Shown: positions 1 to 64,000 of the stretch, piece by piece
Layout of the letters: every line of letters starts with the position of its first letter
How positions within the stretch are numbered: position 1 is the stretch's first letter
DNA from: Jiangella ureilytica
GTDB taxonomy: Bacteria > Actinomycetota > Actinomycetes > Jiangellales > Jiangellaceae
Direction of reading: 5' to 3'
NCBI RefSeq assembly: GCF_004348545.1
Contig: NZ_SMKL01000005.1
Coordinates: forward strand, 1-64,000
Length of the DNA stretch: 64,000 nucleotides
Made by a program: the position numbers and the translations under genes
Notes under the pieces: model-generated
Database searches by the model: none
Told to the model about the DNA's origin: nothing
What the model saw: only the letters and a program-made list of their open reading frames with translations

Positions 1-1351
1 GGGTGCCGGCGCGCGGCGCCGCCGTGGCCGGAGGCGTCGCAGGCGGCGTGGTGACCGTGGGGGTGGGCGTCGGGGTCGGCGAGGGCGACTCGCCGCCGTC
101 GAGCCGCTCGTGCGCCCGGCAGGCCTCGAGCCGCAGCCGCTGGACCACGTCGATGGCGTCGTCGAGATCGTCGGCCGTGATGGTGTCGGTGACCTGCTCG
201 CGGTACAGCTCCGGCAGCGACTCGACCGGCAGGCCGCCGGGGATGTCGTGCAGCTCCGACAGCCGGATGGGCCCGATCTCCTGGCTGACGCCCTGGTAGA
301 TGGCCACCTGGCCGTTGCTGTCGCCGACGTAGTACTGGTCGCGCACCCAGCCGCTCGCGACGTTCAGCGCCGCCCAGCCCACCGCGGCGACGGCGGCGAC
401 GATGACCAGGGTGCGCAGCCAGCGGCGGCGCCGGGGCGGCTGCGGGGCGTACCGCATGGCCTCGAGGTCTTCGGCCGTCGGCTTCGGGTGGGCCTCCTCG
501 GCGCCGACGAGGGCGCGCAGGGCGGCGCCGGGACGACGGCGGTGGGGGCGCTCGGGCGGCGGCACCTCGTTGCTGGCGGCCGCGCCGACGAGGAACGCCT
601 CGGCGGTGTCGTCGGCCTCGCGTGGCCGGTCGGTCTCGACGATGTCGGCGAGGACCAGCGTGACGTTGTCGGGCGCGCCGCCGGCGAGGGCGAGGCGGAC
701 GAGCTCGTCGGCGGCGTCGTCGAGTCCGGGGACGGCGCCCAGCGTCTCCTCGAGCGTCTGGTCGGACACGACGCCGGTGAGACCGTCGCTGCACACCAGC
801 AGGCGGTCGCCGGCCCGGACGTCGAGTACCTGCAGGTCGGGGTCGACGTCGCCCTGCCCCTGCAGCGCCTTGAGGATCAGCGAGCGGGCCGGGTGGACGC
901 CGGCCTCCTCGAGCGTGATGCGGCCCTCGTCGACCAGCGACTGGACGAACGTGTGGTCGTGCGTGAGCTGCCGTATGGCGCCGTCGCGCAGCAGGTAGGC
1001 GCGGGAGTCGCCGATGTGCCCGAGGCCGAGCGTGCTGCCGGTCCACAGCAGCGCCGTGACGGTGGTGCCCATGCCCTCGCGGCTGGAGTCGTCGACGATG
1101 AGCTGCCGGATGCGCGTGTTGGCCGCGCCGATGGCCGCGGTCAGCGTCTCGAGCGGGTCGCTGTCGCGGGGGTCCTGCTCGGCCAGGACCAGCTCGTCGA
1201 TGGCCGCGCGGCTGGCGACCTCGCCGGCTGCGTGCCCGCCCATGCCGTCGGCGACGGCCAGGAGGTAGGGCCCGGCGTAGCCGGAGTCCTCGTTGCCCTC
1301 TCGGACCAGGCCGACGTCAGAGCGCGCGACGTAGCGCAGCGTCAACGGCAT
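1..1351 (-). CDS. pstP: PP2C-family Ser/Thr protein phosphatase (PstP-like), 3' end cut by window edge
   Basis: Metal-dependent phosphatase that reverses Ser/Thr kinase signalling at the membrane. At least 450 codons are present and the stop lies beyond the left edge. The N-terminal half carries PP2C motifs (NEDSGY, VADGMGGHAAGE, GDSRAYLLRDG, SDGLTGVV, GGAPDNVTLV). A linker and one membrane segment follow (around positions 330-410 on the plus strand), then an extracytoplasmic part ending in a Thr/Pro-rich tail. ATG at 1351 follows the fhaB stop by 6 nt. The order fhaA-fhaB-pstP next to tRNA-Leu matches the mycobacterial/actinobacterial pknB locus, so rodA/pbpA/kinase genes would be expected beyond position 1 (inference). 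Its first 52 codons are nearly identical in DNA to the paralogue at 48231-49481. Confidence 0.93.
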   Translation of the reverse strand, partial: MPLTLRYVARSDVGLVREGNEDSGYAGPYLLAVADGMGGHAAGEVASRAAIDELVLAEQDPRDSDPLETLTAAIGAANTRIRQLIVDDSSREGMGTTVTALLWTGSTLGLGHIGDSRAYLLRDGAIRQLTHDHTFVQSLVDEGRITLEEAGVHPARSLILKALQGQGDVDPDLQVLDVRAGDRLLVCSDGLTGVVSDQTLEETLGAVPGLDDAADELVRLALAGGAPDNVTLVLADIVETDRPREADDTAEAFLVGAAASNEVPPPERPHRRRPGAALRALVGAEEAHPKPTAEDLEAMRYAPQPPRRRRWLRTLVIVAAVAAVGWAALNVASGWVRDQYYVGDSNGQVAIYQGVSQEIGPIRLSELHDIPGGLPVESLPELYREQVTDTITADDLDDAIDVVQRLRLEACRAHERLDGGESPSPTPTPTPTVTTPPATPPATAAPRAGT

Positions 1352-1353
1352 CG
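1196..1353 (-). repeat. 158-bp near-identical patch shared with the second phosphatase gene (copy A)
   Basis: Matches 49326-49483 over 158 bp with only two mismatches (1256 g versus c; 1345 a versus g). The match runs from just before the start codon to about codon 52 and stops abruptly; the rest of the two genes is much more diverged. Confidence 0.9.
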
Positions 1354-1357
1354 GTCC

Positions 1358-1834
1358 CTACTTCCGCAGCTCGACGACGGTCTTCCCGAGCCGGAACCGG
1401 CTGCGGGCGGTGACCGGCGTGCTGCGTGTGAGCCGCTGGTTGCCGAAGTACGTGCCGTTGGTGGAGCCGAGATCCTCGACGTACCACTGGTTCTCGTGGA
1501 ACCTCAGCCGGGCGTGCTGCGTCGACACGTACTCGTCGGACAGCGGCACGGTGCAGTCGGCGCCGCGCCCGAACGTGACCGGCGTGCCGTCGAGCGGCAC
1601 CGACTTCCCGGTGTCGGGTCCCTCGACGATGTAGGCCCGCGTGGGCGTGCCCTTGGCGCCCCGCGGCTGGCGGTTCTGCTTGGCCGCCTCGCGCGCCTCG
1701 CGCTGCGGTTTCGGCTGTTTGGGCGGCCGCACGCCGAACAGGTCGGCGCGCATGGCCGACGTCACTGAGAGGATCAGCAGCCACAACACGGCGAGGAAGC
1801 CGAGCTTGATGACCGTGAGTGTCAGTTCCGACAC
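1358..1834 (-). CDS. fhaB: FHA-domain membrane protein FhaB/FipA-like
   Basis: 158 aa. One N-terminal membrane segment (residues 8-24), a basic Gln/Arg-rich linker, then a C-terminal forkhead-associated domain (about 75-158) with the phosphothreonine-binding motifs GRG, S..HARL and GSTNGTY. FHA domains bind phospho-Thr peptides made by PknA/PknB-type kinases; FhaB orthologues act in cell wall synthesis and division. GTG start at 1834 is preceded by a strong GGGAGGTGA ribosome site. The fhaA stop is 4 nt upstream and pstP starts 6 nt downstream, so all three genes are one transcript. Confidence 0.93.
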   Translation of the reverse strand: MSELTLTVIKLGFLAVLWLLILSVTSAMRADLFGVRPPKQPKPQREAREAAKQNRQPRGAKGTPTRAYIVEGPDTGKSVPLDGTPVTFGRGADCTVPLSDEYVSTQHARLRFHENQWYVEDLGSTNGTYFGNQRLTRSTPVTARSRFRLGKTVVELRK

Positions 1835-1838
1835 TCGT

Positions 1839-2558
1839 TCACCTCCCGGGGCTGCGCCGGCGGACGTCGATCACGGTGGACCCGATCACGATGCGGGATC
1901 CGTCGGAGAGCGGCGCCTGCCCGACTCGGGCGCCGTCGACGACCGTCCCATTGGTGGACCCGAGGTCGACGGCGACCAGCTGGGGCTGCGTGCCCTGCTG
2001 ATACACGCGGATCTCCAGATGCCGGCGCGAGACGCCGGGATCGTCGATGCGAAGGTCGCACTCGCTGCCGCGGCCCAGCACGACGCCGGGCGGGAGCACC
2101 GGGTGCTGGGTGCCGTTGATGACGAGGAAGGCGTCGGCCTGCCGCTCCGACGTCGGAGTAGGGGCGAACGACGACCCGCGGTCGACCCCGGCCCGCACGG
2201 CGCTGCGGATGCGGAACGCGCCCGTGCCGAGGTCCTCGTGCCGCTCGAACCCGACCCCGACCGGGCCGGTGAACGCGTAGTGCTGCAGGTCGGCGTGCTC
2301 GCGGGCCAGCTCGACCAGCTCGGTGGCCAGCGTGCCGATGTACGCGGAGAGCCGGTCGTGGTCGCTCGGCCCCAGCTCGACGACGAAGTCGTTCGGCACG
2401 AGCGAACGGTCGCGGCTGACGATCTGCGCGTTGTTGTCGAGCTCGCGCTGGATGGCCGCCGCGATCTCGACGGGCTGCACCTCTGAGCGGAAGGCCCTGG
2501 TGAACGCACCCTGAACCATGTTCTCGAGCCTGCGCTCGAAGCGCTGCAACACTCCCAC
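1839..2558 (-). CDS. fhaA: FHA-domain protein FhaA with N-terminal DUF3662 domain
   Basis: 239 aa. The N-terminal DUF3662 domain (residues 1-115; MGVLQRFERRLENMVQGAF) is followed by a short linker and a C-terminal FHA domain (about 150-235) with LGRGSECDLRI, SRRHLEI and GSTNGT. In mycobacteria FhaA binds phosphorylated MviN/Wag31 to tune peptidoglycan synthesis (known of the family). This copy is shorter than the mycobacterial one (over 500 aa) because the Gln/Gly-rich linker is missing. GTG start at 2558 with GGGAGGTA upstream. First gene of the operon; its promoter should lie in 2559-2800. Confidence 0.93.
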   Translation of the reverse strand: MGVLQRFERRLENMVQGAFTRAFRSEVQPVEIAAAIQRELDNNAQIVSRDRSLVPNDFVVELGPSDHDRLSAYIGTLATELVELAREHADLQHYAFTGPVGVGFERHEDLGTGAFRIRSAVRAGVDRGSSFAPTPTSERQADAFLVINGTQHPVLPPGVVLGRGSECDLRIDDPGVSRRHLEIRVYQQGTQPQLVAVDLGSTNGTVVDGARVGQAPLSDGSRIVIGSTVIDVRRRSPGR

Positions 2559-2814
2559 GGGTACCTCCCTCCACGTATCGCGCCCGGTGCCGCCGCCGGC
2601 AAGACCCTGATCGTAACGGCGCGCAGCGCGCCGGTGCGGCTGCGTCCTTGATCGGGGCCGTGCGGGAACGGCCGTCGCAACCTTATGTGACGAAGGACGG
2701 CTGGCGGCTGGTTCCGGCGGCTCTCACAGTGCTTCCCGCCCATGCTGACATCCACACCCCCGGATCGTGGAATCGACCACCCGCCGGAGCGTGTTAACCT
2801 GGGTGCCGCACCTA

Positions 2815-2898
2815 GCGCGGGTGGCGGAATAGGCAGACGCGCACGGTTCAGGTCCGTGTGCCCGAAAGGGCGTGGGGGTTCAACTCCCCCCTCGCGCA
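2815..2898 (+). tRNA. tRNA-Leu (anticodon CAG)
   Basis: Class II tRNA of 84 nt. Acceptor GCGCGGG (2815-2821) pairs with CTCGCGC (2891-2897), discriminator A2898. The anticodon stem CACGG/CCGTG encloses loop TTCAGGT with CAG at 2849-2851. A long variable arm (about 2859-2873) and a GTTCAAC T-loop follow. CCA is not encoded. Confidence 0.96.
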
Positions 2899-2909
2899 CA
2901 TCACGCAAC

Positions 2910-2937
2910 GAAGCCCCAGGTCCTCACCTGGGGCTTC
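2910..2937 (+). terminator. Hairpin terminator after tRNA-Leu
   Basis: Perfect 12-bp stem (2910-2921 with 2926-2937) and loop CCTC, 12 nt past the tRNA. There is no T-tract, as is usual at this GC content. Confidence 0.7.
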
Positions 2938-2974
2938 CGTCGTCTCCGGAGTCTCTGCCGTGGAGAGGTTGTCC

Positions 2975-3580
2975 GTGAAGATCGTGGTCATCGGGGCGAG
3001 CGGCGTCGTGGGGGCGGCGGTGGCGCAGGAGCTGGCCGGCCGCGGGCACCAGGTGGTCGGGGCCTCCCGCCGCGGACCCGTCGTGGTCGACGTCGGCGAC
3101 CCGAGGACCGTCGAGGCGCTGTTCGCGACGGTGCCTGACGTCGATGCCGTCGTGTGTTGTGCGGCGAGCGCACCGACCGCGAACCTCCTCACCGCGAGCG
3201 ACGCCGAGTTCGTCGCCGGGTTGCCGGGCAAGCTGCTCGGCCAGGTGCGGCTGGCGCGAACGGCGCTGCACCACGTCCGCGACGGCGGGTCGGTCACGCT
3301 GACCGGCGGGACGTTCACGGAGCCGCTGCCGGGCGGGTCGTTCGGCGCGCTGGTCAACGCCGGGCTGGCGGCGTTCGTCGAGGCGGCGGCGCCTGAGCTT
3401 CCGCGCGGCATCAGGCTCAACCTGGTCGCGCCGGGGTGGGTGCGCGAGTCGCTCGAGGCGTTCGGCTGGGATCCGGCACGGGGCATGCCGGCGGCCGGCG
3501 TCGCGCGCGTCTATGCCGACCTCGTCGAGGGCGACGCTCAGGGCGCGGTGGTTCCCGTCACGACCGGCGCGGGCAGGTAG
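2975..3580 (+). CDS. Short-chain dehydrogenase-like protein without the catalytic Tyr-x3-Lys
   Basis: 201 aa Rossmann-fold protein with a cofactor loop GASGVVG at the N-terminus (residues 7-13). It resembles small cytosolic SDRs of about 200 aa. The usual YxxxK pair is absent: the equivalent stretch reads SFGALVNAGLAAF. It may therefore be a non-catalytic or atypical SDR. GTG at 2975 is chosen because GAGAGG (2963-2968) sits 6 nt upstream; TTG at 2969 is in frame but directly abuts that site. Substrate cannot be predicted. Confidence 0.8.
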   Translation: MKIVVIGASGVVGAAVAQELAGRGHQVVGASRRGPVVVDVGDPRTVEALFATVPDVDAVVCCAASAPTANLLTASDAEFVAGLPGKLLGQVRLARTALHHVRDGGSVTLTGGTFTEPLPGGSFGALVNAGLAAFVEAAAPELPRGIRLNLVAPGWVRESLEAFGWDPARGMPAAGVARVYADLVEGDAQGAVVPVTTGAGR

Positions 3581-3656
3581 CCGCTCGCCCAGCTCCCCCG
3601 GCGATCGGGTGGGTCGGTGCCCTTCGACGATGTCATGCGCGCGGCGTAGCGGCGGA

Positions 3657-4496
3657 TCAGACGCGTGACCGGCTCGGCCCGTCGACGACGGCGCCCACCT
3701 CGGCCACCAGCGCGCGGGCGGCGTCGACAGTGGCCGACAGCTCGCCGGCGGTGATGCCGGCGGCGCCGAGCAGCCGCTGCGACCGCTCGGCGAACCCGGA
3801 GGGCGCCGACGGCAGCGCTCCGGCCGATACGACGGCGCCCTTCTCGTTGATGAGCCAGCGGCCCTCGTGCCCGTGCAGGGCGTGCGCACAGATGCCGACG
3901 GCGCGGAACAGGCAGCCCGCGACGTAGGCGGCGTCGCCTCGGCCGGCCGCCTTCGCGGCGACGTCGACGCAGAATCGAGCCTCCCAGAGCCCGCGCCGCA
4001 GCGCCGCTCGCAACGGCTCCGGATACCGTCGTGCGTCGTCACGCAGGGCCGTCAGCTCGCCGGACGGGTCGGTCAGCACGACGGCCAGCGCGATCTCGCC
4101 CGCGTAGGCGAAGTCCGGCACGCCGAGCGGATGACCGGCCTGCTGGTGGAAGGCGTACTCACCGCGCTGGGCCGCCTCCCAGGCGCTTCGCACCCGGTCG
4201 GTGTCGCGGTAGAGCCAGTCGATGGCGACGCCGTCGACCGTGAGCCAACCGCCGCCGTCGACCCACGGACCCCACGAGCCGGGCTCGGTGACCGTCGCCG
4301 ACGGCCCGCCGAAGCGGCGGGCCAGCTCGCCCAGCCGCGCCAGGTCGAGCTCGCCGCGGTAGTAGAGCCCGAGGTCGTAGTCGGAGTCCGGCCGGTGGGT
4401 GCCGCGAGCCCGGCTGCCGCCGAGCACCGTACCGACCACGCCGCCGACCTCCGTGAGGGCATCGGCCATGGCCGCGACCACGTCGTCCACCCTCAC
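3657..4496 (-). CDS. Nucleotidyltransferase-domain protein (Pol beta-like)
   Basis: 279 aa. The N-terminal Pol-beta-type nucleotidyltransferase motif GGSRARGTHRPDSDYDLG (about residues 22-39) has the GS pair and DxD metal ligands typical of aminoglycoside/streptomycin adenylyltransferase relatives. An alpha-helical C-terminal domain follows. The GTG at 4496 overlaps the stop of the upstream XRE regulator by 4 bp (GTGA), so the two are co-translated. The substrate is unknown; resistance is possible but not shown. Confidence 0.83.
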   Translation of the reverse strand: MRVDDVVAAMADALTEVGGVVGTVLGGSRARGTHRPDSDYDLGLYYRGELDLARLGELARRFGGPSATVTEPGSWGPWVDGGGWLTVDGVAIDWLYRDTDRVRSAWEAAQRGEYAFHQQAGHPLGVPDFAYAGEIALAVVLTDPSGELTALRDDARRYPEPLRAALRRGLWEARFCVDVAAKAAGRGDAAYVAGCLFRAVGICAHALHGHEGRWLINEKGAVVSAGALPSAPSGFAERSQRLLGAAGITAGELSATVDAARALVAEVGAVVDGPSRSRV

Positions 4497-5371
4497 CCGC
4501 CTTCGCCGACCCGGTCCTGCACCATACGCGTGTCGGGTGCGGTCCAGCTGCTCAGCAGCCGCAGCGACTTGGCGGTCTCGGAGCCGGGCTCGACGCTGTA
4601 GACGCAGAGGGTCTGGTCGGAGTCGCCGGGGACCTGGAAGGACTCGTAGGTGAAGTGCAGCTCGCCCACCACGGGGTGGATGTAGTGCTTGGCGCCGTGC
4701 GTGCGACGCAGCACCCGGTGATCGTTCCACCAGGCGGAGAACTCGGGACAGCTCAGGGTGAGCTCGCCGACGAGGTCGGCGAGGCGGCGGTCGTCGGGGT
4801 AGCGGCCGGCCTCGAGACGGAGCATGGCCACGGTCTCCGCGGCGATCCGCTCCCAGTCGCCCACCCGCTCGCGGGCCTGCGGATCCAGGAGGTAGTAGCG
4901 GGCCAGGTTGCGCTGGGTGGCGGGCAGGGCGTCGAAGTCGGTGAGCACGGCCTTGGCGAGCTGATTGGCGGCCAGGACGTCGGTGCGCCGGCCGACGATG
5001 AACGCGGGGACGTGGCCGACGGTCTCGAGCATCAGGTACAGGCCGGGCCGGACGCGCTGCGGCCTGGCGGGCGCGCGACGGGCCCGGCGGCCGCCGGGCG
5101 CCAGCAGGTCGGCGAGGTGCTCGCGCTCGGATGCGTCGAGCTCGAGAGCGTGGGCCAGGGCCTCCACGACCTCCGCCGACGGATGGCCGGCCCGGCCCTG
5201 TTCCAGGCGCGTGTAGTACTCCGTGCTGACGCCCGCGAGGCGGGCCACCTCGTCGCGGCGCAGTCCAGGGACGCGGCGGACCCGCCCGTCCGACGGGAGC
5301 CCCGCGCGCTCCGGAGCGATGGCCGCCCGGCGCGACCGGAGGAAGCCGGCGATCTCCTTGCTGCGGTCCAT
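4493..5371 (-). CDS. XRE-family regulator with MmyB-like ligand-binding domain
   Basis: 292 aa. An N-terminal helix-turn-helix (about residues 33-62, LRRDEVARLAGVSTEYYTRLEQG) is joined to a C-terminal MmyB-type domain (about 100-280) that binds fatty acyl ligands in related proteins. Such regulators are usually divergent from a short-chain dehydrogenase they repress, exactly as here (SDR at 5538). An imperfect dyad, AGGT-N12-ACCT at 5413-5432, in the 166-bp gap is a possible operator. ATG at 5371. Confidence 0.88.
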   Translation of the reverse strand: MDRSKEIAGFLRSRRAAIAPERAGLPSDGRVRRVPGLRRDEVARLAGVSTEYYTRLEQGRAGHPSAEVVEALAHALELDASEREHLADLLAPGGRRARRAPARPQRVRPGLYLMLETVGHVPAFIVGRRTDVLAANQLAKAVLTDFDALPATQRNLARYYLLDPQARERVGDWERIAAETVAMLRLEAGRYPDDRRLADLVGELTLSCPEFSAWWNDHRVLRRTHGAKHYIHPVVGELHFTYESFQVPGDSDQTLCVYSVEPGSETAKSLRLLSSWTAPDTRMVQDRVGEGG

Positions 5372-5537
5372 GGCTCCAGTCTGGCCGCACCCGCCGCCGG
5401 CCGTCCCGCCCAAGGTGGCCCTGCGGGTACCTGCCTGCTCAGGGTCAGCTATGGCGCTGCGCGCCGGCCGTGGAGCGGGTGTGCTGGAGGGGAGCCGGGA
5501 TCTGCCCGGCGCACAGCCCACGGAAGGGACCCATCGC

Positions 5538-6314
5538 ATGTCCACACAGACCACAGCCGTGCCGCTCGCGGGCCGGATCGCCGTCGTCACCGGGGCGTCC
5601 AGCGGCATCGGCGCGGCGTCCGCCGAGAAGCTTGCCGCCCTGGGGGCACACGTCGTCCTCCTCGCGCGGCGGGCCGACCGGCTCCAGGAGCTGGCCGCCC
5701 GGATCGAGCAGAACGGCGGCAAGGCCCTGGCGATCTCCGTGGACGTGACCGACAGGGCGGCGGTCCAGGCGGCCGCCGACCGGGTGGCGGCCGAGCTCGG
5801 CGGCGCCGACCTGCTGTTCAACAATGCCGGCGTGATGCTGCCCGCCCCGGTCGAGGAGCTGGCCACGGACCAGTGGCAGCTGCAGATCGACCTCAACATC
5901 ACCGGCCTGATGAACGTCATCGGGGCGTTCACACCCCAGCTGGTGAAGGCCGCCGCCGACCGGGGGGTGGCCGACCTGATCAACACCTCGTCGATCGGGG
6001 CACAGAACATCTATCCGAACTTCGCCGTCTACACCGCCACGAAGGCCTACGTCACCCACCTGTCCCGCCACCTGAGGGCCGAGCTGGGCGCCAAGAACGT
6101 GCGCGTGGCCGCGATCGAGCCGGGCATCGTCGGCACCGAGCTGCAGACCCACGTCACCGACGAGGGCGCCCTCGCGTGGCTGGCCGGCACCAGGGAGACC
6201 ATGGAGTGGCTCACGCCGCAGGACGTGGCCGAGACCATCGGCTTCCTCGCCGCGCTGCCGCCGCGGGCGAACCTTCAGCAGGTGACGATCATGCCCACCG
6301 GTCAGGCCAGCTGA
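5538..6314 (+). CDS. Short-chain dehydrogenase/reductase (classical SDR)
   Basis: 258 aa NAD(P)-dependent oxidoreductase. Classical SDR motifs: TGASSGIG cofactor loop, NNAGV, an INTSS catalytic serine and YTATK catalytic Tyr/Lys. The arginine in LARRADR favours NADP(H). ATG at 5538; the upstream GGAAGGGA is a plausible ribosome site. Divergent from the XRE regulator, which probably controls it. Its 3' end overlaps the convergent MFS gene by 13 bp. Substrate unknown. Confidence 0.92.
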   Translation: MSTQTTAVPLAGRIAVVTGASSGIGAASAEKLAALGAHVVLLARRADRLQELAARIEQNGGKALAISVDVTDRAAVQAAADRVAAELGGADLLFNNAGVMLPAPVEELATDQWQLQIDLNITGLMNVIGAFTPQLVKAAADRGVADLINTSSIGAQNIYPNFAVYTATKAYVTHLSRHLRAELGAKNVRVAAIEPGIVGTELQTHVTDEGALAWLAGTRETMEWLTPQDVAETIGFLAALPPRANLQQVTIMPTGQAS

Positions 6315-7750
6315 GACGCCCGGTGCGGCTCGGCCTCGCCGGTCGCGGTGTCGTCGCCCGCGAGTGGCTCGCGTGACTGGCGTGCCTCGCGCCCCTCGAC
6401 CACGCGGCCGGTGGTCAGCAGGCCGGCCAGTGCCGCCACACCGCCGGCCACGATGATGCCGGCGAACGTCGCCGGGCCGGGCGAGGTGAGGGCGACCGCG
6501 GCGCCGCTGACCGCCACCGCGGCCGCCGTGCTCAGCGACCCGGCGACCTGGGCGGCGCCGACGTTGCGGCCCTGGTTGCCGGCGTCGGACGCGGCGAGGG
6601 TCAGCACCGACAGCACCGGTGACGCGAGCCCCATGCCGACGCCCGCGAGCGCCCAGCCGGCCAGCCCGACCGCGGGCGGGACCGCCGGCCAGGCGAGCAG
6701 CGCCGTCACCGCCAGCCCGGCCGTCATCGCCGCGAGCCCGGCCCGCAGCACCGTCGCCGACGGGTAGCCGTGGTCGCGGGCCTGCAGCCAGGAGCCGAGC
6801 GCCCACATGACGCCCGAGATGGACAGGCTGATGCCCGCCGTCGTCGCCGTGAAGCCGTGCACCAGCGTGAGCAGCAGCGGCAGCCAGGCCCCGACACCGG
6901 CGAACGCCGTGGCCGTGAACACGCGCTGGGCCACGACGGCGGGCAGCCCGCGCCGGACCCGGAACGTGCCGCGCGGGAGCAGCCGCGTCGCGGCGATCAC
7001 CGCGCCGGCCGCCCCGCCGAGCACGACGGCGACGGCCGGGACCGGGTGGGCGGCCAGGTGCTCACCGGCCACGGACAGTCCGAACACGGTGGTCGCGGCC
7101 AGCAGCGCCCACGGCAGCACCGTCGTCGCGCTCTCCCCCGGCGGCACCGCAGCGGACGCCGTCGTCGGCGGCACCGTGCGCAGGACGGGCCGAAGGACCA
7201 GCCAGACCGGCACCAGCACGGCCAGCGCGCCGAGGAACACCCAGCGCCACCCCGCGCCCTCGGTGACGATCCCCGTCAGGAACGGCCCCACGACCGATGG
7301 CAGGATCCAGGACGCCGCGAAGAGCGAGAACATCCGCGGCCGCAGCTCCTCCGGCAGGGATCGGGCGATCAGCACCATGATCCCGACGTCGATCAGCCCC
7401 TCGGCCAGCCCGCTGAGCAGCCGCCCGGCGATCACCTGCGGCATGCCACCAGCGGTCCCGACCAGCACCTGCGCCACGGCGAACGTGACGATGCCGGCCC
7501 GCAGCGGCGGCACCGGGCCGGACCGGTCGGCCCACAGGCCCGCCAGCGCCAGCGAGACGACGAAGCTCGCGATCGGCGCGGCGGAGGCCGGCCCGAAGCT
7601 GCTGACGGCGTCGAAGTCGCGCACCAGGGTGGGCAGCGCGGTGCCGACCGCCCGGTTCTCGAACGCGCCGAGCGTCACCAGGGCGACGGCGCTGACGGCC
7701 AGCGGCAGGTGGGCCCGGCTGAACAGCGAGGCCGGCGGGCGAGTGGACAT
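6302..7750 (-). CDS. MFS drug-type exporter under a predicted SoxR promoter
   Basis: 482 aa with about 14 predicted hydrophobic segments, suggesting the DHA2 drug:H+ antiporter group. The signature LWADRSGP sits in loop 2-3 and GRLLSGLAEG in the next helices. The chosen ATG (7750) lies 6 nt after a predicted -10 element, implying a leaderless mRNA; an in-frame TTG at 7771 would fall inside the operator. A SoxR-type dyad sits in the promoter, so the pump is probably induced by redox-active compounds. The neighbouring tetR appears instead to control the epimerase at 8599. Confidence 0.9.
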   Translation of the reverse strand: MSTRPPASLFSRAHLPLAVSAVALVTLGAFENRAVGTALPTLVRDFDAVSSFGPASAAPIASFVVSLALAGLWADRSGPVPPLRAGIVTFAVAQVLVGTAGGMPQVIAGRLLSGLAEGLIDVGIMVLIARSLPEELRPRMFSLFAASWILPSVVGPFLTGIVTEGAGWRWVFLGALAVLVPVWLVLRPVLRTVPPTTASAAVPPGESATTVLPWALLAATTVFGLSVAGEHLAAHPVPAVAVVLGGAAGAVIAATRLLPRGTFRVRRGLPAVVAQRVFTATAFAGVGAWLPLLLTLVHGFTATTAGISLSISGVMWALGSWLQARDHGYPSATVLRAGLAAMTAGLAVTALLAWPAVPPAVGLAGWALAGVGMGLASPVLSVLTLAASDAGNQGRNVGAAQVAGSLSTAAAVAVSGAAVALTSPGPATFAGIIVAGGVAALAGLLTTGRVVEGREARQSREPLAGDDTATGEAEPHRASQLA

Positions 7751-7756
7751 GCCCTC

Positions 7757-7787
7757 ACCCTGCAACCTCAACCCGCGTTGAGGTCAA
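7757..7787 (-). promoter_or_regulatory. Predicted SoxR-box promoter of the MFS exporter
   Basis: Read on the minus strand: -35 TTGACC (7787-7782), a 19-bp spacer and -10 CAGGGT (7762-7757). The spacer contains the dyad ACCTCAAC-N4-GTTGAGGT (7765-7784). Long 19-bp spacers bridged by a dyad are the hallmark of MerR/SoxR promoters. Both half-sites match the box next to soxR (45962-45981) base for base. Confidence 0.8.
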
Positions 7788-8485
7788 CCCTCGGGCAGCC
7801 CCGTCAGCCGGCCCCACGTCCGGACCTGGTGGTCGAACAGTGCGCGGCGGTCCTCGATGACGTTGGTGAACTGGCCGAAGACCTCGAAGCTGACGAAGCC
7901 GAACAGGCCGGTCCAGGCGGCGATGGCCCGGGCGACCAGGTCGTCGGGCAGCCCCGGCATGAGCTCGCGGACCACGTCGGCGTCGCCGCTGAACGACGGC
8001 GGCGGAGTGGGGAAGCCGTCGGGAGGCGCCAGCGCGCCGGCCGCGTACGCCTCGCTGATGATGCGCCCGTAGACGGCGGTGTCGCGGGTGGCCGGGGCGA
8101 TGGTGTCGGCCGGGGCCTGGTACCCGGGCACCGGGGAGCCGTAGAGCAGCGCGTACTCGTGCGGGTGCGCCAGAGCCCAGTCGCGAACGGCATGGCAGAC
8201 CGCGCACCACCGCCCGGCGTGGTCGTCGCGGGCGCACGCGGCGTCGGCCTGCTCGACGGCCTCGCCGACGGCGTTGTAGGCGTCGATGATCAGCGCGGTG
8301 AGCAGCTCGTCGCGGCTGGGGAAGTAGCGGTAGACGGCCGACGAGACCATGCCCAGCTCGCGGGCGATGGCGCGCAGGTTCAGCCCGGTGGCGCCCTCGG
8401 TGCCGAGCTGACGGCGGCCGATCGCAGTGATCTCCCTGGTCAGCTCGGCCCGGGCGCGTTCGCGTGCGGTGCGTCCGACGTTCAT
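7784..8485 (-). CDS. TetR-family transcriptional regulator
   Basis: 233 aa. An N-terminal TetR helix-turn-helix (about residues 33-62, LRAIARELGMVSSAVYRYFPSR) is followed by a larger C-terminal ligand domain of the TetR_C_13/WHG type. ATG at 8485. It is divergent from the epimerase gene at 8599, and two related palindromes in the 113-bp gap are its likely operators, so it probably represses both itself and the epimerase. Its stop codon overlaps one half of the downstream SoxR box. Confidence 0.92.
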   Translation of the reverse strand: MNVGRTARERARAELTREITAIGRRQLGTEGATGLNLRAIARELGMVSSAVYRYFPSRDELLTALIIDAYNAVGEAVEQADAACARDDHAGRWCAVCHAVRDWALAHPHEYALLYGSPVPGYQAPADTIAPATRDTAVYGRIISEAYAAGALAPPDGFPTPPPSFSGDADVVRELMPGLPDDLVARAIAAWTGLFGFVSFEVFGQFTNVIEDRRALFDHQVRTWGRLTGLPEG

Positions 8486-8518
8486 GCGGCGACTCTAGCA
8501 GAGCGGCGCACCAAAGTG

Positions 8519-8567
8519 AGAGCACTGCTCTTGACAGTTAGCACACCGAACAGAGAGCATTGCTCTC
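8519..8567 (+). promoter_or_regulatory. Two palindromic TetR operators around a -35 box
   Basis: Palindrome 1 is AGAGCA-C-TGCTCT (8519-8531). Palindrome 2 is GAGAGCA-T-TGCTCTC (8553-8567). Between them lies a consensus -35 TTGACA (8531-8536) for the gene at 8599; palindrome 2 covers the expected -10 zone. The shared core and the position between tetR and its divergent target support an operator role. Confidence 0.75.
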
Positions 8568-8598
8568 GAATCGGAGCGACAGACACGAGGAGTGGGTC

Positions 8599-9531
8599 AT
8601 GAGCAAGCACGTCATCGTCGGCGCGGGTCAGATCGGCACGCTGCTGGCCACCCGGCTGGCCGGCGACGGCCACGAGGTCGTGGTGGTCAGCCGGTCGGGA
8701 TCGGGGCCCGGCGGCGTCACGAAGGTCGCCGCCAGCGCCGCCGACGAGGCCAGGCTGACACAGGTCGCGCAGGGCGCCGCCGTCATCTACAACTGCGCCA
8801 ACCCGCCCTACCACCGCTGGACGCAGGACTGGCCGCCCATGGCCGCGTCGATCCTCGGCGCCGCCCAGACCACGGGCGCCGTCCTCACGACGCTCGCCAA
8901 CCTGTACCCGTACGGCGAGGTCAGCGGCCCCATGACCGAGGACCTGCCGCTGAGCGGCCCGGGCGTGAAGGGACGGGTGCGGGCCCGCATGTGGGCCGAC
9001 GCGCTGCGGGCGCACCAGGAGGGCCGCATCCGCATGACCGAGCTGCGCGCGTCGGACTACTACGGCCCCGGCGTCCGCTCCCAGGGCCACGTGGGCGAGC
9101 GGTTCGTCCCGCCGATCCTCGCCGGCAAGCCGGCCACCTACCTGAACGACCCCGGCGTGACCCGCAGCTGGACCTACGTCGATGACGTCGCCCAGGCGCT
9201 CGCCATCGCCGGCAGCGACGAACGGGCGTACGGGCGGGCCTGGCACGTGCCGACGGCGCCGCCGTTCTCAGCACGCGAGCTGGCGGAGAAGATCGCTGCG
9301 ATCGCCGGCTCCGCTCCGGCCCGCATCCGCCGCGTCCCGTACTGGCTGCAGGACGCCATGGGCCTGGCCGTGCCGATGATGCGCGAGCTCAGGGAGACCC
9401 GGCACCAGTTCGCCCGGCCGTTCGTGCTCGACTCGTCGGACTTCCAGGCCACGTTCGGCCAGCAGCCGACCCCCGTCGACGACGGTGTGGCCGAGACGGT
9501 CAGGTGGTGGCGGGCCCGGTCAGCTCGCTGA
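8599..9531 (+). CDS. NAD-dependent epimerase/dehydratase-family protein
   Basis: 310 aa extended-SDR protein. The N-terminal cofactor motif is GAGQIGTLLA; a DYYGPG motif (about residue 153) resembles the region after the active site in NmrA/epimerase-like reductases. A YPYG motif (about residues 106-109) may supply the tyrosine, but a classical YxxxK is not obvious. ATG at 8599 with ACGAGGAG upstream; upstream in-frame starts would lie within the operator. Probably controlled by the divergent TetR. The 3' end overlaps otnC by 32 bp. Confidence 0.85.
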   Translation: MSKHVIVGAGQIGTLLATRLAGDGHEVVVVSRSGSGPGGVTKVAASAADEARLTQVAQGAAVIYNCANPPYHRWTQDWPPMAASILGAAQTTGAVLTTLANLYPYGEVSGPMTEDLPLSGPGVKGRVRARMWADALRAHQEGRIRMTELRASDYYGPGVRSQGHVGERFVPPILAGKPATYLNDPGVTRSWTYVDDVAQALAIAGSDERAYGRAWHVPTAPPFSARELAEKIAAIAGSAPARIRRVPYWLQDAMGLAVPMMRELRETRHQFARPFVLDSSDFQATFGQQPTPVDDGVAETVRWWRARSAR

Positions 9532-10114
9532 CGGCCGACGGTGTCAGCTCGCGGTAGGGCAGCCCGCGCAGCAGGAGCGCCAGCCGGGCGGCCGACTCCA
9601 GCTCCTCGGCGAGATCGGCGGCCAGGTCCACGTCGGCCGCCGCGACGACGCTGCCGTGGTTGGCCATCAGCACCGCGTGGTGGCGCGCCATGGCGGCGGC
9701 GACACCCTCGGCGAGGGCCGCGCTGCCGGGCCGGGCGTACGGCGCCACCGGCAGCGGGCCGAGGCGTGTCACCTGGTACGGGGTGAGCGTCGGCACCGGC
9801 TCGTCGAGGCAGGAGACGGCGACGGCGTGCACGGAGTGCAGGTGGACGATCGCGCGTGCCTCGTGCCGCACGTGGTACGCGGCGAGATGCAGCGGGAACT
9901 CCTTCGACGGCCGCGTACCGGACAGCGGCTCGCCGCTCAGCGAGAGCACCGCCAGGTCGTCGGACGTGACCCGGCTGAGCGCGCCGCCGGTGGGGGTGAC
10001 GAAGACCTGCTCGCCCACCCGGACGCTGACGTTGCCGGACCCGCCGGGCGACAGGCCCAGTTCCGCCAGCCGGCGGCACGCGGCGACCAGCGACTCCATC
10101 GCGGCCGTGCTCAC
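9500..10114 (-). CDS. otnC: Class II aldolase-family decarboxylase, OtnC-like
   Basis: 204 aa of the AraD/FucA class II aldolase fold. Zn-binding HLHS (the HxH pair, about residue 92) and a later histidine (ANHGS, about residue 155) are present; the SGN loop and TPTGG phosphate-binding segment are conserved. The partner kinase OtnK lies directly upstream, and OtnK/OtnC pairs phosphorylate and decarboxylate 3-oxo-tetronates to dihydroxyacetone phosphate (known of the family). The GTG at 10114 overlaps the otnK stop by 4 bp and follows GGAGGTGGGG. The exact substrate here is inferred. Confidence 0.85.
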   Translation of the reverse strand: MSTAAMESLVAACRRLAELGLSPGGSGNVSVRVGEQVFVTPTGGALSRVTSDDLAVLSLSGEPLSGTRPSKEFPLHLAAYHVRHEARAIVHLHSVHAVAVSCLDEPVPTLTPYQVTRLGPLPVAPYARPGSAALAEGVAAAMARHHAVLMANHGSVVAAADVDLAADLAEELESAARLALLLRGLPYRELTPSAVSELTGPATT

Positions 10115-11511
10115 GGCCCCACCTCCCACGCCGTCGTGAACAGGTCGGCCGGCCCGAAGTTGCCCGACTTCAGCAGCAGCGCCAGCGGGTCCGGCCCGGC
10201 GCTGACGGTCCAGGGCACGCCGGGCGCGACCTGAGCCCCGACGCGCACCTGCCGGACGCCGAGGGCGCCGGTCACCGCGCCGGACGTCTCGCCACCGGCG
10301 ATGATCAGCCGGCGCACCCCGGCCCCGACGACGGCCCGGGCGACGGCGCTCAGCGCCTCCTCGGCGAGCGTGGCGGCCCGCTCGCGGCCGTGCCGCCGCT
10401 GGACGACGCGCAACTCCTCCGGCGGCAGCGCCGTGGTGGCCAGCACCGGCCCGGTAGGGGACGCGGCGAGTGCGGCGAGAACGGCGTCGCCGGCGGCAGC
10501 CGTGGTCCCGCCGGGGTCGGCCGCGAGGTCGTCGACGCCGATCCGCACGACCGGCCCGGGGAACGCCGCGATCTGCTCCAGCGTCCGCCGCGAGCAGCTG
10601 CCCGCCAGCACCACCCGCCCGCCACCGGGCCGCACGTCAGGCAGCTCGTCGGGTGGCACGTCAGGCAGCTCGTCGGACGGCACGTCAGGCAGCTCGTCGG
10701 ATGGCCGGGGCGATGCGGCGGCGAGTGTCGGTGCCCGCCCGTAGGGTGGGGACCCTCCCTCACCGGGCGGGTTATGCTCCGGCCCGGTGCGCGAGTCCGC
10801 GGCAGCGCCGGCACGGGCCGACTCGACGCCGACCCAGTAGCGGGCGAGGGCGGCGGCCAGGCCGGACGCCCCGCCGAGCAGCTCGTCCCCGCCGGCCAGA
10901 GCGGCCGCGTGGCGGTCGAGATCCTCGTCGGTCAGGGCATCGAGCAGCACGTGCGCGGCCGGCTCGTCCGGGGTCACCCCGGCCGACGGCCAGGGCGCCA
11001 GCCCGACCGAGCGCTCGGTCTGCGCCCCGAGCACGCGGACGAGGTCGGCGTCGGTCATCGGCGTCAGGGGATGGTCGCGCAGCGGCGACTCCGACAGCAG
11101 CCGTCCGTCGACGAACAGGTGACCCTGGTAGACGGTGCGCCCGACCGCGGGCGTGGCCGGCGTCCCCACCGAGCGGCCGCCCACCAGCTCGGCCAGCGCG
11201 TCGGCGACCGGCCCGATGTTCCCGGCCGGCGTGGAGTCGAAGGTCGAGCAGTACTTCTGGTAGAGCCGCCGGGCGCCGTGGTGAAGCAGCCACCGTCCGG
11301 CCGCCACCGACTCCGCGACGGCGGATGTCACCGGCGCCGTCCGGGTCTTGAGGGCGACGACGACGCATGCGGCGCCGGCGGCCGGGACATCCACAGGCGA
11401 GGGCGGGCCGAGCAGCACCGTCGCCGGCATCCCGGCCGCCGTGACGACACCGGCCAGGTCGCAGGCGCCGGTGACGTCGTCGGCCACCACGCCGAGCGCG
11501 AGCGCACTCAC
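10111..11511 (-). CDS. otnK: Four-carbon acid sugar kinase (DUF1537), OtnK-like, with a repeat-rich insertion
   Basis: 466 aa. The N-terminal domain starts ADDVTGACDLAG, the signature of DUF1537 sugar-acid kinases; the C-terminal nucleotide-binding domain has GGETSGAV and LKSGNFG. Family members are usually about 420 aa. The excess is an insertion of about 45-50 residues (around 247-293) between domains, made of three ELPDVP-type repeats and an in-frame 51-bp palindromic element. GTG at 11511 overlaps the deoR stop by 4 bp. Operon deoR-otnK-otnC. Catalytic motifs look intact, so the insertion is probably a tolerated surface loop. Confidence 0.87.
   Translation of the reverse strand: MSALALGVVADDVTGACDLAGVVTAAGMPATVLLGPPSPVDVPAAGAACVVVALKTRTAPVTSAVAESVAAGRWLLHHGARRLYQKYCSTFDSTPAGNIGPVADALAELVGGRSVGTPATPAVGRTVYQGHLFVDGRLLSESPLRDHPLTPMTDADLVRVLGAQTERSVGLAPWPSAGVTPDEPAAHVLLDALTDEDLDRHAAALAGGDELLGGASGLAAALARYWVGVESARAGAAADSRTGPEHNPPGEGGSPPYGRAPTLAAASPRPSDELPDVPSDELPDVPPDELPDVRPGGGRVVLAGSCSRRTLEQIAAFPGPVVRIGVDDLAADPGGTTAAAGDAVLAALAASPTGPVLATTALPPEELRVVQRRHGRERAATLAEEALSAVARAVVGAGVRRLIIAGGETSGAVTGALGVRQVRVGAQVAPGVPWTVSAGPDPLALLLKSGNFGPADLFTTAWEVGP
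10632..10703. repeat. Three 24-bp direct repeats inside otnK
   Basis: Units at 10632-10655, 10656-10679 and 10680-10703 share GCACGTCAGGCAGCTCGTCG and differ only in their last bases. They encode repeated SDELPDVP-like octapeptides and end 17 bp from the 51-bp palindromic element. Confidence 0.95.
10721..10771 (+). repeat. 51-bp palindromic dispersed element, copy A (inside otnK)
   Basis: Identical over 51 bp to the reverse complement of 28268-28318. It carries outer inverted arms CCCGCCCG/CGGGCGGG and an inner AGGGT/ACCCT pair that can fold into a strong hairpin. Its length of 17 codons keeps the otnK frame open. A further short match (GCGATGCG) lies just beyond the left end after a 3-bp indel, so the element may be nearer 60 bp. 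Confidence 0.93.
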
Positions 11512-12272
11512 GCGGCGGCCGCCCAGGAGACGTCGACGCCGGCGGCCCGGATGGCGCGCACCGCGTCCTCGCCGGCGGACGGGTCGGTGACCAGGACCGA
11601 CACCGCGTCGAGGCCGGCGAACCGGATGGGCGCGCGGGCCGCCAGCTTGGACCCGTCGGCGGCGACCAGCACCGAGCGGGCCGCGGCGGCCAGGGCCTGC
11701 TTGGTCTCGGCGTCGTACGGGTCGGAGCAGTAGACGCCGTCGGGGCCGACCGCCGTCGCCGACAGGACGGCGAGGTCGACCACGATGTCCTGCAGCGCCG
11801 CCCGCACGGCCGGCCCGCCGAACGACCGCGTCGCCGGGTTGTAGACGCCGCCGAGGCCGATGAGCCGCAGGTCCGGCCGCGACGCGCACGCCGTCACCAC
11901 GGGCACCGAATGCGTGACGACGGTGAGGCCGGCGGGCAGCAGCTCGGCCAGCCGGGCGATCGTCGTCCCGGAGTCCAGCGCGACGGTCGCGTCCGCCGGC
12001 AGCAACCCGGCCGCCGTCGTCGCCACCGACGTCTTCTGTGCCGCGAACCGGTCCGACCGGAGCTCGAAGGGGACGCCGTCGCCGTCGGGCAGCCGGGCGC
12101 CGCCGGTGACTCGGACGGCCAGGCCGTCGACCGCCAGCTGATGCAGGTCGCGGCGGATGGTCATCTCGGAGACCTCGAGGTCGGCCGCCGCGTGAGCCGC
12201 CGACAGGTAGCCGGCCGACCGCAGCCGCCGCAGCAGCTCGTCGCGCCGGCGCGGCGCGTCGGTGTAGCGCAC
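11508..12272 (-). CDS. DeoR-family transcriptional regulator
   Basis: 254 aa. An N-terminal DeoR winged helix (about residues 5-60, LSAAHAAADLEVSEMTIRRDL) is followed by the sugar-phosphate-sensing domain (LDSGTT, GGVYNPATRSFGG). GTG at 12272 is chosen because GGTTGGGTGGGGG precedes it; the longer ORF starts with a TTG at 12308 that coincides with a -35 TTGACA on the minus strand (12308-12303). First gene of deoR-otnK-otnC and divergent from the aldolase gene, so it probably controls both arms in response to a phosphorylated pathway intermediate. Confidence 0.88.
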   Translation of the reverse strand: MRYTDAPRRRDELLRRLRSAGYLSAAHAAADLEVSEMTIRRDLHQLAVDGLAVRVTGGARLPDGDGVPFELRSDRFAAQKTSVATTAAGLLPADATVALDSGTTIARLAELLPAGLTVVTHSVPVVTACASRPDLRLIGLGGVYNPATRSFGGPAVRAALQDIVVDLAVLSATAVGPDGVYCSDPYDAETKQALAAAARSVLVAADGSKLAARAPIRFAGLDAVSVLVTDPSAGEDAVRAIRAAGVDVSWAAAA

Positions 12273-12330
12273 GCCCCCACCCAACCTCGACGCGCGCAAG
12301 AATGTCAAGGGTCGGACACTTCTTGCTTCC

Positions 12331-12357
12331 TTTGTTCAACTTCGCACAAACTGTGCG
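12331..12357 (+). promoter_or_regulatory. Candidate DeoR operator upstream of the aldolase gene
   Basis: Two nested dyads: TTTGT (12331-12335) with ACAAA (12346-12350), and CGCACA-N3-TGTGCG (12343-12357), the latter ending 1 nt before the aldolase ATG. Its place between deoR and its divergent neighbour makes it the obvious operator candidate. Confidence 0.55.
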
Positions 12358-12358
12358 C

Positions 12359-13246
12359 ATGAGCGAACCGACCCTGGACGCGCTGGCCCGACCCGGCGGC
12401 GGCCTCGCCATGGTCGCCATGGACCAGCGCGAGAGCCTGCGCACGATGTTCGACGACGCCGGAGCCGGCCGGCCGCCGGATGACGTCCTCACCGCGTTCA
12501 AGCTCGAGGTGGCCCGCAGCCTTAGCGACCTCGCGTCGGGCTTCCTCATCGACCGCCGATACGGCTTCGACGAGGTCCGGAGCGAGCGGCTGCTGCCGGC
12601 CGGCTGCGGGCTGATCCTCGCCGTCGACGCGCTGACCCAGCAGGACGGCGGACCGGTCGAGGAGACCGCGCTCGACCCGGACTTCCTCGCCGCGGACAGC
12701 GACCTGGCCGGCGTCGACGGCGTGAAGCTGCTGATCGTCTGGCGTCGCGACGAACGGCGCGAGCAGCGGGTCGAGCTGGCCCGCGAGTTCGTCGCCCGGG
12801 CCCGCGAGCGCGGCGTGCTGTCGGTGCTGGAGCCGGTGGTCCGCGCCACGCCCGCCGAACTGGCCGGCGGCACCTGGGACCTGAACGCGGCGATCACCGA
12901 GGCCGCCCGCGAGCTGTCCGTCCTGGGTCAGAGCCTGTACAAGGCGCAGGTCCCGAGCGCCGGCGAGGGCGAGCCGGCCGAGCTGCTCGACGCCTGCCGG
13001 GCGCTCGACGACGCCGTCACCGGACCCTGGGTGGTGCTCTCGCAGGGCGTGGCGCTGGACCGTTTCCCGGCCGCCGTCGAGGCCGCCTGCCGGGCCGGCG
13101 CCTCCGGATTCCTGGCCGGGCGGGCACTCTGGAGCGACGTGGTCGGCCGGCCGCTGTCCGAGCTCGCGGTGCGGTCCGCGCCCCGGCTGGAGCGGCTGAC
13201 CCGCATCGTCGACGAGCACGCGACGCCCTGGTGGGAGAAGAAGTGA
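12359..13246 (+). CDS. Class I aldolase of the LacD/YihT family
   Basis: 295 aa. The N-terminal GLAMVAMDQRESLRTMF is close to the start of sulfofructose-phosphate aldolase YihT and tagatose-bisphosphate aldolase LacD. The Schiff-base lysine is K195 in SLYKAQVP. GASGFLAGRALW near the C-terminus is the phosphate-binding region. Such enzymes cleave a ketose phosphate to dihydroxyacetone phosphate plus an aldehyde. ATG at 12359; the gap to the candidate operator is too short for a normal leader, so the mRNA may be leaderless. The racemase gene is coupled downstream. No other sulfoquinovose-pathway genes are seen, so I do not name a substrate. Confidence 0.83.
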   Translation: MSEPTLDALARPGGGLAMVAMDQRESLRTMFDDAGAGRPPDDVLTAFKLEVARSLSDLASGFLIDRRYGFDEVRSERLLPAGCGLILAVDALTQQDGGPVEETALDPDFLAADSDLAGVDGVKLLIVWRRDERREQRVELAREFVARARERGVLSVLEPVVRATPAELAGGTWDLNAAITEAARELSVLGQSLYKAQVPSAGEGEPAELLDACRALDDAVTGPWVVLSQGVALDRFPAAVEAACRAGASGFLAGRALWSDVVGRPLSELAVRSAPRLERLTRIVDEHATPWWEKK

Positions 13247-13959
13247 CCCGGTACGGCCTGATCCACACCGTCCCCGCGCTGCCGGCGACGTTCCACGACC
13301 TCGTCGCGGCGCACGCGGGTGCCGGGGTCGAGCAGATCCATGTCGTCGACCCGTGGCTGCTGCGCACCGCCATCGCCGCCGGCGGGGTCACGCCCGAGAT
13401 CGTCGACCGGCTGGCCGCCCATGTCGCCCACCTGCGCGATCGCGGCGCCGGCGGCGTCCTGGTCACCTGCTCGACGCTGGGCGAGGCGACCGAGCTGGTG
13501 GCCGAGCGCCTCGGCGCCGTGTCGCCGGTCGTGCGGGTCGACCAAGGCATGGCCGACCGCGCGGCCGAGCTGGCCGGCGACGGCGGCACGGTCGCCGTGC
13601 TGGCCACGGTCGCCTCGACCGTCGGCCCGACCGAGCGGCTGGTGCACCGCAGCGCCGCCGCGGCAGGCATCGCCGTCACCGTCGAGGTCGAGCTGCTGGA
13701 CGAGGCCGGCCAGGCTCGCGAGGCCGGCGACACCGCCCGGCACGACGCCCTGGTCGCCGACGCCGTGGCCCGATGGTCCGGCCGGGTCGACGTGGTGGTG
13801 CTCGCCCAGGCCTCGATGGCCGGCGCCGTGGCCCGATCCGTCCCGGAAACGGCGGGAAGCACTCCCGTGCTCACCTCGCTCGAGCTCGCGGCGCGTCGTC
13901 TGGTCGAGGTCGCTCCGACGTCCGACCAGCAGCGGAACGGCACGTATCCGTTTCGTTAA
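13243..13959 (+). CDS. Asp/Glu/hydantoin racemase-fold protein with only one active-site Cys
   Basis: 238 aa. The fold is recognisable from VTCSTLGEAT (first catalytic Cys) and the repeated alpha/beta half. The second Cys expected near the end (GCT-type motif) is replaced in LAQASMAG, so a two-base racemase mechanism is unlikely; decarboxylases and isomerases of this superfamily also use a single Cys. GTG at 13243 overlaps the aldolase stop by 4 bp, so it works in the same pathway, perhaps as the isomerase that otnK/otnC loci otherwise encode as OtnI (inference). Confidence 0.8.
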   Translation: MTRYGLIHTVPALPATFHDLVAAHAGAGVEQIHVVDPWLLRTAIAAGGVTPEIVDRLAAHVAHLRDRGAGGVLVTCSTLGEATELVAERLGAVSPVVRVDQGMADRAAELAGDGGTVAVLATVASTVGPTERLVHRSAAAAGIAVTVEVELLDEAGQAREAGDTARHDALVADAVARWSGRVDVVVLAQASMAGAVARSVPETAGSTPVLTSLELAARRLVEVAPTSDQQRNGTYPFR

Positions 13960-13969
13960 CCGGGACTTG

Positions 13970-14018
13970 TTGACGCCCACTCCGAGTGTGGGTACGTTCT
14001 CACATGGCAACGATGCCA
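13970..14018 (+). promoter_or_regulatory. Promoter and LacI-type operator of carbohydrate operon 1
   Basis: -35 TTGACG (13970-13975), 17-bp spacer, -10 TACGTT (13993-13998). Immediately downstream, at the expected transcription start, is TGGCAACGATGCCA (14005-14018), a LacI/GalR-type operator with central CG. The layout matches the promoter of operon 2 at 35544. Confidence 0.75.
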
Positions 14019-14080
14019 CACCGGATGAGCTCGCCCGGTCGGCTGGCGCGGAGCCGGACTGCTCGACCCTCTTGCGGGGT

Positions 14081-14176
14081 ATGAGCGGTCACGTACTCGT
14101 ATGGAGAGACGCGGCGCTCCGTCCCGGGACGTCGCTCCTGACGTTCGGGCGCCGCTTTCCCGGCGCCCTCCTCTGA
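14081..14176 (+). CDS. Possible 31-codon leader ORF ahead of the binding-protein gene
   Basis: ATG at 14081 with a weak GCGGGG upstream opens 31 codons and stops at 14174-14176, 15 nt before the lipoprotein ATG and inside a hairpin that masks its ribosome site. Translating ribosomes would melt that hairpin. There is no homology evidence; it may be chance. Confidence 0.3.
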   Translation: MSGHVLVWRDAALRPGTSLLTFGRRFPGALL

Positions 14177-14185
14177 AGTGGAGGA
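14147..14185 (+). promoter_or_regulatory. Tandem hairpins covering the ribosome site of the binding-protein gene
   Basis: Hairpin 1: GGGCGCCG (14147-14154) with CGGCGCCC (14161-14168). Hairpin 2: TCCTC (14169-14173) with GAGGA (14181-14185), which is the Shine-Dalgarno of the ATG at 14192. Stacked together they could limit translation of the operon. Confidence 0.45.
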
Positions 14186-14191
14186 CGGTCC

Positions 14192-15598
14192 ATGAAGACA
14201 GCAGCCGTCAGGTGGAGCGCGGTGGCGTTGACGGCCGGCCTCGTGCTCGCCGGTTGCGCGCAAGGCACCAGTGACGACTCGTCCGACGACGAGACCGGCG
14301 GCGGCACCGTGTTCGACCCCGAGGCGGAACTGAGCGGCGAGCTCAACGTCATGGGCTTCGGCGCGACCGACGAGATCGGGCAGACCCGCATCGACCTGGC
14401 CACCGAGGCCGTGGCCCCCGCCGAGATCAGCCTCATCGAGGGCGACCTCGACATCCAGCAGTTCCTGTCCGCCGTCGCCACCGGCGAGCCGCCGGAGCTG
14501 GTCTACGCCAACCGCGACCAGATCGGCACCTTCGCCTCGCGCAACGCGATCATCCCGCTCGACTCGTGCATCGAGGGCGAGGGCATCGACACCTCGATGT
14601 ACCTCGAGCCGGCGCTGAACCAGGTGACGTTCGACGGCAGCGTCTACGGCATCCCCGAGTTCAACGCCGTCCAGATCACCCAGGCCAACGCCGACCTGCT
14701 GGCCGCCGCCGGGCTGACCCTCGACGACGTCAACGGGTCGGACTGGGACGCCATCAGCGCCGCGAACGAGGCGCTGCACGTCGGTGAAGGCGGCTCGCTG
14801 TCGGTCATCGGCTACGACAGCAAGCTGCCGGAGTTCCTGCCGCTGTGGGCGAAGGCCAACGGCGCCGACCTGCTCTCCGAGGACGGCCGGACGGCCCAGC
14901 TGGACGACCCCGCGGTGCTCGAGGCGCTGGAGTGGGCGGTCAGCATCTACGACGCCCAGGGCGGCTTCGGCACGGTGAAGGCCTACCGCGACTCCGCCGA
15001 CTTCTTCGGCGCGGGCAACCAGTTCGCCTCCAACGTGCTGGGCGCCATGCCGATGGAGCAGTGGTACGTCAACGTGCTCAACGACGTCTCGCCGGACGCC
15101 CCGATGGCCTTCGACACCGTCCGCAACCTCGAGGGCGAGCCGCTGGCGTACGCGTCGGGCTCGGCGTGGGCGATCCCGGCCGACAGCTCCAACCCGCAGG
15201 CGGCCTGCCGGTTCATCAAGACGATGACCGAGACCGACAGCTGGATCGCCGCCGCCCAGGCGCGCGTCGACCTGCGCGAGGCCGAGGGCAAGCCGTTCAC
15301 GGGCCTGCTGACCGGCAACGCCGAGGCCGACCAGGCCATCCAGGACCAGTTCGTCACTCCCAGCGGTGACGAGAAGTGGGACGCCGCGGTCGCGGCCACC
15401 TACGAGGCCAACGAGCACACGTTCAGCCTGCCGGCCAACCCGGCCGACGCGGAGTTCAAGACCGCGTGGCAGGACGCCGTGAACCGGGTCCTCAACGGCC
15501 AGCAGGAGCCGGCCGACGCCCTGGCTCAGGCGCAGGAGGAGGCGCAGGCCGCTCTCGACGAGGCGTGGGCGACCTGGGACGAGCGGGAAGAAGGCTGA
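14192..15598 (+). CDS. ABC sugar-binding lipoprotein (operon 1)
   Basis: 468 aa extracellular solute-binding protein, family 1. A signal peptide ends in the lipobox LAGC, with Cys22 lipidated. The mature part begins with an acidic Asp/Ser/Gly-rich tether. It is clearly paralogous to the binding protein at 35665: both contain FNAVQ/FYNTPV-type hinge regions, MEQWYVNVL/IEQWYVNVL and LPANP/VPANP near the C-terminus. It delivers a glycan-derived sugar to the two permeases downstream. ATG at 14192 with GTGGAGGA upstream. Confidence 0.92.
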   Translation: MKTAAVRWSAVALTAGLVLAGCAQGTSDDSSDDETGGGTVFDPEAELSGELNVMGFGATDEIGQTRIDLATEAVAPAEISLIEGDLDIQQFLSAVATGEPPELVYANRDQIGTFASRNAIIPLDSCIEGEGIDTSMYLEPALNQVTFDGSVYGIPEFNAVQITQANADLLAAAGLTLDDVNGSDWDAISAANEALHVGEGGSLSVIGYDSKLPEFLPLWAKANGADLLSEDGRTAQLDDPAVLEALEWAVSIYDAQGGFGTVKAYRDSADFFGAGNQFASNVLGAMPMEQWYVNVLNDVSPDAPMAFDTVRNLEGEPLAYASGSAWAIPADSSNPQAACRFIKTMTETDSWIAAAQARVDLREAEGKPFTGLLTGNAEADQAIQDQFVTPSGDEKWDAAVAATYEANEHTFSLPANPADAEFKTAWQDAVNRVLNGQQEPADALAQAQEEAQAALDEAWATWDEREEG

Positions 15599-15602
15599 CG
15601 CC

Positions 15603-16565
15603 TTGGCCTCCACGCAGGTCAACGCGCCCGGGACGCTCGGTGATGACCGAGCGGCCCGGGCGCGCCGCATCAGCCGACGGCGGGAGACGAGATCGGCACT
15701 GCTGTTCATCAGCCCGTGGATCATCGGGTTCCTGGTCTTCACGGCGTGGCCGATCATCTACAGCGCGTACCTGTCGCTGACCGACTACGACGTGATCAAC
15801 AACCCGAACTACGTCGGGCTCGAGAACTACGAGGAGCTGTTCCGCGACCCCGACGTCGCGCTGGCGCTGTGGAACACGTTCTTCTTCACGATCATCCAGG
15901 TGCCGGTCTACGTCATCGTGTCGCTGGCGCTGGCGCTGCTGCTCGACAAGGCGGGGCGGGCGTCCGGGTTCTTCCGGACGGCCTTCTTCCTGCCGAAGAT
16001 GACGCCGCCCGTGGCCGTGGGCATCCTGCTCCTGCTGCTGTTCAACGGGCAGAGCGGCCTGATCAACGAGGCGCTGAGCTGGTTCGGCATCGACGGCCCG
16101 GCGTGGACGACCGACCCCGACTGGGTGAAGCCCGGCCTCATCATCATGAGCCTGTGGTCCGTGGGGTCGTCGGTGATCATCCTGCTGGCCGCGCTGCGCA
16201 ACGTGCCGCAGGAGCTCTACGACTCCGCGCGGGTCGACGGCGCGAACTGGTGGCAGCAGACCCGGAAGATCACCGTCCCGATGATCAGCGGTGCGCTGTT
16301 CTTCATCTTCATCGTCAACACCATCGCCGGGTTCCAGACGTTCACGGAGGCCTACACGGCGTTCTTCGGGTCCGGCAACACGACCTACAGCAACGACGCG
16401 GCGCTGTTCTACGTCATCTACCTGTTCCGCCAGGCGTTCGAGTTCCTCAACATGGGCTACGCCTCGGCGATGGCCTGGCTGCTGTTCGTGATCATCATGA
16501 TCTTCACCGCGATCCAGATCAAGGTCAGCCGGCGGTTCGTCTACTACGAGGGTGAGCAGCGATGA
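15603..16565 (+). CDS. ABC sugar transporter permease, MalF/UgpA type (operon 1)
   Basis: 320 aa with six predicted membrane helices after a basic N-terminal tail. The EAA-type loop ELYDSARVDGANWWQQTRKITVPMI contacts the ATPase. TTG at 15603 is the only well-placed start, with GGAAGAAGG 9 nt upstream. It overlaps the next permease by 4 bp. No ATP-binding gene is present; in actinomycetes such importers usually share an MsiK-type ATPase encoded elsewhere (inference here). Confidence 0.92.
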   Translation: MASTQVNAPGTLGDDRAARARRISRRRETRSALLFISPWIIGFLVFTAWPIIYSAYLSLTDYDVINNPNYVGLENYEELFRDPDVALALWNTFFFTIIQVPVYVIVSLALALLLDKAGRASGFFRTAFFLPKMTPPVAVGILLLLLFNGQSGLINEALSWFGIDGPAWTTDPDWVKPGLIIMSLWSVGSSVIILLAALRNVPQELYDSARVDGANWWQQTRKITVPMISGALFFIFIVNTIAGFQTFTEAYTAFFGSGNTTYSNDAALFYVIYLFRQAFEFLNMGYASAMAWLLFVIIMIFTAIQIKVSRRFVYYEGEQR

Positions 16566-17470
16566 CGACGCAGACGCGGCTCGACTCCGAGGCGGCCGCG
16601 CCGGAGCCGCCGACTCCGCGGACGCCGGTGCGGCGCCGACGCAGGATCACGCCGGCCAAGGTGCTGATCTGGACCGGGCTGATCCTGGCGACGCTGATCT
16701 TCATCTACCCGTTCATCTGGCTGATCAGCGCCTCGTTCAAGCCCCGCGGGGAGGTCTTCGACAACAAGATCATCCCGGAGACGTTCACGTTCGACAACTA
16801 CCTGAACGTCTGGCAGGAAGCGCCGATGGCGCTGTGGCTGTGGAACACGGTCCTGGTCACCGTGCTCGCGGCCGTGACCGTGACGGTCAGCAGCGCGATG
16901 GTGGCGTGGGGCTTCGCGTACTTCCGGTTCCGCGGCCGCAACCTGCTGTTCGGCGTGGTGCTGGCGACGATGATGCTGCCGGGCGCGGTGACGATGATCC
17001 CGCAGTTCCTCATCTGGAACAGCCTGGGGATGGTCGACACCCTCACGCCGCTGTGGGCGCAGAACCTGTTCGGCAGCGCGTTCTACATCTTCCTGCTCAG
17101 GCAGTTCTTCCTCGGGCTGCCCCGTGAGCTGTTCGACGCGGCGAAGATCGACGGCGCGAACAACTGGAAGATCTTCACCCGCATCGCCATGCCGCTGTGC
17201 AAGCCGGCGCTGATCATCACGCTGCTCTTCGAGTTCCAGGCGATCTGGACCGACCTCATGCGGCCGCTGATCTACCTGCGCGACAGCGACAACTTCACCG
17301 TCCCTCGAGGTCTGAAGGCGCTGCTGGACCAGTACGGCTTCGGCGGCGAGTGGCACTGGGAGATCGTGGTCACGGCGAGCGTCATCACGACGGTCCCGAT
17401 GATCATCCTGTTCTTCCTCGGCCAGCGGCACTTCGTCCAGGGCATCGCGACGACCGGCAGCAAGGGGTGA
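16562..17470 (+). CDS. ABC sugar transporter permease, MalG/UgpE type (operon 1)
   Basis: 302 aa, six membrane helices, EAA loop ELFDAAKIDGANNWKIFTRIAMPL. ATG at 16562 overlaps the upstream permease stop (ATGA), and its own stop overlaps the GTG of the GH2 gene (GTGA). Highly similar to the permease at 37987 (shared FAYFRF, TMMLPGAVTMIP-like and RQFFL stretches), showing that the two transporter cassettes are duplicates. Confidence 0.92.
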   Translation: MTTQTRLDSEAAAPEPPTPRTPVRRRRRITPAKVLIWTGLILATLIFIYPFIWLISASFKPRGEVFDNKIIPETFTFDNYLNVWQEAPMALWLWNTVLVTVLAAVTVTVSSAMVAWGFAYFRFRGRNLLFGVVLATMMLPGAVTMIPQFLIWNSLGMVDTLTPLWAQNLFGSAFYIFLLRQFFLGLPRELFDAAKIDGANNWKIFTRIAMPLCKPALIITLLFEFQAIWTDLMRPLIYLRDSDNFTVPRGLKALLDQYGFGGEWHWEIVVTASVITTVPMIILFFLGQRHFVQGIATTGSKG

Positions 17471-20019
17471 CGACGGTCGACCTCAGTGGTTCCTGGTCGA
17501 TTCGCGAGGCGCTCGGCGACACCTGGCAGTGGTACGTCGACCAGCCGGTCACGGCGCGCAACAACGTGAGCGCCGCGGCCGGCGTGGTCGCGCGGGCACC
17601 GGGCTGGCTGCCGGCCCGGGTGCCCGGCGCGGTGATCGCCGACCTGCACCGGGCCGGCGAGCTGCCGTCGCCGTACGTCGGACGGAGCTCGCGGTCCGCG
17701 GAGTGGGTGAGCACGCGGTCGTGGGTGTACCGGCGGTCGTTCTCGGCTCCCCGTCCGGGCGCCGGGGAGCGGGCCGTGCTCTGCCTGGACGGTGTCGACC
17801 CCGGCGGGACGGTGTTCGTCGACGGCGTGCGCGTGGGCTCGGTGGGCGGGCTGTACCGGCCGGCGCGGCTCGACGTGACGGCGCTGGTGGCCGGCGGTGG
17901 CGAGCATCGGCTGGCGGTCGTGGTCGACCCGGCGCCGGAGTCGCAGCCGCAGGTCGGCCGCACCGACCTGGTCCGGGTGCACGCGCCGCGGATGGGCTAC
18001 GGCTGGGACTTCTGCCCGCGGCTGGTGCACCAGGGCATCTGGCGCGGCGTCCGGCTGGAGATCGGGACCACGCTGGTCGAGGCGCTGTCGGTGCGGCCTC
18101 GGGTGTCCGAGGACCTGGCGTCGGCGACGGTGCACGTCTCGGGCCGGGTGCACCTGTCTTCCGGGGCGACGGCGTCGGCTGCGGCTTCCGCCGAGGTCCG
18201 GCTGGGTGGCGCCGTGGTCGCGGCCGGTCCGGTCGACGTGGGCGACGACGGTGTCCTGCTCGGCGCCGTCGTGGTCCCGGAGCCGGCGCTGTGGTGGCCG
18301 AACGGGCTCGGTGAGCAGCCGCTGTACGAGGTCGTCGTGCACGTGGGCGAGGTGTCGCACCGGGTCGTGACGGGGTTCCGGCGCGCCGCGTTCACCCGCA
18401 ACGCGGGCGGACCGGCAGGCGCGCTCCCCTACACGGCGGTCGTGAACGGCCAGCCGGTCGAGCTGACCGGCTGGAACTGGGCGCCGGCCGACGCGCTGTA
18501 CGGCGAGATCGCCGCGGCGAAGGTGGAGCACCTGGTCGGCCTGGCCCGGCGGTCCGGCGCGCGGCTGTTGCGGGTCTGGGGTGGCGGGCTGGTCGAGACG
18601 CCGGCGTTCTATGCGGCCTGCGACCGCGCCGGGCTGTTCGTCTGGCAGGAGTTCTCCCAGTCCAGCTCCGGGATGCAGAGCGCGCCGACGGACGACCCGG
18701 CGTTCGTCGCCCACCTGCGGGCCGAGGCGAACGCCGTCGTGCCCCCGCGCACGCACCACCCGTCGCTGCTGATGTGGGGTGGCGGCAACGAGCTCGAGGA
18801 CGACGCCGGGCCGCTGACCGAGCAGCGCTCCCCCGCCCTGGCGGCGTTGCGCGACGAGGTGGCCCGGCTGGACCCGGGCCGGCACTGGGTCGCGACGTCG
18901 CCCACCGGCCCGCGCTTCCACTTCCGGCCCGATGACGACGAGCGGCACGACGTGCACGGACCCTGGGAGCACCAGGGCCTCACGGCGCACTACACGCTGT
19001 ACGACGGTGGCACGGCGCTGGCGCACACGGAGTTCGGCGTCGAGGGCATGGCCAACCGGCGGCTGTGGACCGCCCTGGTGCCGCCGGCGGACCGCTGGCC
19101 GGTCGGGCGCGAGAACCCCCTCTACCGGCATCTCGGGGACTGGTGGAACAACGCGGCGCTCGTTCAGGAGTGCTTCGGCGGCCGGCTGACCACCCCCGGC
19201 GAGTTCCGTCGCGCCAGCCAGTTCCTCCAGGCCAGCGGGCTGGCATACGCCGTGGAGGCGGACCGGCGGCGCTGGCCGCGGACCAGCGTCGTGTTGCCCT
19301 GGCAGCTGGCGGAGTCGTACCCGAACGCCTGGTGCACGGCCGTCGTCGACCACGCCGGCGAGCCCAAGCCGGCCTTCCACGCCGTCAGCCGGGCGTTCGC
19401 CCCGGAGCGGGTCACGGGCCGACTGGACCGGCTGGCGTTCGACGGCGGGCCGGTCGGCGTCGAGGCCTGGCTCTGGTCCTCGCCTGGCCGGGCGGCCGGT
19501 GGGACGGTGACCGCCCGGCTGCTCGACGCGCACGGCGTCGTCCTGGCCGAGGAGCGCTGGCCGCAGGCCGACGCCGTCGCGACGCCTCGCGCGGCCGGCC
19601 GGCTCACCGTCGCCGCCGCGCCGAAGGCCGCAGTGGTGCTCGCCGAGCTGACCTGGACCGACGCCGACGGGACACTGATCGACCGGGAGGTCGTGCCGCT
19701 GTCGACGGCGGCCGACCTCACCCCGATGCTCGGCCTCGAGCCGGCCACGATCCGGTTCCACGTGGAACATCCGGGCGATTCGGGCCCGCGGTGGACGGTC
19801 GAGGTCGCCCACACCGCCGGGCCCGCCGTCGTCGGGCTGCAGCTCAGCGACGACCGGCCGCCGGAGTCGACCGGCTGGGCCGTGGTCGACAACGACCCGC
19901 GGCCTCTGCTGCCGGGCGAGCGGCGCCGGTTCACCGTCGAGTGGCGTCACGACACGGGTCCCCGCCGGCTGCTGCTGGAGTCGTGGAACACCGAACCCGT
20001 TCTTCTGGAGGACGTATGA
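17467..20019 (+). CDS. Glycoside hydrolase family 2, beta-mannosidase-like
   Basis: 850 aa, no signal peptide, so cytoplasmic. A GH2 sugar-binding domain (about 10-190), an immunoglobulin-like domain, a TIM barrel (about 330-600) and C-terminal beta domains follow in order. Acid/base E442 lies in WGGGNE; nucleophile E522 in HTEFG. The WDFCPRLVHQGIWR and WNWAPAD stretches are typical of beta-mannosidases rather than beta-galactosidases. GTG at 17467 overlaps the permease stop. It likely hydrolyses imported beta-mannosides. Confidence 0.87.
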   Translation: MTTVDLSGSWSIREALGDTWQWYVDQPVTARNNVSAAAGVVARAPGWLPARVPGAVIADLHRAGELPSPYVGRSSRSAEWVSTRSWVYRRSFSAPRPGAGERAVLCLDGVDPGGTVFVDGVRVGSVGGLYRPARLDVTALVAGGGEHRLAVVVDPAPESQPQVGRTDLVRVHAPRMGYGWDFCPRLVHQGIWRGVRLEIGTTLVEALSVRPRVSEDLASATVHVSGRVHLSSGATASAAASAEVRLGGAVVAAGPVDVGDDGVLLGAVVVPEPALWWPNGLGEQPLYEVVVHVGEVSHRVVTGFRRAAFTRNAGGPAGALPYTAVVNGQPVELTGWNWAPADALYGEIAAAKVEHLVGLARRSGARLLRVWGGGLVETPAFYAACDRAGLFVWQEFSQSSSGMQSAPTDDPAFVAHLRAEANAVVPPRTHHPSLLMWGGGNELEDDAGPLTEQRSPALAALRDEVARLDPGRHWVATSPTGPRFHFRPDDDERHDVHGPWEHQGLTAHYTLYDGGTALAHTEFGVEGMANRRLWTALVPPADRWPVGRENPLYRHLGDWWNNAALVQECFGGRLTTPGEFRRASQFLQASGLAYAVEADRRRWPRTSVVLPWQLAESYPNAWCTAVVDHAGEPKPAFHAVSRAFAPERVTGRLDRLAFDGGPVGVEAWLWSSPGRAAGGTVTARLLDAHGVVLAEERWPQADAVATPRAAGRLTVAAAPKAAVVLAELTWTDADGTLIDREVVPLSTAADLTPMLGLEPATIRFHVEHPGDSGPRWTVEVAHTAGPAVVGLQLSDDRPPESTGWAVVDNDPRPLLPGERRRFTVEWRHDTGPRRLLLESWNTEPVLLEDV

Positions 20020-21389
20020 CCTTCCGCTTCCCGCCGGAGTTCCTGTGGGGTGCGGCCACGTCGGCCCATCAGATCGAGGGCAGCCTGGACGCCGACGGGC
20101 GTGGCGAGTCGGTCTGGGACGTGTTCGCCCGGCGGCCCGGCGCGATCGAGGGAGGCGGCGACGGCTCGCTGGCCAGCGACTCGTACCGCCGCTGGGCCGA
20201 CGACGTCGAGCTGATCGCCGGGCTCGGCCTGAACGCGTACCGGTTCTCCGTCGGCTGGTCGCGGATCGTGCCCGACGGCCGCGGCCGGGTCGAGAAGCGC
20301 GGCCTCGACCACTATGAGCGGTTGGTCGACGCGCTGCTGGACCGCGGCGTGACACCGGTGCTGACGCTGAACCACTGGGACATGCCGCAGGCGCTCATGG
20401 CCGGCGGCGGCTGGGTGGCCAGGTCGTCGGTCGACGCGTTCGCCGAGTTCACCACCGCCGTCGCCGACCGCCTGGCCGACCGGGTCGAGTGGTGGGTCAC
20501 GCAGAACGAGCCGTGGATCATCGCGCTGCTCGGCTACCAGCTCGGGCTGCACGCACCCGGCATCCGTGATCTCGGTGCGTCGGTGGCGGCCGGGCACCAC
20601 GTCATGCTGGCCCACGGCGCGGGAGCGGACGTGCTGCGCGCCCACCGCGGCGTCAGGGCCGGCGTCGCGCTGAGCCTGTTCCCGTGCGATCCGGCGACTC
20701 CGTCGGCCGAGGATGCCGCGGCGGCGTGGGGCTCCGACGGCTACGTGAACCGCTGGTACCTCGACCCGCTGGCCGGCCGTGGCTACCCCGACGACATGCG
20801 CGAACACTACGAGCGCGCGCTGGGCCGGGAGCTGACCGAGATCCGCGACGGCGACGAGGCGGCCATCGCCGGACGCAGCGACTTCCTCGGCGTCAACTAC
20901 TACACACGCCGGGTCATGGCCGCCGCGCCCGCCGGCGACGCGCGTCCGTTCCCCTGGCAGGTGGCCGGGCCGTCCGGTGACGTCGCCCGCACAGACGAGG
21001 GCTGGGAGATCGCGCCGGACTCCTTCCGCGACCTGTTGCTCCGGCTGCATCGCGACTATCCGTTCCCGCTGCTGGTCACCGAGAACGGCGGCGTCTTCGG
21101 CGACGCGCCGCTGCACGACGGCCGGGTCCGCGACACGCGCCGCCAGTCGTTCCTGCGCGGCCACGTGCGCGCCATGGGCGAGGCGATGGCGGCCGGCGCC
21201 GACGTGCGCGGCTACCTGCACTGGTCGCTGCTGGACAACTTCGAGTGGTCGCTGGGCTACCGGCCGCGGTTCGGCCTGGTGCACGTCGACTACCCGAGCG
21301 GCCGGCGGACGGTGAAGGACTCCGGCCGGCTCTACGCCCGCATGATCGCGGCCGGTACGGCCGACGTCGAGGAGAGTGAGGACGCGTGA
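20016..21389 (+). CDS. Glycoside hydrolase family 1 (beta-glucosidase type)
   Basis: 457 aa single (beta/alpha)8 barrel. The N-terminal FLWGAATSAHQIEG signature is present; acid/base is E165 in TQNEP and nucleophile E356 in VTENGG. The LHWSLLDNFEWSLGY segment supplies the aglycone/glycone-binding Trp-Glu pair. There is no signal peptide. The ATG at 20016 overlaps the GH2 stop. Specificity could be beta-glucoside, -galactoside or -mannoside. Confidence 0.93.
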   Translation: MTFRFPPEFLWGAATSAHQIEGSLDADGRGESVWDVFARRPGAIEGGGDGSLASDSYRRWADDVELIAGLGLNAYRFSVGWSRIVPDGRGRVEKRGLDHYERLVDALLDRGVTPVLTLNHWDMPQALMAGGGWVARSSVDAFAEFTTAVADRLADRVEWWVTQNEPWIIALLGYQLGLHAPGIRDLGASVAAGHHVMLAHGAGADVLRAHRGVRAGVALSLFPCDPATPSAEDAAAAWGSDGYVNRWYLDPLAGRGYPDDMREHYERALGRELTEIRDGDEAAIAGRSDFLGVNYYTRRVMAAAPAGDARPFPWQVAGPSGDVARTDEGWEIAPDSFRDLLLRLHRDYPFPLLVTENGGVFGDAPLHDGRVRDTRRQSFLRGHVRAMGEAMAAGADVRGYLHWSLLDNFEWSLGYRPRFGLVHVDYPSGRRTVKDSGRLYARMIAAGTADVEESEDA

Positions 21390-23230
21390 CGCTGACCGTG
21401 ACCGAGAGCGACGGCGGCATGCTCGTCACCGGCGCGGGCTACGGACTGCAGGTGCATGCCGAGCAGCCGCGGGCGGTGCTCCGTGACGCCGACGGGAAGG
21501 TCTGGACCGAGCTGTCGCTGCTCGCCGGACTGGACCTGGTCGGCGGCCGGGACGAGTCGTACGACCTCGCACCGGCCCGCGTCGTCGAGCGTACCGATCG
21601 CGCGGTCGAACTGGTCGTGGCGTCGATGAGCTCGCTGTGGGAGCGCAAGGCCGTGCACGTGCGCTGCACGGCGGCCGGGCTCGAGGTGTGGGCCACCGTG
21701 TCGGGACGGCGCCCGGGCACCGGGGCCACGGCCCGGCTGGGCGAGGTGACGATGCTGGGCGGCCGGGCGGTGCTGCCCAACGGCGCCGGCGGGACGTTCC
21801 GGTCGGCCATCCGGTTCGCGTCGCTGTTCAGCCCGACGCCGACAGAGCCGGTGCACGTGGTCCGTCCATCGACCGCCGGCGCGTCGCTGGGCGTCGTCGG
21901 TGACGCCGAGCCCGGCCGGCTGCACGGCATCTTCTCTCCGCCCCCGCTGTGCTGGGCGCTGGGTGACCGGCTGGCCGAGGACGCGACCGACGTCCCGGCA
22001 GGCCGCTGGTGGGGGCTGTCCGTCCGGGCGCCGGTCGACGAGCTGACCATGACGGCGGTCCGGTACGCGCCGCTGGACGGCGGATTCCTGCTGCGCCTGG
22101 ACTACGAGGGGCACACCGTCGTCGGCGACGGATTCCGCACGCCGACGCTCGTGCTGCGGCCGGCCGCCACCCCCTGGCAGGCGCTGGCGGACTACCGCGA
22201 CGACCTGGTCGCGCGGGGGCTGGCGCCGTCGCCGCCCCCGCCCGGACCGGACTGGTGGGCCGAGCCGATCTTCTGTGGCTGGGGCGCCCAGTGTGCCCGC
22301 ATCGCGGCGCTGAAGGTCGAGCCGGCCGGTGACGCCGACGGGCTGATCGGCGCGGCCACCGCCGCTACGGCCGCTCACCTGGCCCGGCAGGACGTGTACG
22401 ACGAGTTCCTGGCCGTCCTCGACAAGGGCGGGCTCGACCCCGGCACGATCGTCATCGACGACCGCTGGCAGGCCACGTACGGCACCGGCGACGTCGACCT
22501 CGACCACTGGCCGGACCTGCGCGGCTGGATCGCCGCCCGGCACGCCGAGGGCCGCAAGGTGCTGCTGTGGTGGAAGGCCTGGGATCCCCAAGCGCTGCCG
22601 GTCGAGGAATGTGTCACCGACCCGCTCGGCCGGCCGGTCGCCGTCGACGTCGCGAGCCCGGCGTACCGCGCCCGGCTGCGGCGGATCGTGACGGAACTGA
22701 TCGGCCCGGACGGCCTGGACGCCGACGGGTTCAAGGTCGACTTCACCCAGCGGTCGCCGTCGGGAGAGTCGCTGCGCGCCACTGAGGGGCCGTGGGGCAT
22801 CGCCGCCCTGCACACGCTGCTGGGCACGATGACCGAGGCGGCGAAGGCGGCGAAGCCCGACGCACTGATGGTCACCCACACGCCGCACCCCTCGTTCGGC
22901 GACGTCTGCGACATGGTCCGCCTCAACGACGTGCTGGAGCGCGACAACGCCGGCGACCCGGTGCACGTGGTCGAGCAGCTGCGGTTCCGGTTCGGCGTCG
23001 CCGACAGCAGCCTGCCGGGGCACCTGGTCGACACCGACCAGTGGCCGATGCCGGACCGGGCGTCCTGGCGCGCCTACGTGGAGGCGCAGGCGACGCTCGG
23101 CCCGCTGGCCGTGCCGGCGCTGTACTACCTGGAGTCCATCGACGGCTCCGGCGAGGAACTGACGGCGGACGACCTCGGCCTGGTCGCGCGGACGTGGGCG
23201 GCCTACCGCTCCGGGCGGGGGACCGCATGA
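21386..23230 (+). CDS. Alpha-glycosidase of the GH36/GH31 clan (specificity unknown)
   Basis: 614 aa. An N-terminal beta-sandwich (about 1-270) is followed by a TIM barrel. The motif DADGFKVDF places a candidate nucleophile at D452. The pattern VIDDRWQATYG, with LWWKAWDP further on, also fits clan GH-D or GH31 alpha-glycosidases. The barrel is short of the full-length GH31 C-terminal domains. GTG at 21386 overlaps the GH1 stop. It probably removes an alpha-linked sugar from the imported oligosaccharide. Confidence 0.78.
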   Translation: MTLTVTESDGGMLVTGAGYGLQVHAEQPRAVLRDADGKVWTELSLLAGLDLVGGRDESYDLAPARVVERTDRAVELVVASMSSLWERKAVHVRCTAAGLEVWATVSGRRPGTGATARLGEVTMLGGRAVLPNGAGGTFRSAIRFASLFSPTPTEPVHVVRPSTAGASLGVVGDAEPGRLHGIFSPPPLCWALGDRLAEDATDVPAGRWWGLSVRAPVDELTMTAVRYAPLDGGFLLRLDYEGHTVVGDGFRTPTLVLRPAATPWQALADYRDDLVARGLAPSPPPPGPDWWAEPIFCGWGAQCARIAALKVEPAGDADGLIGAATAATAAHLARQDVYDEFLAVLDKGGLDPGTIVIDDRWQATYGTGDVDLDHWPDLRGWIAARHAEGRKVLLWWKAWDPQALPVEECVTDPLGRPVAVDVASPAYRARLRRIVTELIGPDGLDADGFKVDFTQRSPSGESLRATEGPWGIAALHTLLGTMTEAAKAAKPDALMVTHTPHPSFGDVCDMVRLNDVLERDNAGDPVHVVEQLRFRFGVADSSLPGHLVDTDQWPMPDRASWRAYVEAQATLGPLAVPALYYLESIDGSGEELTADDLGLVARTWAAYRSGRGTA

Positions 23231-24762
23231 CCGATGTCGTGGTCTACGGCGCGACCTCGGGCGGAGTGTGCGCGGCGGTCGCGGCTGCCCGGGCCGGCGC
23301 GTCCGTCGTGCTGCTCGAGCCCGGCCGGCACGTGGGTGGCATGACGTCCGGCGGGCTCGGCTACACCGACGTCGGCGACGTGCGCGTGGTGGGCGGGATG
23401 GCCGGCGACCTGCGGCGGGCCGTCGCCGACTGGTACCGCGTGCCCGAGGGCCACTACGCGGGCCCGGAACCGCACGTCGCCGAGGCCATCCACCGCGGCT
23501 GGCTCGAGCAGGCCGGCGTCGACGTCCGGTTCGGCGCGGTCCTCACCGCCGCCACCACCACGCCCGGCGACGTCATCGGCCCGGTCGTGCTCGGGGACGG
23601 CTCGCAGGTCGCCGCGGCGGTCTTCGTCGATGCGTCCTACGAGGGCGACCTGCTCGCCGCGGCGGGCGTGCCGTACGCCGTCGGGCGCGAGGACCGGTCG
23701 CTGTACGGCGAGCGGTACGCCGGGCGGCAGGAGCTGGTCCCGGGCCGGCACACCATGCCGCCGTGGATCTCGCCGTTCGCCGGCGACCAGAGTGGCGAGG
23801 AGGGCGGCCCCGTCCTGCCGCAGCTGCACGACCGGCCGCCGGCGCCGGTAGGGAGCGGCGACGGCGGTGTCATGTCCTACGGCTACCGGGTCTGCCTGAC
23901 GCAAGCGGCGGACCGGGTGCCGTTCGAGCGCCGCGACGGCTACGACGAGGCGTACTGGGAGCTCGGGCGGCGGCTCTTCGACCGGTGGCGGCGCGACGGT
24001 GTGCAGGTGCGGGCCGGGCAGCTGCTCGGGCTGGAGCAGAACCTGCCGAACGGCAAGTGCGACGGCAATTCGATCGGCCCGTTCTCGCTCAGCGTGCTGG
24101 ACGGCTCGGCGTGGGCGTATCCCGAGGCCGACGCCGCGGAGCGGGAGCGGATCCGGCTGCACCACCTGCACCACGCCCAGGACTTCCTGTACTTCCTGTC
24201 GCACGATGACGCGGTACCGGTGGCGGTGCGTGCGGAGATGGAGCGGTGGGGCTACGCCGCCGACGAGTTCGCCGACACCGGCCACCTGCCGCACCAGCTC
24301 TACGTCCGCGAGGCGCGCCGGATGCTCGGCGAGTACGTGCTGACCGAGCACGACCTGCTGCCGTCGCCGCGCCCACAGCACGACGTCGTCGCGATGGGCT
24401 CGTACCACGTCGACATCCGCGAGGTGCAGCGCACGTGGCGCTGGGTCGCCGAGCACCCGCGGCCGGTCGGCATGGTCGTCACCGAGGGCTACCTGTCGGT
24501 GCCGGTGCGGCCGTACCCGGTCCCCTACCGCGCCCTCGTGCCGCGCTTCGCCGACTGCAGGAACCTGCTGGTTCCGGTCTGCCTGTCCGCGTCGCACGTG
24601 GCGTTCGCGTCGGTGCGCATGGAGGTGCAGTACCAGATGCTCGGCCACGCCGCCGGGCTGGCGGCGGCCGAGTCGGCGCGGACCGGCCGGCCGGTCCAGT
24701 CGATCGACGTGCCCCGGCTGCAGGACGCTCTCAGCGACGCGGGCCAGGTCCTCTCGCTCTGA
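23227..24762 (+). CDS. FAD-dependent oxidoreductase (FAD_oxidored family)
   Basis: 511 aa. The N-terminal FAD motif VVYGATSGGVCAAVAAARAG is followed by GRHVGGMTSGGLGYTD, typical of the PF12831 family common in bacterial glycan-degradation loci. FVDASYEGDLLAAAGVPY marks the second FAD contact, and LVPVCLSASHVAFASVRMEVQ the C-terminal one. No signal peptide, so cytosolic. ATG at 23227 overlaps the previous stop; last gene of operon 1. It may oxidise a sugar before or after glycosidic cleavage (inference); the substrate is unknown for most of the family. Confidence 0.85.
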   Translation: MTDVVVYGATSGGVCAAVAAARAGASVVLLEPGRHVGGMTSGGLGYTDVGDVRVVGGMAGDLRRAVADWYRVPEGHYAGPEPHVAEAIHRGWLEQAGVDVRFGAVLTAATTTPGDVIGPVVLGDGSQVAAAVFVDASYEGDLLAAAGVPYAVGREDRSLYGERYAGRQELVPGRHTMPPWISPFAGDQSGEEGGPVLPQLHDRPPAPVGSGDGGVMSYGYRVCLTQAADRVPFERRDGYDEAYWELGRRLFDRWRRDGVQVRAGQLLGLEQNLPNGKCDGNSIGPFSLSVLDGSAWAYPEADAAERERIRLHHLHHAQDFLYFLSHDDAVPVAVRAEMERWGYAADEFADTGHLPHQLYVREARRMLGEYVLTEHDLLPSPRPQHDVVAMGSYHVDIREVQRTWRWVAEHPRPVGMVVTEGYLSVPVRPYPVPYRALVPRFADCRNLLVPVCLSASHVAFASVRMEVQYQMLGHAAGLAAAESARTGRPVQSIDVPRLQDALSDAGQVLSL

Positions 24763-25078
24763 CGCATCGATCGGCCGAGCGAGGGCCAGCAGGGTGACTG
24801 AACGCCTGAGGGTGGCTGTCTGTGCGGCGGGCATTGTGCTCAGGCCATTGCCCTTGGCACCCGCACGTTGACGCACCCTCCCGTCTCTTGCACGGTTGTG
24901 CCCGCCGCACCTCATACCCCCGGGGGAGCACCCTGACGCTCGCCGTCGGTGCTGGCGGGCCAGGTTTCCCAGAATTCCGGCCACCGCCCTGCCTGGCTCT
25001 GGTGGTGCCCTCGGTGCCGCTGCGATCCTCCTGAACCGACGGATCAGGACGGGCACCTGGGACCGAATGAGGTCGTCC
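24763..25078. other. 316-bp intergenic region between operon 1 and the MMPL gene
   Basis: No convincing ORF. A loose inverted pair, CCTGAG/CTCAGG (about 24801-24848), might end operon 1 but has a 30-nt loop. TTGACG near 24868 is a possible -35 for the MMPL gene, without a clear -10. Confidence 0.5.
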
Positions 25079-27226
25079 ATGTTCACTCGCATCGGGATGC
25101 TCGCCGCCCGGCACGCGCGCGTCATCCTCGTCGCCACCGCCGTCCTGGCGGCCGTCGCCATCGGGTTCGGGCTCACCGCGTTCGGCAAGCTCCAGACCGA
25201 GGGCTTCACCGATCCCGGCGCGGAGTCGACCACGGCCGACGAACTGGTCGACGAGCGGTTCGGCGGCAGCGCCGACCTGGTCTTCCTCGTCGACGCCGGC
25301 GACGCGGGCGTCGACGATCCCGCCGTCGCCACGGCCGGGGAGGAGCTGACCGCGCGGCTGGCCGAGGACCCGGCGCTGTCGGAGGTGACGTCGTACTTCG
25401 GCACCGGCGCGCCCGCACTGCGGTCCGAGGACGGCCGGTACGCGCTGGTGGTCGCGCACCTCGAGTCCGACGACGGCGACGGTGGCGTCGTCGAGCTGCG
25501 CGACGCGTACGCCACCGGCGACGGGCCGATCGAGGTGACCCTCGGCGGCGGCGCGGCCGTCGGGCTGGACATCCGCGACCAGGTCAAGGCCGACCTCGCG
25601 CTGGCCGAGGCGATCGCCGTCCCGCTGATCCTCATCCTGCTGCTGCTCGCGTTCGGCAGCCTGGTCGCGGCGTCACTGCCGCTGGCGCTCGGTGCGATCG
25701 CGGTGTTCGGCACGTTCGCCGCGCTGTCGGTCATCGGGTCGCTCACCGACGTCTCGGTGTTCGCGATCAACCTCACGACGGCGCTCGGCCTCGGCCTGGC
25801 GGTCGACTACGCGCTGCTCATCGTCGGCCGGTTCCGGGAGGAGCTGGGGGCCGGCCGCTCCACGACCGACGCGGTCGTGCGCACCGTCGAGACGGCCGGG
25901 CGGACCATCGCCTTCAGCGCGGCGACGGTGGCGGCGGCGCTGGCCGTCCTGCTGGTCTTCCCGCTCTACTTCCTGCGGTCGTTCGCCTACGCGGGCATCG
26001 CCGTGGTCGTCATCGCGATGGTCGGCGCGCTGCTGGTGCTGCCGGCGCTGCTGGCGGTCATCGGCCCGCGGGTCGACCGGGGCCGGCTGCCCTGGGCTCG
26101 GAACCGGCCGACGAGCACGGAGTCGACGTTCTGGCGCCGGGTCGCCGCCGCCGTGACCCGCCGCCCGGTGCTGTCCGCGCTCCCCGTCGTCGCCCTCCTG
26201 CTGCTGGCCGCGGCGCCGCTGCTGAAGGTCGAGTTCGGCACGCCGGACGACCGCGTGCTCACCACGGCCAGCGACAGCCGGGTGGTCGGCGACGCGATGC
26301 GGGCCTCGTTCCCGGCGGACGACACCCGGGCGTTCCAGGTGGTGATCACGCCGGAACCGCCGGCCGACGCCGTCGACAGCTATGCCGCGGAGCTGTCGGA
26401 CCTGCCCGCTGTGACGGAGGTGACCTCGACGGCGGGCACGGACGCGACCCTCCTGCTCGTGCACACCGACGTGGACCCGCGCTCGGCCGAGGCGCAGGAT
26501 CTCGTCGGCGCGATCCGCGAGGTCGAGCCGGCCGGCGGCGCGACGGCGCTGGTCGGCGGCGAGGCGGCCCGGCTGGTCGACAGCAAGGAGGCGATCGGCA
26601 GCCGGCTCTGGTTCGCAGCCGGTGCGATCGCGGTGATCATGTTCGTGCTGCTCTTCCTGTTCACCGGCGGCGTTCTGCAGCCGCTGCGGGCGCTGCTGTT
26701 CAACCTGTTCGCGCTGTCGGCGACGCTCGGCCTGATGGTGCTGGTCTTCCAGGAGGGCTGGTTCTCGCCGGCGCTCGGCTTCACTCCGCTGCCATTGGAC
26801 ATCAGCATGCTCGTGCTGCTCTTCTGCATCGCGTTCGGGCTGTCCATGGACTACGAGGTGTTCGTGGTCAGCCGGGTCAAGGAACGCCACGACGCCGGCG
26901 CGGCGCCGGTCCCCGCCGTGGTCGACGGCCTGTCGCACACCGGCCGCATCGTCACGACGGCCGCGGTGCTGCTGGCGGTCAACTTCTTCGCGTTCGGCAC
27001 CAGCGGCGTCAGCTTCATCCAGATGTTCGGCATCGGCAGCGGCATCGCCATCCTCATCGACGCGACCCTGGTCCGCGGCGTGCTCGTGCCGGCCGGACTG
27101 CGGCTGCTCGGCCCGGCGGCGTGGTGGGCGCCGGCACCGCTGCGGCGCGTGCACGAGCGGTTCGGCCTGCGCGAGGCCGCGGCGGAGCCGACCGAGCCGG
27201 ACCCCGTCGGCACCCCGTCGCCCTGA
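25079..27226 (+). CDS. MMPL/RND-family membrane transporter
   Basis: 715 aa, about 11-12 membrane segments in two halves, each with a large extracytoplasmic loop after the first helix, as in MmpL lipid exporters. Conserved MMPL patterns are present: LGLGLAVDYALLIVGRFREE in the first half and FGLSMDYEVFVVSRVKE in the second, supplying the proton-relay Asp-Tyr pairs. ATG at 25079 (GAGG 7 nt upstream) is preferred over ATG at 25067. It stands alone; the exported lipid or drug is unknown. Confidence 0.93.
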   Translation: MFTRIGMLAARHARVILVATAVLAAVAIGFGLTAFGKLQTEGFTDPGAESTTADELVDERFGGSADLVFLVDAGDAGVDDPAVATAGEELTARLAEDPALSEVTSYFGTGAPALRSEDGRYALVVAHLESDDGDGGVVELRDAYATGDGPIEVTLGGGAAVGLDIRDQVKADLALAEAIAVPLILILLLLAFGSLVAASLPLALGAIAVFGTFAALSVIGSLTDVSVFAINLTTALGLGLAVDYALLIVGRFREELGAGRSTTDAVVRTVETAGRTIAFSAATVAAALAVLLVFPLYFLRSFAYAGIAVVVIAMVGALLVLPALLAVIGPRVDRGRLPWARNRPTSTESTFWRRVAAAVTRRPVLSALPVVALLLLAAAPLLKVEFGTPDDRVLTTASDSRVVGDAMRASFPADDTRAFQVVITPEPPADAVDSYAAELSDLPAVTEVTSTAGTDATLLLVHTDVDPRSAEAQDLVGAIREVEPAGGATALVGGEAARLVDSKEAIGSRLWFAAGAIAVIMFVLLFLFTGGVLQPLRALLFNLFALSATLGLMVLVFQEGWFSPALGFTPLPLDISMLVLLFCIAFGLSMDYEVFVVSRVKERHDAGAAPVPAVVDGLSHTGRIVTTAAVLLAVNFFAFGTSGVSFIQMFGIGSGIAILIDATLVRGVLVPAGLRLLGPAAWWAPAPLRRVHERFGLREAAAEPTEPDPVGTPSP

Positions 27227-27309
27227 GCCTTGCCAAAACAGTATCCGTAGGACACAGTTATCTCGACCGGAAATAGTTGACCGTTGGACACAGATCAGGG
27301 AGCGGAGCA

Positions 27310-27930
27310 ATGACCGCACGTATGGGCAGGGTGATCTGCAACATCACGATCTCGGCCGACGGTTACGTCGCCGGCGCCGGCCAGACCGAGGAGCGCCCGT
27401 TCGGCAACGACGGCGGCGACGGGTTCGGCGACAAGCTGCATGCCTGGATGTTCGACACTCCCGAGGAGAACCGCGCCGAGGTCGACGAGCTCGCCGCCTA
27501 CCAGGCGGTCATCATGGGGCGGAACATGTTCGGGCCGGTGCGGGGCGCCTGGGACCGGCAGTGGAACGGCTGGTGGGGCGACGACCCGGTGTTCCACGCC
27601 CCGGTCTTCGTCCTCACCCATCACGCGCGTGAGCCCCAGCCGATGGCGGGCGGCACGACGTACCACTTCGTGACCGACGGCATCGAGTCCGCGTTGAACC
27701 AGGCACGCGCCGCGGCCGGCGACGGCGACGTCTCGGTCCTGGGCGGCGCGGCGACCATCAACCAGTACCTCGCCGCCGGCCTGGTCGACGAGCTGCGGCT
27801 GCACGTCGTGCCGCTCACGCTGGGCTCCGGCGCGCGGCTGTTCGAGGACGTCCCGCCGCTGCGGCTGGAGCAGGTGAAGTCGCGGCCGGCGAGCTCGGTC
27901 ACGCACGTGACCTACCGCCTGCTGCCCTGA
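27310..27930 (+). CDS. RibD C-terminal/dihydrofolate reductase-like protein
   Basis: 206 aa of the RibD_C fold, related to the reductase domain of riboflavin synthesis and to DHFR. The N-terminal ITISADGYVAG, the MGRNMFGP segment and GGAATINQYLAAGLVDEL are typical of actinobacterial stand-alone members, whose substrate is mostly undefined. ATG at 27310 with AGGGAGCGG upstream. In the 83-bp gap before it, GGACACAG occurs twice (about 27249 and 27286), a possible regulator site. Confidence 0.88.
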   Translation: MTARMGRVICNITISADGYVAGAGQTEERPFGNDGGDGFGDKLHAWMFDTPEENRAEVDELAAYQAVIMGRNMFGPVRGAWDRQWNGWWGDDPVFHAPVFVLTHHAREPQPMAGGTTYHFVTDGIESALNQARAAAGDGDVSVLGGAATINQYLAAGLVDELRLHVVPLTLGSGARLFEDVPPLRLEQVKSRPASSVTHVTYRLLP

Positions 27931-27957
27931 CTGCGGGCGGGGCGGCAGGGTCCGCCG

Positions 27958-29865
27958 TCAGCGAGCCAGCACCGCCCGGACGAACGGCGGAACCACGGTC
28001 CTGAGCACGTTCTGCTGCTCGTGGGACTCGGCGACGGCGAGGGCGCCGGCCGCCGCCGTCCGTTCGGCGTCGCCCGCCGACGGCGCCAGCGCGGCCAGGG
28101 CGGCGAGCCCAGCCCGGCCGGTGTCGGCGAGCGCGACCAGCCACGGCATGACCTCGCGCTCGATCCGGTCGGCCGGCTCCCGCTGGACCCGGTCGGCCGG
28201 TTCCCGCTCGATCTGGTCGGCGGGGTCCGGCTCGATCCGGTCGCCCGGCTCTCGATCGTCGGTGGACCCCGCCCGGTGAGGGAGGGTCCCCACCCTACGG
28301 GCGGGCACCGACACTCGCGCATCGCGACCGTCGTCGGGCTCGCGACCGCCGACCGGCTCGCGATCGCCGACCGGCTCGCGACCGCCGTCGGGCTCGCGAC
28401 CTTCGACCGGCTCGCGACCGGCGCCGGGCTCGCGACCTTCGACCGGCTCGCGACCGGCGCCGGGCGCGGCCGCGACCATCGCCGTGAAGCGGTCCCGGAG
28501 TTGCTCGGCCGCCGCGGCCGATCCGTCCAGCGTCGCGTCGCACAGCGCGGACAGCTCAGGATCCTGGGGGGCCGACGGCGGCCACGACGCGCACGCGCGG
28601 GCCAGCGTCCGGACCGCCTCGGTCGCTCCGACGGCGTCCAGCGCGCGGGCGTGCGCGGAGTCCGGGTCGTAGGCCGCGAGGTTCCACGCCCAGTCCGCCA
28701 CCGTCGCGACCGCGATCTGCGACGCGGCCTCGTGCGGCATCGGGTTCGCCGTGATCCCGGCGAGGCGCGCCCCGTCCAGTGCGGCCGGCCGGCCGAGCAG
28801 CGGGCCGAGGAACAGGCGGGGGAAGTCGAAGTCGTTGACCGGGAAGTTGTCCCAGAGCAGCAGCTCGTGCCCGTAGGACTCCGCCGCCGCGTCGATCTCC
28901 GCCCGGGTGATGTCGCCGACCACCACGTCGCGGCCGGTCCACCACACCAGCACCTCGGGCGGCAGCTCGGCGGCCAGCAGGTCGCGGTGCGGGGTCGGCG
29001 CCGTCCCCGCGTAGTCGGTCGGCACCATGATCAGCGGCCGGTCCAGGGCGAGCCGCTCGATCACCTGGCGGCAGATCGCCGCGTGCGCGCGGGCCGACGA
29101 CCCCGGCGCGGAGCCGAACGCGACCCGGTCCGCGTCGTGCGAGAGGTCCGGCGCGATGTCGTCGAACAGGAGCGCGACGTCGCGCACACCCACCTGCCGG
29201 ACCTGCTCGAGCTTCGCGATCAGCAGGTCCACCTCGGCCGGGTCGCTGTAGACCATCGAGAGGCCGGGTGAGACGGAGAACACGAACCGCACGTGCGACC
29301 GCCGCGCCGCCGCTGCCAGCTCCCCGATCCGCGCGAGCTCGGCCGCCGGGTACGGGTCGCGCCACTGTGCACGGTGGAACGGGTCGTCCTTCGGCGCGTA
29401 CACGTACGTGTTGAGCTTGTGCCGCCCGGCGAACTCCAGGTGCGCCAGCCGGTCCGCGTGCGACCACGGCGGGCCGTAGAAGCCCTCGATGGTGCCGCGC
29501 CAGCGCAGGTCGGGCCGGTCCTCGATGGTGACGGGCGGCAACACCCCACCCGTCGATGCCGCCAGCGCCCGCAGCGTCTGCGCGCCGTAGAACGCGCCGG
29601 CCGGGTCCGACCCGGTGATCGTCACCGTCGCGCCGTCGACGGTGAGGCGGTATCCCTCGGCGGATCCGCCCGGCTCGATCCCGACGACGACGGCGACCCG
29701 CTCGCCTTCGGCGACGGTCGGCAGCGCGGCCACGACCGCGGCGGCGTTCTCGCAGGTCGGGGGCGCCTCGACGGTGACGGAACCGACGCTGACGCCGTCG
29801 TCGCCGGTGAGTTCGAGGTGGTGCGGACGCGGGCACAGCTTGTCTGTGACAAGAGGCGTCGACAT
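27958..29865 (-). CDS. GH84-type beta-N-acetylglucosaminidase with a repeat-rich C-terminal insertion
   Basis: 635 aa. The N-terminal alpha/beta domain (1-125) precedes a TIM barrel starting RWRGTIEGFYGPPWSH, the NAGidase (PF07555) signature. The tandem catalytic aspartates are D235-D236 in LLFDDIAPDL, consistent with substrate-assisted catalysis. There is no signal peptide. Residues about 472-569 are a low-complexity GREPxx/REPADRxx stretch with a 51-bp palindromic element in frame, in the helical C-terminal part. ATG at 29865 lies 2 nt from a LacI operator that contains its -10, so the mRNA is probably leaderless. Confidence 0.87.
   Translation of the reverse strand: MSTPLVTDKLCPRPHHLELTGDDGVSVGSVTVEAPPTCENAAAVVAALPTVAEGERVAVVVGIEPGGSAEGYRLTVDGATVTITGSDPAGAFYGAQTLRALAASTGGVLPPVTIEDRPDLRWRGTIEGFYGPPWSHADRLAHLEFAGRHKLNTYVYAPKDDPFHRAQWRDPYPAAELARIGELAAAARRSHVRFVFSVSPGLSMVYSDPAEVDLLIAKLEQVRQVGVRDVALLFDDIAPDLSHDADRVAFGSAPGSSARAHAAICRQVIERLALDRPLIMVPTDYAGTAPTPHRDLLAAELPPEVLVWWTGRDVVVGDITRAEIDAAAESYGHELLLWDNFPVNDFDFPRLFLGPLLGRPAALDGARLAGITANPMPHEAASQIAVATVADWAWNLAAYDPDSAHARALDAVGATEAVRTLARACASWPPSAPQDPELSALCDATLDGSAAAAEQLRDRFTAMVAAAPGAGREPVEGREPGAGREPVEGREPDGGREPVGDREPVGGREPDDGRDARVSVPARRVGTLPHRAGSTDDREPGDRIEPDPADQIEREPADRVQREPADRIEREVMPWLVALADTGRAGLAALAALAPSAGDAERTAAAGALAVAESHEQQNVLRTVVPPFVRAVLAR
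28159..28254. repeat. Four 24-bp direct repeats in the GH84 gene
   Basis: Units start at 28159, 28183, 28207 and 28231, with core CTCGATCCGGTCGGCCGG, encoding DRIEREPA-like octapeptides on the minus strand. Confidence 0.92.
28268..28318 (-). repeat. 51-bp palindromic dispersed element, copy B (inside the GH84 gene)
   Basis: Exact reverse complement of 10721-10771. Outer arms CCCGCCCG (28268-28275) and CGGGCGGG (28298-28305), inner AGGGT (28283-28287) and ACCCT (28292-28296), loop CCCC. It lies between the 24-bp and 18-bp tandem repeat tracts, keeps the frame open, and is read on the opposite strand from copy A relative to its host gene. Confidence 0.93.
28327..28452. repeat. Seven 18-bp direct repeats in the GH84 gene
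   Basis: Contiguous units from 28327 with consensus ACCGNCGNCNGGCTCGCG, encoding GREPxx hexapeptides; an eighth, degenerate unit runs to 28470. Confidence 0.93.
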
Positions 29866-29867
29866 TG

Positions 29868-29881
29868 TGGGAACGATACCA
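29868..29881. promoter_or_regulatory. LacI-type operator spanning both divergent -10 elements (GH84 / MBL-lacI)
   Basis: TGGGAACGATACCA with central CG. On the minus strand TATCGT (29878-29873) is a -10 ending 7 nt before the GH84 ATG. On the plus strand TACCAT (29877-29882) is a -10 ending 7 nt before the ATG at 29890. One bound repressor would block both start sites; both mRNAs look leaderless. Confidence 0.75.
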
Positions 29882-29889
29882 TCAGGCCC

Positions 29890-31710
29890 ATGTCGTGGAA
29901 TGAGGTCGCGCCCGGGGCGTTCCGGGTCCGGGACACCTGCAACGTCTACGTCGTCCGATCGCCCAACGGGCGCGACGGCATCGCCGTCGACTTCGGGTCC
30001 GGCGCGGTGCTCGACCACCTCGCCGACATGGGCATCGAGCGGCTGACCGACGTCCTCATGACCCACCACCACCGCGACCAGGGCCAGGGGCTGCCGCGCG
30101 CCGTGGCGGCCGGCATCGCCGTCCACGTGCCGCCGGTCGAGCAGGACCTGTTCGCGCACGTCGACGACCTGTGGGCGGCTCGGCCGCTCGTCAACGACTA
30201 CAACCTGCGCCAGGACAAGTTCTCGATCCTCGACCCGGTGCCGGTCGCGGGCACCGTCCCCGAGTACCGCACCGCCACCTACGGCGGCGTCGAGGTCCGG
30301 GTGCTCCCGACGCCCGGGCACACCACCGGCTCGGTCACCTACGTCGTCGGCGGCATCGCGTTCACCGGCGACCTCATCCACTCGCCGGGCAAGGTCTGGT
30401 CACTGGCCGCCACCCAGTGGTCGTACACCGAGAACGAGGGCCCGGCCATGACGGTCCTCAGCTGCTACCAGCTGCTCGAGGAGCCGCTGGACCTGCTGCT
30501 GCCGTCGCACGGCGAGCCGATGGACGACCCGCACGGCGCGCTGGGCCTGCTGGCCGAGCGGATGCAGCGCTACGTCGACGCCCGGCGGCCGTACCCCTGG
30601 GACCTGCGCGCCCGGCTCGACAACCCGTTCCGCCAGCTCACGCCGCACCTGCTGCTGAACGTCAGCAGCAACTCCAGCTCGTACGTGCTGGTGTCGGAGA
30701 CGGGCAACGCGCTGGTCATCGACTACGGCTACGACATGACCACCGGCCTGCCCGCGGGCACCGACCGCGCGTCGCGGCGGCCCTGGCTGGCGTCGCTGCC
30801 GGCGCTGCGCCGCCAGCACGGGGTCACGAAGGTCGAGGTGGCGCTGCCGACGCACTACCACGACGACCACGTGGCCGGGATGCCGCTGCTGCGCGACGTC
30901 GAGGGGACGCAGATCTGGGCGCCGGAGCACGTGACGCCGATCCTCGATCACCCGGAGCGCTACGACCTGCCGTGCCTCTGGTACGACCCGATCCCCGTCG
31001 ACCGGTCGCTGCCCCTCGGCGAGTCGTTCCGCTGGCACGAGTACGAGATCACGGTGCACGACCTCCCCGGCCACACGCTGTACCACGCGGGCTTCGAGTT
31101 CGAGGTCGACGGCGTGCGCGTGCTGGCGACCGGGGACCAGCAGGAGGGCCTGGGCAGCTCGGGCGGGCGCCGCGAGCTGCTGAACTACCAGTACCGCAAC
31201 CTGTTCCGCGTCGGCGACTACCGGCGCAGCGCCGAGCTGTACCGCCGGGTCGCGCCGGGGCTGATGGTCTCCGGGCACTGGGAGCCGCGCTGGGTCGACG
31301 ACGCCTACCTCGACCTGCTGACCGAGCTCGGCGACGAGCTCGTGGAGTTGCACGAGGAGCTGCTGCCGCTCGAGACGGTCGACCTCGGCGCCGGCGGTGT
31401 CGCCGCGGCCATCGCGCCCTACCGCAGCCGGGTCGCCGTCGGCGCCACCCAGCGGCTCGACGTCACGGTGCGCAACCCGCTGCCCGAGAAGGCCGAGGTC
31501 ACCGTACGGATGGTGATCCCGCTAGGCTGGGCCGCGGAACCGGCCGAGCAGGTGCTCACGCTGGCGGCCGGCGAAGAGGCCACCGCCACGTTCGACGTCA
31601 CGGCCGGCGGCACGCCAAGGCGCCGCACACCGGTCGCGGCCGACGTGACGGCCGGCGAGCTGCGCCTCGGCCAGCACGTCGAGGCGTTCGTCGACGTCGT
31701 GGAGCCGTGA
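29890..31710 (+). CDS. Tandem metallo-beta-lactamase-fold hydrolase
   Basis: 606 aa with two MBL domains and a C-terminal beta domain (about 500-606). Domain 1 has THHHRDQ (H59, H61, D63), with Gln64 where the last His of HxHxDH is expected, plus PTPGHTTGS. Domain 2 has the intact THYHDDH (H322, H324, D326, H327) and DLPGHTLYH. Domain 1 may be structural or use an altered metal site. No signal peptide. It is divergent from GH84 and 18 nt ahead of lacI, so it belongs to the glycan regulon; it may open a lactone or remove an ester from a sugar (inference). I know no characterised homologue. Confidence 0.85.
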   Translation: MSWNEVAPGAFRVRDTCNVYVVRSPNGRDGIAVDFGSGAVLDHLADMGIERLTDVLMTHHHRDQGQGLPRAVAAGIAVHVPPVEQDLFAHVDDLWAARPLVNDYNLRQDKFSILDPVPVAGTVPEYRTATYGGVEVRVLPTPGHTTGSVTYVVGGIAFTGDLIHSPGKVWSLAATQWSYTENEGPAMTVLSCYQLLEEPLDLLLPSHGEPMDDPHGALGLLAERMQRYVDARRPYPWDLRARLDNPFRQLTPHLLLNVSSNSSSYVLVSETGNALVIDYGYDMTTGLPAGTDRASRRPWLASLPALRRQHGVTKVEVALPTHYHDDHVAGMPLLRDVEGTQIWAPEHVTPILDHPERYDLPCLWYDPIPVDRSLPLGESFRWHEYEITVHDLPGHTLYHAGFEFEVDGVRVLATGDQQEGLGSSGGRRELLNYQYRNLFRVGDYRRSAELYRRVAPGLMVSGHWEPRWVDDAYLDLLTELGDELVELHEELLPLETVDLGAGGVAAAIAPYRSRVAVGATQRLDVTVRNPLPEKAEVTVRMVIPLGWAAEPAEQVLTLAAGEEATATFDVTAGGTPRRRTPVAADVTAGELRLGQHVEAFVDVVEP

Positions 31711-31728
31711 CCGAGGGGGTGGCACAGA

Positions 31729-32793
31729 GTGGGGCGACGGGCCGACGGTGACGGCGCGGCTGCGGCCGGTGACGCCGGGCCGGAGCTGATGCGCCGCGCG
31801 ACCATCAAGGACGTCGCCGTGGCCGCCGGGGTCTCGCGGTCGACGGCGTCGCGCGCCCTCACCGGCCGTGGCTACGTCGCCACCGACGTGCGCGAGCGCG
31901 TCCTCGCCGCCGCCGAGAACCTCCGCTACGTCCCCGACGCCACCGCCCGCTACCTCAAGCAGCAGGTCAGCCTGTCGCTCGGCGTGCTGGTCTCGGACCT
32001 GCGCAACTCCTTCTACGCGCGGCTCGCCGCCGGCGTCGGCCAGGCCGCCCGCTCCCAGGGCTACAGCCTGGTGCTGGCCGAGGACGGTGGCTCCGCCGAG
32101 GCCCAGGTCGAGGCGGCCGAGACGTTCGTCGCCACACGGGTCGCCGGGGTGGTCGTCACGCCGGTCTCCGCCGACGTCACCACGTACCTCTTCCGGCACC
32201 GCATCCCCGTGGTCGAGATCGACCGGCAGTTCGCCGCCGGCGAGTGCGACGCCGTCGTCGTCGACAACCAGGGCGCCTCGCAGCGGGTCATCGAGCACCT
32301 CGTCGGGCTCGGGCACCGGCGCATCGCGCTGTTCATCGACGAGACCACCTGGACCACCGGCCGCGAGCGGCACGCCGGCTACCAGGCGGCACTGGCGGCG
32401 GCCGGCATCGCGCTCGACCCCGACCTCGTCGTCTCCTCCGGCTGGGACGTCGACGCCGCGCGGGCCGCCGCCCGGACGCTGCTCGGCCCGGACGAGCGGC
32501 CGACCGCGGTGTTCGCCGCCAACAACGTCCTCGCCGAGGGGGTCTGGCGGGCGGCGAGCGACCTCGGCCTGACGATTCCCGACGACGTCAGCCTGGTCTC
32601 CTTCGACGACGCGCCCTGGATGAGCCTGGTCACGCCCGGCCTCACCGCCGTCGCTCAGGACGAGGCCGCGTTGGGCGAGACCGCCGTGCGCCGGCTGCTC
32701 GAGCGCATCGCCGAGCCCGACGCCGCGCCGGTCACCGTCATGGTCTCAACGCGCATCGTCCACCGCGCATCGACCCGCACCATCACTGCCTGA
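31729..32793 (+). CDS. LacI-family transcriptional regulator of the glycan loci
   Basis: 354 aa. The N-terminal LacI helix-turn-helix, TIKDVAVAAGVSRSTASRAL, is followed by a hinge and a periplasmic-binding-protein-like sensor domain. GTG at 31729 follows GAGGGGG; an alternative ATG at 31789 would trim 20 residues and puts the HTH at the very N-terminus, as is usual. It lies 18 nt after the MBL stop, so the operator at 29868 would make it self-regulated. Related 14-bp operators at 14005, 35420 and 35585 are its likely targets. Confidence 0.9.
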   Translation: MGRRADGDGAAAAGDAGPELMRRATIKDVAVAAGVSRSTASRALTGRGYVATDVRERVLAAAENLRYVPDATARYLKQQVSLSLGVLVSDLRNSFYARLAAGVGQAARSQGYSLVLAEDGGSAEAQVEAAETFVATRVAGVVVTPVSADVTTYLFRHRIPVVEIDRQFAAGECDAVVVDNQGASQRVIEHLVGLGHRRIALFIDETTWTTGRERHAGYQAALAAAGIALDPDLVVSSGWDVDAARAAARTLLGPDERPTAVFAANNVLAEGVWRAASDLGLTIPDDVSLVSFDDAPWMSLVTPGLTAVAQDEAALGETAVRRLLERIAEPDAAPVTVMVSTRIVHRASTRTITA

Positions 32794-32827
32794 CTGCCGT
32801 TCCCGGCGGCCGCCCGCCGCCCGCCGT

Positions 32828-35404
32828 TCAGGACGAGCGGCGAAGCCGGACGTCGGCGACGGCCTGCGGTGCGAGGTCGACCTCGAGACCGGCGCCGTGG
32901 CCGATCGGCTGCCACGCCCCGGCCGACGCGGCGGCCTCGACGGCATCCGCGGCCACCCAGCTCAGCCGCGCCCGCAACGGCTCGACCGACAGCGACCGCA
33001 GGCGGGCGCGCACCAGGCCGGGCTCGTCCGACGGGCGCAGGTCGACCAGCACGTCGTCGGCGGGCGTGACGCGCAGCCCGGCCGAGCCGGCGACGGCGAC
33101 CGGGCCGGCGTACTGCCGGGCGACCAGCGGGTGGAGCAGGTCGTCGCCGAAGCGGCGGACCGCCGCGGCGTCGTGCGGGCGGGGCGCGAACCGGTAGCGG
33201 AACGTCTGCGTTCCGCCCTGCGCCGCGCGGAAGTTGGTGAAGTGCAGGTTGTTCATCAGCCAGCTGTTCACGTGCCCGGCGGGCGCGTCCAGCGTGCGTG
33301 CCCACCGGCCGGTCTGGAAGCCGCCGAACTGCGCCAGTGGCGCGTCGTAGGACCCCCAGAGCACCGGCGCGCCGGTCCCGGCGCCGGACGACACCCCGAC
33401 CGCGTGCTGGATGGCGTACCAGTCCTTGCTGGTGTCGGGCAGCTGTTCGTGTTCGGCGACGAAGGCCGCGCCCGCGGTCTCGACCAGGAAGCGCGGATCG
33501 GTGACGGCGAACGGGAACGTCACGAACAGGCTCTCCGGGGCGAGGGTCTCGGCCTTGGTGACGGTGACGTCCAGGTCGACGAGGTCCGACGACGGATACA
33601 GGCGCAACGTCGTGGCCACGTCGACTCCGCCGACGCTGCCGGACCACGACAGCGCGGTGAACGACGCTCCCCGCACGATCAGCGCCGGTCCGTGCGAGGT
33701 CGCCGCCGTGCGGTCGAACTCCGGCCCGGGGTGGTCCGGATGGAAGTCCCGCGGCCGGACGAGGAACGGATGATCCGAACCCGCCGGGATGGTCTCGGCG
33801 ACCAGCGCTCCGAGCGGGAACGCGGCGCGGTCGTCGACCAGCTCGGTTCCGGTACGCAGGTCGACCAGGCTGGTCACGCCGCCGCGGCCGGGATCGACGG
33901 CGACGGCGTACTCGGGCGTCTCGACCGTGTGGCCCGCGACGCCGGGCCCGGGCTCGGCGGGAAGAGGCACCGTCGTCGCGCCGAACGGCTCCACCACCGT
34001 CGTCACCACCGTCGGAGCCCCGCCGGCCGCCTCGACGACCACGGGCTCGGCGCGGCGCCTCGCGGTGGGGTTCACCACCACGACCGACGGCCCGCCGAGG
34101 CAGGTGCGGTCGGCCCCGAGACCGGTCCGGTGGATCGCGGAGTCCGCCACGTCACCGGAACCGCTGGCGAGCAGCCGGAACAGACCCTCCGCCGCCACGT
34201 GCCGGGCGAGGTCGTAGGCGCCGTAGGCGAAGCCGGCCTTGGCGTTCCAGTGCGACGCCGTGTAGACGCTGTCCGGCCGGGAGAAGCTCTCCCACGAGCC
34301 CCAGGTGTGCTCGCCGAACAGCCAGAGCTGTTCGTCCACGAAGGCGAGGTCGTCGGCCAGCTCGGCCCGCGTCCGCAGCCGCACCGGGCCGCGCGAGTGC
34401 CCGAGGACGGACGCGAGATCGACCGCGCCGTCGCCGCGCAGGTCGGCCAGCGCGTGCAGCGCCTCGCCGGTCAGCTGGTGCGTCCGTGCCCGCCGATACA
34501 CCGCCAGCTCGCGGGCGGTCGAGCCGTGGCCGTGCGACCACCAGTCGGCCCACTCCCCGCGGACGACCGGCAGCTCGACCTCGGTGGCCACCCGCTCCAT
34601 CCGGTCCAGCGCCTCGTCCATGGTCGCGAGTCGCATCGGCCGCTCCGGATGCAGCTCGTTCCACGTCGACAGCAGCGGCAGGAACTCCAGCGTCGGCCAC
34701 CGGTTGTCGTTGGCGGCGTGCACGACGGCGACGTCGAACGGGTAGTCCTCGCGCTCGTCCAGCTCGTCCACCAGGCCGGCGATGCGCTTGGCGGCCAGCC
34801 GAACGTCGCCGTCGATGATCCCCCACTCCTCTCCGATGCCGTAGTGGGTGCTGAGGAACACGAACACCCGCGAGCCGTCCGGGCCCTCCCACCAGAACCC
34901 GCTGGGCTGGCGGAACGGCGGCCGGCCGTGGTCGGGGTTGAGCGCCATGACCAGCCGGGTCACGCCGTGCCGGTGCATCGCCGGCACGCTGCCCCAGGAC
35001 AACCCGTTGACGTCGCCGTGCTGCTCGGTGCGGATCGGGATGCCGGCCTCGGCCAGCGGCGCCAGCGCCTCGTACGTCCGCTCGAGCTCCTGCTCGCCGG
35101 GGAGCTGGGTCATGTTGAGGTAGCCGGCGGTGACGGCGATGCGGCCGTCGCGGACCAGCCGGCGCAGCCGGTCGACGTCGGCGGCGACGCCACGGCGGAC
35201 GAACTCGACCACGGGCCGGCTGACCTCGAAGGTCCACCGCAGTGCGGCGTCGCCGTCGCCTGCGGTGCGGTCACACAGGTGGAGCACCTGGCCGACGACG
35301 TCGCGATGCTGCCGGTCGATGAGCCGGGGGCTGTCGGTGTAGCCGACGTCGTGGTGGGTGTGCGGGATCAGCAGGACCTCGTGAACGCACGAGCCAGACG
35401 GCAC
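32828..35404 (-). CDS. Divergent GH38-like alpha-mannosidase-type hydrolase
   Basis: 858 aa. The N-terminal PHTHHDVGYTD matches the GH38 metal-site motif HSHNDPGW (H17 and D19). The canonical nucleophile motif DPFGHS is missing; D131 in HGDVNGLSWGS occupies the equivalent place, marking a distinct subgroup. C-terminal beta domains follow (about 480-858). GTG at 35404 is chosen because ACGGAG lies 8 nt upstream; the ATG at 35437 would put a LacI-type half-operator inside the gene. It may act on alpha-mannosides or related alpha-glycans. No signal peptide. Confidence 0.8.
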   Translation of the reverse strand: MPSGSCVHEVLLIPHTHHDVGYTDSPRLIDRQHRDVVGQVLHLCDRTAGDGDAALRWTFEVSRPVVEFVRRGVAADVDRLRRLVRDGRIAVTAGYLNMTQLPGEQELERTYEALAPLAEAGIPIRTEQHGDVNGLSWGSVPAMHRHGVTRLVMALNPDHGRPPFRQPSGFWWEGPDGSRVFVFLSTHYGIGEEWGIIDGDVRLAAKRIAGLVDELDEREDYPFDVAVVHAANDNRWPTLEFLPLLSTWNELHPERPMRLATMDEALDRMERVATEVELPVVRGEWADWWSHGHGSTARELAVYRRARTHQLTGEALHALADLRGDGAVDLASVLGHSRGPVRLRTRAELADDLAFVDEQLWLFGEHTWGSWESFSRPDSVYTASHWNAKAGFAYGAYDLARHVAAEGLFRLLASGSGDVADSAIHRTGLGADRTCLGGPSVVVVNPTARRRAEPVVVEAAGGAPTVVTTVVEPFGATTVPLPAEPGPGVAGHTVETPEYAVAVDPGRGGVTSLVDLRTGTELVDDRAAFPLGALVAETIPAGSDHPFLVRPRDFHPDHPGPEFDRTAATSHGPALIVRGASFTALSWSGSVGGVDVATTLRLYPSSDLVDLDVTVTKAETLAPESLFVTFPFAVTDPRFLVETAGAAFVAEHEQLPDTSKDWYAIQHAVGVSSGAGTGAPVLWGSYDAPLAQFGGFQTGRWARTLDAPAGHVNSWLMNNLHFTNFRAAQGGTQTFRYRFAPRPHDAAAVRRFGDDLLHPLVARQYAGPVAVAGSAGLRVTPADDVLVDLRPSDEPGLVRARLRSLSVEPLRARLSWVAADAVEAAASAGAWQPIGHGAGLEVDLAPQAVADVRLRRSS

Positions 35405-35419
35405 GATGGGACTCCGTTG

Positions 35420-35433
35420 TGGGAACGATCTCG
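35420..35433 (-). promoter_or_regulatory. Degenerate LacI-type operator of the GH38-like gene
   Basis: TGGGAACGATCTCG: the left half matches the operator at 29868, the right half does not. On the minus strand ATCGTTCCCACAA is identical to the GH84 promoter segment, supporting the same regulator. Confidence 0.5.
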
Positions 35434-35543
35434 GCATCCCGAGCCAAGCATTGCGGCCTGTGCGTCGTCAAGGGTCGTCGACGTGACCTGCGTGGATGCT
35501 GAAGCAGGTGCGGAAACCGGTTCCCGGAGGTCGTCGAACGGGC

Positions 35544-35600
35544 TTGACGCGCTGAGGGCGTCTTGTCATGATGCGGGCGGATGATGGGATCGATCCCATC
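35544..35600 (+). promoter_or_regulatory. Promoter and LacI-type operator of carbohydrate operon 2
   Basis: -35 TTGACG (35544-35549), 17-bp spacer, -10 CATGAT (35567-35572). Then a perfect 18-bp palindrome GATGGGATCGATCCCATC (35583-35600) containing the core TGGGATCGATCCCA. A second, near-perfect dyad GGAAACCGGTTCCC lies upstream at about 35515-35528. The geometry mirrors operon 1. Confidence 0.75.
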
Positions 35601-35664
35601 CGCGTCGCCACGTGGTGACCGACCTCGACGAAACGCCCGCCATCGACGAAGAGGGAGCGCAACG

Positions 35665-37032
35665 ATGCGAAAGCCCATGGTGCTGCTGGCCGGAGCGGCC
35701 ATGCTCGCCCTGACCGCCTGCGGAGGCGTCGGCGGCGGCGACGACTCCGGCACCGGCGACGACCAGTCCGGTGACCTGACGGCCGACCCCAGCGGCTCCA
35801 TCACGACCATCGGTTTCGCGCTCCCCGACGAGATCGCCACCGTCCGCGTCGACACGTTCCGCGAGATGTACCCGGACGTCGAGGTCAACATCAACGAGGG
35901 CGGCTTCGACGAGCAGCAGTTCCTGACCTCCGTCTCCAGTGGCAATCCGACCGAGCTGGTCTACATCCCCGGCGACCAGGTGGGCGCGTTCGCCGCTCGC
36001 GGCGCCATCCAGCCGCTGGACGAGTGCATCGAGCAGCGCGACATCGACCTCGACCAGTACCGGCCCAACGTGCTCGACCTGGTCCAGTACGACGGTTCCA
36101 CGTACGCGATCCCGGAGTTCTACAACACCCCGGTCCTCGTCGTGAACAACACGGTCCTGGCCGAGGCCGGGCTGAGCGCCGAGGACATCGACATCTCCGA
36201 CCAGGAGAGCCTGGTGGCCGCCGCCGAGGCGCTCACCGTCCGCAACGGAAGCACGTACGAACGCATCGGCATCCACCTGCGGCTGCCCGACCTCACGCCG
36301 TTCTACGGCGTGGTCGACGGCAACCCGTGGGTCGCGGCGGCCGACGACTTCCGGCTCGACGACCCCGCCACCGTGGCCACCATGGAGCGGCTCAAGGCGG
36401 TCCAGGACGCTCAGGGCGGCCACACCGCGCTCAAGGACTTCGAGAACACGTGGGATCTGTTCGGCGAGGGCAACCCGTTCGCGCAGAACCAGGTCGGTGC
36501 CATGGTCATCGAGCAGTGGTACGTGAACGTGCTGGCCAACACGTCGCCGGACGTCGACATCACCGTCCTGCCCATCACCGGCGCCGGCGGCGAGACCGTC
36601 ACCTGGGCCACGTCCAACGCGTGGGCCATCCCGAAGGACGCCGCCAACACCGCCACGTCCTGCGAGTTCATGAAGGTCATGACGGCGCCGGACACCTGGG
36701 CGGCCGCGGCCGAGGAGCGGATCCGGCTGCGCGACGCCGACGGCAAGGCGTTCACCGGCATCTACACGGCGAACGAGGCCGCGGACGACAAGGTGTTCGG
36801 CGAGCTGTACACGCCGGGTACGGGCGAGAACCAGAAGTGGGACGACGCCGTCCAGGCCGTCCTCGAGGCCCAGGCCGACGCGTGGGTGGTGCCGGCGAAC
36901 CCCGTCGGCGCCCAGTTCAAGGCGGCGTGGCTGGAGGCCGCCAACCGCATCCTCGCCGGTACCCAGGACGCCGCGAGCGCCCTGGCCGAGGCCCAGGACA
37001 AGGTCGAGCAGGCGCTCGCCGATGTCGGCTGA
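35665..37032 (+). CDS. ABC sugar-binding lipoprotein (operon 2)
   Basis: 455 aa solute-binding protein. Signal peptide with lipobox LTAC, Cys19 lipidated, then a Gly/Asp-rich tether. Paralogous to the operon 1 protein at 14192 (shared IEQWYVNVLANTSPD/MEQWYVNVLNDVSPD region and PANP C-terminal block). ATG at 35665 follows GAGGGAG. Its 3' end overlaps the first permease gene by 11 bp. It feeds an oligosaccharide, perhaps mannose-containing, to the permeases (inferred from the neighbouring GH38 genes). Confidence 0.92.
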   Translation: MRKPMVLLAGAAMLALTACGGVGGGDDSGTGDDQSGDLTADPSGSITTIGFALPDEIATVRVDTFREMYPDVEVNINEGGFDEQQFLTSVSSGNPTELVYIPGDQVGAFAARGAIQPLDECIEQRDIDLDQYRPNVLDLVQYDGSTYAIPEFYNTPVLVVNNTVLAEAGLSAEDIDISDQESLVAAAEALTVRNGSTYERIGIHLRLPDLTPFYGVVDGNPWVAAADDFRLDDPATVATMERLKAVQDAQGGHTALKDFENTWDLFGEGNPFAQNQVGAMVIEQWYVNVLANTSPDVDITVLPITGAGGETVTWATSNAWAIPKDAANTATSCEFMKVMTAPDTWAAAAEERIRLRDADGKAFTGIYTANEAADDKVFGELYTPGTGENQKWDDAVQAVLEAQADAWVVPANPVGAQFKAAWLEAANRILAGTQDAASALAEAQDKVEQALADVG

Positions 37033-37990
37033 CGTCTCCACGGTGCCGGTGGCGCCCCCGATGTCGCGGGGGCGCCGCTGGCGCGCGGCCTGGCGGCGGC
37101 CCGAGACCCGGTGGGCGTACCTGTTCCTGCTGCCGTGGATCCTCGGCTTCCTGGTGTTCACCGCCGGGCCGATGATCGCCAGCCTGGTGCTGTCGTTCAC
37201 CGACTACGACGTCATCAACGCGGCGACCTATGTCGGCGGCGAGAACTATCAGCGCATGGTCGAGGACCCGCAGGTGCGGACGGCGCTGTTCAACACCCTG
37301 CTCTACACGGTGATCCATGTGCCGCTGTCCATCGCCATCGCGCTGGCGCTGGCGGTGCTGCTCAACCAGATCGGCGGCCGGTTCGCCGGGTTCTTCCGGA
37401 CCGTGTTCTACCTGCCGGCCATGACGCCGACCGTCGCCGTGGGCGTGCTGTTCCTGCTGCTCCTGAACGGGCAGAACGGCCTGGTCAACGCCGCTCTCGG
37501 GGTGTTCGGCATCGATGGGCCGGCGTGGACGACGGATCCGGCGTGGGTGCGCTGGGGCATCATCATCATGAGCCTCTGGACCATCGGCGGCACCATCGTC
37601 ATCCTGTTCGCCGCGCTGAAGAACGTGCCGGCCGACCTCTACGAGGCCGCCCGCATCGATGGCGCCGGCGCGTGGCGGCAGTTCCGCGAGGTCACCGTCC
37701 CGATGATCTCAGGCTCGCTGTTCTTCGTGATCATCGTGAACACCATCGCCTCGCTGCAGATGTTCACCGAGGTCTACACGATGTTCTACGGCAACGCCCA
37801 GAGCCAGCTGCAGGCGTCGGACAGCGCGCTGTTCTACGTCATCTACCTGTTCCGGCAGGGCTTCCAGTTCCTCGAGATGGGCTACGCCTCGGCGCTGGCC
37901 TGGGGGCTGTTCGTCATCGTGCTCGTCGTCACTTTGGTGCAGGTCAAGCTCGGTGACCGGTTCGTCTACTACGAGGGAGACGACCGATGA
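37022..37990 (+). CDS. ABC sugar transporter permease, MalF/UgpA type (operon 2)
   Basis: 322 aa, six membrane helices. The EAA loop DLYEAARIDGAGAWRQFREVTVPMI is clear. Nearly superimposable on the permease at 15603 (LPWILGFLVFTAGPMI versus SPWIIGFLVFTAWPII; FGIDGPAWTTDP in both). The ATG at 37022 lies inside the binding-protein gene, and the 3' end overlaps the second permease by 4 bp. Confidence 0.92.
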   Translation: MSADVSTVPVAPPMSRGRRWRAAWRRPETRWAYLFLLPWILGFLVFTAGPMIASLVLSFTDYDVINAATYVGGENYQRMVEDPQVRTALFNTLLYTVIHVPLSIAIALALAVLLNQIGGRFAGFFRTVFYLPAMTPTVAVGVLFLLLLNGQNGLVNAALGVFGIDGPAWTTDPAWVRWGIIIMSLWTIGGTIVILFAALKNVPADLYEAARIDGAGAWRQFREVTVPMISGSLFFVIIVNTIASLQMFTEVYTMFYGNAQSQLQASDSALFYVIYLFRQGFQFLEMGYASALAWGLFVIVLVVTLVQVKLGDRFVYYEGDDR

Positions 37991-38895
37991 CCATGGTCCA
38001 GATCGAGCCGGCGCACGAGCAGCCGGCCGGCGACCGCCGCCGCCCTCCGGCGGGTGCCTCCCCGGCCCGCCGGGTGATCCGGACGGGGTTCGTCGTCACC
38101 GCCGTCGCGTTGGTGGCGGCGACGTTCACCTACCCGCTCCTGTGGCTGGTGAGCGCCTCGCTGAAGCCGCGGTACCAGGTGTTCGACAACGTTCTGGTGC
38201 CGCGTGAGGTGCGGCCGGAGAACTACACGAGCCTGCTCGACGCGGTCCCCTTCCTGACCTGGTTCGGCAACAGCATGATCGTCGGCGTCATGGCCGCGGT
38301 GACGGTGACGCTGAGCAGCGCGCTCGTCGCGTTCGGCTTCGCCTACTTCCGCTTCCCCGGCCGGAACCTGCTGTTCCTGCTGGTGCTCGGCACGATGATG
38401 CTGCCGGCCGCGGTGACGATGATCCCGACGTTCCTCATCTGGCAGGAGTTCGGGCTGTCGCAGACCCAGGTGCCGCTCTGGGCGCACAACGTGTTCGCCT
38501 CGGCGTTCTACGTGTTCCTCCTGCGGCAGTTCTTCCTCAGCCTGCCGCGCGACACGTTCGAGGCGGCGCGGGTGGACGGCTGCGGCTACGTCGGGCTGTT
38601 CTGGCGCATCGCGATGCCGCTGTGCCGGCCGGCCCTGATCGTCGTGTTCATCTTCGAGTTCCGGGCCAGCTGGACCGACCTGATCCGGCCGCTGATCTAC
38701 CTGCAGGACGAAGCCCTCTACACGCTGCCGCGGGGACTGAAAGCCGTGCTGGACGCGTTCGGTCAGGGCGGCGAGCAGCAGTGGGAGATCGTCATGGCGG
38801 CCTCCGTACTGGCGACGGTCCCGCTGATCGTCCTGTTCTTCTGCGCCCAGCGGTACTTCGTCGAAGGGATCGCCACGCAGGGGCGCAAGGGGTGA
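37987..38895 (+). CDS. ABC sugar transporter permease, MalG/UgpE type (operon 2)
   Basis: 302 aa, the same length as its paralogue at 16562, with six helices and the EAA loop DTFEAARVDGCGYVGLFWRIAMPL. ATG at 37987 overlaps the previous stop. As in operon 1, no ATPase gene follows. A 76-bp gap before the ROK gene holds the small palindrome GTCCC-AAAC-GGGAC (38941-38954). Confidence 0.92.
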   Translation: MTMVQIEPAHEQPAGDRRRPPAGASPARRVIRTGFVVTAVALVAATFTYPLLWLVSASLKPRYQVFDNVLVPREVRPENYTSLLDAVPFLTWFGNSMIVGVMAAVTVTLSSALVAFGFAYFRFPGRNLLFLLVLGTMMLPAAVTMIPTFLIWQEFGLSQTQVPLWAHNVFASAFYVFLLRQFFLSLPRDTFEAARVDGCGYVGLFWRIAMPLCRPALIVVFIFEFRASWTDLIRPLIYLQDEALYTLPRGLKAVLDAFGQGGEQQWEIVMAASVLATVPLIVLFFCAQRYFVEGIATQGRKG

Positions 38896-38940
38896 GCATC
38901 GATATGACGCCGTCGGGGTCGCCGCGCGGCTGGAGGAATG

Positions 38941-38954
38941 GTCCCAAACGGGAC
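38941..38954. repeat. Small palindrome between the permease and ROK genes
   Basis: GTCCC-AAAC-GGGAC. It could be a regulator site or a weak hairpin; it does not fit the LacI-type consensus seen elsewhere in the window (no central CG). Confidence 0.35.
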
Positions 38955-38971
38955 GGGGAAGAGCAGGGCGG

Positions 38972-40036
38972 ATGAACGAAGCGAGACAGTCCCAGGGCGG
39001 ACGCCCGGTACCACCCGTACCGGGCGGCGGCGGTCGCGCACCCGCGCCCGCCGTGCTGTCGCTGGACATCGGCGGCACCAAACTGGCGGTCGGCGTCGTC
39101 ACGGCCGACGGCGAGGTGCACGGGCTGCTCATCGAGCCGACCCGGCGCTGGGAGGGCCCCGACGCCGTGATCGCGCGGCTGTTCGAGCTGGGCCACCGGG
39201 CGGTCGCCGCGGCCGGGCTGGACCGCCCGGTCGACGCCGTCGGCATCTCGTGCGGCGGGCCGCTCGACAGCAGCACCGGCGTCCTCATCTCGCCGCCGCA
39301 CCTGCCCGGCTGGCTGGACGTTCCGCTGGGGTCCATGGCGCGCGACGAGTTCGGCGTGCCGGCGTTCCTCGAGAACGACGCCACCGCCGCGGCCCTGGGC
39401 GAGCACCGCTTCGGCGCCGCCCGCGGCGTTCGGACGATGATCTACCTCACCATCTCGACGGGAGTGGGCGGCGGCGCCGTCATCGACGGGCGGCTGCACC
39501 GCGGGGCGGCCGGCAACGGCGGCGAGCTCGGCCACCTCATGGTCCGCCCGGGCGGACGGCTGTGCTCGTGCGGCCGGCGCGGCTGCCTCGAGGCCTACGT
39601 GTCCGGCACCAACATCGCGGAGCGGGCGGCGGAGGGCCTGGGTGGGCCCGGTAGTGCCGGCTCGAGTCTCGCCGGGCTCGACCCGCTGACGGCGGCCGAC
39701 GTCGCCGCCGCGGCGCTCGCGGGCGACGCGTACGCGCGGGCGGTGTGGACTGACACCACCGACGTGCTGGGCCAGGCGCTCACCGACCTGGTGAACGTGT
39801 TCGAGCCGGAGCTCGTGGTCCTGGGGGGCGGGGTCACCCGGGCCGGCGCGATGCTGCTGGACCCCGTCGCCGAGGCGGTGGCGCGCGACGCGATGCCGCC
39901 GGCGGCCAAGGCGGCCCGAGTGGTGCTGGCGGGGCTGGGCGACGTCGTGTGCGTCGTCGGCGCCGGCGTGGTCGCGTTGGACGTGCTGGCGGCGTCGTCG
40001 GGCGCGAGCGGGACGACGGAGGCCGAGCATGCCTGA
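38972..40036 (+). CDS. ROK-family sugar kinase
   Basis: 354 aa. A Pro/Gly-rich N-terminal tail of about 27 residues precedes the phosphate loop LDIGGTKLAVG. The ROK zinc motif CSCGRRGCLEAY (with the preceding GELGH) and the catalytic Asp in FLENDATAA are intact. No DNA-binding domain, so a kinase rather than a repressor; glucose, mannose, N-acetylmannosamine and GlcNAc are all possible substrates. ATG at 38972; the stop overlaps the SIS gene by 8 bp. Confidence 0.9.
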   Translation: MNEARQSQGGRPVPPVPGGGGRAPAPAVLSLDIGGTKLAVGVVTADGEVHGLLIEPTRRWEGPDAVIARLFELGHRAVAAAGLDRPVDAVGISCGGPLDSSTGVLISPPHLPGWLDVPLGSMARDEFGVPAFLENDATAAALGEHRFGAARGVRTMIYLTISTGVGGGAVIDGRLHRGAAGNGGELGHLMVRPGGRLCSCGRRGCLEAYVSGTNIAERAAEGLGGPGSAGSSLAGLDPLTAADVAAAALAGDAYARAVWTDTTDVLGQALTDLVNVFEPELVVLGGGVTRAGAMLLDPVAEAVARDAMPPAAKAARVVLAGLGDVVCVVGAGVVALDVLAASSGASGTTEAEHA

Positions 40037-40625
40037 TCAGGCCGAAGAGCAGCTGAGTGACCATGTCGCGGTCGCCGAGGCGATGCGTGGACTTGTACCA
40101 CTGGTACGAGAAGTAGGTAGCCTGATCTGTGAGGCGTTCGCGTCCGGTGCCGTCGTGTACACGTTCGGCAACGGCGGCAGCGCCGCCGACGCCCAGCACC
40201 TCACCGGGGAGTTGATCGGGCACTACAAGCGCGACCGCCGGCCACTGCCCGCGGTCACGCTCACCACCGACCCGACCGTCATGACCTGCATCGCCAACGA
40301 CTACTCCTACGACGACGTGTTCGCCCGCCAGGTCACCGCGCTGGCCCGTCCCGGCGACGTCGTCGCGGCGTTCACGACCAGCGGGAGGTCGCCGAATGTC
40401 GTGGCCGCGCTCGCCGCGGGCCGCGCCAAGGGCGCCACGACGGTGCTCTTCGGCGGCGGCGACGGCGGACCGGCCCGCGAGCATGCCGACCACGCCCTGC
40501 TCGTCCCGTCGACGCAGACGCCGCGCATTCAAGAGATGCACACCCTGTCCCTGCACCTGATCAGCGAAATCGTCGACGTCTGGGCCGAAGCGACCGAGAG
40601 CACACCGGAGGAACCGACCGCATGA
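40029..40625 (+). CDS. SIS-domain sugar-phosphate isomerase, GmhA-like
   Basis: 198 aa single SIS domain. FGNGGSAADAQHLTGELIGHY and FTTSGRSPNVV match sedoheptulose-7-phosphate isomerase GmhA and related phosphosugar isomerases; the later QEMHTLSLHLISE helix carries the catalytic Glu/His. Coupled on both sides (8-bp overlap with ROK, 4-bp with GH38). With the kinase it probably converts a released hexose phosphate; heptose synthesis is unlikely because no other heptose genes are seen. Confidence 0.85.
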   Translation: MPDQAEEQLSDHVAVAEAMRGLVPLVREVGSLICEAFASGAVVYTFGNGGSAADAQHLTGELIGHYKRDRRPLPAVTLTTDPTVMTCIANDYSYDDVFARQVTALARPGDVVAAFTTSGRSPNVVAALAAGRAKGATTVLFGGGDGGPAREHADHALLVPSTQTPRIQEMHTLSLHLISEIVDVWAEATESTPEEPTA

Positions 40626-43210
40626 GCCCCGAACTTCCGGCCGAGGGCTACCGTCCGCCGGCCATGCGGCAGCGCACGCTGCACATGGTCGGCAACTCGC
40701 ACCTCGACCCCGTCTGGTTGTGGCCGTGGCAGGAGGGCTATCAGGAGGCCCGCGCGACGTTCTGGTCCGCGATCCATCGCCTGCAGGAGTACCCGGACTT
40801 CGTCTTCACCTGCGACCAGGTGGTGCTGCTGTCCTGGGTCGAGGAGCAGGACCCGGAGCTGTTCGAGCAGATCCGCAAGAGGGTCGCCGAGGGCCGCTGG
40901 GTCATGACCGGTGGCTGGTGGGTCGAACCCGACTGCAACATGCCCGGCGGTGAGTCGTTCGTCCGGCAGGGGCTGTACGGCCAGCGCTACCTGCACGACC
41001 GGTTCGGCGTGACGTCGAGCGTCGGCATGAACGTCGACCCGTTCGGCCACAACGCGATGCTGCCGGCGATCCTGCGCGGCCAGCGGATGGACACCTACAC
41101 GTTCCTGCGGCCCGGCCCGCACGAGAGCGACCTCGACGGCACGGCGTTCTGGTGGGAGGCGCCCGACGGCAGCCGGGTGCTGGCCTACCGCATCCCGTTC
41201 GAGTACTGCAGCCCGCCCGGCGACGTCGCTCATCAGACGGAGAAGTCGCTGGGCCAGCTGGACCGCTCGCTGGGCGACGTCATGATCTTCTACGGCGTGG
41301 GCAACCACGGTGGCGGCCCGACCAAGGCGAACATCGAGTCGATCCATCGTCACGACCAGCGGGGATCCTACGGGAACATGATCATGTCGTCGCCTCGCCG
41401 GTACTTCGACGAGCTGGTCGCCCGCCGCGGGCCGGACGGCATGGCGCAACTGCCGGTCTGGCGCGACGACCTCCAGCACCACGCGTCGGGCTGCTACTCC
41501 TCGCACTCCGGCATCAAGCAGTGGGTGCGCCGGACCCAGGCGGCGCTGCTGTCGGCGGAGCGATGGGCCGCCATCGGTTCGGTCACGCACAACCGGGAGT
41601 ACCCGCGCGACGAGCTCGAGCACGCGTGGAAGCAACTGCTGTTCAACCAGTTCCACGACATCCTGCCGGGCTCGGCCATCGAGCACGCCTACGACGACGC
41701 CCGCGACCAGCTCGGCGAGGCGGTGGCGATCGCCAAGCGGATCATCACACGGGTGCACAACCTCATCGCCCGCGACGTCGCCGTCCCGTTCGAAGACGGC
41801 ACCCAGCCGGTGCTCGTGTTCAACCCCCACCCGTGGCCGGTCGTCTCCGAGGTGGAGTTGCAGTACGGCGTGCAGCCGACGGGCGTCCATGTCGTCGACG
41901 CCGACGGCGGGCTGGTGCCGTCGCAGCCGATTCAGTCGGTGGCGACGACCAACGACAAGGGCCGCGGCGCCGTCGTGTTCCGCGCCGAGCTGCCGCCCCT
42001 GGGCTACCGGTTGTACCGGCTCCGCCCGGGCACCGCCGTGCCCGGCCCGGCGTGGAGCGGCACCGCTCCCGGCGCGCTGACGGCATCGGAGACGGTGCTC
42101 GAGAACGACCTCCTGCGGATCGAGCTGGACCCGTCGACGGGGTGGCTGACCAGCCTGCTCGACAAGCGCACCGGCGTCGACGCGGTCGCGGGCGCCCGCG
42201 GCGAACACACCCAGGTCAGCGACGACCCCACCGATACCTGGGGGCACGGCGTGGTGTCCTACGCCTGGCCGGGCGAGGCCATGAGGACCACGCGCATCGT
42301 GCTGCGTGAGAGCGGGCCGGAGCGAGCGCGGCTGCGGGTGGAGCGCTCGTGGGGCCGGTCGACCATGACCGAGGAGTTCATCCTGCGGCAGGGCGCGGCC
42401 GAGGTCGAGGTGCGGGTGACCATCGACTGGCGCGAGCAGGCGCACCTGCTGAAGCTGCGGTTCCCTGTCGCGCTGACCGACCCGGAGGCGACGTACGAGA
42501 TCCCGTTCGGCACCCTGCGCCGCCCGGTCGACGCCGCCGAGGAGCCGGGCCAGTCCTGGGTCGACCTGACCGGGACCGTCGACGGCGTGCCGGCCGGCCT
42601 CGCGGTGGTGAACAACGCCAAGCACGCCTACGACGTCTCCCCGGCGCACGCAGACGTGTCGCCGAGCATCGGCATCACCGCCGTGCGCAGCCCGGTCTAC
42701 TCCTGGCACGATCCCCGGCTGCTCGATCCCGACGGCTTCTACTCGTTCCAGGACCAGGGCGTGCAGCGGTTCAGCTACCTGCTGGTACCGCACGCCGGCG
42801 ACTGGCGCGAGGCGGGGCTGTCCCGGCGTGCGGCCGAGCTGGGCGCGTTGCCGCGGGCCATGCTGGAGAGCTTCCACGACGGCGTGCTGCCGTCGGCGGA
42901 CGGCTACGCGGCCGACGGCGGCGGACAGGTGATGATCACCGCCGTCAAGGGCTGGGAGGACGGCGACGCCGACGCACCCGACCTGATCGTCCGGGCGGTC
43001 GAGACGACCGGCGCTCCGGCGCGGGCGCGGCTCGAGCTGTCCGTGCTCGACCGTGTCATCGAGGCCGACTTCGGGCCGAGCCAGATCCGCACCTTCCGCG
43101 TACCGCGCGACCCCGAGCAGCCGATCCAGGAGGTCGACCTGCTCGAGTGGCCGGTCGACGGTGCGATCGGCGGCGAGGCGGCCAGTGGTGCGGCAGCCGT
43201 CGGTGGCTGA
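40622..43210 (+). CDS. Glycoside hydrolase family 38 alpha-mannosidase
   Basis: 862 aa. The catalytic domain begins with NSHLDPVWLW (metal ligands H27 and D29); nucleophile D139 sits in NVDPFGHN. NQFHDILPGS (about residue 345) is the conserved helical-domain motif bearing a zinc-ligand His. C-terminal beta domains follow to the end. No signal peptide, so it acts on imported oligosaccharides. ATG at 40622 overlaps the SIS stop. Closest in style to cytosolic bacterial alpha-mannosidases, sometimes specific for alpha-1,2/1,3/1,6-mannosides. Confidence 0.93.
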   Translation: MSPELPAEGYRPPAMRQRTLHMVGNSHLDPVWLWPWQEGYQEARATFWSAIHRLQEYPDFVFTCDQVVLLSWVEEQDPELFEQIRKRVAEGRWVMTGGWWVEPDCNMPGGESFVRQGLYGQRYLHDRFGVTSSVGMNVDPFGHNAMLPAILRGQRMDTYTFLRPGPHESDLDGTAFWWEAPDGSRVLAYRIPFEYCSPPGDVAHQTEKSLGQLDRSLGDVMIFYGVGNHGGGPTKANIESIHRHDQRGSYGNMIMSSPRRYFDELVARRGPDGMAQLPVWRDDLQHHASGCYSSHSGIKQWVRRTQAALLSAERWAAIGSVTHNREYPRDELEHAWKQLLFNQFHDILPGSAIEHAYDDARDQLGEAVAIAKRIITRVHNLIARDVAVPFEDGTQPVLVFNPHPWPVVSEVELQYGVQPTGVHVVDADGGLVPSQPIQSVATTNDKGRGAVVFRAELPPLGYRLYRLRPGTAVPGPAWSGTAPGALTASETVLENDLLRIELDPSTGWLTSLLDKRTGVDAVAGARGEHTQVSDDPTDTWGHGVVSYAWPGEAMRTTRIVLRESGPERARLRVERSWGRSTMTEEFILRQGAAEVEVRVTIDWREQAHLLKLRFPVALTDPEATYEIPFGTLRRPVDAAEEPGQSWVDLTGTVDGVPAGLAVVNNAKHAYDVSPAHADVSPSIGITAVRSPVYSWHDPRLLDPDGFYSFQDQGVQRFSYLLVPHAGDWREAGLSRRAAELGALPRAMLESFHDGVLPSADGYAADGGGQVMITAVKGWEDGDADAPDLIVRAVETTGAPARARLELSVLDRVIEADFGPSQIRTFRVPRDPEQPIQEVDLLEWPVDGAIGGEAASGAAAVGG

Positions 43211-45125
43211 GATCGCCGGCGCGCCGTCGCTGCGGGTCGAGGCGCTCGACGCCACCGGAACGGTGACGGGGTACGCCGCCGTGCCGGACGGTGGCGGTCA
43301 CGTGGCCGCCGGGCCGTTCGCCGTCGAGGTGAAGATCGGTGCGCCGTCGGCGACCGGCCTGCACGAGGTCGCTCTATCGGTGTCGAACGTCTCGGCCGAC
43401 GCGTTCGCGGGGCACGTGCGGCTGGTCGCTTCCGTCGCCGACGCCGCGGACCCGTGGTGGCTGATCCCGGGCCTGTTCTACGGCGAGAACCGGCCGGTCG
43501 ACTGTGACCGGCGGTTCCCGCGGTTCGAGGCCGGCGCCGACGACCCCGCCGGCATGGTCAGCGATCACTGGTCGTTCCGCTCCGACCGTGCGGCGACGGC
43601 GGCGGTGTTCGCCTGGGGTGCCTCGGCCGGCGTCGTGGTCGCGGCGGCGGAGCTGTCGCCGTGCGGCCCGACGGGGATCGGCCTCGCCCAGCGCGGGCCG
43701 GTCGCCGACGTCCACGTGGTGTTCCCGTTCCGCGAGGATCCCGTCACGTACTACGGGTCGGCCGAGCCGTTGCCCCCGCACGCCGGTGTGTACATCTGGC
43801 AGCCGGGCGAGCTGGTCGAACTGCGGGCGGCGACGTCGCGGCTGCCCGCCGACCGCCACGCCTACGCGCCGGTCCTGCGCGCCGTCTACGAGCAGAACCG
43901 GCTGCTGCACCCCGTCACTCCCTGGGTCACCGTGCCCGACGCCGCCGCGATCGCCGCCGAGGGCCTGGTCCGCTGGCACTACGACCCCGACCCCGGCGTG
44001 CTGCTCGAGACCGTCGGCTTCGACCGCGAGGTCAGCGGGGGCGACGGCCGCCCCGTCGACCGGCAGGCCATGCACGTCGGCTGGATCAGTGGCATCCCGT
44101 GGGCGTACGCGCTGCTGGCGCACGGACGGCGGTCCGGCTCGGCTGCCGCCGTCGAGGCCGCGACGCACGTCATCGACTTCTGCTGCGCGAACCTGTCGCC
44201 GTCGGGCACCTTCTGGGGACGGTGGGAGCGGGCCGGCGGGTGGACGCAGAGCTGGACGCCGATCACGCACGGGCTGCACGCCCGGACGCTCGGCGAGGCG
44301 ACGCTGTTCCTGCTGCGTGCGCTGGCGCTGCCCGGCGGCTCGCGGCCGGCGTGGGTCGCCGCGGCGCGGTCCAACCTCGACGCCGTCCGCGACCGGCAGC
44401 GCACCGACGGCAACCTGGGCTCGGTCCACCACGCCGAGGACGGCCGGGTGCTGTCGTGGACGGGCGCGTCGGGGCTGACCTGGATCGCCGCGTTCTGCGA
44501 GGCGGCGCACCTGGACGGCGACGGGTCCTATCTGGCGGCCGCGGAACGGGCCGGCGACTACTACGCGAGGTTCGTCGAGCGGGAGTTCATCCACGGGGCG
44601 CCCGAGGACGTCGACCTCGCGCCCACGTCGGAGGACGGCTACGCGGCCGTGATGGCGTACGTCGCGCTGCACCGACGCACCGGCGCCGCGCGCTGGCTCG
44701 ACCTGGCTCGGCGGGCGGCGGACTGGACGCTGACGTTCCGCTACACCTACAACGTGCGGTTCGCACCGCGCACGCCGCTGGGCATCTACGGGTTCGCCAC
44801 CCGCGGCGGCGACCAGGCGTCGCCGTCGAACCAGCACCTGCACGCCTACGGCCTGGTCTGCACGGCCGAGCTGGCCGAGCTCTCCGCCGCGACCGGCGAC
44901 CCGCACTACCGCGAGCGGGCCGAGGAGGCGGTGGCCTGCTTCCGCCAGCTGATTCCCACGGCCGACGGCGAGGTCAACGCCTACCGCGGCATGATCACCG
45001 AGCGGTACTACCAGACGGAGTGCTTCCAGCCGAAGGGCATGCTGCTGACGCTGTCGCACGCCTGGAGCGCGGGCGTCCTGTTGCTCGCGTGTGAGCAGCT
45101 GATCGCCGGCGGCGGCCGGGCGTGA
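43185..45125 (+). CDS. Unidentified protein with a probable (alpha/alpha)-barrel C-terminal half
   Basis: About 646 aa. The N-terminal 250 residues look beta-rich. The C-terminal half is a set of paired helices with conserved aromatic turns (WISGIPWAYALLAHG, TFWGRWERAGGW, TWIAAFCEAAHL), as in six-hairpin glycosidases, epimerases and lyases. I cannot assign a family. GTG at 43185 follows GGCGAGGCGG; GTGs at 43188 and 43203 are alternatives. It overlaps the end of the GH38 gene and is the last gene of operon 2, so it should act on the same glycan. Confidence 0.7.
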   Translation: MVRQPSVAEIAGAPSLRVEALDATGTVTGYAAVPDGGGHVAAGPFAVEVKIGAPSATGLHEVALSVSNVSADAFAGHVRLVASVADAADPWWLIPGLFYGENRPVDCDRRFPRFEAGADDPAGMVSDHWSFRSDRAATAAVFAWGASAGVVVAAAELSPCGPTGIGLAQRGPVADVHVVFPFREDPVTYYGSAEPLPPHAGVYIWQPGELVELRAATSRLPADRHAYAPVLRAVYEQNRLLHPVTPWVTVPDAAAIAAEGLVRWHYDPDPGVLLETVGFDREVSGGDGRPVDRQAMHVGWISGIPWAYALLAHGRRSGSAAAVEAATHVIDFCCANLSPSGTFWGRWERAGGWTQSWTPITHGLHARTLGEATLFLLRALALPGGSRPAWVAAARSNLDAVRDRQRTDGNLGSVHHAEDGRVLSWTGASGLTWIAAFCEAAHLDGDGSYLAAAERAGDYYARFVEREFIHGAPEDVDLAPTSEDGYAAVMAYVALHRRTGAARWLDLARRAADWTLTFRYTYNVRFAPRTPLGIYGFATRGGDQASPSNQHLHAYGLVCTAELAELSAATGDPHYRERAEEAVACFRQLIPTADGEVNAYRGMITERYYQTECFQPKGMLLTLSHAWSAGVLLLACEQLIAGGGRA

Positions 45126-45126
45126 C

Positions 45127-45400
45127 TCACACCGGGCGCCGTCCGGCCCGGGCCAGGATGTCCTCGGCCAGGATGTCCTCGGCCTGGGCGGCCAGGGTGG
45201 CGACCAGGTCGGCCGCAGTGGGCAGGTCGGTGATCAGGTCGACGCCCTCGCCGGCCCAGACGGGCAACGGCGGGATCGCGCCGCTGGCCACGTCGTCCTG
45301 GTAGTCCTGCCGAGCCCGGGCGTCTGCGGCGAGCTCGGTCCCGCGGCCGCGCCAGCGGTCGAGGCAGGGTGCCCGTGGGTGCGGGCGGGAGCGGCGCCTG
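45127..45400 (-). pseudogene. C-terminal remnant of a nitronate monooxygenase
   Basis: The reading frame ending at 45127 gives RWRGRGTELAADARARQDY, then PVWAGEGVDLITDLPTAADL, which resembles the last 70-80 residues of actinobacterial nitronate monooxygenases. Nothing upstream encodes the flavin-binding barrel: the sequence at 45412-45470 is already unrelated. It also holds a 15-bp tandem duplication (about 45154-45184) giving LAEDILAEDIL. Confidence 0.65.
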
Positions 45401-45471
45401 CGCGATCGCATGGCACAGGCCGAGCAGCTCGGTGAAGGCCGTCGTCGACCATCGTCGCGCTCCCGCGGTGG

Positions 45472-45942
45472 TCAGCCGCAGGCAGCCTCGTCCTCGATCA
45501 GCCGCCGGGGGCCGGGACCGTGCTCGCCGAGCGCGTCATGCATGTTGGCCAGCGCACACCGGCGCAGCGAGAGGCAACCGCACCCGATGCAGTCGGTGAA
45601 GTCGTCGCGCAGCTGCTGCAGCTGCCGGATCCGCTCGTCCAGCTCGGCCCGCCACCGCATGGACAGCCGCTCCCAGTCCTCCTGGTTGGGCGTGCGCCCG
45701 TCCGGCAGACTTGCCAGCGCCCGGTTGATGTCGGCCAGCGGGATGCCGACGCGCTGCGCGATGCGGATCAGCGCCACGCGGCGCAGCGTCGCCCTCTTGT
45801 ACCGGCGCTGGTTGCCCGAGGTGCGCCGCGAGCTGATGAGGCCCTGCCGCTCGTAGAAGTGCAGCGCCGACACCGCGACACCGCTGCGCTGGGAGAGCTC
45901 GCCGACGCTGAGCTCGGACTTGTTCCATGCAACGGTGTCCAT
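45472..45942 (-). CDS. soxR: Redox-sensing MerR-family regulator SoxR
   Basis: 156 aa. MerR helix-turn-helix (about residues 11-50, [26 protein letters not shown]), a dimerisation helix, then the [2Fe-2S] ligands C118, C121, C123 and C129 in [12 protein letters not shown]. SoxR activates promoters with 19-bp spacers when its cluster is oxidised; in actinomycetes it answers redox-active antibiotics and controls pumps and reductases rather than SoxS (known of the family). ATG at 45942. The divergent promoter at 45959 carries its box, and a second box lies at 7765. Confidence 0.95.
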
Positions 45943-45958
45943 GTGCTGCCTCTCGTGC

Positions 45959-45989
45959 TTGACCTCAACGAAAGTTGAGGTTCTAGCGT
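45959..45989 (+). promoter_or_regulatory. SoxR-box promoter of the divergent oxidoreductase
   Basis: -35 TTGACC (45959-45964), 19-bp spacer, -10 TAGCGT (45984-45989), dyad ACCTCAAC-N4-GTTGAGGT (45962-45981). The -10 ends 7 nt before ATG 45997, so the mRNA is probably leaderless. Confidence 0.87.
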
Positions 45990-45996
45990 AACCGGC

Positions 45997-46977
45997 ATGC
46001 ATGCCATCCGACTGCACGAGTTCGGCCCGGCCGAGAACCTGCGCTACGAGGAGGTGCCCGATCCGGTCCCGGCGGCGGGCCAGGTGCGCATCGCCGTCGA
46101 GGCGAGCGGGGTGCACCTGCTCGACACCGTGCTGCGGGCCGGGCCGGGTAGTGGCGGGCCGCCGGCGGTGCCGTCGCTGCCGGTCATTCCCGGACGCGAG
46201 GTGGCGGGCACGGTCGACCTGGTCGCCGACGGTGTCGACGGCGCCTGGCTGGGCCGGCGGGTGGTGGCGCACCTGGGCGCCGCGGGCGCCGGGTACGCGC
46301 GGCTGGCGGTCGCGCCGGTGTCGGCGCTGCACGTGGTGCCGGACGGGCTCGACCTCGCCGCGGCGGTGGCGATGATCGGGACCGGCCGCACCGCGGTGGG
46401 CGTGCTGGACGTGGCCGCGCCGACCGCTGACGACGTGGTGTTGGTGACGGCCTCGGCCGGTGGGCTGGGCAGCCTGTTCGTCCAGGCGGGACGGAATGCC
46501 GGCGCCGTGGTCGTCGCCGTGGCGGGCGGGGCTGAGAAGGTCGATCGGGTGCGCGGGCTGGGGGCGTCGATCGTGGCCGACTACACCGCGGCGGACTGGC
46601 CGGAACGGGTCACCTCGCTGCTCGGCGGCCGCGAGGTGACCGTGGTGCTCGACGGGGTCGGCGGCGGCTCGGGGCGGGCGGCGATGGACCTGCTCGGCGT
46701 CGGCGGCAGGCTGGTGATGTTCGGCTGGTCGTCCGGAGAGCTGCTGCCGTTCACATCGTCGGACCTGGTCGATCGCGGGCTGACGGCGACCTGGGCCGTC
46801 GGGCGGCGGCTGGCCGCCCGGCCGGGCGCGCTGCGCGAGCTGGAGACGCGGTCGCTGGCAGCCGCCGCCGACGGGGAACTGGTTCCGCTGGTGCAGCGGC
46901 TACCGCTGGAGCGCGCCGCTGCGGCGCATGCTGCCCTGGAGTCTCGCCGGAGCTTCGGCAAGGTCGTCCTGGTCTGA
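45997..46977 (+). CDS. Zinc-type/quinone oxidoreductase-like dehydrogenase (MDR superfamily)
   Basis: 326 aa. A GroES-like N-terminal domain (about 1-120) and a Rossmann domain with [17 protein letters not shown] cofactor loop. The structural-zinc Cys cluster is absent and no catalytic Cys is visible, so it belongs to the zinc-independent quinone-reductase branch. It is transcribed from the SoxR-box promoter, a common target type of actinobacterial SoxR, and probably reduces quinones or other redox cyclers with NADPH. ATG at 45997. The 3' end overlaps the convergent secreted-protein gene by 78 bp. Confidence 0.9.
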
Positions 46978-48120
46978 CCGCGCGGTGCGCTGGATCCGGG
47001 TGTTGTCGCGGGCCCGGACCCATGGTTCCTGGCTGTCGCGCACGCAGGCCGGTGGGCCGATCTCGGTGAGGTCCTTCGGGTCGCGCCACTGCTGAGGCAG
47101 GTGCGTGCCGGGGTAGGACGGTCCGAGCTCGTTCCCGTAGAACCGGTTGCCGAACGAGCCGCACTCCTGAGGCGAGGCGTTGGCCGCCGCGCACGCGTCG
47201 TCGCAGAACCACTCGCTGTAGAAGCCCACCGGCGAGTAGGAGGTGTAGTTGAACCGATTGCCGTGGAACACGTTCTCGTCCGAGGAGTTCCGGACCCGGA
47301 CCGGGCTGCCCGTGATGTAGCTGAAGACGTTGGAGTCGACGATGTTGTGGTCGGAGCCGTGCGCCAGGTACACGCCGTGCACGGCGCTCAGGTTGACCTG
47401 CGTGTTCTCGAGCCGGACGAAATGGTTGTTGCGCACCACGTTGTCGTCGCTGTTGATCAGGGTGAGTCCGCCGAAGCCGGGCGCTCCCGGAACGTAGACG
47501 TCGCCCATCCGCTCGAAGCGCATCCCGTAGACGGTGTTGCCGTTGACGCCGGGGCCGTCCGGCACCCGCACGCCAGTGGAGTTGTCGACCCGCCCCGCCA
47601 GCGTCAGCCCGCCGCGGCGGTAGTCGCGCACCTGCAGGTAGTAGAAGCGCAGGTCGGTGGTGCCGCCCATGTCGGTGCCGCCGAGCCGGGCCTGCAGCCA
47701 GTACTCGTCGCTGCCGGTGCCCTGGAAGATCGGGCGCGTCGGCGCGGGGTCGCCGGGGCTGTAGCCGGCCGGCATGAACGAGATGCTGTGCCCGTAGATG
47801 TACGTCGACCATCGCGTCTCGGGCGCCACGTACGTGCCGGGAGCGATGTGCACCTCGACATCGGTCTGCGGGTCGTACTCCTTGAGCCGGGTCTGGACGG
47901 CGGCGAGCGTGGGAAGCGGCGACGACGGGGTGAGCCCGGTGTTGGCCGTGGCGCCGTCCGGAGCCATGTACAGGAGGAAGGGCCCGTCGGCCGCCGGGCT
48001 CTCGGGAGCGTCCGGGGTCGCGTCGGCGGCCGGGGTCTCGGTGGCGGCCTGCGCACCGGGCACCGCTGCGGCGAGCGCCACCAGGACCGCGGTGACCGCC
48101 AAGCGGATGACACGCCCCAC
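46900..48120 (-). CDS. Secreted parallel beta-helix protein
   Basis: 406 aa. GTG at 48120 follows TGGGAGACGAC and opens a clean signal peptide (residues 1-26, VIRLAVTAVLVALAAAVPGAQA). After an Ala/Pro/Asp-rich linker, a right-handed beta-helix follows with repeated NNHFV, DSNVF and GNRFN turns, as in pectate-lyase-like and carbohydrate-acting proteins. FFCDDACAAANASPQECG-type cysteines near residue 320 suggest disulfides. The last about 40 codons overlap the oxidoreductase gene. Function unknown; it may bind or cleave polysaccharide. Confidence 0.8.
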   Translation of the reverse strand: MGRVIRLAVTAVLVALAAAVPGAQAATETPAADATPDAPESPAADGPFLLYMAPDGATANTGLTPSSPLPTLAAVQTRLKEYDPQTDVEVHIAPGTYVAPETRWSTYIYGHSISFMPAGYSPGDPAPTRPIFQGTGSDEYWLQARLGGTDMGGTTDLRFYYLQVRDYRRGGLTLAGRVDNSTGVRVPDGPGVNGNTVYGMRFERMGDVYVPGAPGFGGLTLINSDDNVVRNNHFVRLENTQVNLSAVHGVYLAHGSDHNIVDSNVFSYITGSPVRVRNSSDENVFHGNRFNYTSYSPVGFYSEWFCDDACAAANASPQECGSFGNRFYGNELGPSYPGTHLPQQWRDPKDLTEIGPPACVRDSQEPWVRARDNTRIQRTARSDQDDLAEAPARLQGSMRRSGALQR

Positions 48121-48230
48121 GTCGTCTCCCAACCGTCGTCTCGCCCCGAGTTGCCCACTATCCATGGTGCCCGGCCGCGGGGCGACACCGCGTCCGGGTG
48201 CCGGACCTCCCCTGCCGGCGCGTCGTCGCC

Positions 48231-49481
48231 CTACTCGCTGCAGTCCAGGCCGGGGAAGACGGTCTCGTCGCTCGCGGGTGCGGTGGTCTGGCGCTCCTGG
48301 GCGCGGCACGCACGCAGCCGCAGGGTGTGCACCAGTCGCTCCGCCTCGTCGAGGTCGCCGGCGGCGATGGTCGCGCCCACCTCGTCGCGGTAGACGTCCG
48401 GCAGCGCCTCCAGCGGCAGGTCGCCGGGGACCTCGTACAGCTCGGACAGGTGGACCGGGCCCAGCTCGTGCCGGACGCCCTGGTAGATCGCCACCTGGCC
48501 GTTACTGGTGCCGATGTAGTACTGGTCGCGGACCCAGTGGTTGGCGTAGGACAGTCCGGCCCAGCCGACCGCGAGCACGGCGGCCACGGTGATGACCGGG
48601 CGCAGCCCGCGCCGTCGCCGCCGGTGCCGGGTTCGCGGTGCGTAGCGCATGACCTCGGGGTCGTTCTCGAACTCGGCCGGCTCGCCGTCGCTGGGGTCGG
48701 CGTCCTCGGCGGCCGACCCGACGGTGATCGTCTCGCGGGCGTCCACGACGGTGTCGGCGGCGTCGACCTCGGCGATCTCGCCGATGACGACGGTGACGTT
48801 GTCGGGCGCGCCGGCGTCCAGGGTCATCGCGATGAGGCGGTCGGCGGCATCCTCGACGGTGCGCGCGCGGGCGAGCGTCTCTTCGATCTCGCGGTCCGTC
48901 ACGACGTCTGAGAGCCCGTCGCTGCAGATCAGGACGCGGTCGCCGGGCTGGACGTCGATGATCGAGTAGTCCGGGTGGATCGGCGACTGGCCCTGGAGCA
49001 CCTTCGTCACCACGGAGCGGGCCGGGTGCTCGCGGGCGTCCTCGGGCGTGATGCGGCCGTCGTCGACCAGCGACTGGACGAACGTGTGGTCGCGGGTGAT
49101 CTGCGTCAGGCCGCCGTCGCGCAGCAGGTACGCGCGCGAGTCACCGATGTGGCCGAGCGCCAGCTGCACGCCGTTCCACAGCAGCGACGTGCTCGTCGTG
49201 CCCATGCCGGCGCGCGTGGGGTCGGCGCGGGCGAGCTGGTCGATGCGGCTGTTGGCGGCGCTGACCGCGGCCGACAGCACTTCGATGGGGTCGCCGTCGG
49301 GCGGCTGGTCGGCCTTGACGAGCATGTCGATGGCCGCGCGGCTGGCGACCTCGCCGGCTGCGTGCCCGCCCATGCCGTCGGCGACCGCCAGGAGGTAGGG
49401 CCCGGCGTAGCCGGAGTCCTCGTTGCCCTCTCGGACCAGGCCGACGTCAGAGCGCGCGACGTAGCGCAGCGTCAGCGGCAT
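48231..49481 (-). CDS. PP2C-family Ser/Thr protein phosphatase, paralogue of PstP
   Basis: 416 aa. The PP2C catalytic domain (1-240) has the same motifs as the gene at 1-1351, followed by a membrane helix (about 303-320, VITVAAVLAVGWAGL) and an extracytoplasmic tail ending LDCSE. It shares architecture with PstP but lacks the Thr/Pro tail and is not next to FHA or kinase genes. The first 52 codons are nearly identical in DNA to the pstP copy, the rest clearly diverged. ATG at 49481. It probably adds a second phosphatase to the same kinase network. Confidence 0.93.
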   Translation of the reverse strand: MPLTLRYVARSDVGLVREGNEDSGYAGPYLLAVADGMGGHAAGEVASRAAIDMLVKADQPPDGDPIEVLSAAVSAANSRIDQLARADPTRAGMGTTSTSLLWNGVQLALGHIGDSRAYLLRDGGLTQITRDHTFVQSLVDDGRITPEDAREHPARSVVTKVLQGQSPIHPDYSIIDVQPGDRVLICSDGLSDVVTDREIEETLARARTVEDAADRLIAMTLDAGAPDNVTVVIGEIAEVDAADTVVDARETITVGSAAEDADPSDGEPAEFENDPEVMRYAPRTRHRRRRRGLRPVITVAAVLAVGWAGLSYANHWVRDQYYIGTSNGQVAIYQGVRHELGPVHLSELYEVPGDLPLEALPDVYRDEVGATIAAGDLDEAERLVHTLRLRACRAQERQTTAPASDETVFPGLDCSE

Positions 49482-49483
49482 CG
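49326..49483 (-). repeat. 158-bp near-identical patch shared with pstP (copy B)
   Basis: Partner of 1196-1353: 156 of 158 bases identical, same orientation and same codon phase. Confidence 0.9.
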
Positions 49484-49775
49484 ATTCCCTACTCCCGCAC
49501 CCATCGAGGCGTGACGGGCCGCCCGCCCGCCACGTCGCCTCCCCCCAGAGACATGTCGATCACAGCGGATCGTAACCGCCAACCGTGGGTCGCGGCGGAG
49601 TCGCCACGCGGACCGGCGTTGTCCACAGGTCTCGCGGATTCGCGGAGTCGTCCACATTTCCGGGTTCGGCGGATGCGGGCGGGTGGGTGGTCGACGAACG
49701 ATGAAGGGGTCCGGCCGAGCAGCCGGTCCGGGGCCCCCGGGGGCCTCGTCCCCGTGACGTGAGAGGACTCCATCC

Positions 49776-50396
49776 ATGCAGTTCATCAGGGGTGCCGCGG
49801 TCTGCGGTGTCATCATTGCCGCGCTGGTCGCGGGCGGGCCGGCAGCGGGCGCGGCGCCGGTCGCAGGGCCGGGCAACGGGCAGGGTGCCGGGCCGGTCTC
49901 GACGGCGGTCTCCACGGCGGGTGTGGCGGCGACGACCGGGTCCCGCCACTGCGGATCCCTGCGGCCGCCGCGACATCTCCGGTGGCTCGACGGTTTCGCG
50001 CTCAGGTGGGTGCCGCCGGGCATCGGGCCGCTCGTCACCGACTTCGCCTACGAGTGGGACGACGTCGGCTTCCGGTCGCGGGTCTGGGAGTCCGGCCCCT
50101 ATCCCGACGAGTCCTACCGGGTCGACCTCCAGGTCACGGTCATGCGCAGCCCGTCCTTCACCGATGTCGCGGCGCTGCGCGGGTTCCTGGCCGGCTACCT
50201 CGAGCGCGACCCCGCCGCCTGGGCCACCGAGCCGTTCGACCATCCCGACGGCCCCGGCTTCCTCGATGTCGGCGAGTTGTTCTGGCTGGCCGCCCCTGGC
50301 GTCGCCGTCCGTGTCCTCGGCGGCGGCGAGCAGGTCGACCTGCGCGATCTCACCCGCACGGCCTGTGCGGTGAGGCAGGTGATGCCCATGAGGTGA
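49776..50396 (+). CDS. Small secreted protein of unknown function
   Basis: 206 aa. A signal peptide (residues 1-26, ending AGAAP) and an Ala/Gly/Val-rich spacer precede a compact domain (about 58-206) with two cysteines (C59 and C197), probably disulfide-linked. It contains WLDGFALRWVPPGIG, which resembles small actinobacterial exported proteins without assigned function. ATG at 49776 with GAGAGG 10 nt upstream. A strong hairpin lies 65 bp past the stop. Confidence 0.75.
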   Translation: MQFIRGAAVCGVIIAALVAGGPAAGAAPVAGPGNGQGAGPVSTAVSTAGVAATTGSRHCGSLRPPRHLRWLDGFALRWVPPGIGPLVTDFAYEWDDVGFRSRVWESGPYPDESYRVDLQVTVMRSPSFTDVAALRGFLAGYLERDPAAWATEPFDHPDGPGFLDVGELFWLAAPGVAVRVLGGGEQVDLRDLTRTACAVRQVMPMR

Positions 50397-50461
50397 CATT
50401 CGAACCCGGGCCGGCGGGCGCACCCCGGCGCCCGCCGCCCCGTCGCCCTGCTGTGTCGGCT

Positions 50462-50498
50462 CACCGCCCTGGCACTCGGCGTGAGTGCCAGGGCGGTG
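50462..50498. terminator. Bidirectional terminator hairpin between convergent genes
   Basis: Perfect 16-bp stem (50462-50477 with 50483-50498), loop GGCGT, between the plus-strand gene ending at 50396 and the minus-strand gene ending at 50519. Confidence 0.85.
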
Positions 50499-50518
50499 CC
50501 GGGGATCCGTGGCGCTGG

Positions 50519-51622
50519 TCAGCTGCAGCCGAGCCCCATCTGGTAGAGCGGCATCGTGGTCCCGGCGTCGTCGACCGGCACCTCGTCGGTGATCAGCTGG
50601 TCGCCGTCCTTGCCGCTGCTGTCCACGCCGCCAGCGGCCAGCATGTCGGCGTAGAGCCAGACCGTCTCGGCGTAATCGCCCTCGGAGGCGATCTCCAGCA
50701 GCACCGGCCACTCGCGCGAGGTGGCCATGGCGGCGACGGCCTCGTCGGCGGCGGCGGTGTCGCCGGCCTCGATGGCCGTGCCCCACTGGCGGATCCAGGC
50801 GCAGGCCACCTCGCCGGCGACGGTCGCACCCACGTGGTAGCGGTCGGCCACGCCGTCGAGGCCCAGCGTGGCCGGGTCGAAGCCGGCAGGGGTCGGGACG
50901 CCCTCGAGCATCTCGGCGACCACCGAGGTCTGCTCGTCGGGCTTGATGACCGTGTCGGGCATGGCGGCGAGCCAGGTGTCCACGTCGGTCTCGGTCAGCA
51001 GAGCGAGCACGGCCTCGTAGGACTCCTGGTCGTCGAACGTGCGGCCCACGGCCTCCATGGCGTAGCCGTTCTGCTGCCAGATCGTCGTGAAGACCGGGCC
51101 TGCGCCGGAGTACTGGATCAGCACCGCCTCGTGGCCGGCGACGGTGACCGCGTCCTCGTGGTCGATGCTGTCGCGGCGGTCGGCCAGCAGGCTCTCGTAC
51201 CGGTCGCCGCCGATCCAGCTCAGTTCCAGCTCGTCGGTGCCGTCGCCGAAGGTCACCTCGCCCTCGTCGACGGAGAACTCGTAGGCGCGCACGACGCCCC
51301 AGTCCGGCCCGTCGACGATCAGCCGGGGCGCCGACTCGGCCACCTCGAGCAGTTCGGCGGCCCAGGCGGGCTGGTCGTCACCGCCGGGCTGAACGACCAG
51401 CACACCGGCGGCCACCGCGGCCGCCGCGCCGGCCAGCACCACCAGACGCCGGGCACCGCGACGCCGTCGTGGCGGCTCCGTCCCCGGCATGGACTCCAGA
51501 ACGGACGTGGACATGATCTCCTCCATCAGGTCGGCCTCGGCCGCGCGAAGGGGCAACGCCGCGGCGTCGGCGTCGCTGACCCGTGCGGTCCGCTCGACCA
51601 GCGAGTCCAGCTCGTCCCTCAT
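50519..51622 (-). CDS. Membrane-anchored protein coupled to an ECF sigma factor
   Basis: 367 aa. A cytoplasmic N-terminus (about 55 residues), one membrane helix (about 58-77, LVVLAGAAAAVAAGVLVV), then an extracytoplasmic domain of 290 residues with two late cysteines. The topology matches anti-sigma-like proteins of the CU044_5270 type found behind ECF sigma genes. The ATG at 51622 overlaps the sigma stop by 4 bp. No zinc HxxxCxxC motif is present, so a classical ZAS anti-sigma activity is not supported. Confidence 0.8.
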   Translation of the reverse strand: MRDELDSLVERTARVSDADAAALPLRAAEADLMEEIMSTSVLESMPGTEPPRRRRGARRLVVLAGAAAAVAAGVLVVQPGGDDQPAWAAELLEVAESAPRLIVDGPDWGVVRAYEFSVDEGEVTFGDGTDELELSWIGGDRYESLLADRRDSIDHEDAVTVAGHEAVLIQYSGAGPVFTTIWQQNGYAMEAVGRTFDDQESYEAVLALLTETDVDTWLAAMPDTVIKPDEQTSVVAEMLEGVPTPAGFDPATLGLDGVADRYHVGATVAGEVACAWIRQWGTAIEAGDTAAADEAVAAMATSREWPVLLEIASEGDYAETVWLYADMLAAGGVDSSGKDGDQLITDEVPVDDAGTTMPLYQMGLGCS

Positions 51623-52233
51623 GTCCCCTCCTCCAGCCGGACGGACAGCCGTCCGTCACCGTTCACATGTCCGGTCCGCGCCTGGCGTTCGCCCGGCCGG
51701 CCGACAGCCTCCAGTTCCGTCCGCAGCCGGTTGCGGGCGCGGTGCAGGCGGGTGCGCACGGTGGCCGGCGGCAGCGACATCGCGGTCGCCAGCTCGGCCG
51801 GGGCGAGACCCTCCCAGCTGGTCAGGCGGAGCAGCTCGCGGTCGTCGTCGGAGAGCCGCAGCATCGCGTCGCGCACCGTCGCGGCCGCGTCGTCCTCGTC
51901 GTGGCTGACCACGTCCGGCCTGGTCTGAAGCTCCTCGCGGAGCCGCTCGCCCAGCCGGGTCCGGCGCCTGACTCCGCGCACGTGGTTGGCCAGCACCCGC
52001 CGGGCGACGCCGTAGAGCCAGGGCCGGGCGTCGGGGCCGGGCGGAACGTCGTCGATGCGGCGCCAGGCCACCAGGAACGTCTCGGCGACGATGTCCGCGG
52101 CGTCCTCGGCGGCGTCGACGCGGCGCAGCGCGTAGCCCAGGATCGCGCGCGACTCCGCCGCGAACACGGCCTCGAACCGGGCACGCCTGGACGCATGGTC
52201 GTCGTCGCGGTGGGGTCGACTCCAGGTCGCCAC
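51619..52233 (-). CDS. ECF-type RNA polymerase sigma factor
   Basis: 204 aa. Region 2 (about 20-85; ALRRVDAAEDAADIVAETFLVAWRRIDDVP) and region 4 (about 125-180; LSDDDRELLRLTSWEGLAPAELATAMSLPPATVRTRLHRARNRLR) are intact. GTG at 52233 is preferred over the ORF-opening GTG at 52269 because AAGGAG lies 4 nt upstream. Co-translated with the membrane protein 50519-51622, which may hold or sense for it. The C-terminal tail of about 25 residues is basic. Confidence 0.9.
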   Translation of the reverse strand: MATWSRPHRDDDHASRRARFEAVFAAESRAILGYALRRVDAAEDAADIVAETFLVAWRRIDDVPPGPDARPWLYGVARRVLANHVRGVRRRTRLGERLREELQTRPDVVSHDEDDAAATVRDAMLRLSDDDRELLRLTSWEGLAPAELATAMSLPPATVRTRLHRARNRLRTELEAVGRPGERQARTGHVNGDGRLSVRLEEGT

Positions 52234-52255
52234 GCCGCTCCTTCCCGCTGTCGTC

Positions 52256-52281
52256 GGAACTGCCGTCACTGTTCATGTGTC
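52256..52281 (+). promoter_or_regulatory. Possible ECF-type promoter ahead of the SARP gene
   Basis: GGAAC (52256-52260) and GTC (52279-52281), 18 bp apart, resemble ECF -35/-10 elements and point towards the ATG at 52371. Low information content; could be chance. Confidence 0.25.
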
Positions 52282-52370
52282 CCGACGAGGCCCGGGCGTT
52301 TCACCGGCGGCCCGATTCGTGCGGAACGCCGTCGGGCCGGTGACCGCATCGGGCCTGCTGACGAGCGAGG

Positions 52371-55300
52371 ATGACAGCGTCCCGCGACTACGGCGATGCT
52401 GGACCGGTGACCGCTACGCCGAACTCCGGCGCCGCCGCCTGGCAGCAGGACGGCCGCGACGTGCGGATCGCCCTGCTCGGCCCCTTCGAGGTGCTGCGCG
52501 ACGGCTTCCCGGTGCTCGTCACCAGCGAGCGGCTGCGCGGCGTCCTCGCGGTGCTGGCGGCGTCGGCGGCGCGGACGGTGTCGGCCGACGTCATCGGCGA
52601 GCACGTGTGGGGCGACGCGCCGCCGGTGAACCTGCGCCGGACGGTGCAGACGGGGATCGCACGGCTGCGCGCCATGCTGCCCGACGACGCGATCGTCAGG
52701 CGGCCGGGCGGATACGTGCTCGACCTCGGGCCCGGTCAGGTCGACGCCCTGCGGTTCGAGGCGCTGCTCGACGAGGCCGCGGCCATCGCCGACCCGCACA
52801 CCGAGCGCAAGCTCGTCGGCCAGGCGCTGGAGCTTTGGCGTGGCGTCCCGTACCTCGGCGTCGAGGCCCGCGCGCTGGCGTCGGTCGAGGTCCCGCGGCT
52901 GACCGAGCGCTACCTGGGCGCCCTCGAACGGGCCGCCGACCTGTCCCTGGCCGCCGGCGAGATCGACGAGTCGGCCGCTCGGCTCCGGGCCGAGACCGCG
53001 CGGCACCCGCTGCGCGAGTCGCTCTGGGCCCGGCTCCTGCGGCTGCTCGCGGCCGCGGGCCGGACGGCCGAGGCGCTGGCGACCTACGACGACGTGCGCC
53101 GGCGGCTGGCTGACGAGCTCGGCGCCGACCCGGGTCCGGAGCTGCGGCGGCTGCACGCCGAGCTCCTGGATCCCGGCGCGGACCCGGTAGCGGCTGACCC
53201 GGTGACCTCGTCGGCGCCGGGCGTGCCGCCGCGTGCGCCGGTGCCCTCGACGGACCCTGCCCGGGGCCCTGCCTCGGGCCCTGCGTCCGGCGTGGTCCCG
53301 GGCTCGGCGTCGGGATCGGCATCGGCCGGGGTGGACGTCGGCGCGGTGCGCCCGCGGCAGCTGCCCGCCGACATCGAGCTCGTCGGCCGGGCCGGGCTGC
53401 TCGAAGCGCTCGACGAGGCGTTCCGCACCGACGACCCGGCCGCTCCGGGGACGGTGGCGGTCGCGATGACGGGGCAGGGCGGGGCCGGGAAGACGGCGCT
53501 GGCCGTGCACTGGGCGCACCGGCGGCAGGAGTGGTTCCCCGACGGCCAGATCTTCGTCGACTTGCGCGGCTTCGCCGACCGCCGGCCGGTCGAGCCGCTC
53601 ACGGCGCTCGGCGAGGTCCTCGGCAGCCTCGGCGTCCCGCCCGACCAGGTTCCGGCCGGGGTGGACGCCCGCGCGGCGCTCTATCGGACGCTGCTCGCCG
53701 GCCGCCGCCTGCTCGTCGTGCTCGACAACGTGCGCGACTCCGAGCAGGTCCGCCCCCTCCTTCCCGGCGCGGCCGGCCGCGTGCTGGTCACCAGCCGAAG
53801 CACGCTGCGCGGACTGTCGGCGCGCGAGGGCGCCCGGCGGATCACCGTCGACCAGTTGCCCGCCGCCGACGCCGTCGCGTTGCTCGGCGAGCGACTGCGC
53901 CGGCACGGCCTGACCGTCGGCCCCGACGATGCCACGACGGCCGCCGCCGGTGAGGGCAGCGACAGCTCGGCCGGCGAGATCCCCATCGACGGCGTGACCC
54001 TCGCCGAGCTGGCCGAGCTGTGCGAACGGCTGCCGCTGGCGCTGGTCATCGCGGCCGAGTACCTCGCTCGGCACCGCGACCTGGACCCGTCGGCGCTGGT
54101 TCGCGAGCTCCGTGACGGCCGGACCCGGCTGGAGGCGCTGGACGACCTCGGGGACGGCCCGACGGCGAGCGTGCGAGCCGTCCTCTCGTGGTCGTATGCG
54201 GCGCTGGACCCGGAGGCCGCCCGGGCCTTCCGCCTGCTGGCCCACCTGACCCCGTTCGAGTTCAGCGCCGAGCTGGCGGGCAGCGTCGCCGCCCGCCCGG
54301 TCCCCGACATGCGTCGGCTGCTCGACCACCTCGCCGACCTGTCACTCCTGGCCAGCGTCCGCGGCCGCTACCGGTTCCACGACCTCGTGCGGGTGTACGC
54401 GGCGGTGCTGTGCGAGGCCACTGACGACGGCGAGGAACGGTGGGCGGCGTCGATCCGCGGACTCGACTGGTACCTCCACAGCGTCTGCAACGCCGCCCAA
54501 CGCCTGCGCCCCCGCCGGCAGGAGTACCCGCCGCCGGCCCTGACGCCCGGCGTGCGGCCGATGGCGTTCGACGACCCCGAGTCGGCCCGTGACTGGTGCG
54601 TCACGGAGCACCGGGCGCTGGCGTTCGCCACGCAGCGGGCGTACGACTTCGGCAGGTACGAGCAGACCTGGCGGCTCGCCTGGGACTTCGGCCGCGTGCT
54701 GCTCATCGGCACCGCCCATCGGGACCTGCGCGTCGCTGTCGCCAGGCTCGGGGTGGCCGCCGCGGAGCACCTCGGTGCGGCCGCGCTGTACATCGCCCAG
54801 AGCAACCTCGGCAACGCCTACCAGCGCAGCGGCGACAGCCTCGAGGCCGTCGCGTGCCTGCGCGAGGCGCTCGCCGGCTGCCGGGCCGCCGGCGATGTCG
54901 GCACCGAGTCGGCCGTCCTGGTGAACCTGGCGATCGCGCAGAACCGGGCCGGCGACAAGGAGGGCGCGGTCGGCTCCTGTCGCGCCGCGCTCGAGGCGGC
55001 GGCACGGTGGGAGGCCGACCCCGCGCCGGCCATGATCGCTCCCGCGGTCGCGGTCTGCCACTTCAACCTCGGCCACGCCCTCGTGGAACTGGGGCGCTTC
55101 GACGAGGGCATCGCCGAGACCCGGACGGCGCTCGAGCTGTCGCGCCGGGACGGTCACCGGATCATCGAGGGCCTGTGTCTGAGCAGCCTGGCCGAGGCGC
55201 ACCTGCTGACCGGCGATCTCGACCGCGCCGAGACATGCGCCGCCGAGGCGAAGACGGTGCTGCGCACCATGGGTGCGACCGATGGCCTGGTCGACGTGCT

Positions 55301-55436
55301 GCTGACCGAGGTCCGCCTCGGGTCGGCGCGGGGCCGCCCCGGCGACGCGCGGCCGGCCTACGACGAGGCACTCAGGCTCCTGGGATCGTCGCCGGATCCG
55401 CGGCGGGACCTGCTCGACGCGGCGATGGCCGGCTGA
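52371..55436 (+). CDS. SARP/AfsR-type regulator: winged helix, BTAD, NB-ARC and TPR
   Basis: 1021 aa. OmpR-like winged helix (about 31-115), BTAD bacterial transcriptional activation domain (about 120-260), an Ala/Pro/Ser linker (265-325), an NB-ARC ATPase with P-loop GQGGAGKTALA (about 367) and VVLDNVRD Walker B, then TPR-like helices (about 780-1000). AfsR/SARP proteins activate secondary metabolism in actinomycetes. No biosynthetic cluster is adjacent. ATG at 52371; GTG at 52407 is an alternative. Its 3' end overlaps the AraC gene by 65 bp. Confidence 0.92.
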   Translation: MTASRDYGDAGPVTATPNSGAAAWQQDGRDVRIALLGPFEVLRDGFPVLVTSERLRGVLAVLAASAARTVSADVIGEHVWGDAPPVNLRRTVQTGIARLRAMLPDDAIVRRPGGYVLDLGPGQVDALRFEALLDEAAAIADPHTERKLVGQALELWRGVPYLGVEARALASVEVPRLTERYLGALERAADLSLAAGEIDESAARLRAETARHPLRESLWARLLRLLAAAGRTAEALATYDDVRRRLADELGADPGPELRRLHAELLDPGADPVAADPVTSSAPGVPPRAPVPSTDPARGPASGPASGVVPGSASGSASAGVDVGAVRPRQLPADIELVGRAGLLEALDEAFRTDDPAAPGTVAVAMTGQGGAGKTALAVHWAHRRQEWFPDGQIFVDLRGFADRRPVEPLTALGEVLGSLGVPPDQVPAGVDARAALYRTLLAGRRLLVVLDNVRDSEQVRPLLPGAAGRVLVTSRSTLRGLSAREGARRITVDQLPAADAVALLGERLRRHGLTVGPDDATTAAAGEGSDSSAGEIPIDGVTLAELAELCERLPLALVIAAEYLARHRDLDPSALVRELRDGRTRLEALDDLGDGPTASVRAVLSWSYAALDPEAARAFRLLAHLTPFEFSAELAGSVAARPVPDMRRLLDHLADLSLLASVRGRYRFHDLVRVYAAVLCEATDDGEERWAASIRGLDWYLHSVCNAAQRLRPRRQEYPPPALTPGVRPMAFDDPESARDWCVTEHRALAFATQRAYDFGRYEQTWRLAWDFGRVLLIGTAHRDLRVAVARLGVAAAEHLGAAALYIAQSNLGNAYQRSGDSLEAVACLREALAGCRAAGDVGTESAVLVNLAIAQNRAGDKEGAVGSCRAALEAAARWEADPAPAMIAPAVAVCHFNLGHALVELGRFDEGIAETRTALELSRRDGHRIIEGLCLSSLAEAHLLTGDLDRAETCAAEAKTVLRTMGATDGLVDVLLTEVRLGSARGRPGDARPAYDEALRLLGSSPDPRRDLLDAAMAG

Positions 55437-56343
55437 TCGCCCGGTGCTGCGACGGCGTCAGCCCGCGCCGCCGCTTGAACGCGGCGCTGAGCGCGAACGC
55501 GCTGCCGTACCCGACCCGCCGGGCGATCGCCTCGATGGTCGCGTCGGTCTCGCGCAGCAGGTCGGCGGCCATGCCAAGCCGCCAGCCGGCGAGGTAGCCC
55601 ATGGGCGGCGCGCCGACCTGCGCGGCGAACTCGCGCGCGAGGAACGCCCGCGATACCCGGGCGGCCGCGGCCAGCGAGGCGACCGTCCACGGGTGCCCGG
55701 GATCGTCGTGCAGCAGGCGGAGCGCCCGGCTCACCGGGGAGTCGTCGAGCCGCCGGTACCAGTGCGGCGCGCGCGCCTGCGGCCGGTCGAACCAGCCGCG
55801 CAGCGTCGACACCAGCATGAGGTCGAGGAGGCGGTCGAGCACGACCTGCTGCCCCGGCCGCTCGGTGGCGATCTCGGCGGCGACGACGTCGAGCATGGGG
55901 CACGGGCAGTCGGTCTCGGCGATGACCAGCATCCGCGGCAGCGCCTCGAGCAGCCGCTCGCTGATGCCGGCGGCGCCGTCGTAGCTCCCGGTCAGCACGA
56001 CGGTGCCGCCGTCGGCCCCGGGGTCGCAGGTGCGCCCGGCCGCACCGGCCCGAGCGCTCCACGCGCAGTAGTCCGCCAGCGTGACGGTGTCCTCGGGCCG
56101 CGCCGCCGGGTCGACGGCGACGATGTACGGCTCGGGGCCGCGGACGACGGCGACGTCGCCGCCGCCCACCCGCACCGCGGCGCCGTCGGGCGGCAGGATC
56201 CACGCGGTTCCCCGTACGACGGCGAGAAGCGTGAGCTCGGAGCCGGTCGCGAACCGCACGGACCACCGCGGGTCGAGCACCGTCCGGCAGACCAGCGCGC
56301 CGTGGGCCCGGACGTCGCCGAGCAGATCGGTGAGGGCATCCAC
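55372..56343 (-). CDS. AraC-family transcriptional regulator
   Basis: 323 aa. An N-terminal cupin-type sensor of the RCS/AraC_binding kind (about 1-190; the PCP cysteines at TDCPCPML may bind a metal) precedes two AraC helix-turn-helices (about 215-310; SLAAAARVSRAFLAREF and IARRVGYGSAFALSAAFKRRRG). ATG at 56343. It is divergent from the NmrA-like gene. The 80-bp gap contains the direct repeat TTCAG-N4-TTCAG (about 56381-56394), a possible AraC site. Confidence 0.9.
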   Translation of the reverse strand: MDALTDLLGDVRAHGALVCRTVLDPRWSVRFATGSELTLLAVVRGTAWILPPDGAAVRVGGGDVAVVRGPEPYIVAVDPAARPEDTVTLADYCAWSARAGAAGRTCDPGADGGTVVLTGSYDGAAGISERLLEALPRMLVIAETDCPCPMLDVVAAEIATERPGQQVVLDRLLDLMLVSTLRGWFDRPQARAPHWYRRLDDSPVSRALRLLHDDPGHPWTVASLAAAARVSRAFLAREFAAQVGAPPMGYLAGWRLGMAADLLRETDATIEAIARRVGYGSAFALSAAFKRRRGLTPSQHRAISRPSPRRAGPAADPATIPGA

Positions 56344-56423
56344 CCTCCCACGGTAGACGATGACGCATGGATCGGAGCGTTCAGACCATTCAGCGTCTCC
56401 AGGATCGCGGGTTGGCTGGCGGT

Positions 56424-57254
56424 ATGACGATTCTCATCACCGGCGCCACCGGCAAGGTGGGCCGCCGGGTCGCCGCCGGCCTTCACGACCTCGGCGTGCC
56501 CTTCCGGGTGGCCGGGCGCGCCAGCACCCCGCCGTTCGACTGGACCGACGACTCGACCTGGGGGCCCGTGCTCGACGGCGTGCGCTCGGCCTTCGTGGTG
56601 CCGCTCGACGGCGCGCAGCTCACGCGGCCGTTCCTTGCGGCCGCCGCCGGCCGCGGCGTGCGGCGCATCGTGCTGCTCTCGGGCCGCGGCGTCGACGTGC
56701 CGGACTACCTGCCGCCGGACGTGATGGCGGGCAACGTGCACGTCGACGGCGAGGCGGCGCTGCGTTCCAGCCCGGTCGACTGGACCATCCTCCGGCCGGG
56801 CTGGTTCGCGCAGAACTTCAGCGAGGGCTTCTTCCGCGACGCGGTCCTGGCCGGCGATCTGCGGCTGCCCGCGGGCGACGGCGCCACGAGCTTCGTCGAC
56901 GCCGGCGACATCGCCGCGGTCGCGGTGGCCGCGCTGACCGAGCACGGCCACGCCGGGCAGACCTATGAGCTGTCCGGGCCGCGGGCGCTGACCATGGCCG
57001 AGGCGGCCGCGGAGATCTCGGCGGCCGGCCGGGAGGTGCGCTACACGCACGTCCCGCACGACGACTTCGTCCGTGAGCTGGTGGATCAGGGCTGGTCGAA
57101 GGCCGACGCCGAGGGCCATGCCATCAGCGTGAGCCCGGTCCGCCGCGGCATCGAGGCCTACCTCTCCGACGGTGTCGAGCGGGCCCTCGGCCGGCCGGCC
57201 CGCGACTTCCGCGACGTCGTACGCGACGCCGCGGAAGCCGGGGCCTGGGCGTGA
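56424..57254 (+). CDS. NmrA-like NAD(P)H-binding protein
   Basis: 276 aa atypical SDR. The N-terminal TGATGKVGRRVAAGL cofactor loop is intact; LRPGWFAQNF and the AAEISAAGREVRYTHV C-terminal block are typical of the NmrA/QOR2 group. No YxxxK. ATG at 56424; the longer ORF start at 56367 would extend the N-terminus past the cofactor loop. Likely regulated by the divergent AraC protein. Its stop overlaps the GTG of the decayed LuxR gene. Confidence 0.87.
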   Translation: MTILITGATGKVGRRVAAGLHDLGVPFRVAGRASTPPFDWTDDSTWGPVLDGVRSAFVVPLDGAQLTRPFLAAAAGRGVRRIVLLSGRGVDVPDYLPPDVMAGNVHVDGEAALRSSPVDWTILRPGWFAQNFSEGFFRDAVLAGDLRLPAGDGATSFVDAGDIAAVAVAALTEHGHAGQTYELSGPRALTMAEAAAEISAAGREVRYTHVPHDDFVRELVDQGWSKADAEGHAISVSPVRRGIEAYLSDGVERALGRPARDFRDVVRDAAEAGAWA

Positions 57255-57680
57255 CGGCCGACGGGGCCCTGACGACGCGGCAGCTGGAGGTGGCCACGCC
57301 ACCCGCCGCCGGGCGCGCGAACCGCGCCGCGAGATCGCTTCCGCCCTGTTCCTCGGGGCGCGGACGGTCGAGGGGTACGTGGCGGGCGACTGCGGGCTCT
57401 GGGGCCGGCTCGGCACGAGGACCCGGCGACGGTGTCGCTGCCGGTCTTGCTGGCGGCGTCGCCCGGTGGCGCGGCCGAGCCGGTCCACCTGACCCTGCGG
57501 CAGGGCCAGGTGGCCGCGCTCATCGCCGCCGGTGCCAGCAACGCCGACATCGCGGAGGCGCCGGGCATCACCGAGAAGACGGTCGACAAGCACGTCACTG
57601 CGATCAAGGGACGGACCGGCCCGGGCACGCGGACGGCGATCGCTGCGTCCTCCGCACCGGGTCCTCGCCCAGGTCGGCCG
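57251..57680 (+). pseudogene. Decayed LuxR-type regulator(s) with two HTH remnants
   Basis: Segment 1: LTTRQLEVATPPAAGRAN (from about 57278) continues in another frame as REIASALFLGARTVEGYV. Segment 2: LTLRQGQVAALIAAGASNAD, then IAEAPGITEKTVDKHVTAIK (about 57493-57608) in a third frame. Both match the LuxR helix-turn-helix at the end of NarL/LuxR regulators. At least one frameshift separates the pieces and no sensor domain is left. The GTG at 57251 overlaps the previous stop. Confidence 0.7.
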
Positions 57681-57710
57681 ACCCGCTCGACCGGCCGAGG
57701 CCCGTGCCGC

Positions 57711-57980
57711 TCAGCAGCGCCAGTCGAAGACGTACCAGTCCGGGTACCACGTGCCGCGGATGTGCGATGCCCAGCAGCCCAGGTAGAGGCGGTAGTTGCG
57801 CTTCTGCCGGCAGTCGGCGATGCCGTTCGTGCACCACTGCGTGCCCGAGGACTGCGTGGTGACCGTCTGCTGGGCCGTCGCCGCTCGGTCGGGCGTGGCG
57901 TGCGCGGGAGGGGTGAGCAGGCCGCCGACCGCGAAGGCGGCGACCACTCCTGTCGTGGCGAGGCGGGACGCGAGGCGCAT
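57711..57980 (-). CDS. Small secreted four-cysteine protein
   Basis: 89 aa. A signal peptide (residues 1-28, LTPPAHA cleavage) releases a mature peptide of about 60 residues with C50, C57, C69 and the C-terminal C89. The C-terminal half is rich in Trp/Tyr/Arg (KRNYRLYLGCWASHIRGTW). ATG at 57980 with AGGAG 8 nt upstream. It has its own promoter-like -10 TAGCGT (58022-58017) and an upstream direct repeat. No homologue recognised; it could be a structural, signalling or antimicrobial-type peptide. Confidence 0.7.
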   Translation of the reverse strand: MRLASRLATTGVVAAFAVGGLLTPPAHATPDRAATAQQTVTTQSSGTQWCTNGIADCRQKRNYRLYLGCWASHIRGTWYPDWYVFDWRC

Positions 57981-58043
57981 GGATCGACTCCTAGATCGCT
58001 GACTCGGACGAGTTCGACGCTAGGGAGTCGCTCTTTCGCCCCT

Positions 58044-58060
58044 GCTTCACGATCGCTTCA
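58044..58060 (-). promoter_or_regulatory. Direct-repeat site upstream of the small secreted-protein gene
   Basis: GCTTCA-N5-GCTTCA on the plus strand (period 11 bp) overlaps the -35 zone of a minus-strand -10 TAGCGT. The period and position are typical of OmpR-family response regulator sites. Confidence 0.4.
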
Positions 58061-58133
58061 TGAGTCCTGTTCCGGCCGCGGCCGCCTCATCGCCGCGATC
58101 GAGCCGGTGCGCTGAAGGCCCGAGAATGACGAG

Positions 58134-58164
58134 ACCCCAGGCCGTTGCCGCTCTGGCCTGGGGT
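58134..58164 (-). terminator. Hairpin downstream of tRNA-Arg
   Basis: Perfect 10-bp stem (58134-58143 with 58155-58164), 11-nt loop, starting 7 nt after the 3' end of the minus-strand tRNA. Confidence 0.65.
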
Positions 58165-58171
58165 GGAGGAG

Positions 58172-58244
58172 CGCGCCCGAAGGGATTCGAACCCCTAACC
58201 TTCTGATCCGTAGTCAGATGCTCTATCCGTTGAGCTACGGGCGC
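58172..58244 (-). tRNA. tRNA-Arg (anticodon ACG)
   Basis: 73 nt on the minus strand. Acceptor GCGCCCG (58244-58238) pairs with CGGGCGC (58179-58173), discriminator G. Anticodon loop CTACGGA with ACG at 58211-58209 (A34 is probably read as inosine). T-loop GTTCGAATC. CCA not encoded. Confidence 0.96.
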
Positions 58245-58400
58245 TCGATCCGCACGAGCGGACCGGTCACCGAGTGTACCGGTCCGAGCGGCCACGCCGA
58301 AATCGGATAACGTCGCGGCCCGGCGTCCGTCTGCCACCAGCGCGGAGACCACCTATACCGTGTGACATAACACCGCACCCACGACGAAGGGTCACTGCCC

Positions 58401-59609
58401 ATGGGCCTGCAGCCGGCCAGCCTGACCATCACGAACACTCGCATCTTCGACGGCTCCTCGGCCGAGCTGACCGAGGGCGACCTGCACATCGTCGACGGCG
58501 TCATCGTCGGTCCGGAGACGCGGGACAGTGCGGACCGGAGCGCGACCACGATCGACGCCCGGGGCGGCACCGTGGTTCCCGGGCTGATCGACGCGCACTG
58601 CCACGCGTACGGCATCGGGCTGGACATGGTCGGCATCGAGTCGAGCCCGCTGAGCTACGTCGCGCTCAAGGCGGCCCGGCGGCTGAACAACGCACTGCGT
58701 CGGGGCTTCACCACCGTGCGGGACGTCGCGGGCGGCGATCACGGACTGGCCCGCGCCATCGACGAGGGGCTGACCGCGGCGCCCCGCTACTTCTACACCG
58801 GCCCCGCCCTGTCCCAGACCGGCGGCCACGGCGACCCCCGCCCGGGCGACCACGACCTGTGCGTCGGCCACACGCACATGACCGAGGTCGTCGACGGTGT
58901 GGACGCCGTGCGAACAGCGGTCCGCGACCGGTTCCGCCGTGGCGCCCACGCGATCAAGATCATGACGTCGGGCGGGGTGGTGTCGCTGACCGACCCGATC
59001 CGACGGCCGCAGTACAGCCCCGAGGAGGTGCGCGCCATCACCGACGAGGCCGCTCGCCGCGGGTCGTACGTCGCCGCACACGCGTACTCGCCCGAGGCGA
59101 TCGAGCACGCCGTCACCAACGGCGTCCGCTCCATCGAGCACGGCAACCTGCTCGACGGGGCGACCGCTCAGCTGATGGCCGACCACGACGCGTTCCTGGT
59201 GCCGACGCTGGCGGCGTACGACGCGCTGGACCGCCGCGGCGACGCCCTGGGCCTGAACCCGATCTCGCAGGCCAAGAACCGCGAGGTCCTCGACTCCGGC
59301 AAGCGTGCCATCGAACTGGCCGCCGCCGCTGGAGTGAGGGTCGGCTTCGGCACCGACCTCATGGGCGACCTCGAGGACGACCAGCTCATCGGGCTGCGGC
59401 TGCAGGTCGAGGTGCTCGGGGTCCTCGGCGCGCTCCGCAGCGCGACCTCGGTCAACGCCCAGCTGCTGGGCCGCGACGACCTCGGCCGCATCGGCGCGGG
59501 CGCGGCCGGCGACGTCGTCCTGTACGACGGTGACCCCTTCGACGACCCGTCGCTGCTCTGGACCGACGGCGGCCGCCGCACCGTCGTCCGCGCGGGCGCC
59601 GTCGTCTGA
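58401..59609 (+). CDS. Amidohydrolase-family protein (prolidase/imidazolonepropionase-like)
   Basis: 402 aa. The metal-dependent hydrolase barrel has VPGLIDAHCHAYG (HxH ligands, about residue 67), a likely carbamylated/bridging lysine in AHAIKIMTSGG, VAAHAYSPEAIEHAV, IEHGNLLD and GTDLMGDL (final Asp). This matches the Xaa-Pro dipeptidase/imidazolonepropionase branch of PF01979. No signal peptide; cytosolic. ATG at 58401. It stands alone between tRNA-Arg and pckG; substrate unknown. Confidence 0.9.
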   Translation: MGLQPASLTITNTRIFDGSSAELTEGDLHIVDGVIVGPETRDSADRSATTIDARGGTVVPGLIDAHCHAYGIGLDMVGIESSPLSYVALKAARRLNNALRRGFTTVRDVAGGDHGLARAIDEGLTAAPRYFYTGPALSQTGGHGDPRPGDHDLCVGHTHMTEVVDGVDAVRTAVRDRFRRGAHAIKIMTSGGVVSLTDPIRRPQYSPEEVRAITDEAARRGSYVAAHAYSPEAIEHAVTNGVRSIEHGNLLDGATAQLMADHDAFLVPTLAAYDALDRRGDALGLNPISQAKNREVLDSGKRAIELAAAAGVRVGFGTDLMGDLEDDQLIGLRLQVEVLGVLGALRSATSVNAQLLGRDDLGRIGAGAAGDVVLYDGDPFDDPSLLWTDGGRRTVVRAGAVV

Positions 59610-59890
59610 CCGAGCGGAGCACCGAACCCGCAGACTGGTACGTACCACGATCACCAACTGGTGAGGTGAGGTACGTGCCAGTGTCTGTTTTGTCCCGATT
59701 TTTGGAACCCGGTGTGGTCCTGATCACCCCAGCGTCGGTTCCAGTCCCTGAGATGCCGGCCCTAGCGTGCTGAGCATCCCCGCGGAACCACTCCCCGCCT
59801 CCGAATGGCCTGAGGCCGGGAGGCTTCCGCATACCCGGAACGCGCTGCAGGGCCGACTGCGCGCACCGACACGAAGAGGGTGACCGCTAC

Positions 59891-61726
59891 ATGACGACGT
59901 TCGCCGAACCCGGAGCAGCACACGATCTCGACGACGCGCCTACGTCCCACGCCCGCCTGCTCGCCTGGGTCCGCGAGGTCGCGGAACTGACCCAGCCGGA
60001 CCGCATCCACTGGTGCGACGGGTCCGACGAGGAGTGGGCTGCCCTCACCGACGAACTCGTCGACGCCGGCACCCTCGTGCGGCTGAACCCGGAGAAGAAG
60101 CCGAACTCGTTCTGGGCCCGCACGGACCCGACCGACGTCGCCCGGGTCGAGGAGCGCACCTTCATCTGCTCGGTCGACGAGGCCGACGCGGGGCCGACCA
60201 ACAACTGGCGCGACCCGAACGAGATGAAAGCCGAGATGACCGAGCTGTACCGGGGCTCGATGCGCGGCCGCACCATGTACGTCATCCCGTTCTGCATGGG
60301 CCCGCTGACCGCCGAGAACCCGATGTTCGGGGTCGAGCTGACCGACTCGCCGTACGTGACCGTGTCGATGCGGATCATGGCGCGGATGGGCGCCCACGTC
60401 CTCGACGCGATGGGCGACGACGCCCCCTTCGTGCCGTGTCTGCACTCGGTCGGCGCGCCGCTGGAGCCCGGGCAGGAGGACGTCGCCTGGCCGTGCAACG
60501 AGACCAAGTTCATCACCCAGTTCCCCGAGGAGCGGATGATCTGGTCGTACGGCTCGGGCTACGGCGGCAACTCGCTGCTGGGCAAGAAGTGCTACTCGCT
60601 GCGCATCGCCAGCGCCATGGCGCGCGACGAGGGCTGGCTCGCCGAGCACATGCTCATCCTCAAGCTCACCGCGCCGCACGGCTCCGTCCATTACATCGCC
60701 GCCGCGTTCCCGTCGGCCTGCGGCAAGACCAACCTCGCGATGCTCGAGCCGACCATCCCGGGCTGGAAGGTCGAGACGCTCGGCGACGACATCGCCTGGA
60801 TGCGCTTCGGCGAGGACGGCCGGCTCTACGCCGTCAACCCCGAGATCGGCCTGTTCGGCGTCGCGCCCGGCACCGGCTGGAAGACCAACCCGAACGCCAT
60901 GCGCACCATCGCCAAGGGCAACAGCGTCTTCACCAACGTCGCCCTGACCGACGACGGTGACATCTGGTGGGAGGGCATGACCGACGAGGAGCCGGCCCAC
61001 CTGACCGACTGGAAGGGCCGCGATTGGGACCCGCGGTCGCCGGAGCCCTCGTCGCACCCGAACTCGCGCTTCTGTACGCCCATCGAGCAGTGCCCGATCA
61101 TCGCGCCGGAGTTCGACGACCCGCGCGGCGTCCCGATCTCGGCCATCCTGTTCGGCGGCCGCCGCCGCACGACGATCCCACTGGTCACCGAGGCGCGTGA
61201 CTGGACGCACGGCGTCTTCATGGGCGCGACGCTGTCCTCGGAGACGACGGCGGCAGCCACCGGGCAGGTGGGCGTCGTCCGTCGCGACCCGATGGCCATG
61301 CTGCCGTTCATCGGCTACAACGCCGGCGACTACTTCGCGCACTGGATCGCCATGGGCAAGGACGCCGACGCGATCAAGCTGCCGAAGATCTTCTACGTCA
61401 ACTGGTTCCGCCGCGACGACGACGGCGGCTTCCTGTGGCCGGGCTTCGGCGAGAACGGCCGCGTGCTCAAGTGGGTCGTCGAGCGCATGGAGGGCCTGGC
61501 CGCCGCGACGGAGACGCCGATCGGCCACGTGCCCACGCCCGAGGCGATCGACACCACCGGCCTCGACCTGACGCGGGAGCAGCTGGCCGCCTGCCTCGCC
61601 GTCGACCCCGAGGAATGGCGCGCCGAGGTGCCGGGCATCGCCGAGTGGTTCGACAGGTTCGGCGACCACCTGCCGACTCTGCTGTGGGCCGAGCTCGACG
61701 GGCTGAAGGCGCGCCTGGGCCTGTGA
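59891..61726 (+). CDS. pckG: Phosphoenolpyruvate carboxykinase (GTP)
   Basis: 611 aa, full length. Converts oxaloacetate and GTP to phosphoenolpyruvate, the entry step of gluconeogenesis. The P-loop FPSACGKTN has the active-site Cys277; metal/guanine-site stretches [23 protein letters not shown] and the FGGRRRTT loop are present. ATG at 59891. The upstream 280 bp contain the palindrome TCACCAACTGGTGA (59650-59663) but no clear promoter. A terminator follows at once. Confidence 0.98.
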
Positions 61727-61732
61727 CGACCG

Positions 61733-61765
61733 ACCGGACCCGGCACGTCGCGTGCCGGGTCCGGT
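61733..61765 (+). terminator. Terminator of pckG
   Basis: 15-bp perfect stem (61733-61747 with 61751-61765) and a 3-nt loop, beginning 6 nt after the stop codon; no T-tract. Confidence 0.85.
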
Positions 61766-61851
61766 CCAGGGTCCGGGTCACATTCGTCCAAGCGGCGATG
61801 GCGGCCGTGCTCTAGCGTCGGTGGCGCAGGCCTCGGACGAAGGGAGCCACC

Positions 61852-62283
61852 ATGGCCACCGTCACGCCCTATCTGTGCGCCAAGGACACCGCCGCCGCGC
61901 TCGTCTTCTACGCGACGGCGTTCGGCGCGGTCGAGACCACGCGCTGGACGAACCCGCAGGACGGCACCATCGGCCACGCCGAGTTCACCGTCGAGGGCGC
62001 CCGTGTCATGATCGCCGACGAGTGGCCCGCCGGCGGCGTGTACGCGCCGGACCCCGGCCGCACCGCGGTGTCGCTCGTCCTCACCGTCGACGACGTGGAC
62101 GGCTTCTTCGAGCGGGCGGTCCGGGCCGGCGCCACCGTCGACCGGCCGGTCACCGACTCGCCGCACGGCCGCGGTGGCTGGCTCTACGACCCGTTCGGCC
62201 ACCGCTGGCACATCACCTCGCCTGAGACGCTCACGAAGGACGAGCTGCGGCGCGCCGTCGGCGACGAGTACGTCATCGATTGA
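61852..62283 (+). CDS. VOC-family (glyoxalase/bleomycin-resistance-like) protein
   Basis: 143 aa. Two babab halves: TPYLCAKDTAAALVFYATAFG opens the first, and VDDVDGFFERAVRAGA with DPFGHRWHI the second. It resembles the PhnB-like/3-demethylubiquinone methyltransferase-like VOC group. ATG at 61852 with GAAGGGAGC upstream. No neighbour suggests a substrate. Confidence 0.88.
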   Translation: MATVTPYLCAKDTAAALVFYATAFGAVETTRWTNPQDGTIGHAEFTVEGARVMIADEWPAGGVYAPDPGRTAVSLVLTVDDVDGFFERAVRAGATVDRPVTDSPHGRGGWLYDPFGHRWHITSPETLTKDELRRAVGDEYVID

Positions 62284-62308
62284 CGGCGGCGTCGGCCTGC
62301 GGTTCTCG

Positions 62309-63091
62309 TCAATACCCGGCCGCCAGCAGCGCCGCGTCGATGGCCCGCGCGGTGTCGAGCACGACCTCGCCGTCGCTGTCGAGGCTGGCCGCGACCGAGA
62401 CGGAGATGTCGTCGCGGCGCCACGCGACCTGCACGTTCGACGGCGACCCCAGCGAGGCCCACGCCTCGGACCCGAGGTCGTCGATCGCGTGCGCGTCGCC
62501 GCCGAGGAGGCTGTCGATGCCGACCCAGTCGTCGTAGCCGGAGACGCTGACGGCGATCTCGTGGCCGTTGGTGCCGGTCCAGGCGCAGGCCGGCCCGAAC
62601 TCCGCCGGGTCGGACATGTCCTCGGGCGTCGGCCCGGCGCCGAGCACGGCGGTGATCGCCTCGACGCCGAGCGTGCAGGCGTCGATGGGCTGCGCGACGG
62701 GATCGGCGGCCGGTGGGTCCTCGATGCCGCCGTCGCCGCCGGTTCCTCCGGTGCCGCCGTCGGTCCCGGCCGCCCCCGAGGCGTCACCGCCCTCGGCGGC
62801 CGCTCCGGCCGCGTCACCACCGTCGGCGGCCGCTCCGGTCGCGTCGCCGCCCTCGGCGGGCTGGCCGGAATCGGCGGCGGGCGCCTCCTCGGGTGCCTCC
62901 GCGGCGGCGGGGGTCTCGCCGGGCTCCGTGGGCGCGGCGCCGGGGTCGGCGGGCGTGGAGTCCCACGCGGGGGTCGCCGAGGAGTCGCCGGAGGCTTCGG
63001 CGGAGTCGTCGCCGCCGCATCCGGTCAGCGTGACGGCGGCCGCCACCATGAGGGCAGCCGCGACCGCGGACCGCTTGGACGAAGTGTTCAC
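62309..63091 (-). CDS. Lipoprotein with a Gly/Ala/Asp repeat linker
   Basis: 260 aa. Signal peptide with lipobox LTGC (Cys25). A long low-complexity linker (about 30-130) contains GGDATGAAADGGDAAGAAA-type repeats, then a globular domain (about 135-260) with two cysteines and the pattern DACTLGVEAITAVLG ... CAWTGTNG, like DUF3558 lipoproteins of actinobacteria. ATG at 63091. Function unknown. Confidence 0.82.
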   Translation of the reverse strand: MNTSSKRSAVAAALMVAAAVTLTGCGGDDSAEASGDSSATPAWDSTPADPGAAPTEPGETPAAAEAPEEAPAADSGQPAEGGDATGAAADGGDAAGAAAEGGDASGAAGTDGGTGGTGGDGGIEDPPAADPVAQPIDACTLGVEAITAVLGAGPTPEDMSDPAEFGPACAWTGTNGHEIAVSVSGYDDWVGIDSLLGGDAHAIDDLGSEAWASLGSPSNVQVAWRRDDISVSVAASLDSDGEVVLDTARAIDAALLAAGY

Positions 63092-63213
63092 CTGCGGATA
63101 CCTCTCGTGAGCACGTCGAAGCAGGTCCTGACCCTAGCAACTGGCATGGCCGGATATCGATGGCGGATCGGGTAACGGTCCAGGAACAACGCCGTCGTCG
63201 AAAGGGCCGTGCG

Positions 63214-63591
63214 ATGTCCGATTCGCCCAGCTTCAGTCTGTCCGGGTTCGTCATCGGCGCTCCGGATCCCCGGGAACTGGCCGACTTCTACCGGCGTCTG
63301 CTCGGCTGGCAGGTCCGCGACGACGCACCGGAGTGGGTGGTGCTGCGCAGCCCGGCGGTCGGCCCGACCCTCGCCTTCCAGCGGGAGAAGCGATTCCGGC
63401 CCCCGGTCTGGCCGGCCGACGGCGACCATCAGCAGATGCTCATGCACCTCGACATCGAGGTCGACGACCTCGAGGCGGCCGTGAACCACGCCGTCGACTG
63501 CGGCGCCCGGGTGGCGGGCTTCCAGCCCCAGGCCCACGTCCGCGTCTGTCTCGACCCCGTCGGCCACCCGTTCTGCCTCTACGTCGGCTGA
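63214..63591 (+). CDS. VOC-family (glyoxalase-like) protein
   Basis: 125 aa. The start GFVIGAPDPRELADFYRRLLGW and end DPVGHPFCLYVG are typical of small actinobacterial glyoxalase-like domains (PF18029-like). ATG at 63214 with AAAGGG 7 nt upstream; the ORF extends further upstream but without a good start. Probably cytosolic; substrate unknown. Confidence 0.87.
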   Translation: MSDSPSFSLSGFVIGAPDPRELADFYRRLLGWQVRDDAPEWVVLRSPAVGPTLAFQREKRFRPPVWPADGDHQQMLMHLDIEVDDLEAAVNHAVDCGARVAGFQPQAHVRVCLDPVGHPFCLYVG

Positions 63592-63612
63592 CACGCGGCC
63601 CGGGGACGACTC

Positions 63613-63640
63613 AGGGCCGGTCCTGGTCAGGACCGGCCCT
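63613..63640. terminator. Hairpin between the VOC gene and tRNA-Ser
   Basis: Perfect 12-bp stem (63613-63624 with 63629-63640), loop GGTC. It can serve both the plus-strand VOC gene and the minus-strand tRNA. Confidence 0.8.
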
Positions 63641-63660
63641 CAGTGTTCGTGCTGGCGGTG

Positions 63661-63751
63661 CGGAGGCGGCGGGATTTGAACCCGCGAGAGGGTGTGAGCC
63701 CTCAACCCGCTTAGCAGGCGGGCGCCATAAACCGGGCTAGGCGACGCCTCC
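63661..63751 (-). tRNA. tRNA-Ser (anticodon GCT)
   Basis: 91-nt class II tRNA on the minus strand. Acceptor GGAGGCG (63751-63745) pairs with CGCCTCC (63668-63662), discriminator G63661. Anticodon loop CTGCTAA with GCT; a long variable arm (GGGTTGAGGGCTCACACCCTC region) and a GTTCAAATC T-loop. CCA not encoded. Confidence 0.96.
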
Positions 63752-63821
63752 TTCGCCCGGATGCAAGACCGGGCGACGCAAGGCTACCGTTCCAGCGCCG
63801 GAGACGGCAAAGTCAGGTGGT

Positions 63822-64000
63822 GTGAGACCTGGCGCACGACTCTGGCGCGACCGCCGCGACGCTGGCGAGCAGCTCGGCGCGGCGGTCCAGGAGCAGCTCG
63901 GCGACGTCGAGGACGTGCTGGTGCTGGGGCTGCCGCGCGGCGGCGTGGCCGTCGCGGCGGTGGTGGCCGGCGCCGTCGGCGGGGAGCTGGACGTGCTCGT
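63822..64000 (+). CDS. Phosphoribosyltransferase-domain protein, 3' end cut by window edge
   Basis: The first 59 codons are visible. GTG at 63822 gives a helical start followed by VLVLGLPRGGVAVAAVVAGA and GELDVLV, the opening of the PRTase fold found in actinobacterial phosphoribosyltransferase/hydrolase proteins. The PRPP loop itself lies beyond the window. A frame upstream of the GTG is blocked. Confidence 0.75.
   Translation, partial: MRPGARLWRDRRDAGEQLGAAVQEQLGDVEDVLVLGLPRGGVAVAAVVAGAVGGELDVL

Follow-up and report, generated by a model that had tools for sequence, protein, structure and literature searches.

A dispersed, insertable palindrome of Jiangella genomes with an embedded PafBC-type damage promoter sequence

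Introduction

In a 64-kb stretch of the Jiangella ureilytica genome (64,000 nt; here, the window), two unrelated genes carry the same 51 bp in opposite orientation. What is this sequence, how did it come to lie inside two reading frames, and what might it do there? The first-pass annotation read it as a REP/MITE-like mobile palindrome tolerated as a protein linker and pointed to RAYT-type machinery as the possible mobilizer. The excerpts available from PMC3733652 describe REP- and RPE-type palindromes mostly from Proteobacteria; according to the same excerpts, GTAG REPs are accompanied by RAYT, and CGTC REPs, which include some RPE, enter genes and have no dedicated transposase. Here, we follow the sequence through the window, the genome, and the genus.

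Results

The 51-bp pair and its host genes

Repeat comparison within the window identified positions 10721-10771 as the exact reverse complement of 28268-28318, the sole perfect inverted pair among the repeats listed. The first-pass description of this pair was accurate on its exactness (51 nt, 100% complementary), on its nested inverted arms, which sequence and fold resolve as CCCGCCCG/CGGGCGGG enclosing GGGTGGG/CCCTCCC, and on the lack of a stop in either host, as the otnK and GH84 open reading frames both stay open. Of the core's forward frames, one out of three contains TAG, and the host genes use other frames. The central 22-mer, with up to 3 mismatches, matched twice in the window and not once in any of 100 shuffles. 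Both copies lie within genes, neither of them just upstream of a gene start. The features of the two loci are as follows.

10111..11511, minus strand: otnK (3-oxo-tetronate kinase), host of copy 1 (NCBIfam NF043035, 388 bits against a cut-off of 350)
10626..10705, minus strand: 24-bp tandem repeats (ELPDVP units) in the otnK linker, adjoining copy 1 (repeat search, linker comparison)
10720..10784, plus strand: element copy 1, inside otnK and antisense to it, with the exact 51-mer; extent (-6 to +58 around the core) approximate, from the information profile
10726..10747, plus strand: PafBC/P1-type promoter consensus of copy 1, TGTCGGTG-CCCGCCCG-TAGGGT (consensus as excerpted from PMC5656591 and PMC8151990)
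10734..10741, plus strand: 5′ arm of the outer stem of copy 1, CCCGCCCG (sequence, fold)
10764..10771, plus strand: 3′ arm of the outer stem of copy 1, CGGGCGGG (sequence, fold)
27958..29865, minus strand: GH84 beta-N-acetylglucosaminidase-type gene, host of copy 2 (PF07555 at residues 123-421; gene call)
28255..28319, minus strand: element copy 2, inside the GH84 gene in sense orientation, with the exact 51-mer at 28268-28318; extent approximate, from the information profile
28292..28313, minus strand: PafBC/P1-type promoter consensus of copy 2 (motif search)
28304..28501, minus strand: 18-bp tandem repeats (GREPxx units) in the GH84 linker, adjoining copy 2 (repeat search, linker comparison)

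According to Pfam, the OtnK copy falls between the SBD_N sugar-binding domain (residues 5-221) and the NBD_C nucleotide-binding domain (residues 299-457), and the GH84 copy is C-terminal of the catalytic NAGidase domain (residues 123-421). The adjoining tandem repeats resemble units of the native linker in multiplied form, ELPDVP in the one case and GREPxx in the other.

Two other pairs of related stretches in the window are recorded for their own sake. Positions 1175-1358 and 49305-49488 are 95% identical over 184 nt within paralogous stretches whose neighboring parts are 71-77% alike, a pattern of sequence that suggests recent gene conversion. Positions 15911-17470 and 37333-38895 are paralogous over about 1.6 kb (73-81% identical, same order) and read, by eye, like ABC-transporter permease genes.

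Dispersal in the genus

When the whole genome was searched for a 69-nt stretch, 31 matches had E <1e-4, and the pattern TGTCRGTRCCCGCCCGTAGGGTGGG, at up to 3 mismatches, retrieved 39 copies in the same genome (G000) versus 0 for the reversed-pattern control. The exact 51-mer occurs only twice, which taken alone would count against the dispersed element of the first-pass annotation, yet the family of 39 copies upholds it; the nearest further copy is 98% identical to the 51-mer. Across our set of 12 Jiangella genomes (G000 to G011), the counts were 39, 115, 4, 17, 0, 6, 65, 0, 24, 68, 34, and 185, with 0 for the reversed control, so that G004 and G007 hold no copies with 3 mismatches or fewer. 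As the genomes are related, their copies do not count as independent observations. An exact-core scan of a collection of 84,980 species, with a single genome per species, yielded 85 stretches, and all 80 among the matches listed were from Jiangella, the only genus in which the element family has so far been found. A looser pattern, TGTCRGTG-N8-TAGGGT, gave more than 6 matches only in Jiangella among 296 genomes of the class. Outside the genus, 1 to 6 matches were found in 103 of 284 genomes, versus 11 of 284 for the reversed control (table read by eye), and the matches listed there have different spacers, one of which (CCCGCCAG in G280) is near that of the element. Viral contigs, phages, and plasmids yielded no match, and an origin from a phage or plasmid was rejected on this ground.

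Anatomy and pairing of the element

In a profile of 121 copies, information content spans about -6 to ∼13 nt beyond the second arm, which sets the length of the element at ∼60-65 bp. The 5′ half (25 nt) is almost constant across the family; the 3′ half is of several types in G001. The family stems are CCCGCCCG/CGGGCGGG and GGGTGGG/CCC[A/T]CCC, with TA between them on the 5′ side. The tetranucleotide GTAG is internal, between the two stems, and not at the end of the palindrome, and the conserved ends in the profile lack CGTC. No excess of an outer inverted stem over shuffled pairs was found in the flanks.

The hairpin of the window copy, taken alone, is only mildly above shuffles (z, -1.6; 14 of 200 shuffles equally good). 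Across 126 copies chosen by the core pattern, whatever their second arm, pairing of the 3′ half to the constant 5′ half was better than that of dinucleotide-shuffled 3′ halves (mean z, -2.0), with z below 0 in 107 copies and below -1 in 90. A first pairing run, on the 121 copies that also served for the profile and the flanks, gave the same mean z; this set consists of the copies with a GGG[C/A]GGG arm and omits the 5 of 126 that lack it. Because copies had otherwise been picked by the core pattern, we ran an additional profile search over the window and three syntenic regions of 400 kb each near otnK and GH84 (1.26 Mb in all), with a profile itself built from pattern-chosen copies. It recovered 24 copies with E <1e-5 and none between 2.1e-6 and 0.1, a gap that indicates few decayed relics, and pairing in these 24 was similarly measured at a mean z of -1.9. 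Given the selection by core pattern and the source of the profile, the near-invariance of the core may only reflect recent spread. Promoter bases and other core bases showed no clear difference in changes among the 24 profile-found copies, which are too alike. Five loci gave no Rfam match at the gathering score, and a structured RNA family was rejected accordingly.

A PafBC/P1-type promoter sequence in the 5′ arm

The LexA-independent P1 promoter has the published consensus tTGTCRgtg-8 nt-TannnT in the excerpted text of PMC5656591, and the corresponding portion of PMC8151990 gives the Mycobacterium tuberculosis PafBC motif as TGTCGG-N10-TA-N3-T. The 5′ arm of the element, TGTCRGTG-CCCGCCCG-TAGGGT, fits both consensuses exactly in both window copies. 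We think that this fit of the 5′ half to a DNA damage promoter consensus, as judged from the sequence, is the main feature of the locus, and one that the first-pass annotation missed. TGTC-N12-TANNNT is kept in 22 of the 24 profile-found copies and in 120 of the 121 pattern-chosen ones; on the opposite strand, it is present in 0/24 and 0/121, respectively. The palindrome is therefore asymmetric at the promoter bases. From base composition, the chance of the full motif in a stretch of this size is ∼5e-6, a figure that is post hoc because the motif was recognized after the sequence had been seen.

Searches of the J. ureilytica genome with TGTCRGTG-N8-TANNNT returned 43 matches versus 1 for the reversed control, which the spacer divides into 23 that belong to the element and 20 others. 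Fourteen of these 20 were examined (one, on contig C150, had no gene called), and in 8 a called gene start lies 6-8 nt downstream; the genes concerned include recA (RecA confirmed) and a DUF222 gene. As a side observation, loci L148, L160, L167, L144, and L162, recA among them, have a PafBC-type motif located 6-8 nt upstream of the called start codon, which suggests leaderless damage-induced mRNAs in Jiangella.

The genome encodes a PafB-PafC pair as two adjacent WYL genes on contig C74, one of them with an HTH_PafC domain, followed by genes that read, by eye, like tatA and tatC. In the accessible part of PMC11804915, PafBC is activated by single-stranded DNA. Separately, C91:99385-109026 (L391 and L392) holds two more adjacent pairs of WYL-domain genes in a PafB/PafC-like layout, and this contig has two copies of the element ∼10 kb away.

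Placement of copies relative to genes

Genes from our own codon-usage caller allowed 99 copies to be classed (31 of 39 in G000 and 68 of 115 in G001). Twenty-four lie inside genes, 9 in sense and 15 in antisense orientation, and 8 of the 9 sense copies use the frame reading SVPARRVG. The 75 intergenic copies comprise 34 between convergent genes, 8 between divergent genes, 14 and 18 between co-directional genes (two orientations), and 1 with a single neighbor. In none of the 99 classed copies does a called start follow the motif at 6-8 nt, as it does in 8 of the 14 examined motifs whose spacers differ; a single degenerate copy that does not belong to the classed set (C113:82589) is followed by a called start at 25 nt. 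In their positions, the copies are unlike functioning gene promoters, and their interpretation as a regulon was rejected because these positions argue against it. It was also noted that some sites are common to species, namely, behind a cytidine-deaminase-like gene in G000, G001, and G006 and behind disA in G001, G002, and G011.

Filled and empty sites

Comparison of otnK and GH84 orthologues revealed the empty sites that the first-pass annotation had proposed to look for, in that several relatives are uninterrupted. The otnK linker has 20-31 residues and no element in G004, G005, G007, and G010, versus 73-147 residues with the element, antisense in 5/5, in G000, G001, G003, G009, and G011. 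For GH84, a short linker is found in G005, G007, G008, G009, and G010, and a linker that holds the element, each time in the sense frame, in G000, G001, G003 (two copies), and G011, with G004 left unscored; the copies in G001 and G011 have changed core bases. A tree built from the conserved parts of both proteins places G009 together with G001 and G011 (support, 0.996); two deeper nodes are weak (0.39 and 0.48). The GH84 pattern would be explained by three gains or about five losses, or possibly by exchange between species.

An insertion difference was found in G009, where a putative mobA gene, so named from a motif, has a 66-nt (22-codon) in-frame insertion at its start that is absent in G011 and G001, with flanks 91-96% identical. 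The stem of this copy has diverged and its promoter bases are kept. At another site, G011 has about 90 nt with the element; G009 is empty there, and G001 has a longer unrelated stretch. In otnK and GH84, the element lies in frame within otherwise conserved genes and outside Pfam domains, and the 66-nt insertion is likewise in frame. Dispersal, presence/absence differences between species, and these linker sites support the earlier suggestion of a mobile-type palindrome tolerated as a protein linker.

Tandem repeats and close pairs

Of 145 copies, 91 have a tandem repeat no more than 100 bp away, versus 19% of 2,900 random positions. Since intergenic spaces with a copy exceed those without in length (median, 395 versus 141 bp), the count was redone by space length with lone copies only. 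Tandem repeats accompanied 30 of 43 copies in spaces of at least 300 bp (500 of 2,751 control positions) and 13 of 33 in shorter ones (258 of 1,796 control positions). Pairs closer than 500 bp have the same orientation in 17/17 cases among the 156 copies listed (100 of the 115 of G001, the 39 of G000, and the 17 of G003); outside this list, a weak partial match at the very end of contig C114 makes up one opposed arrangement. Behind a disA-like gene (named by eye) of G011 (L082, 946-1525), five copies follow one another at an exact 133-bp spacing, and G001 and G002 have one each. This array is a candidate variable-number tandem repeat.

Candidate routes of spread

The Y1 transposase family PF01797, which covers RAYT and IS200/IS605 and to which the transposase search was directed, was found in 0/12 genus genomes, J. 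ureilytica included, and in 5/14 controls. The genomes with 115 and 185 copies are among those without it. Mobilization of the REP/RAYT kind, the route raised at first pass, was rejected for lack of Y1 genes; in addition, close pairs share one orientation and no duplicated target was found beside the copies. Specifically, the flanks of 121 copies contain no fixed target-site duplication, and they show a slight excess of direct similarity in 40-nt flanks (6.21 versus 5.88 ± 0.11) and also in 25-nt flanks, with none in 15-nt flanks; a classic MITE with target duplication was rejected on this basis. Among 379 neighbor proteins from 117 loci (some overlapping), no recurrent gene family marks a parent element, and no autonomous partner was seen beside the copies. 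DUF222/HNH nucleases, presumably of the 13E12 type, were considered as the mobilizer because DUF222 genes share the promoter motif. There are 4 to 29 DUF222 matches per genus genome, and they fall as copies rise (Spearman rho, -0.62; P = 0.03; n = 12), so this candidate was rejected, with copy number running the opposite way.

Discussion

The best explanation that we can offer for the observed dispersal, presence/absence differences, pairing, exact one-strand promoter match, PafBC genes, and tandem association is a dispersed, insertable palindrome of ∼60-65 bp with an embedded PafBC-type damage promoter sequence, and we give this explanation as a whole a probability of about 70%. The 51-mer would then be the center of the palindrome. 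Its 5′ arm would constitute a complete PafBC-dependent (P1, RecA-independent) promoter sequence, and its 3′ arm would be a variable, mirror-like partner in which base pairing is kept and the promoter bases are not. The element would behave as an RPE/REP-like insertable sequence without a Y1 transposase, placed mostly in intergenic regions, often at gene ends, and sometimes as an in-frame linker between domains, and it would probably multiply locally by direct tandem duplication along with its flank. Thus, the earlier interpretation survives in part, i.e., as a dispersed palindrome that can be inserted in frame, and fails as to REP/RAYT.

The family was compared with several known systems. With the RPE and CGTC REPs of PMC3733652, as far as its excerpts describe them, it shares a short palindrome that lies between and inside genes, in frame; a dedicated transposase is not known for the CGTC type, and none of the Y1 family was found here. 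This is a likeness of behavior. It differs from them in a host of another phylum, in one arm that is a complete damage promoter sequence, and in direct tandem duplication. Like REPs and REPINs, to the extent of the sections available from PMC3733652 and PMC3116915, it is a small, GC-rich, imperfect, mostly extragenic palindrome whose copy number within a genus is high for some species and low or zero for the rest; unlike them, it is found in genomes with Y1/RAYT in 0/12, has GTAG internally, and forms inverted pairs in 0/17 close pairs. The consensus and the spacing are identical to those of the actinobacterial PafBC P1 (RecA-independent) promoters, in the parts of PMC5656591, PMC8151990, and PMC11804915 that deal with them, and in the J. 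ureilytica genome the motif also precedes recA and further genes. In contrast to those promoters, the motif of the element is the arm of a repeated palindrome and has no gene start at 6-8 nt in the classed copies. The family resembles bacterial MITEs, as outlined in the opening text of PMC10969869, in being noncoding, short, dispersed, and polymorphic between species; it differs in that neither target duplication nor a parent element was found in Jiangella (neighbors and PF01797 searched). The titles and abstract openings listed from the open-licence literature contained no account of such an element in Jiangella or of a repeat built on a PafBC promoter.

Other readings explain part of these data. 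MITEs often retain only the ends of their parent element, and that habit would suit a REP- or MITE-like element whose mobilizer is a non-Y1 transposase acting in trans and whose promoter match is a passive inheritance, derived from the 5′ end of an autonomous element that is lost or unrecognized. Such mobilization is in keeping with a copy number that varies in a single genus from 0 to 185 and with the clean ends of one insertion difference. We nevertheless regard it as unlikely, as the flanks offer slight direct similarity in place of a target duplication, the 379 neighbor proteins from 117 loci contain no parent-marking family, Y1 transposases are missing from 12/12 genomes, and viral contigs, phages, and plasmids lack a match. 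Selection could instead have domesticated the site, in which case the copies would be a dispersed PafBC regulon or decoys that tune the damage response. The restriction of the consensus to one strand, the presence of PafBC genes, and the sites common to species (at the cytidine-deaminase-like gene and disA) agree with this; the scarcity of classed copies between divergent genes, their abundance between convergent ones, the 24/99 inside genes, and the existence of two genomes (G004 and G007) without copies at up to 3 mismatches do not, and make it quite improbable.

That the palindrome is a structural or terminator-like device at gene ends, with a PafBC motif fit due to chance, seems to us very improbable. 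Convergent placement is indeed the commonest (34/75 intergenic copies) and hairpin potential exceeds that of shuffles, but chance would have to supply a motif expected at ∼5e-6 per element (post hoc) and 43 matches against 1 for the reversed control in the J. ureilytica genome; moreover, 24/99 classed copies are in genes, 15 of them antisense, and the copies displayed have no T run after the arm.

For the insertable palindrome with its embedded promoter sequence, a course of events can be sketched. During DNA damage or replication, the palindrome may form a hairpin in single-stranded DNA, and this hairpin may stall the copying machinery or make it slip; we propose that such stalling or slippage is the reason for the tandem repeats beside the element. 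Repair might then copy the element into new places, helped by PafBC activity or coinciding with it. RNA polymerase and PafBC could bind the 5′ arm, a predicted promoter, such that copies may fire damage-induced transcripts into or out of the host locus. A new kind of mobile palindrome tied to the damage response, in which damage transcribes the element and opens its hairpin and repair or slippage copies it elsewhere, is a tentative extension that we consider doubtful. If it were true, damage promoters would be scattered through the genome, inside genes too.

Jiangella has a family without Y1, with 0 to 185 copies per genome and a defined sequence of the inducible promoter type on one arm, and this range together with the defined arm makes both mobility and an effect on the damage response directly testable. 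On the sequence evidence, the family also provides an actinomycete example of palindromes that act as linkers within proteins.
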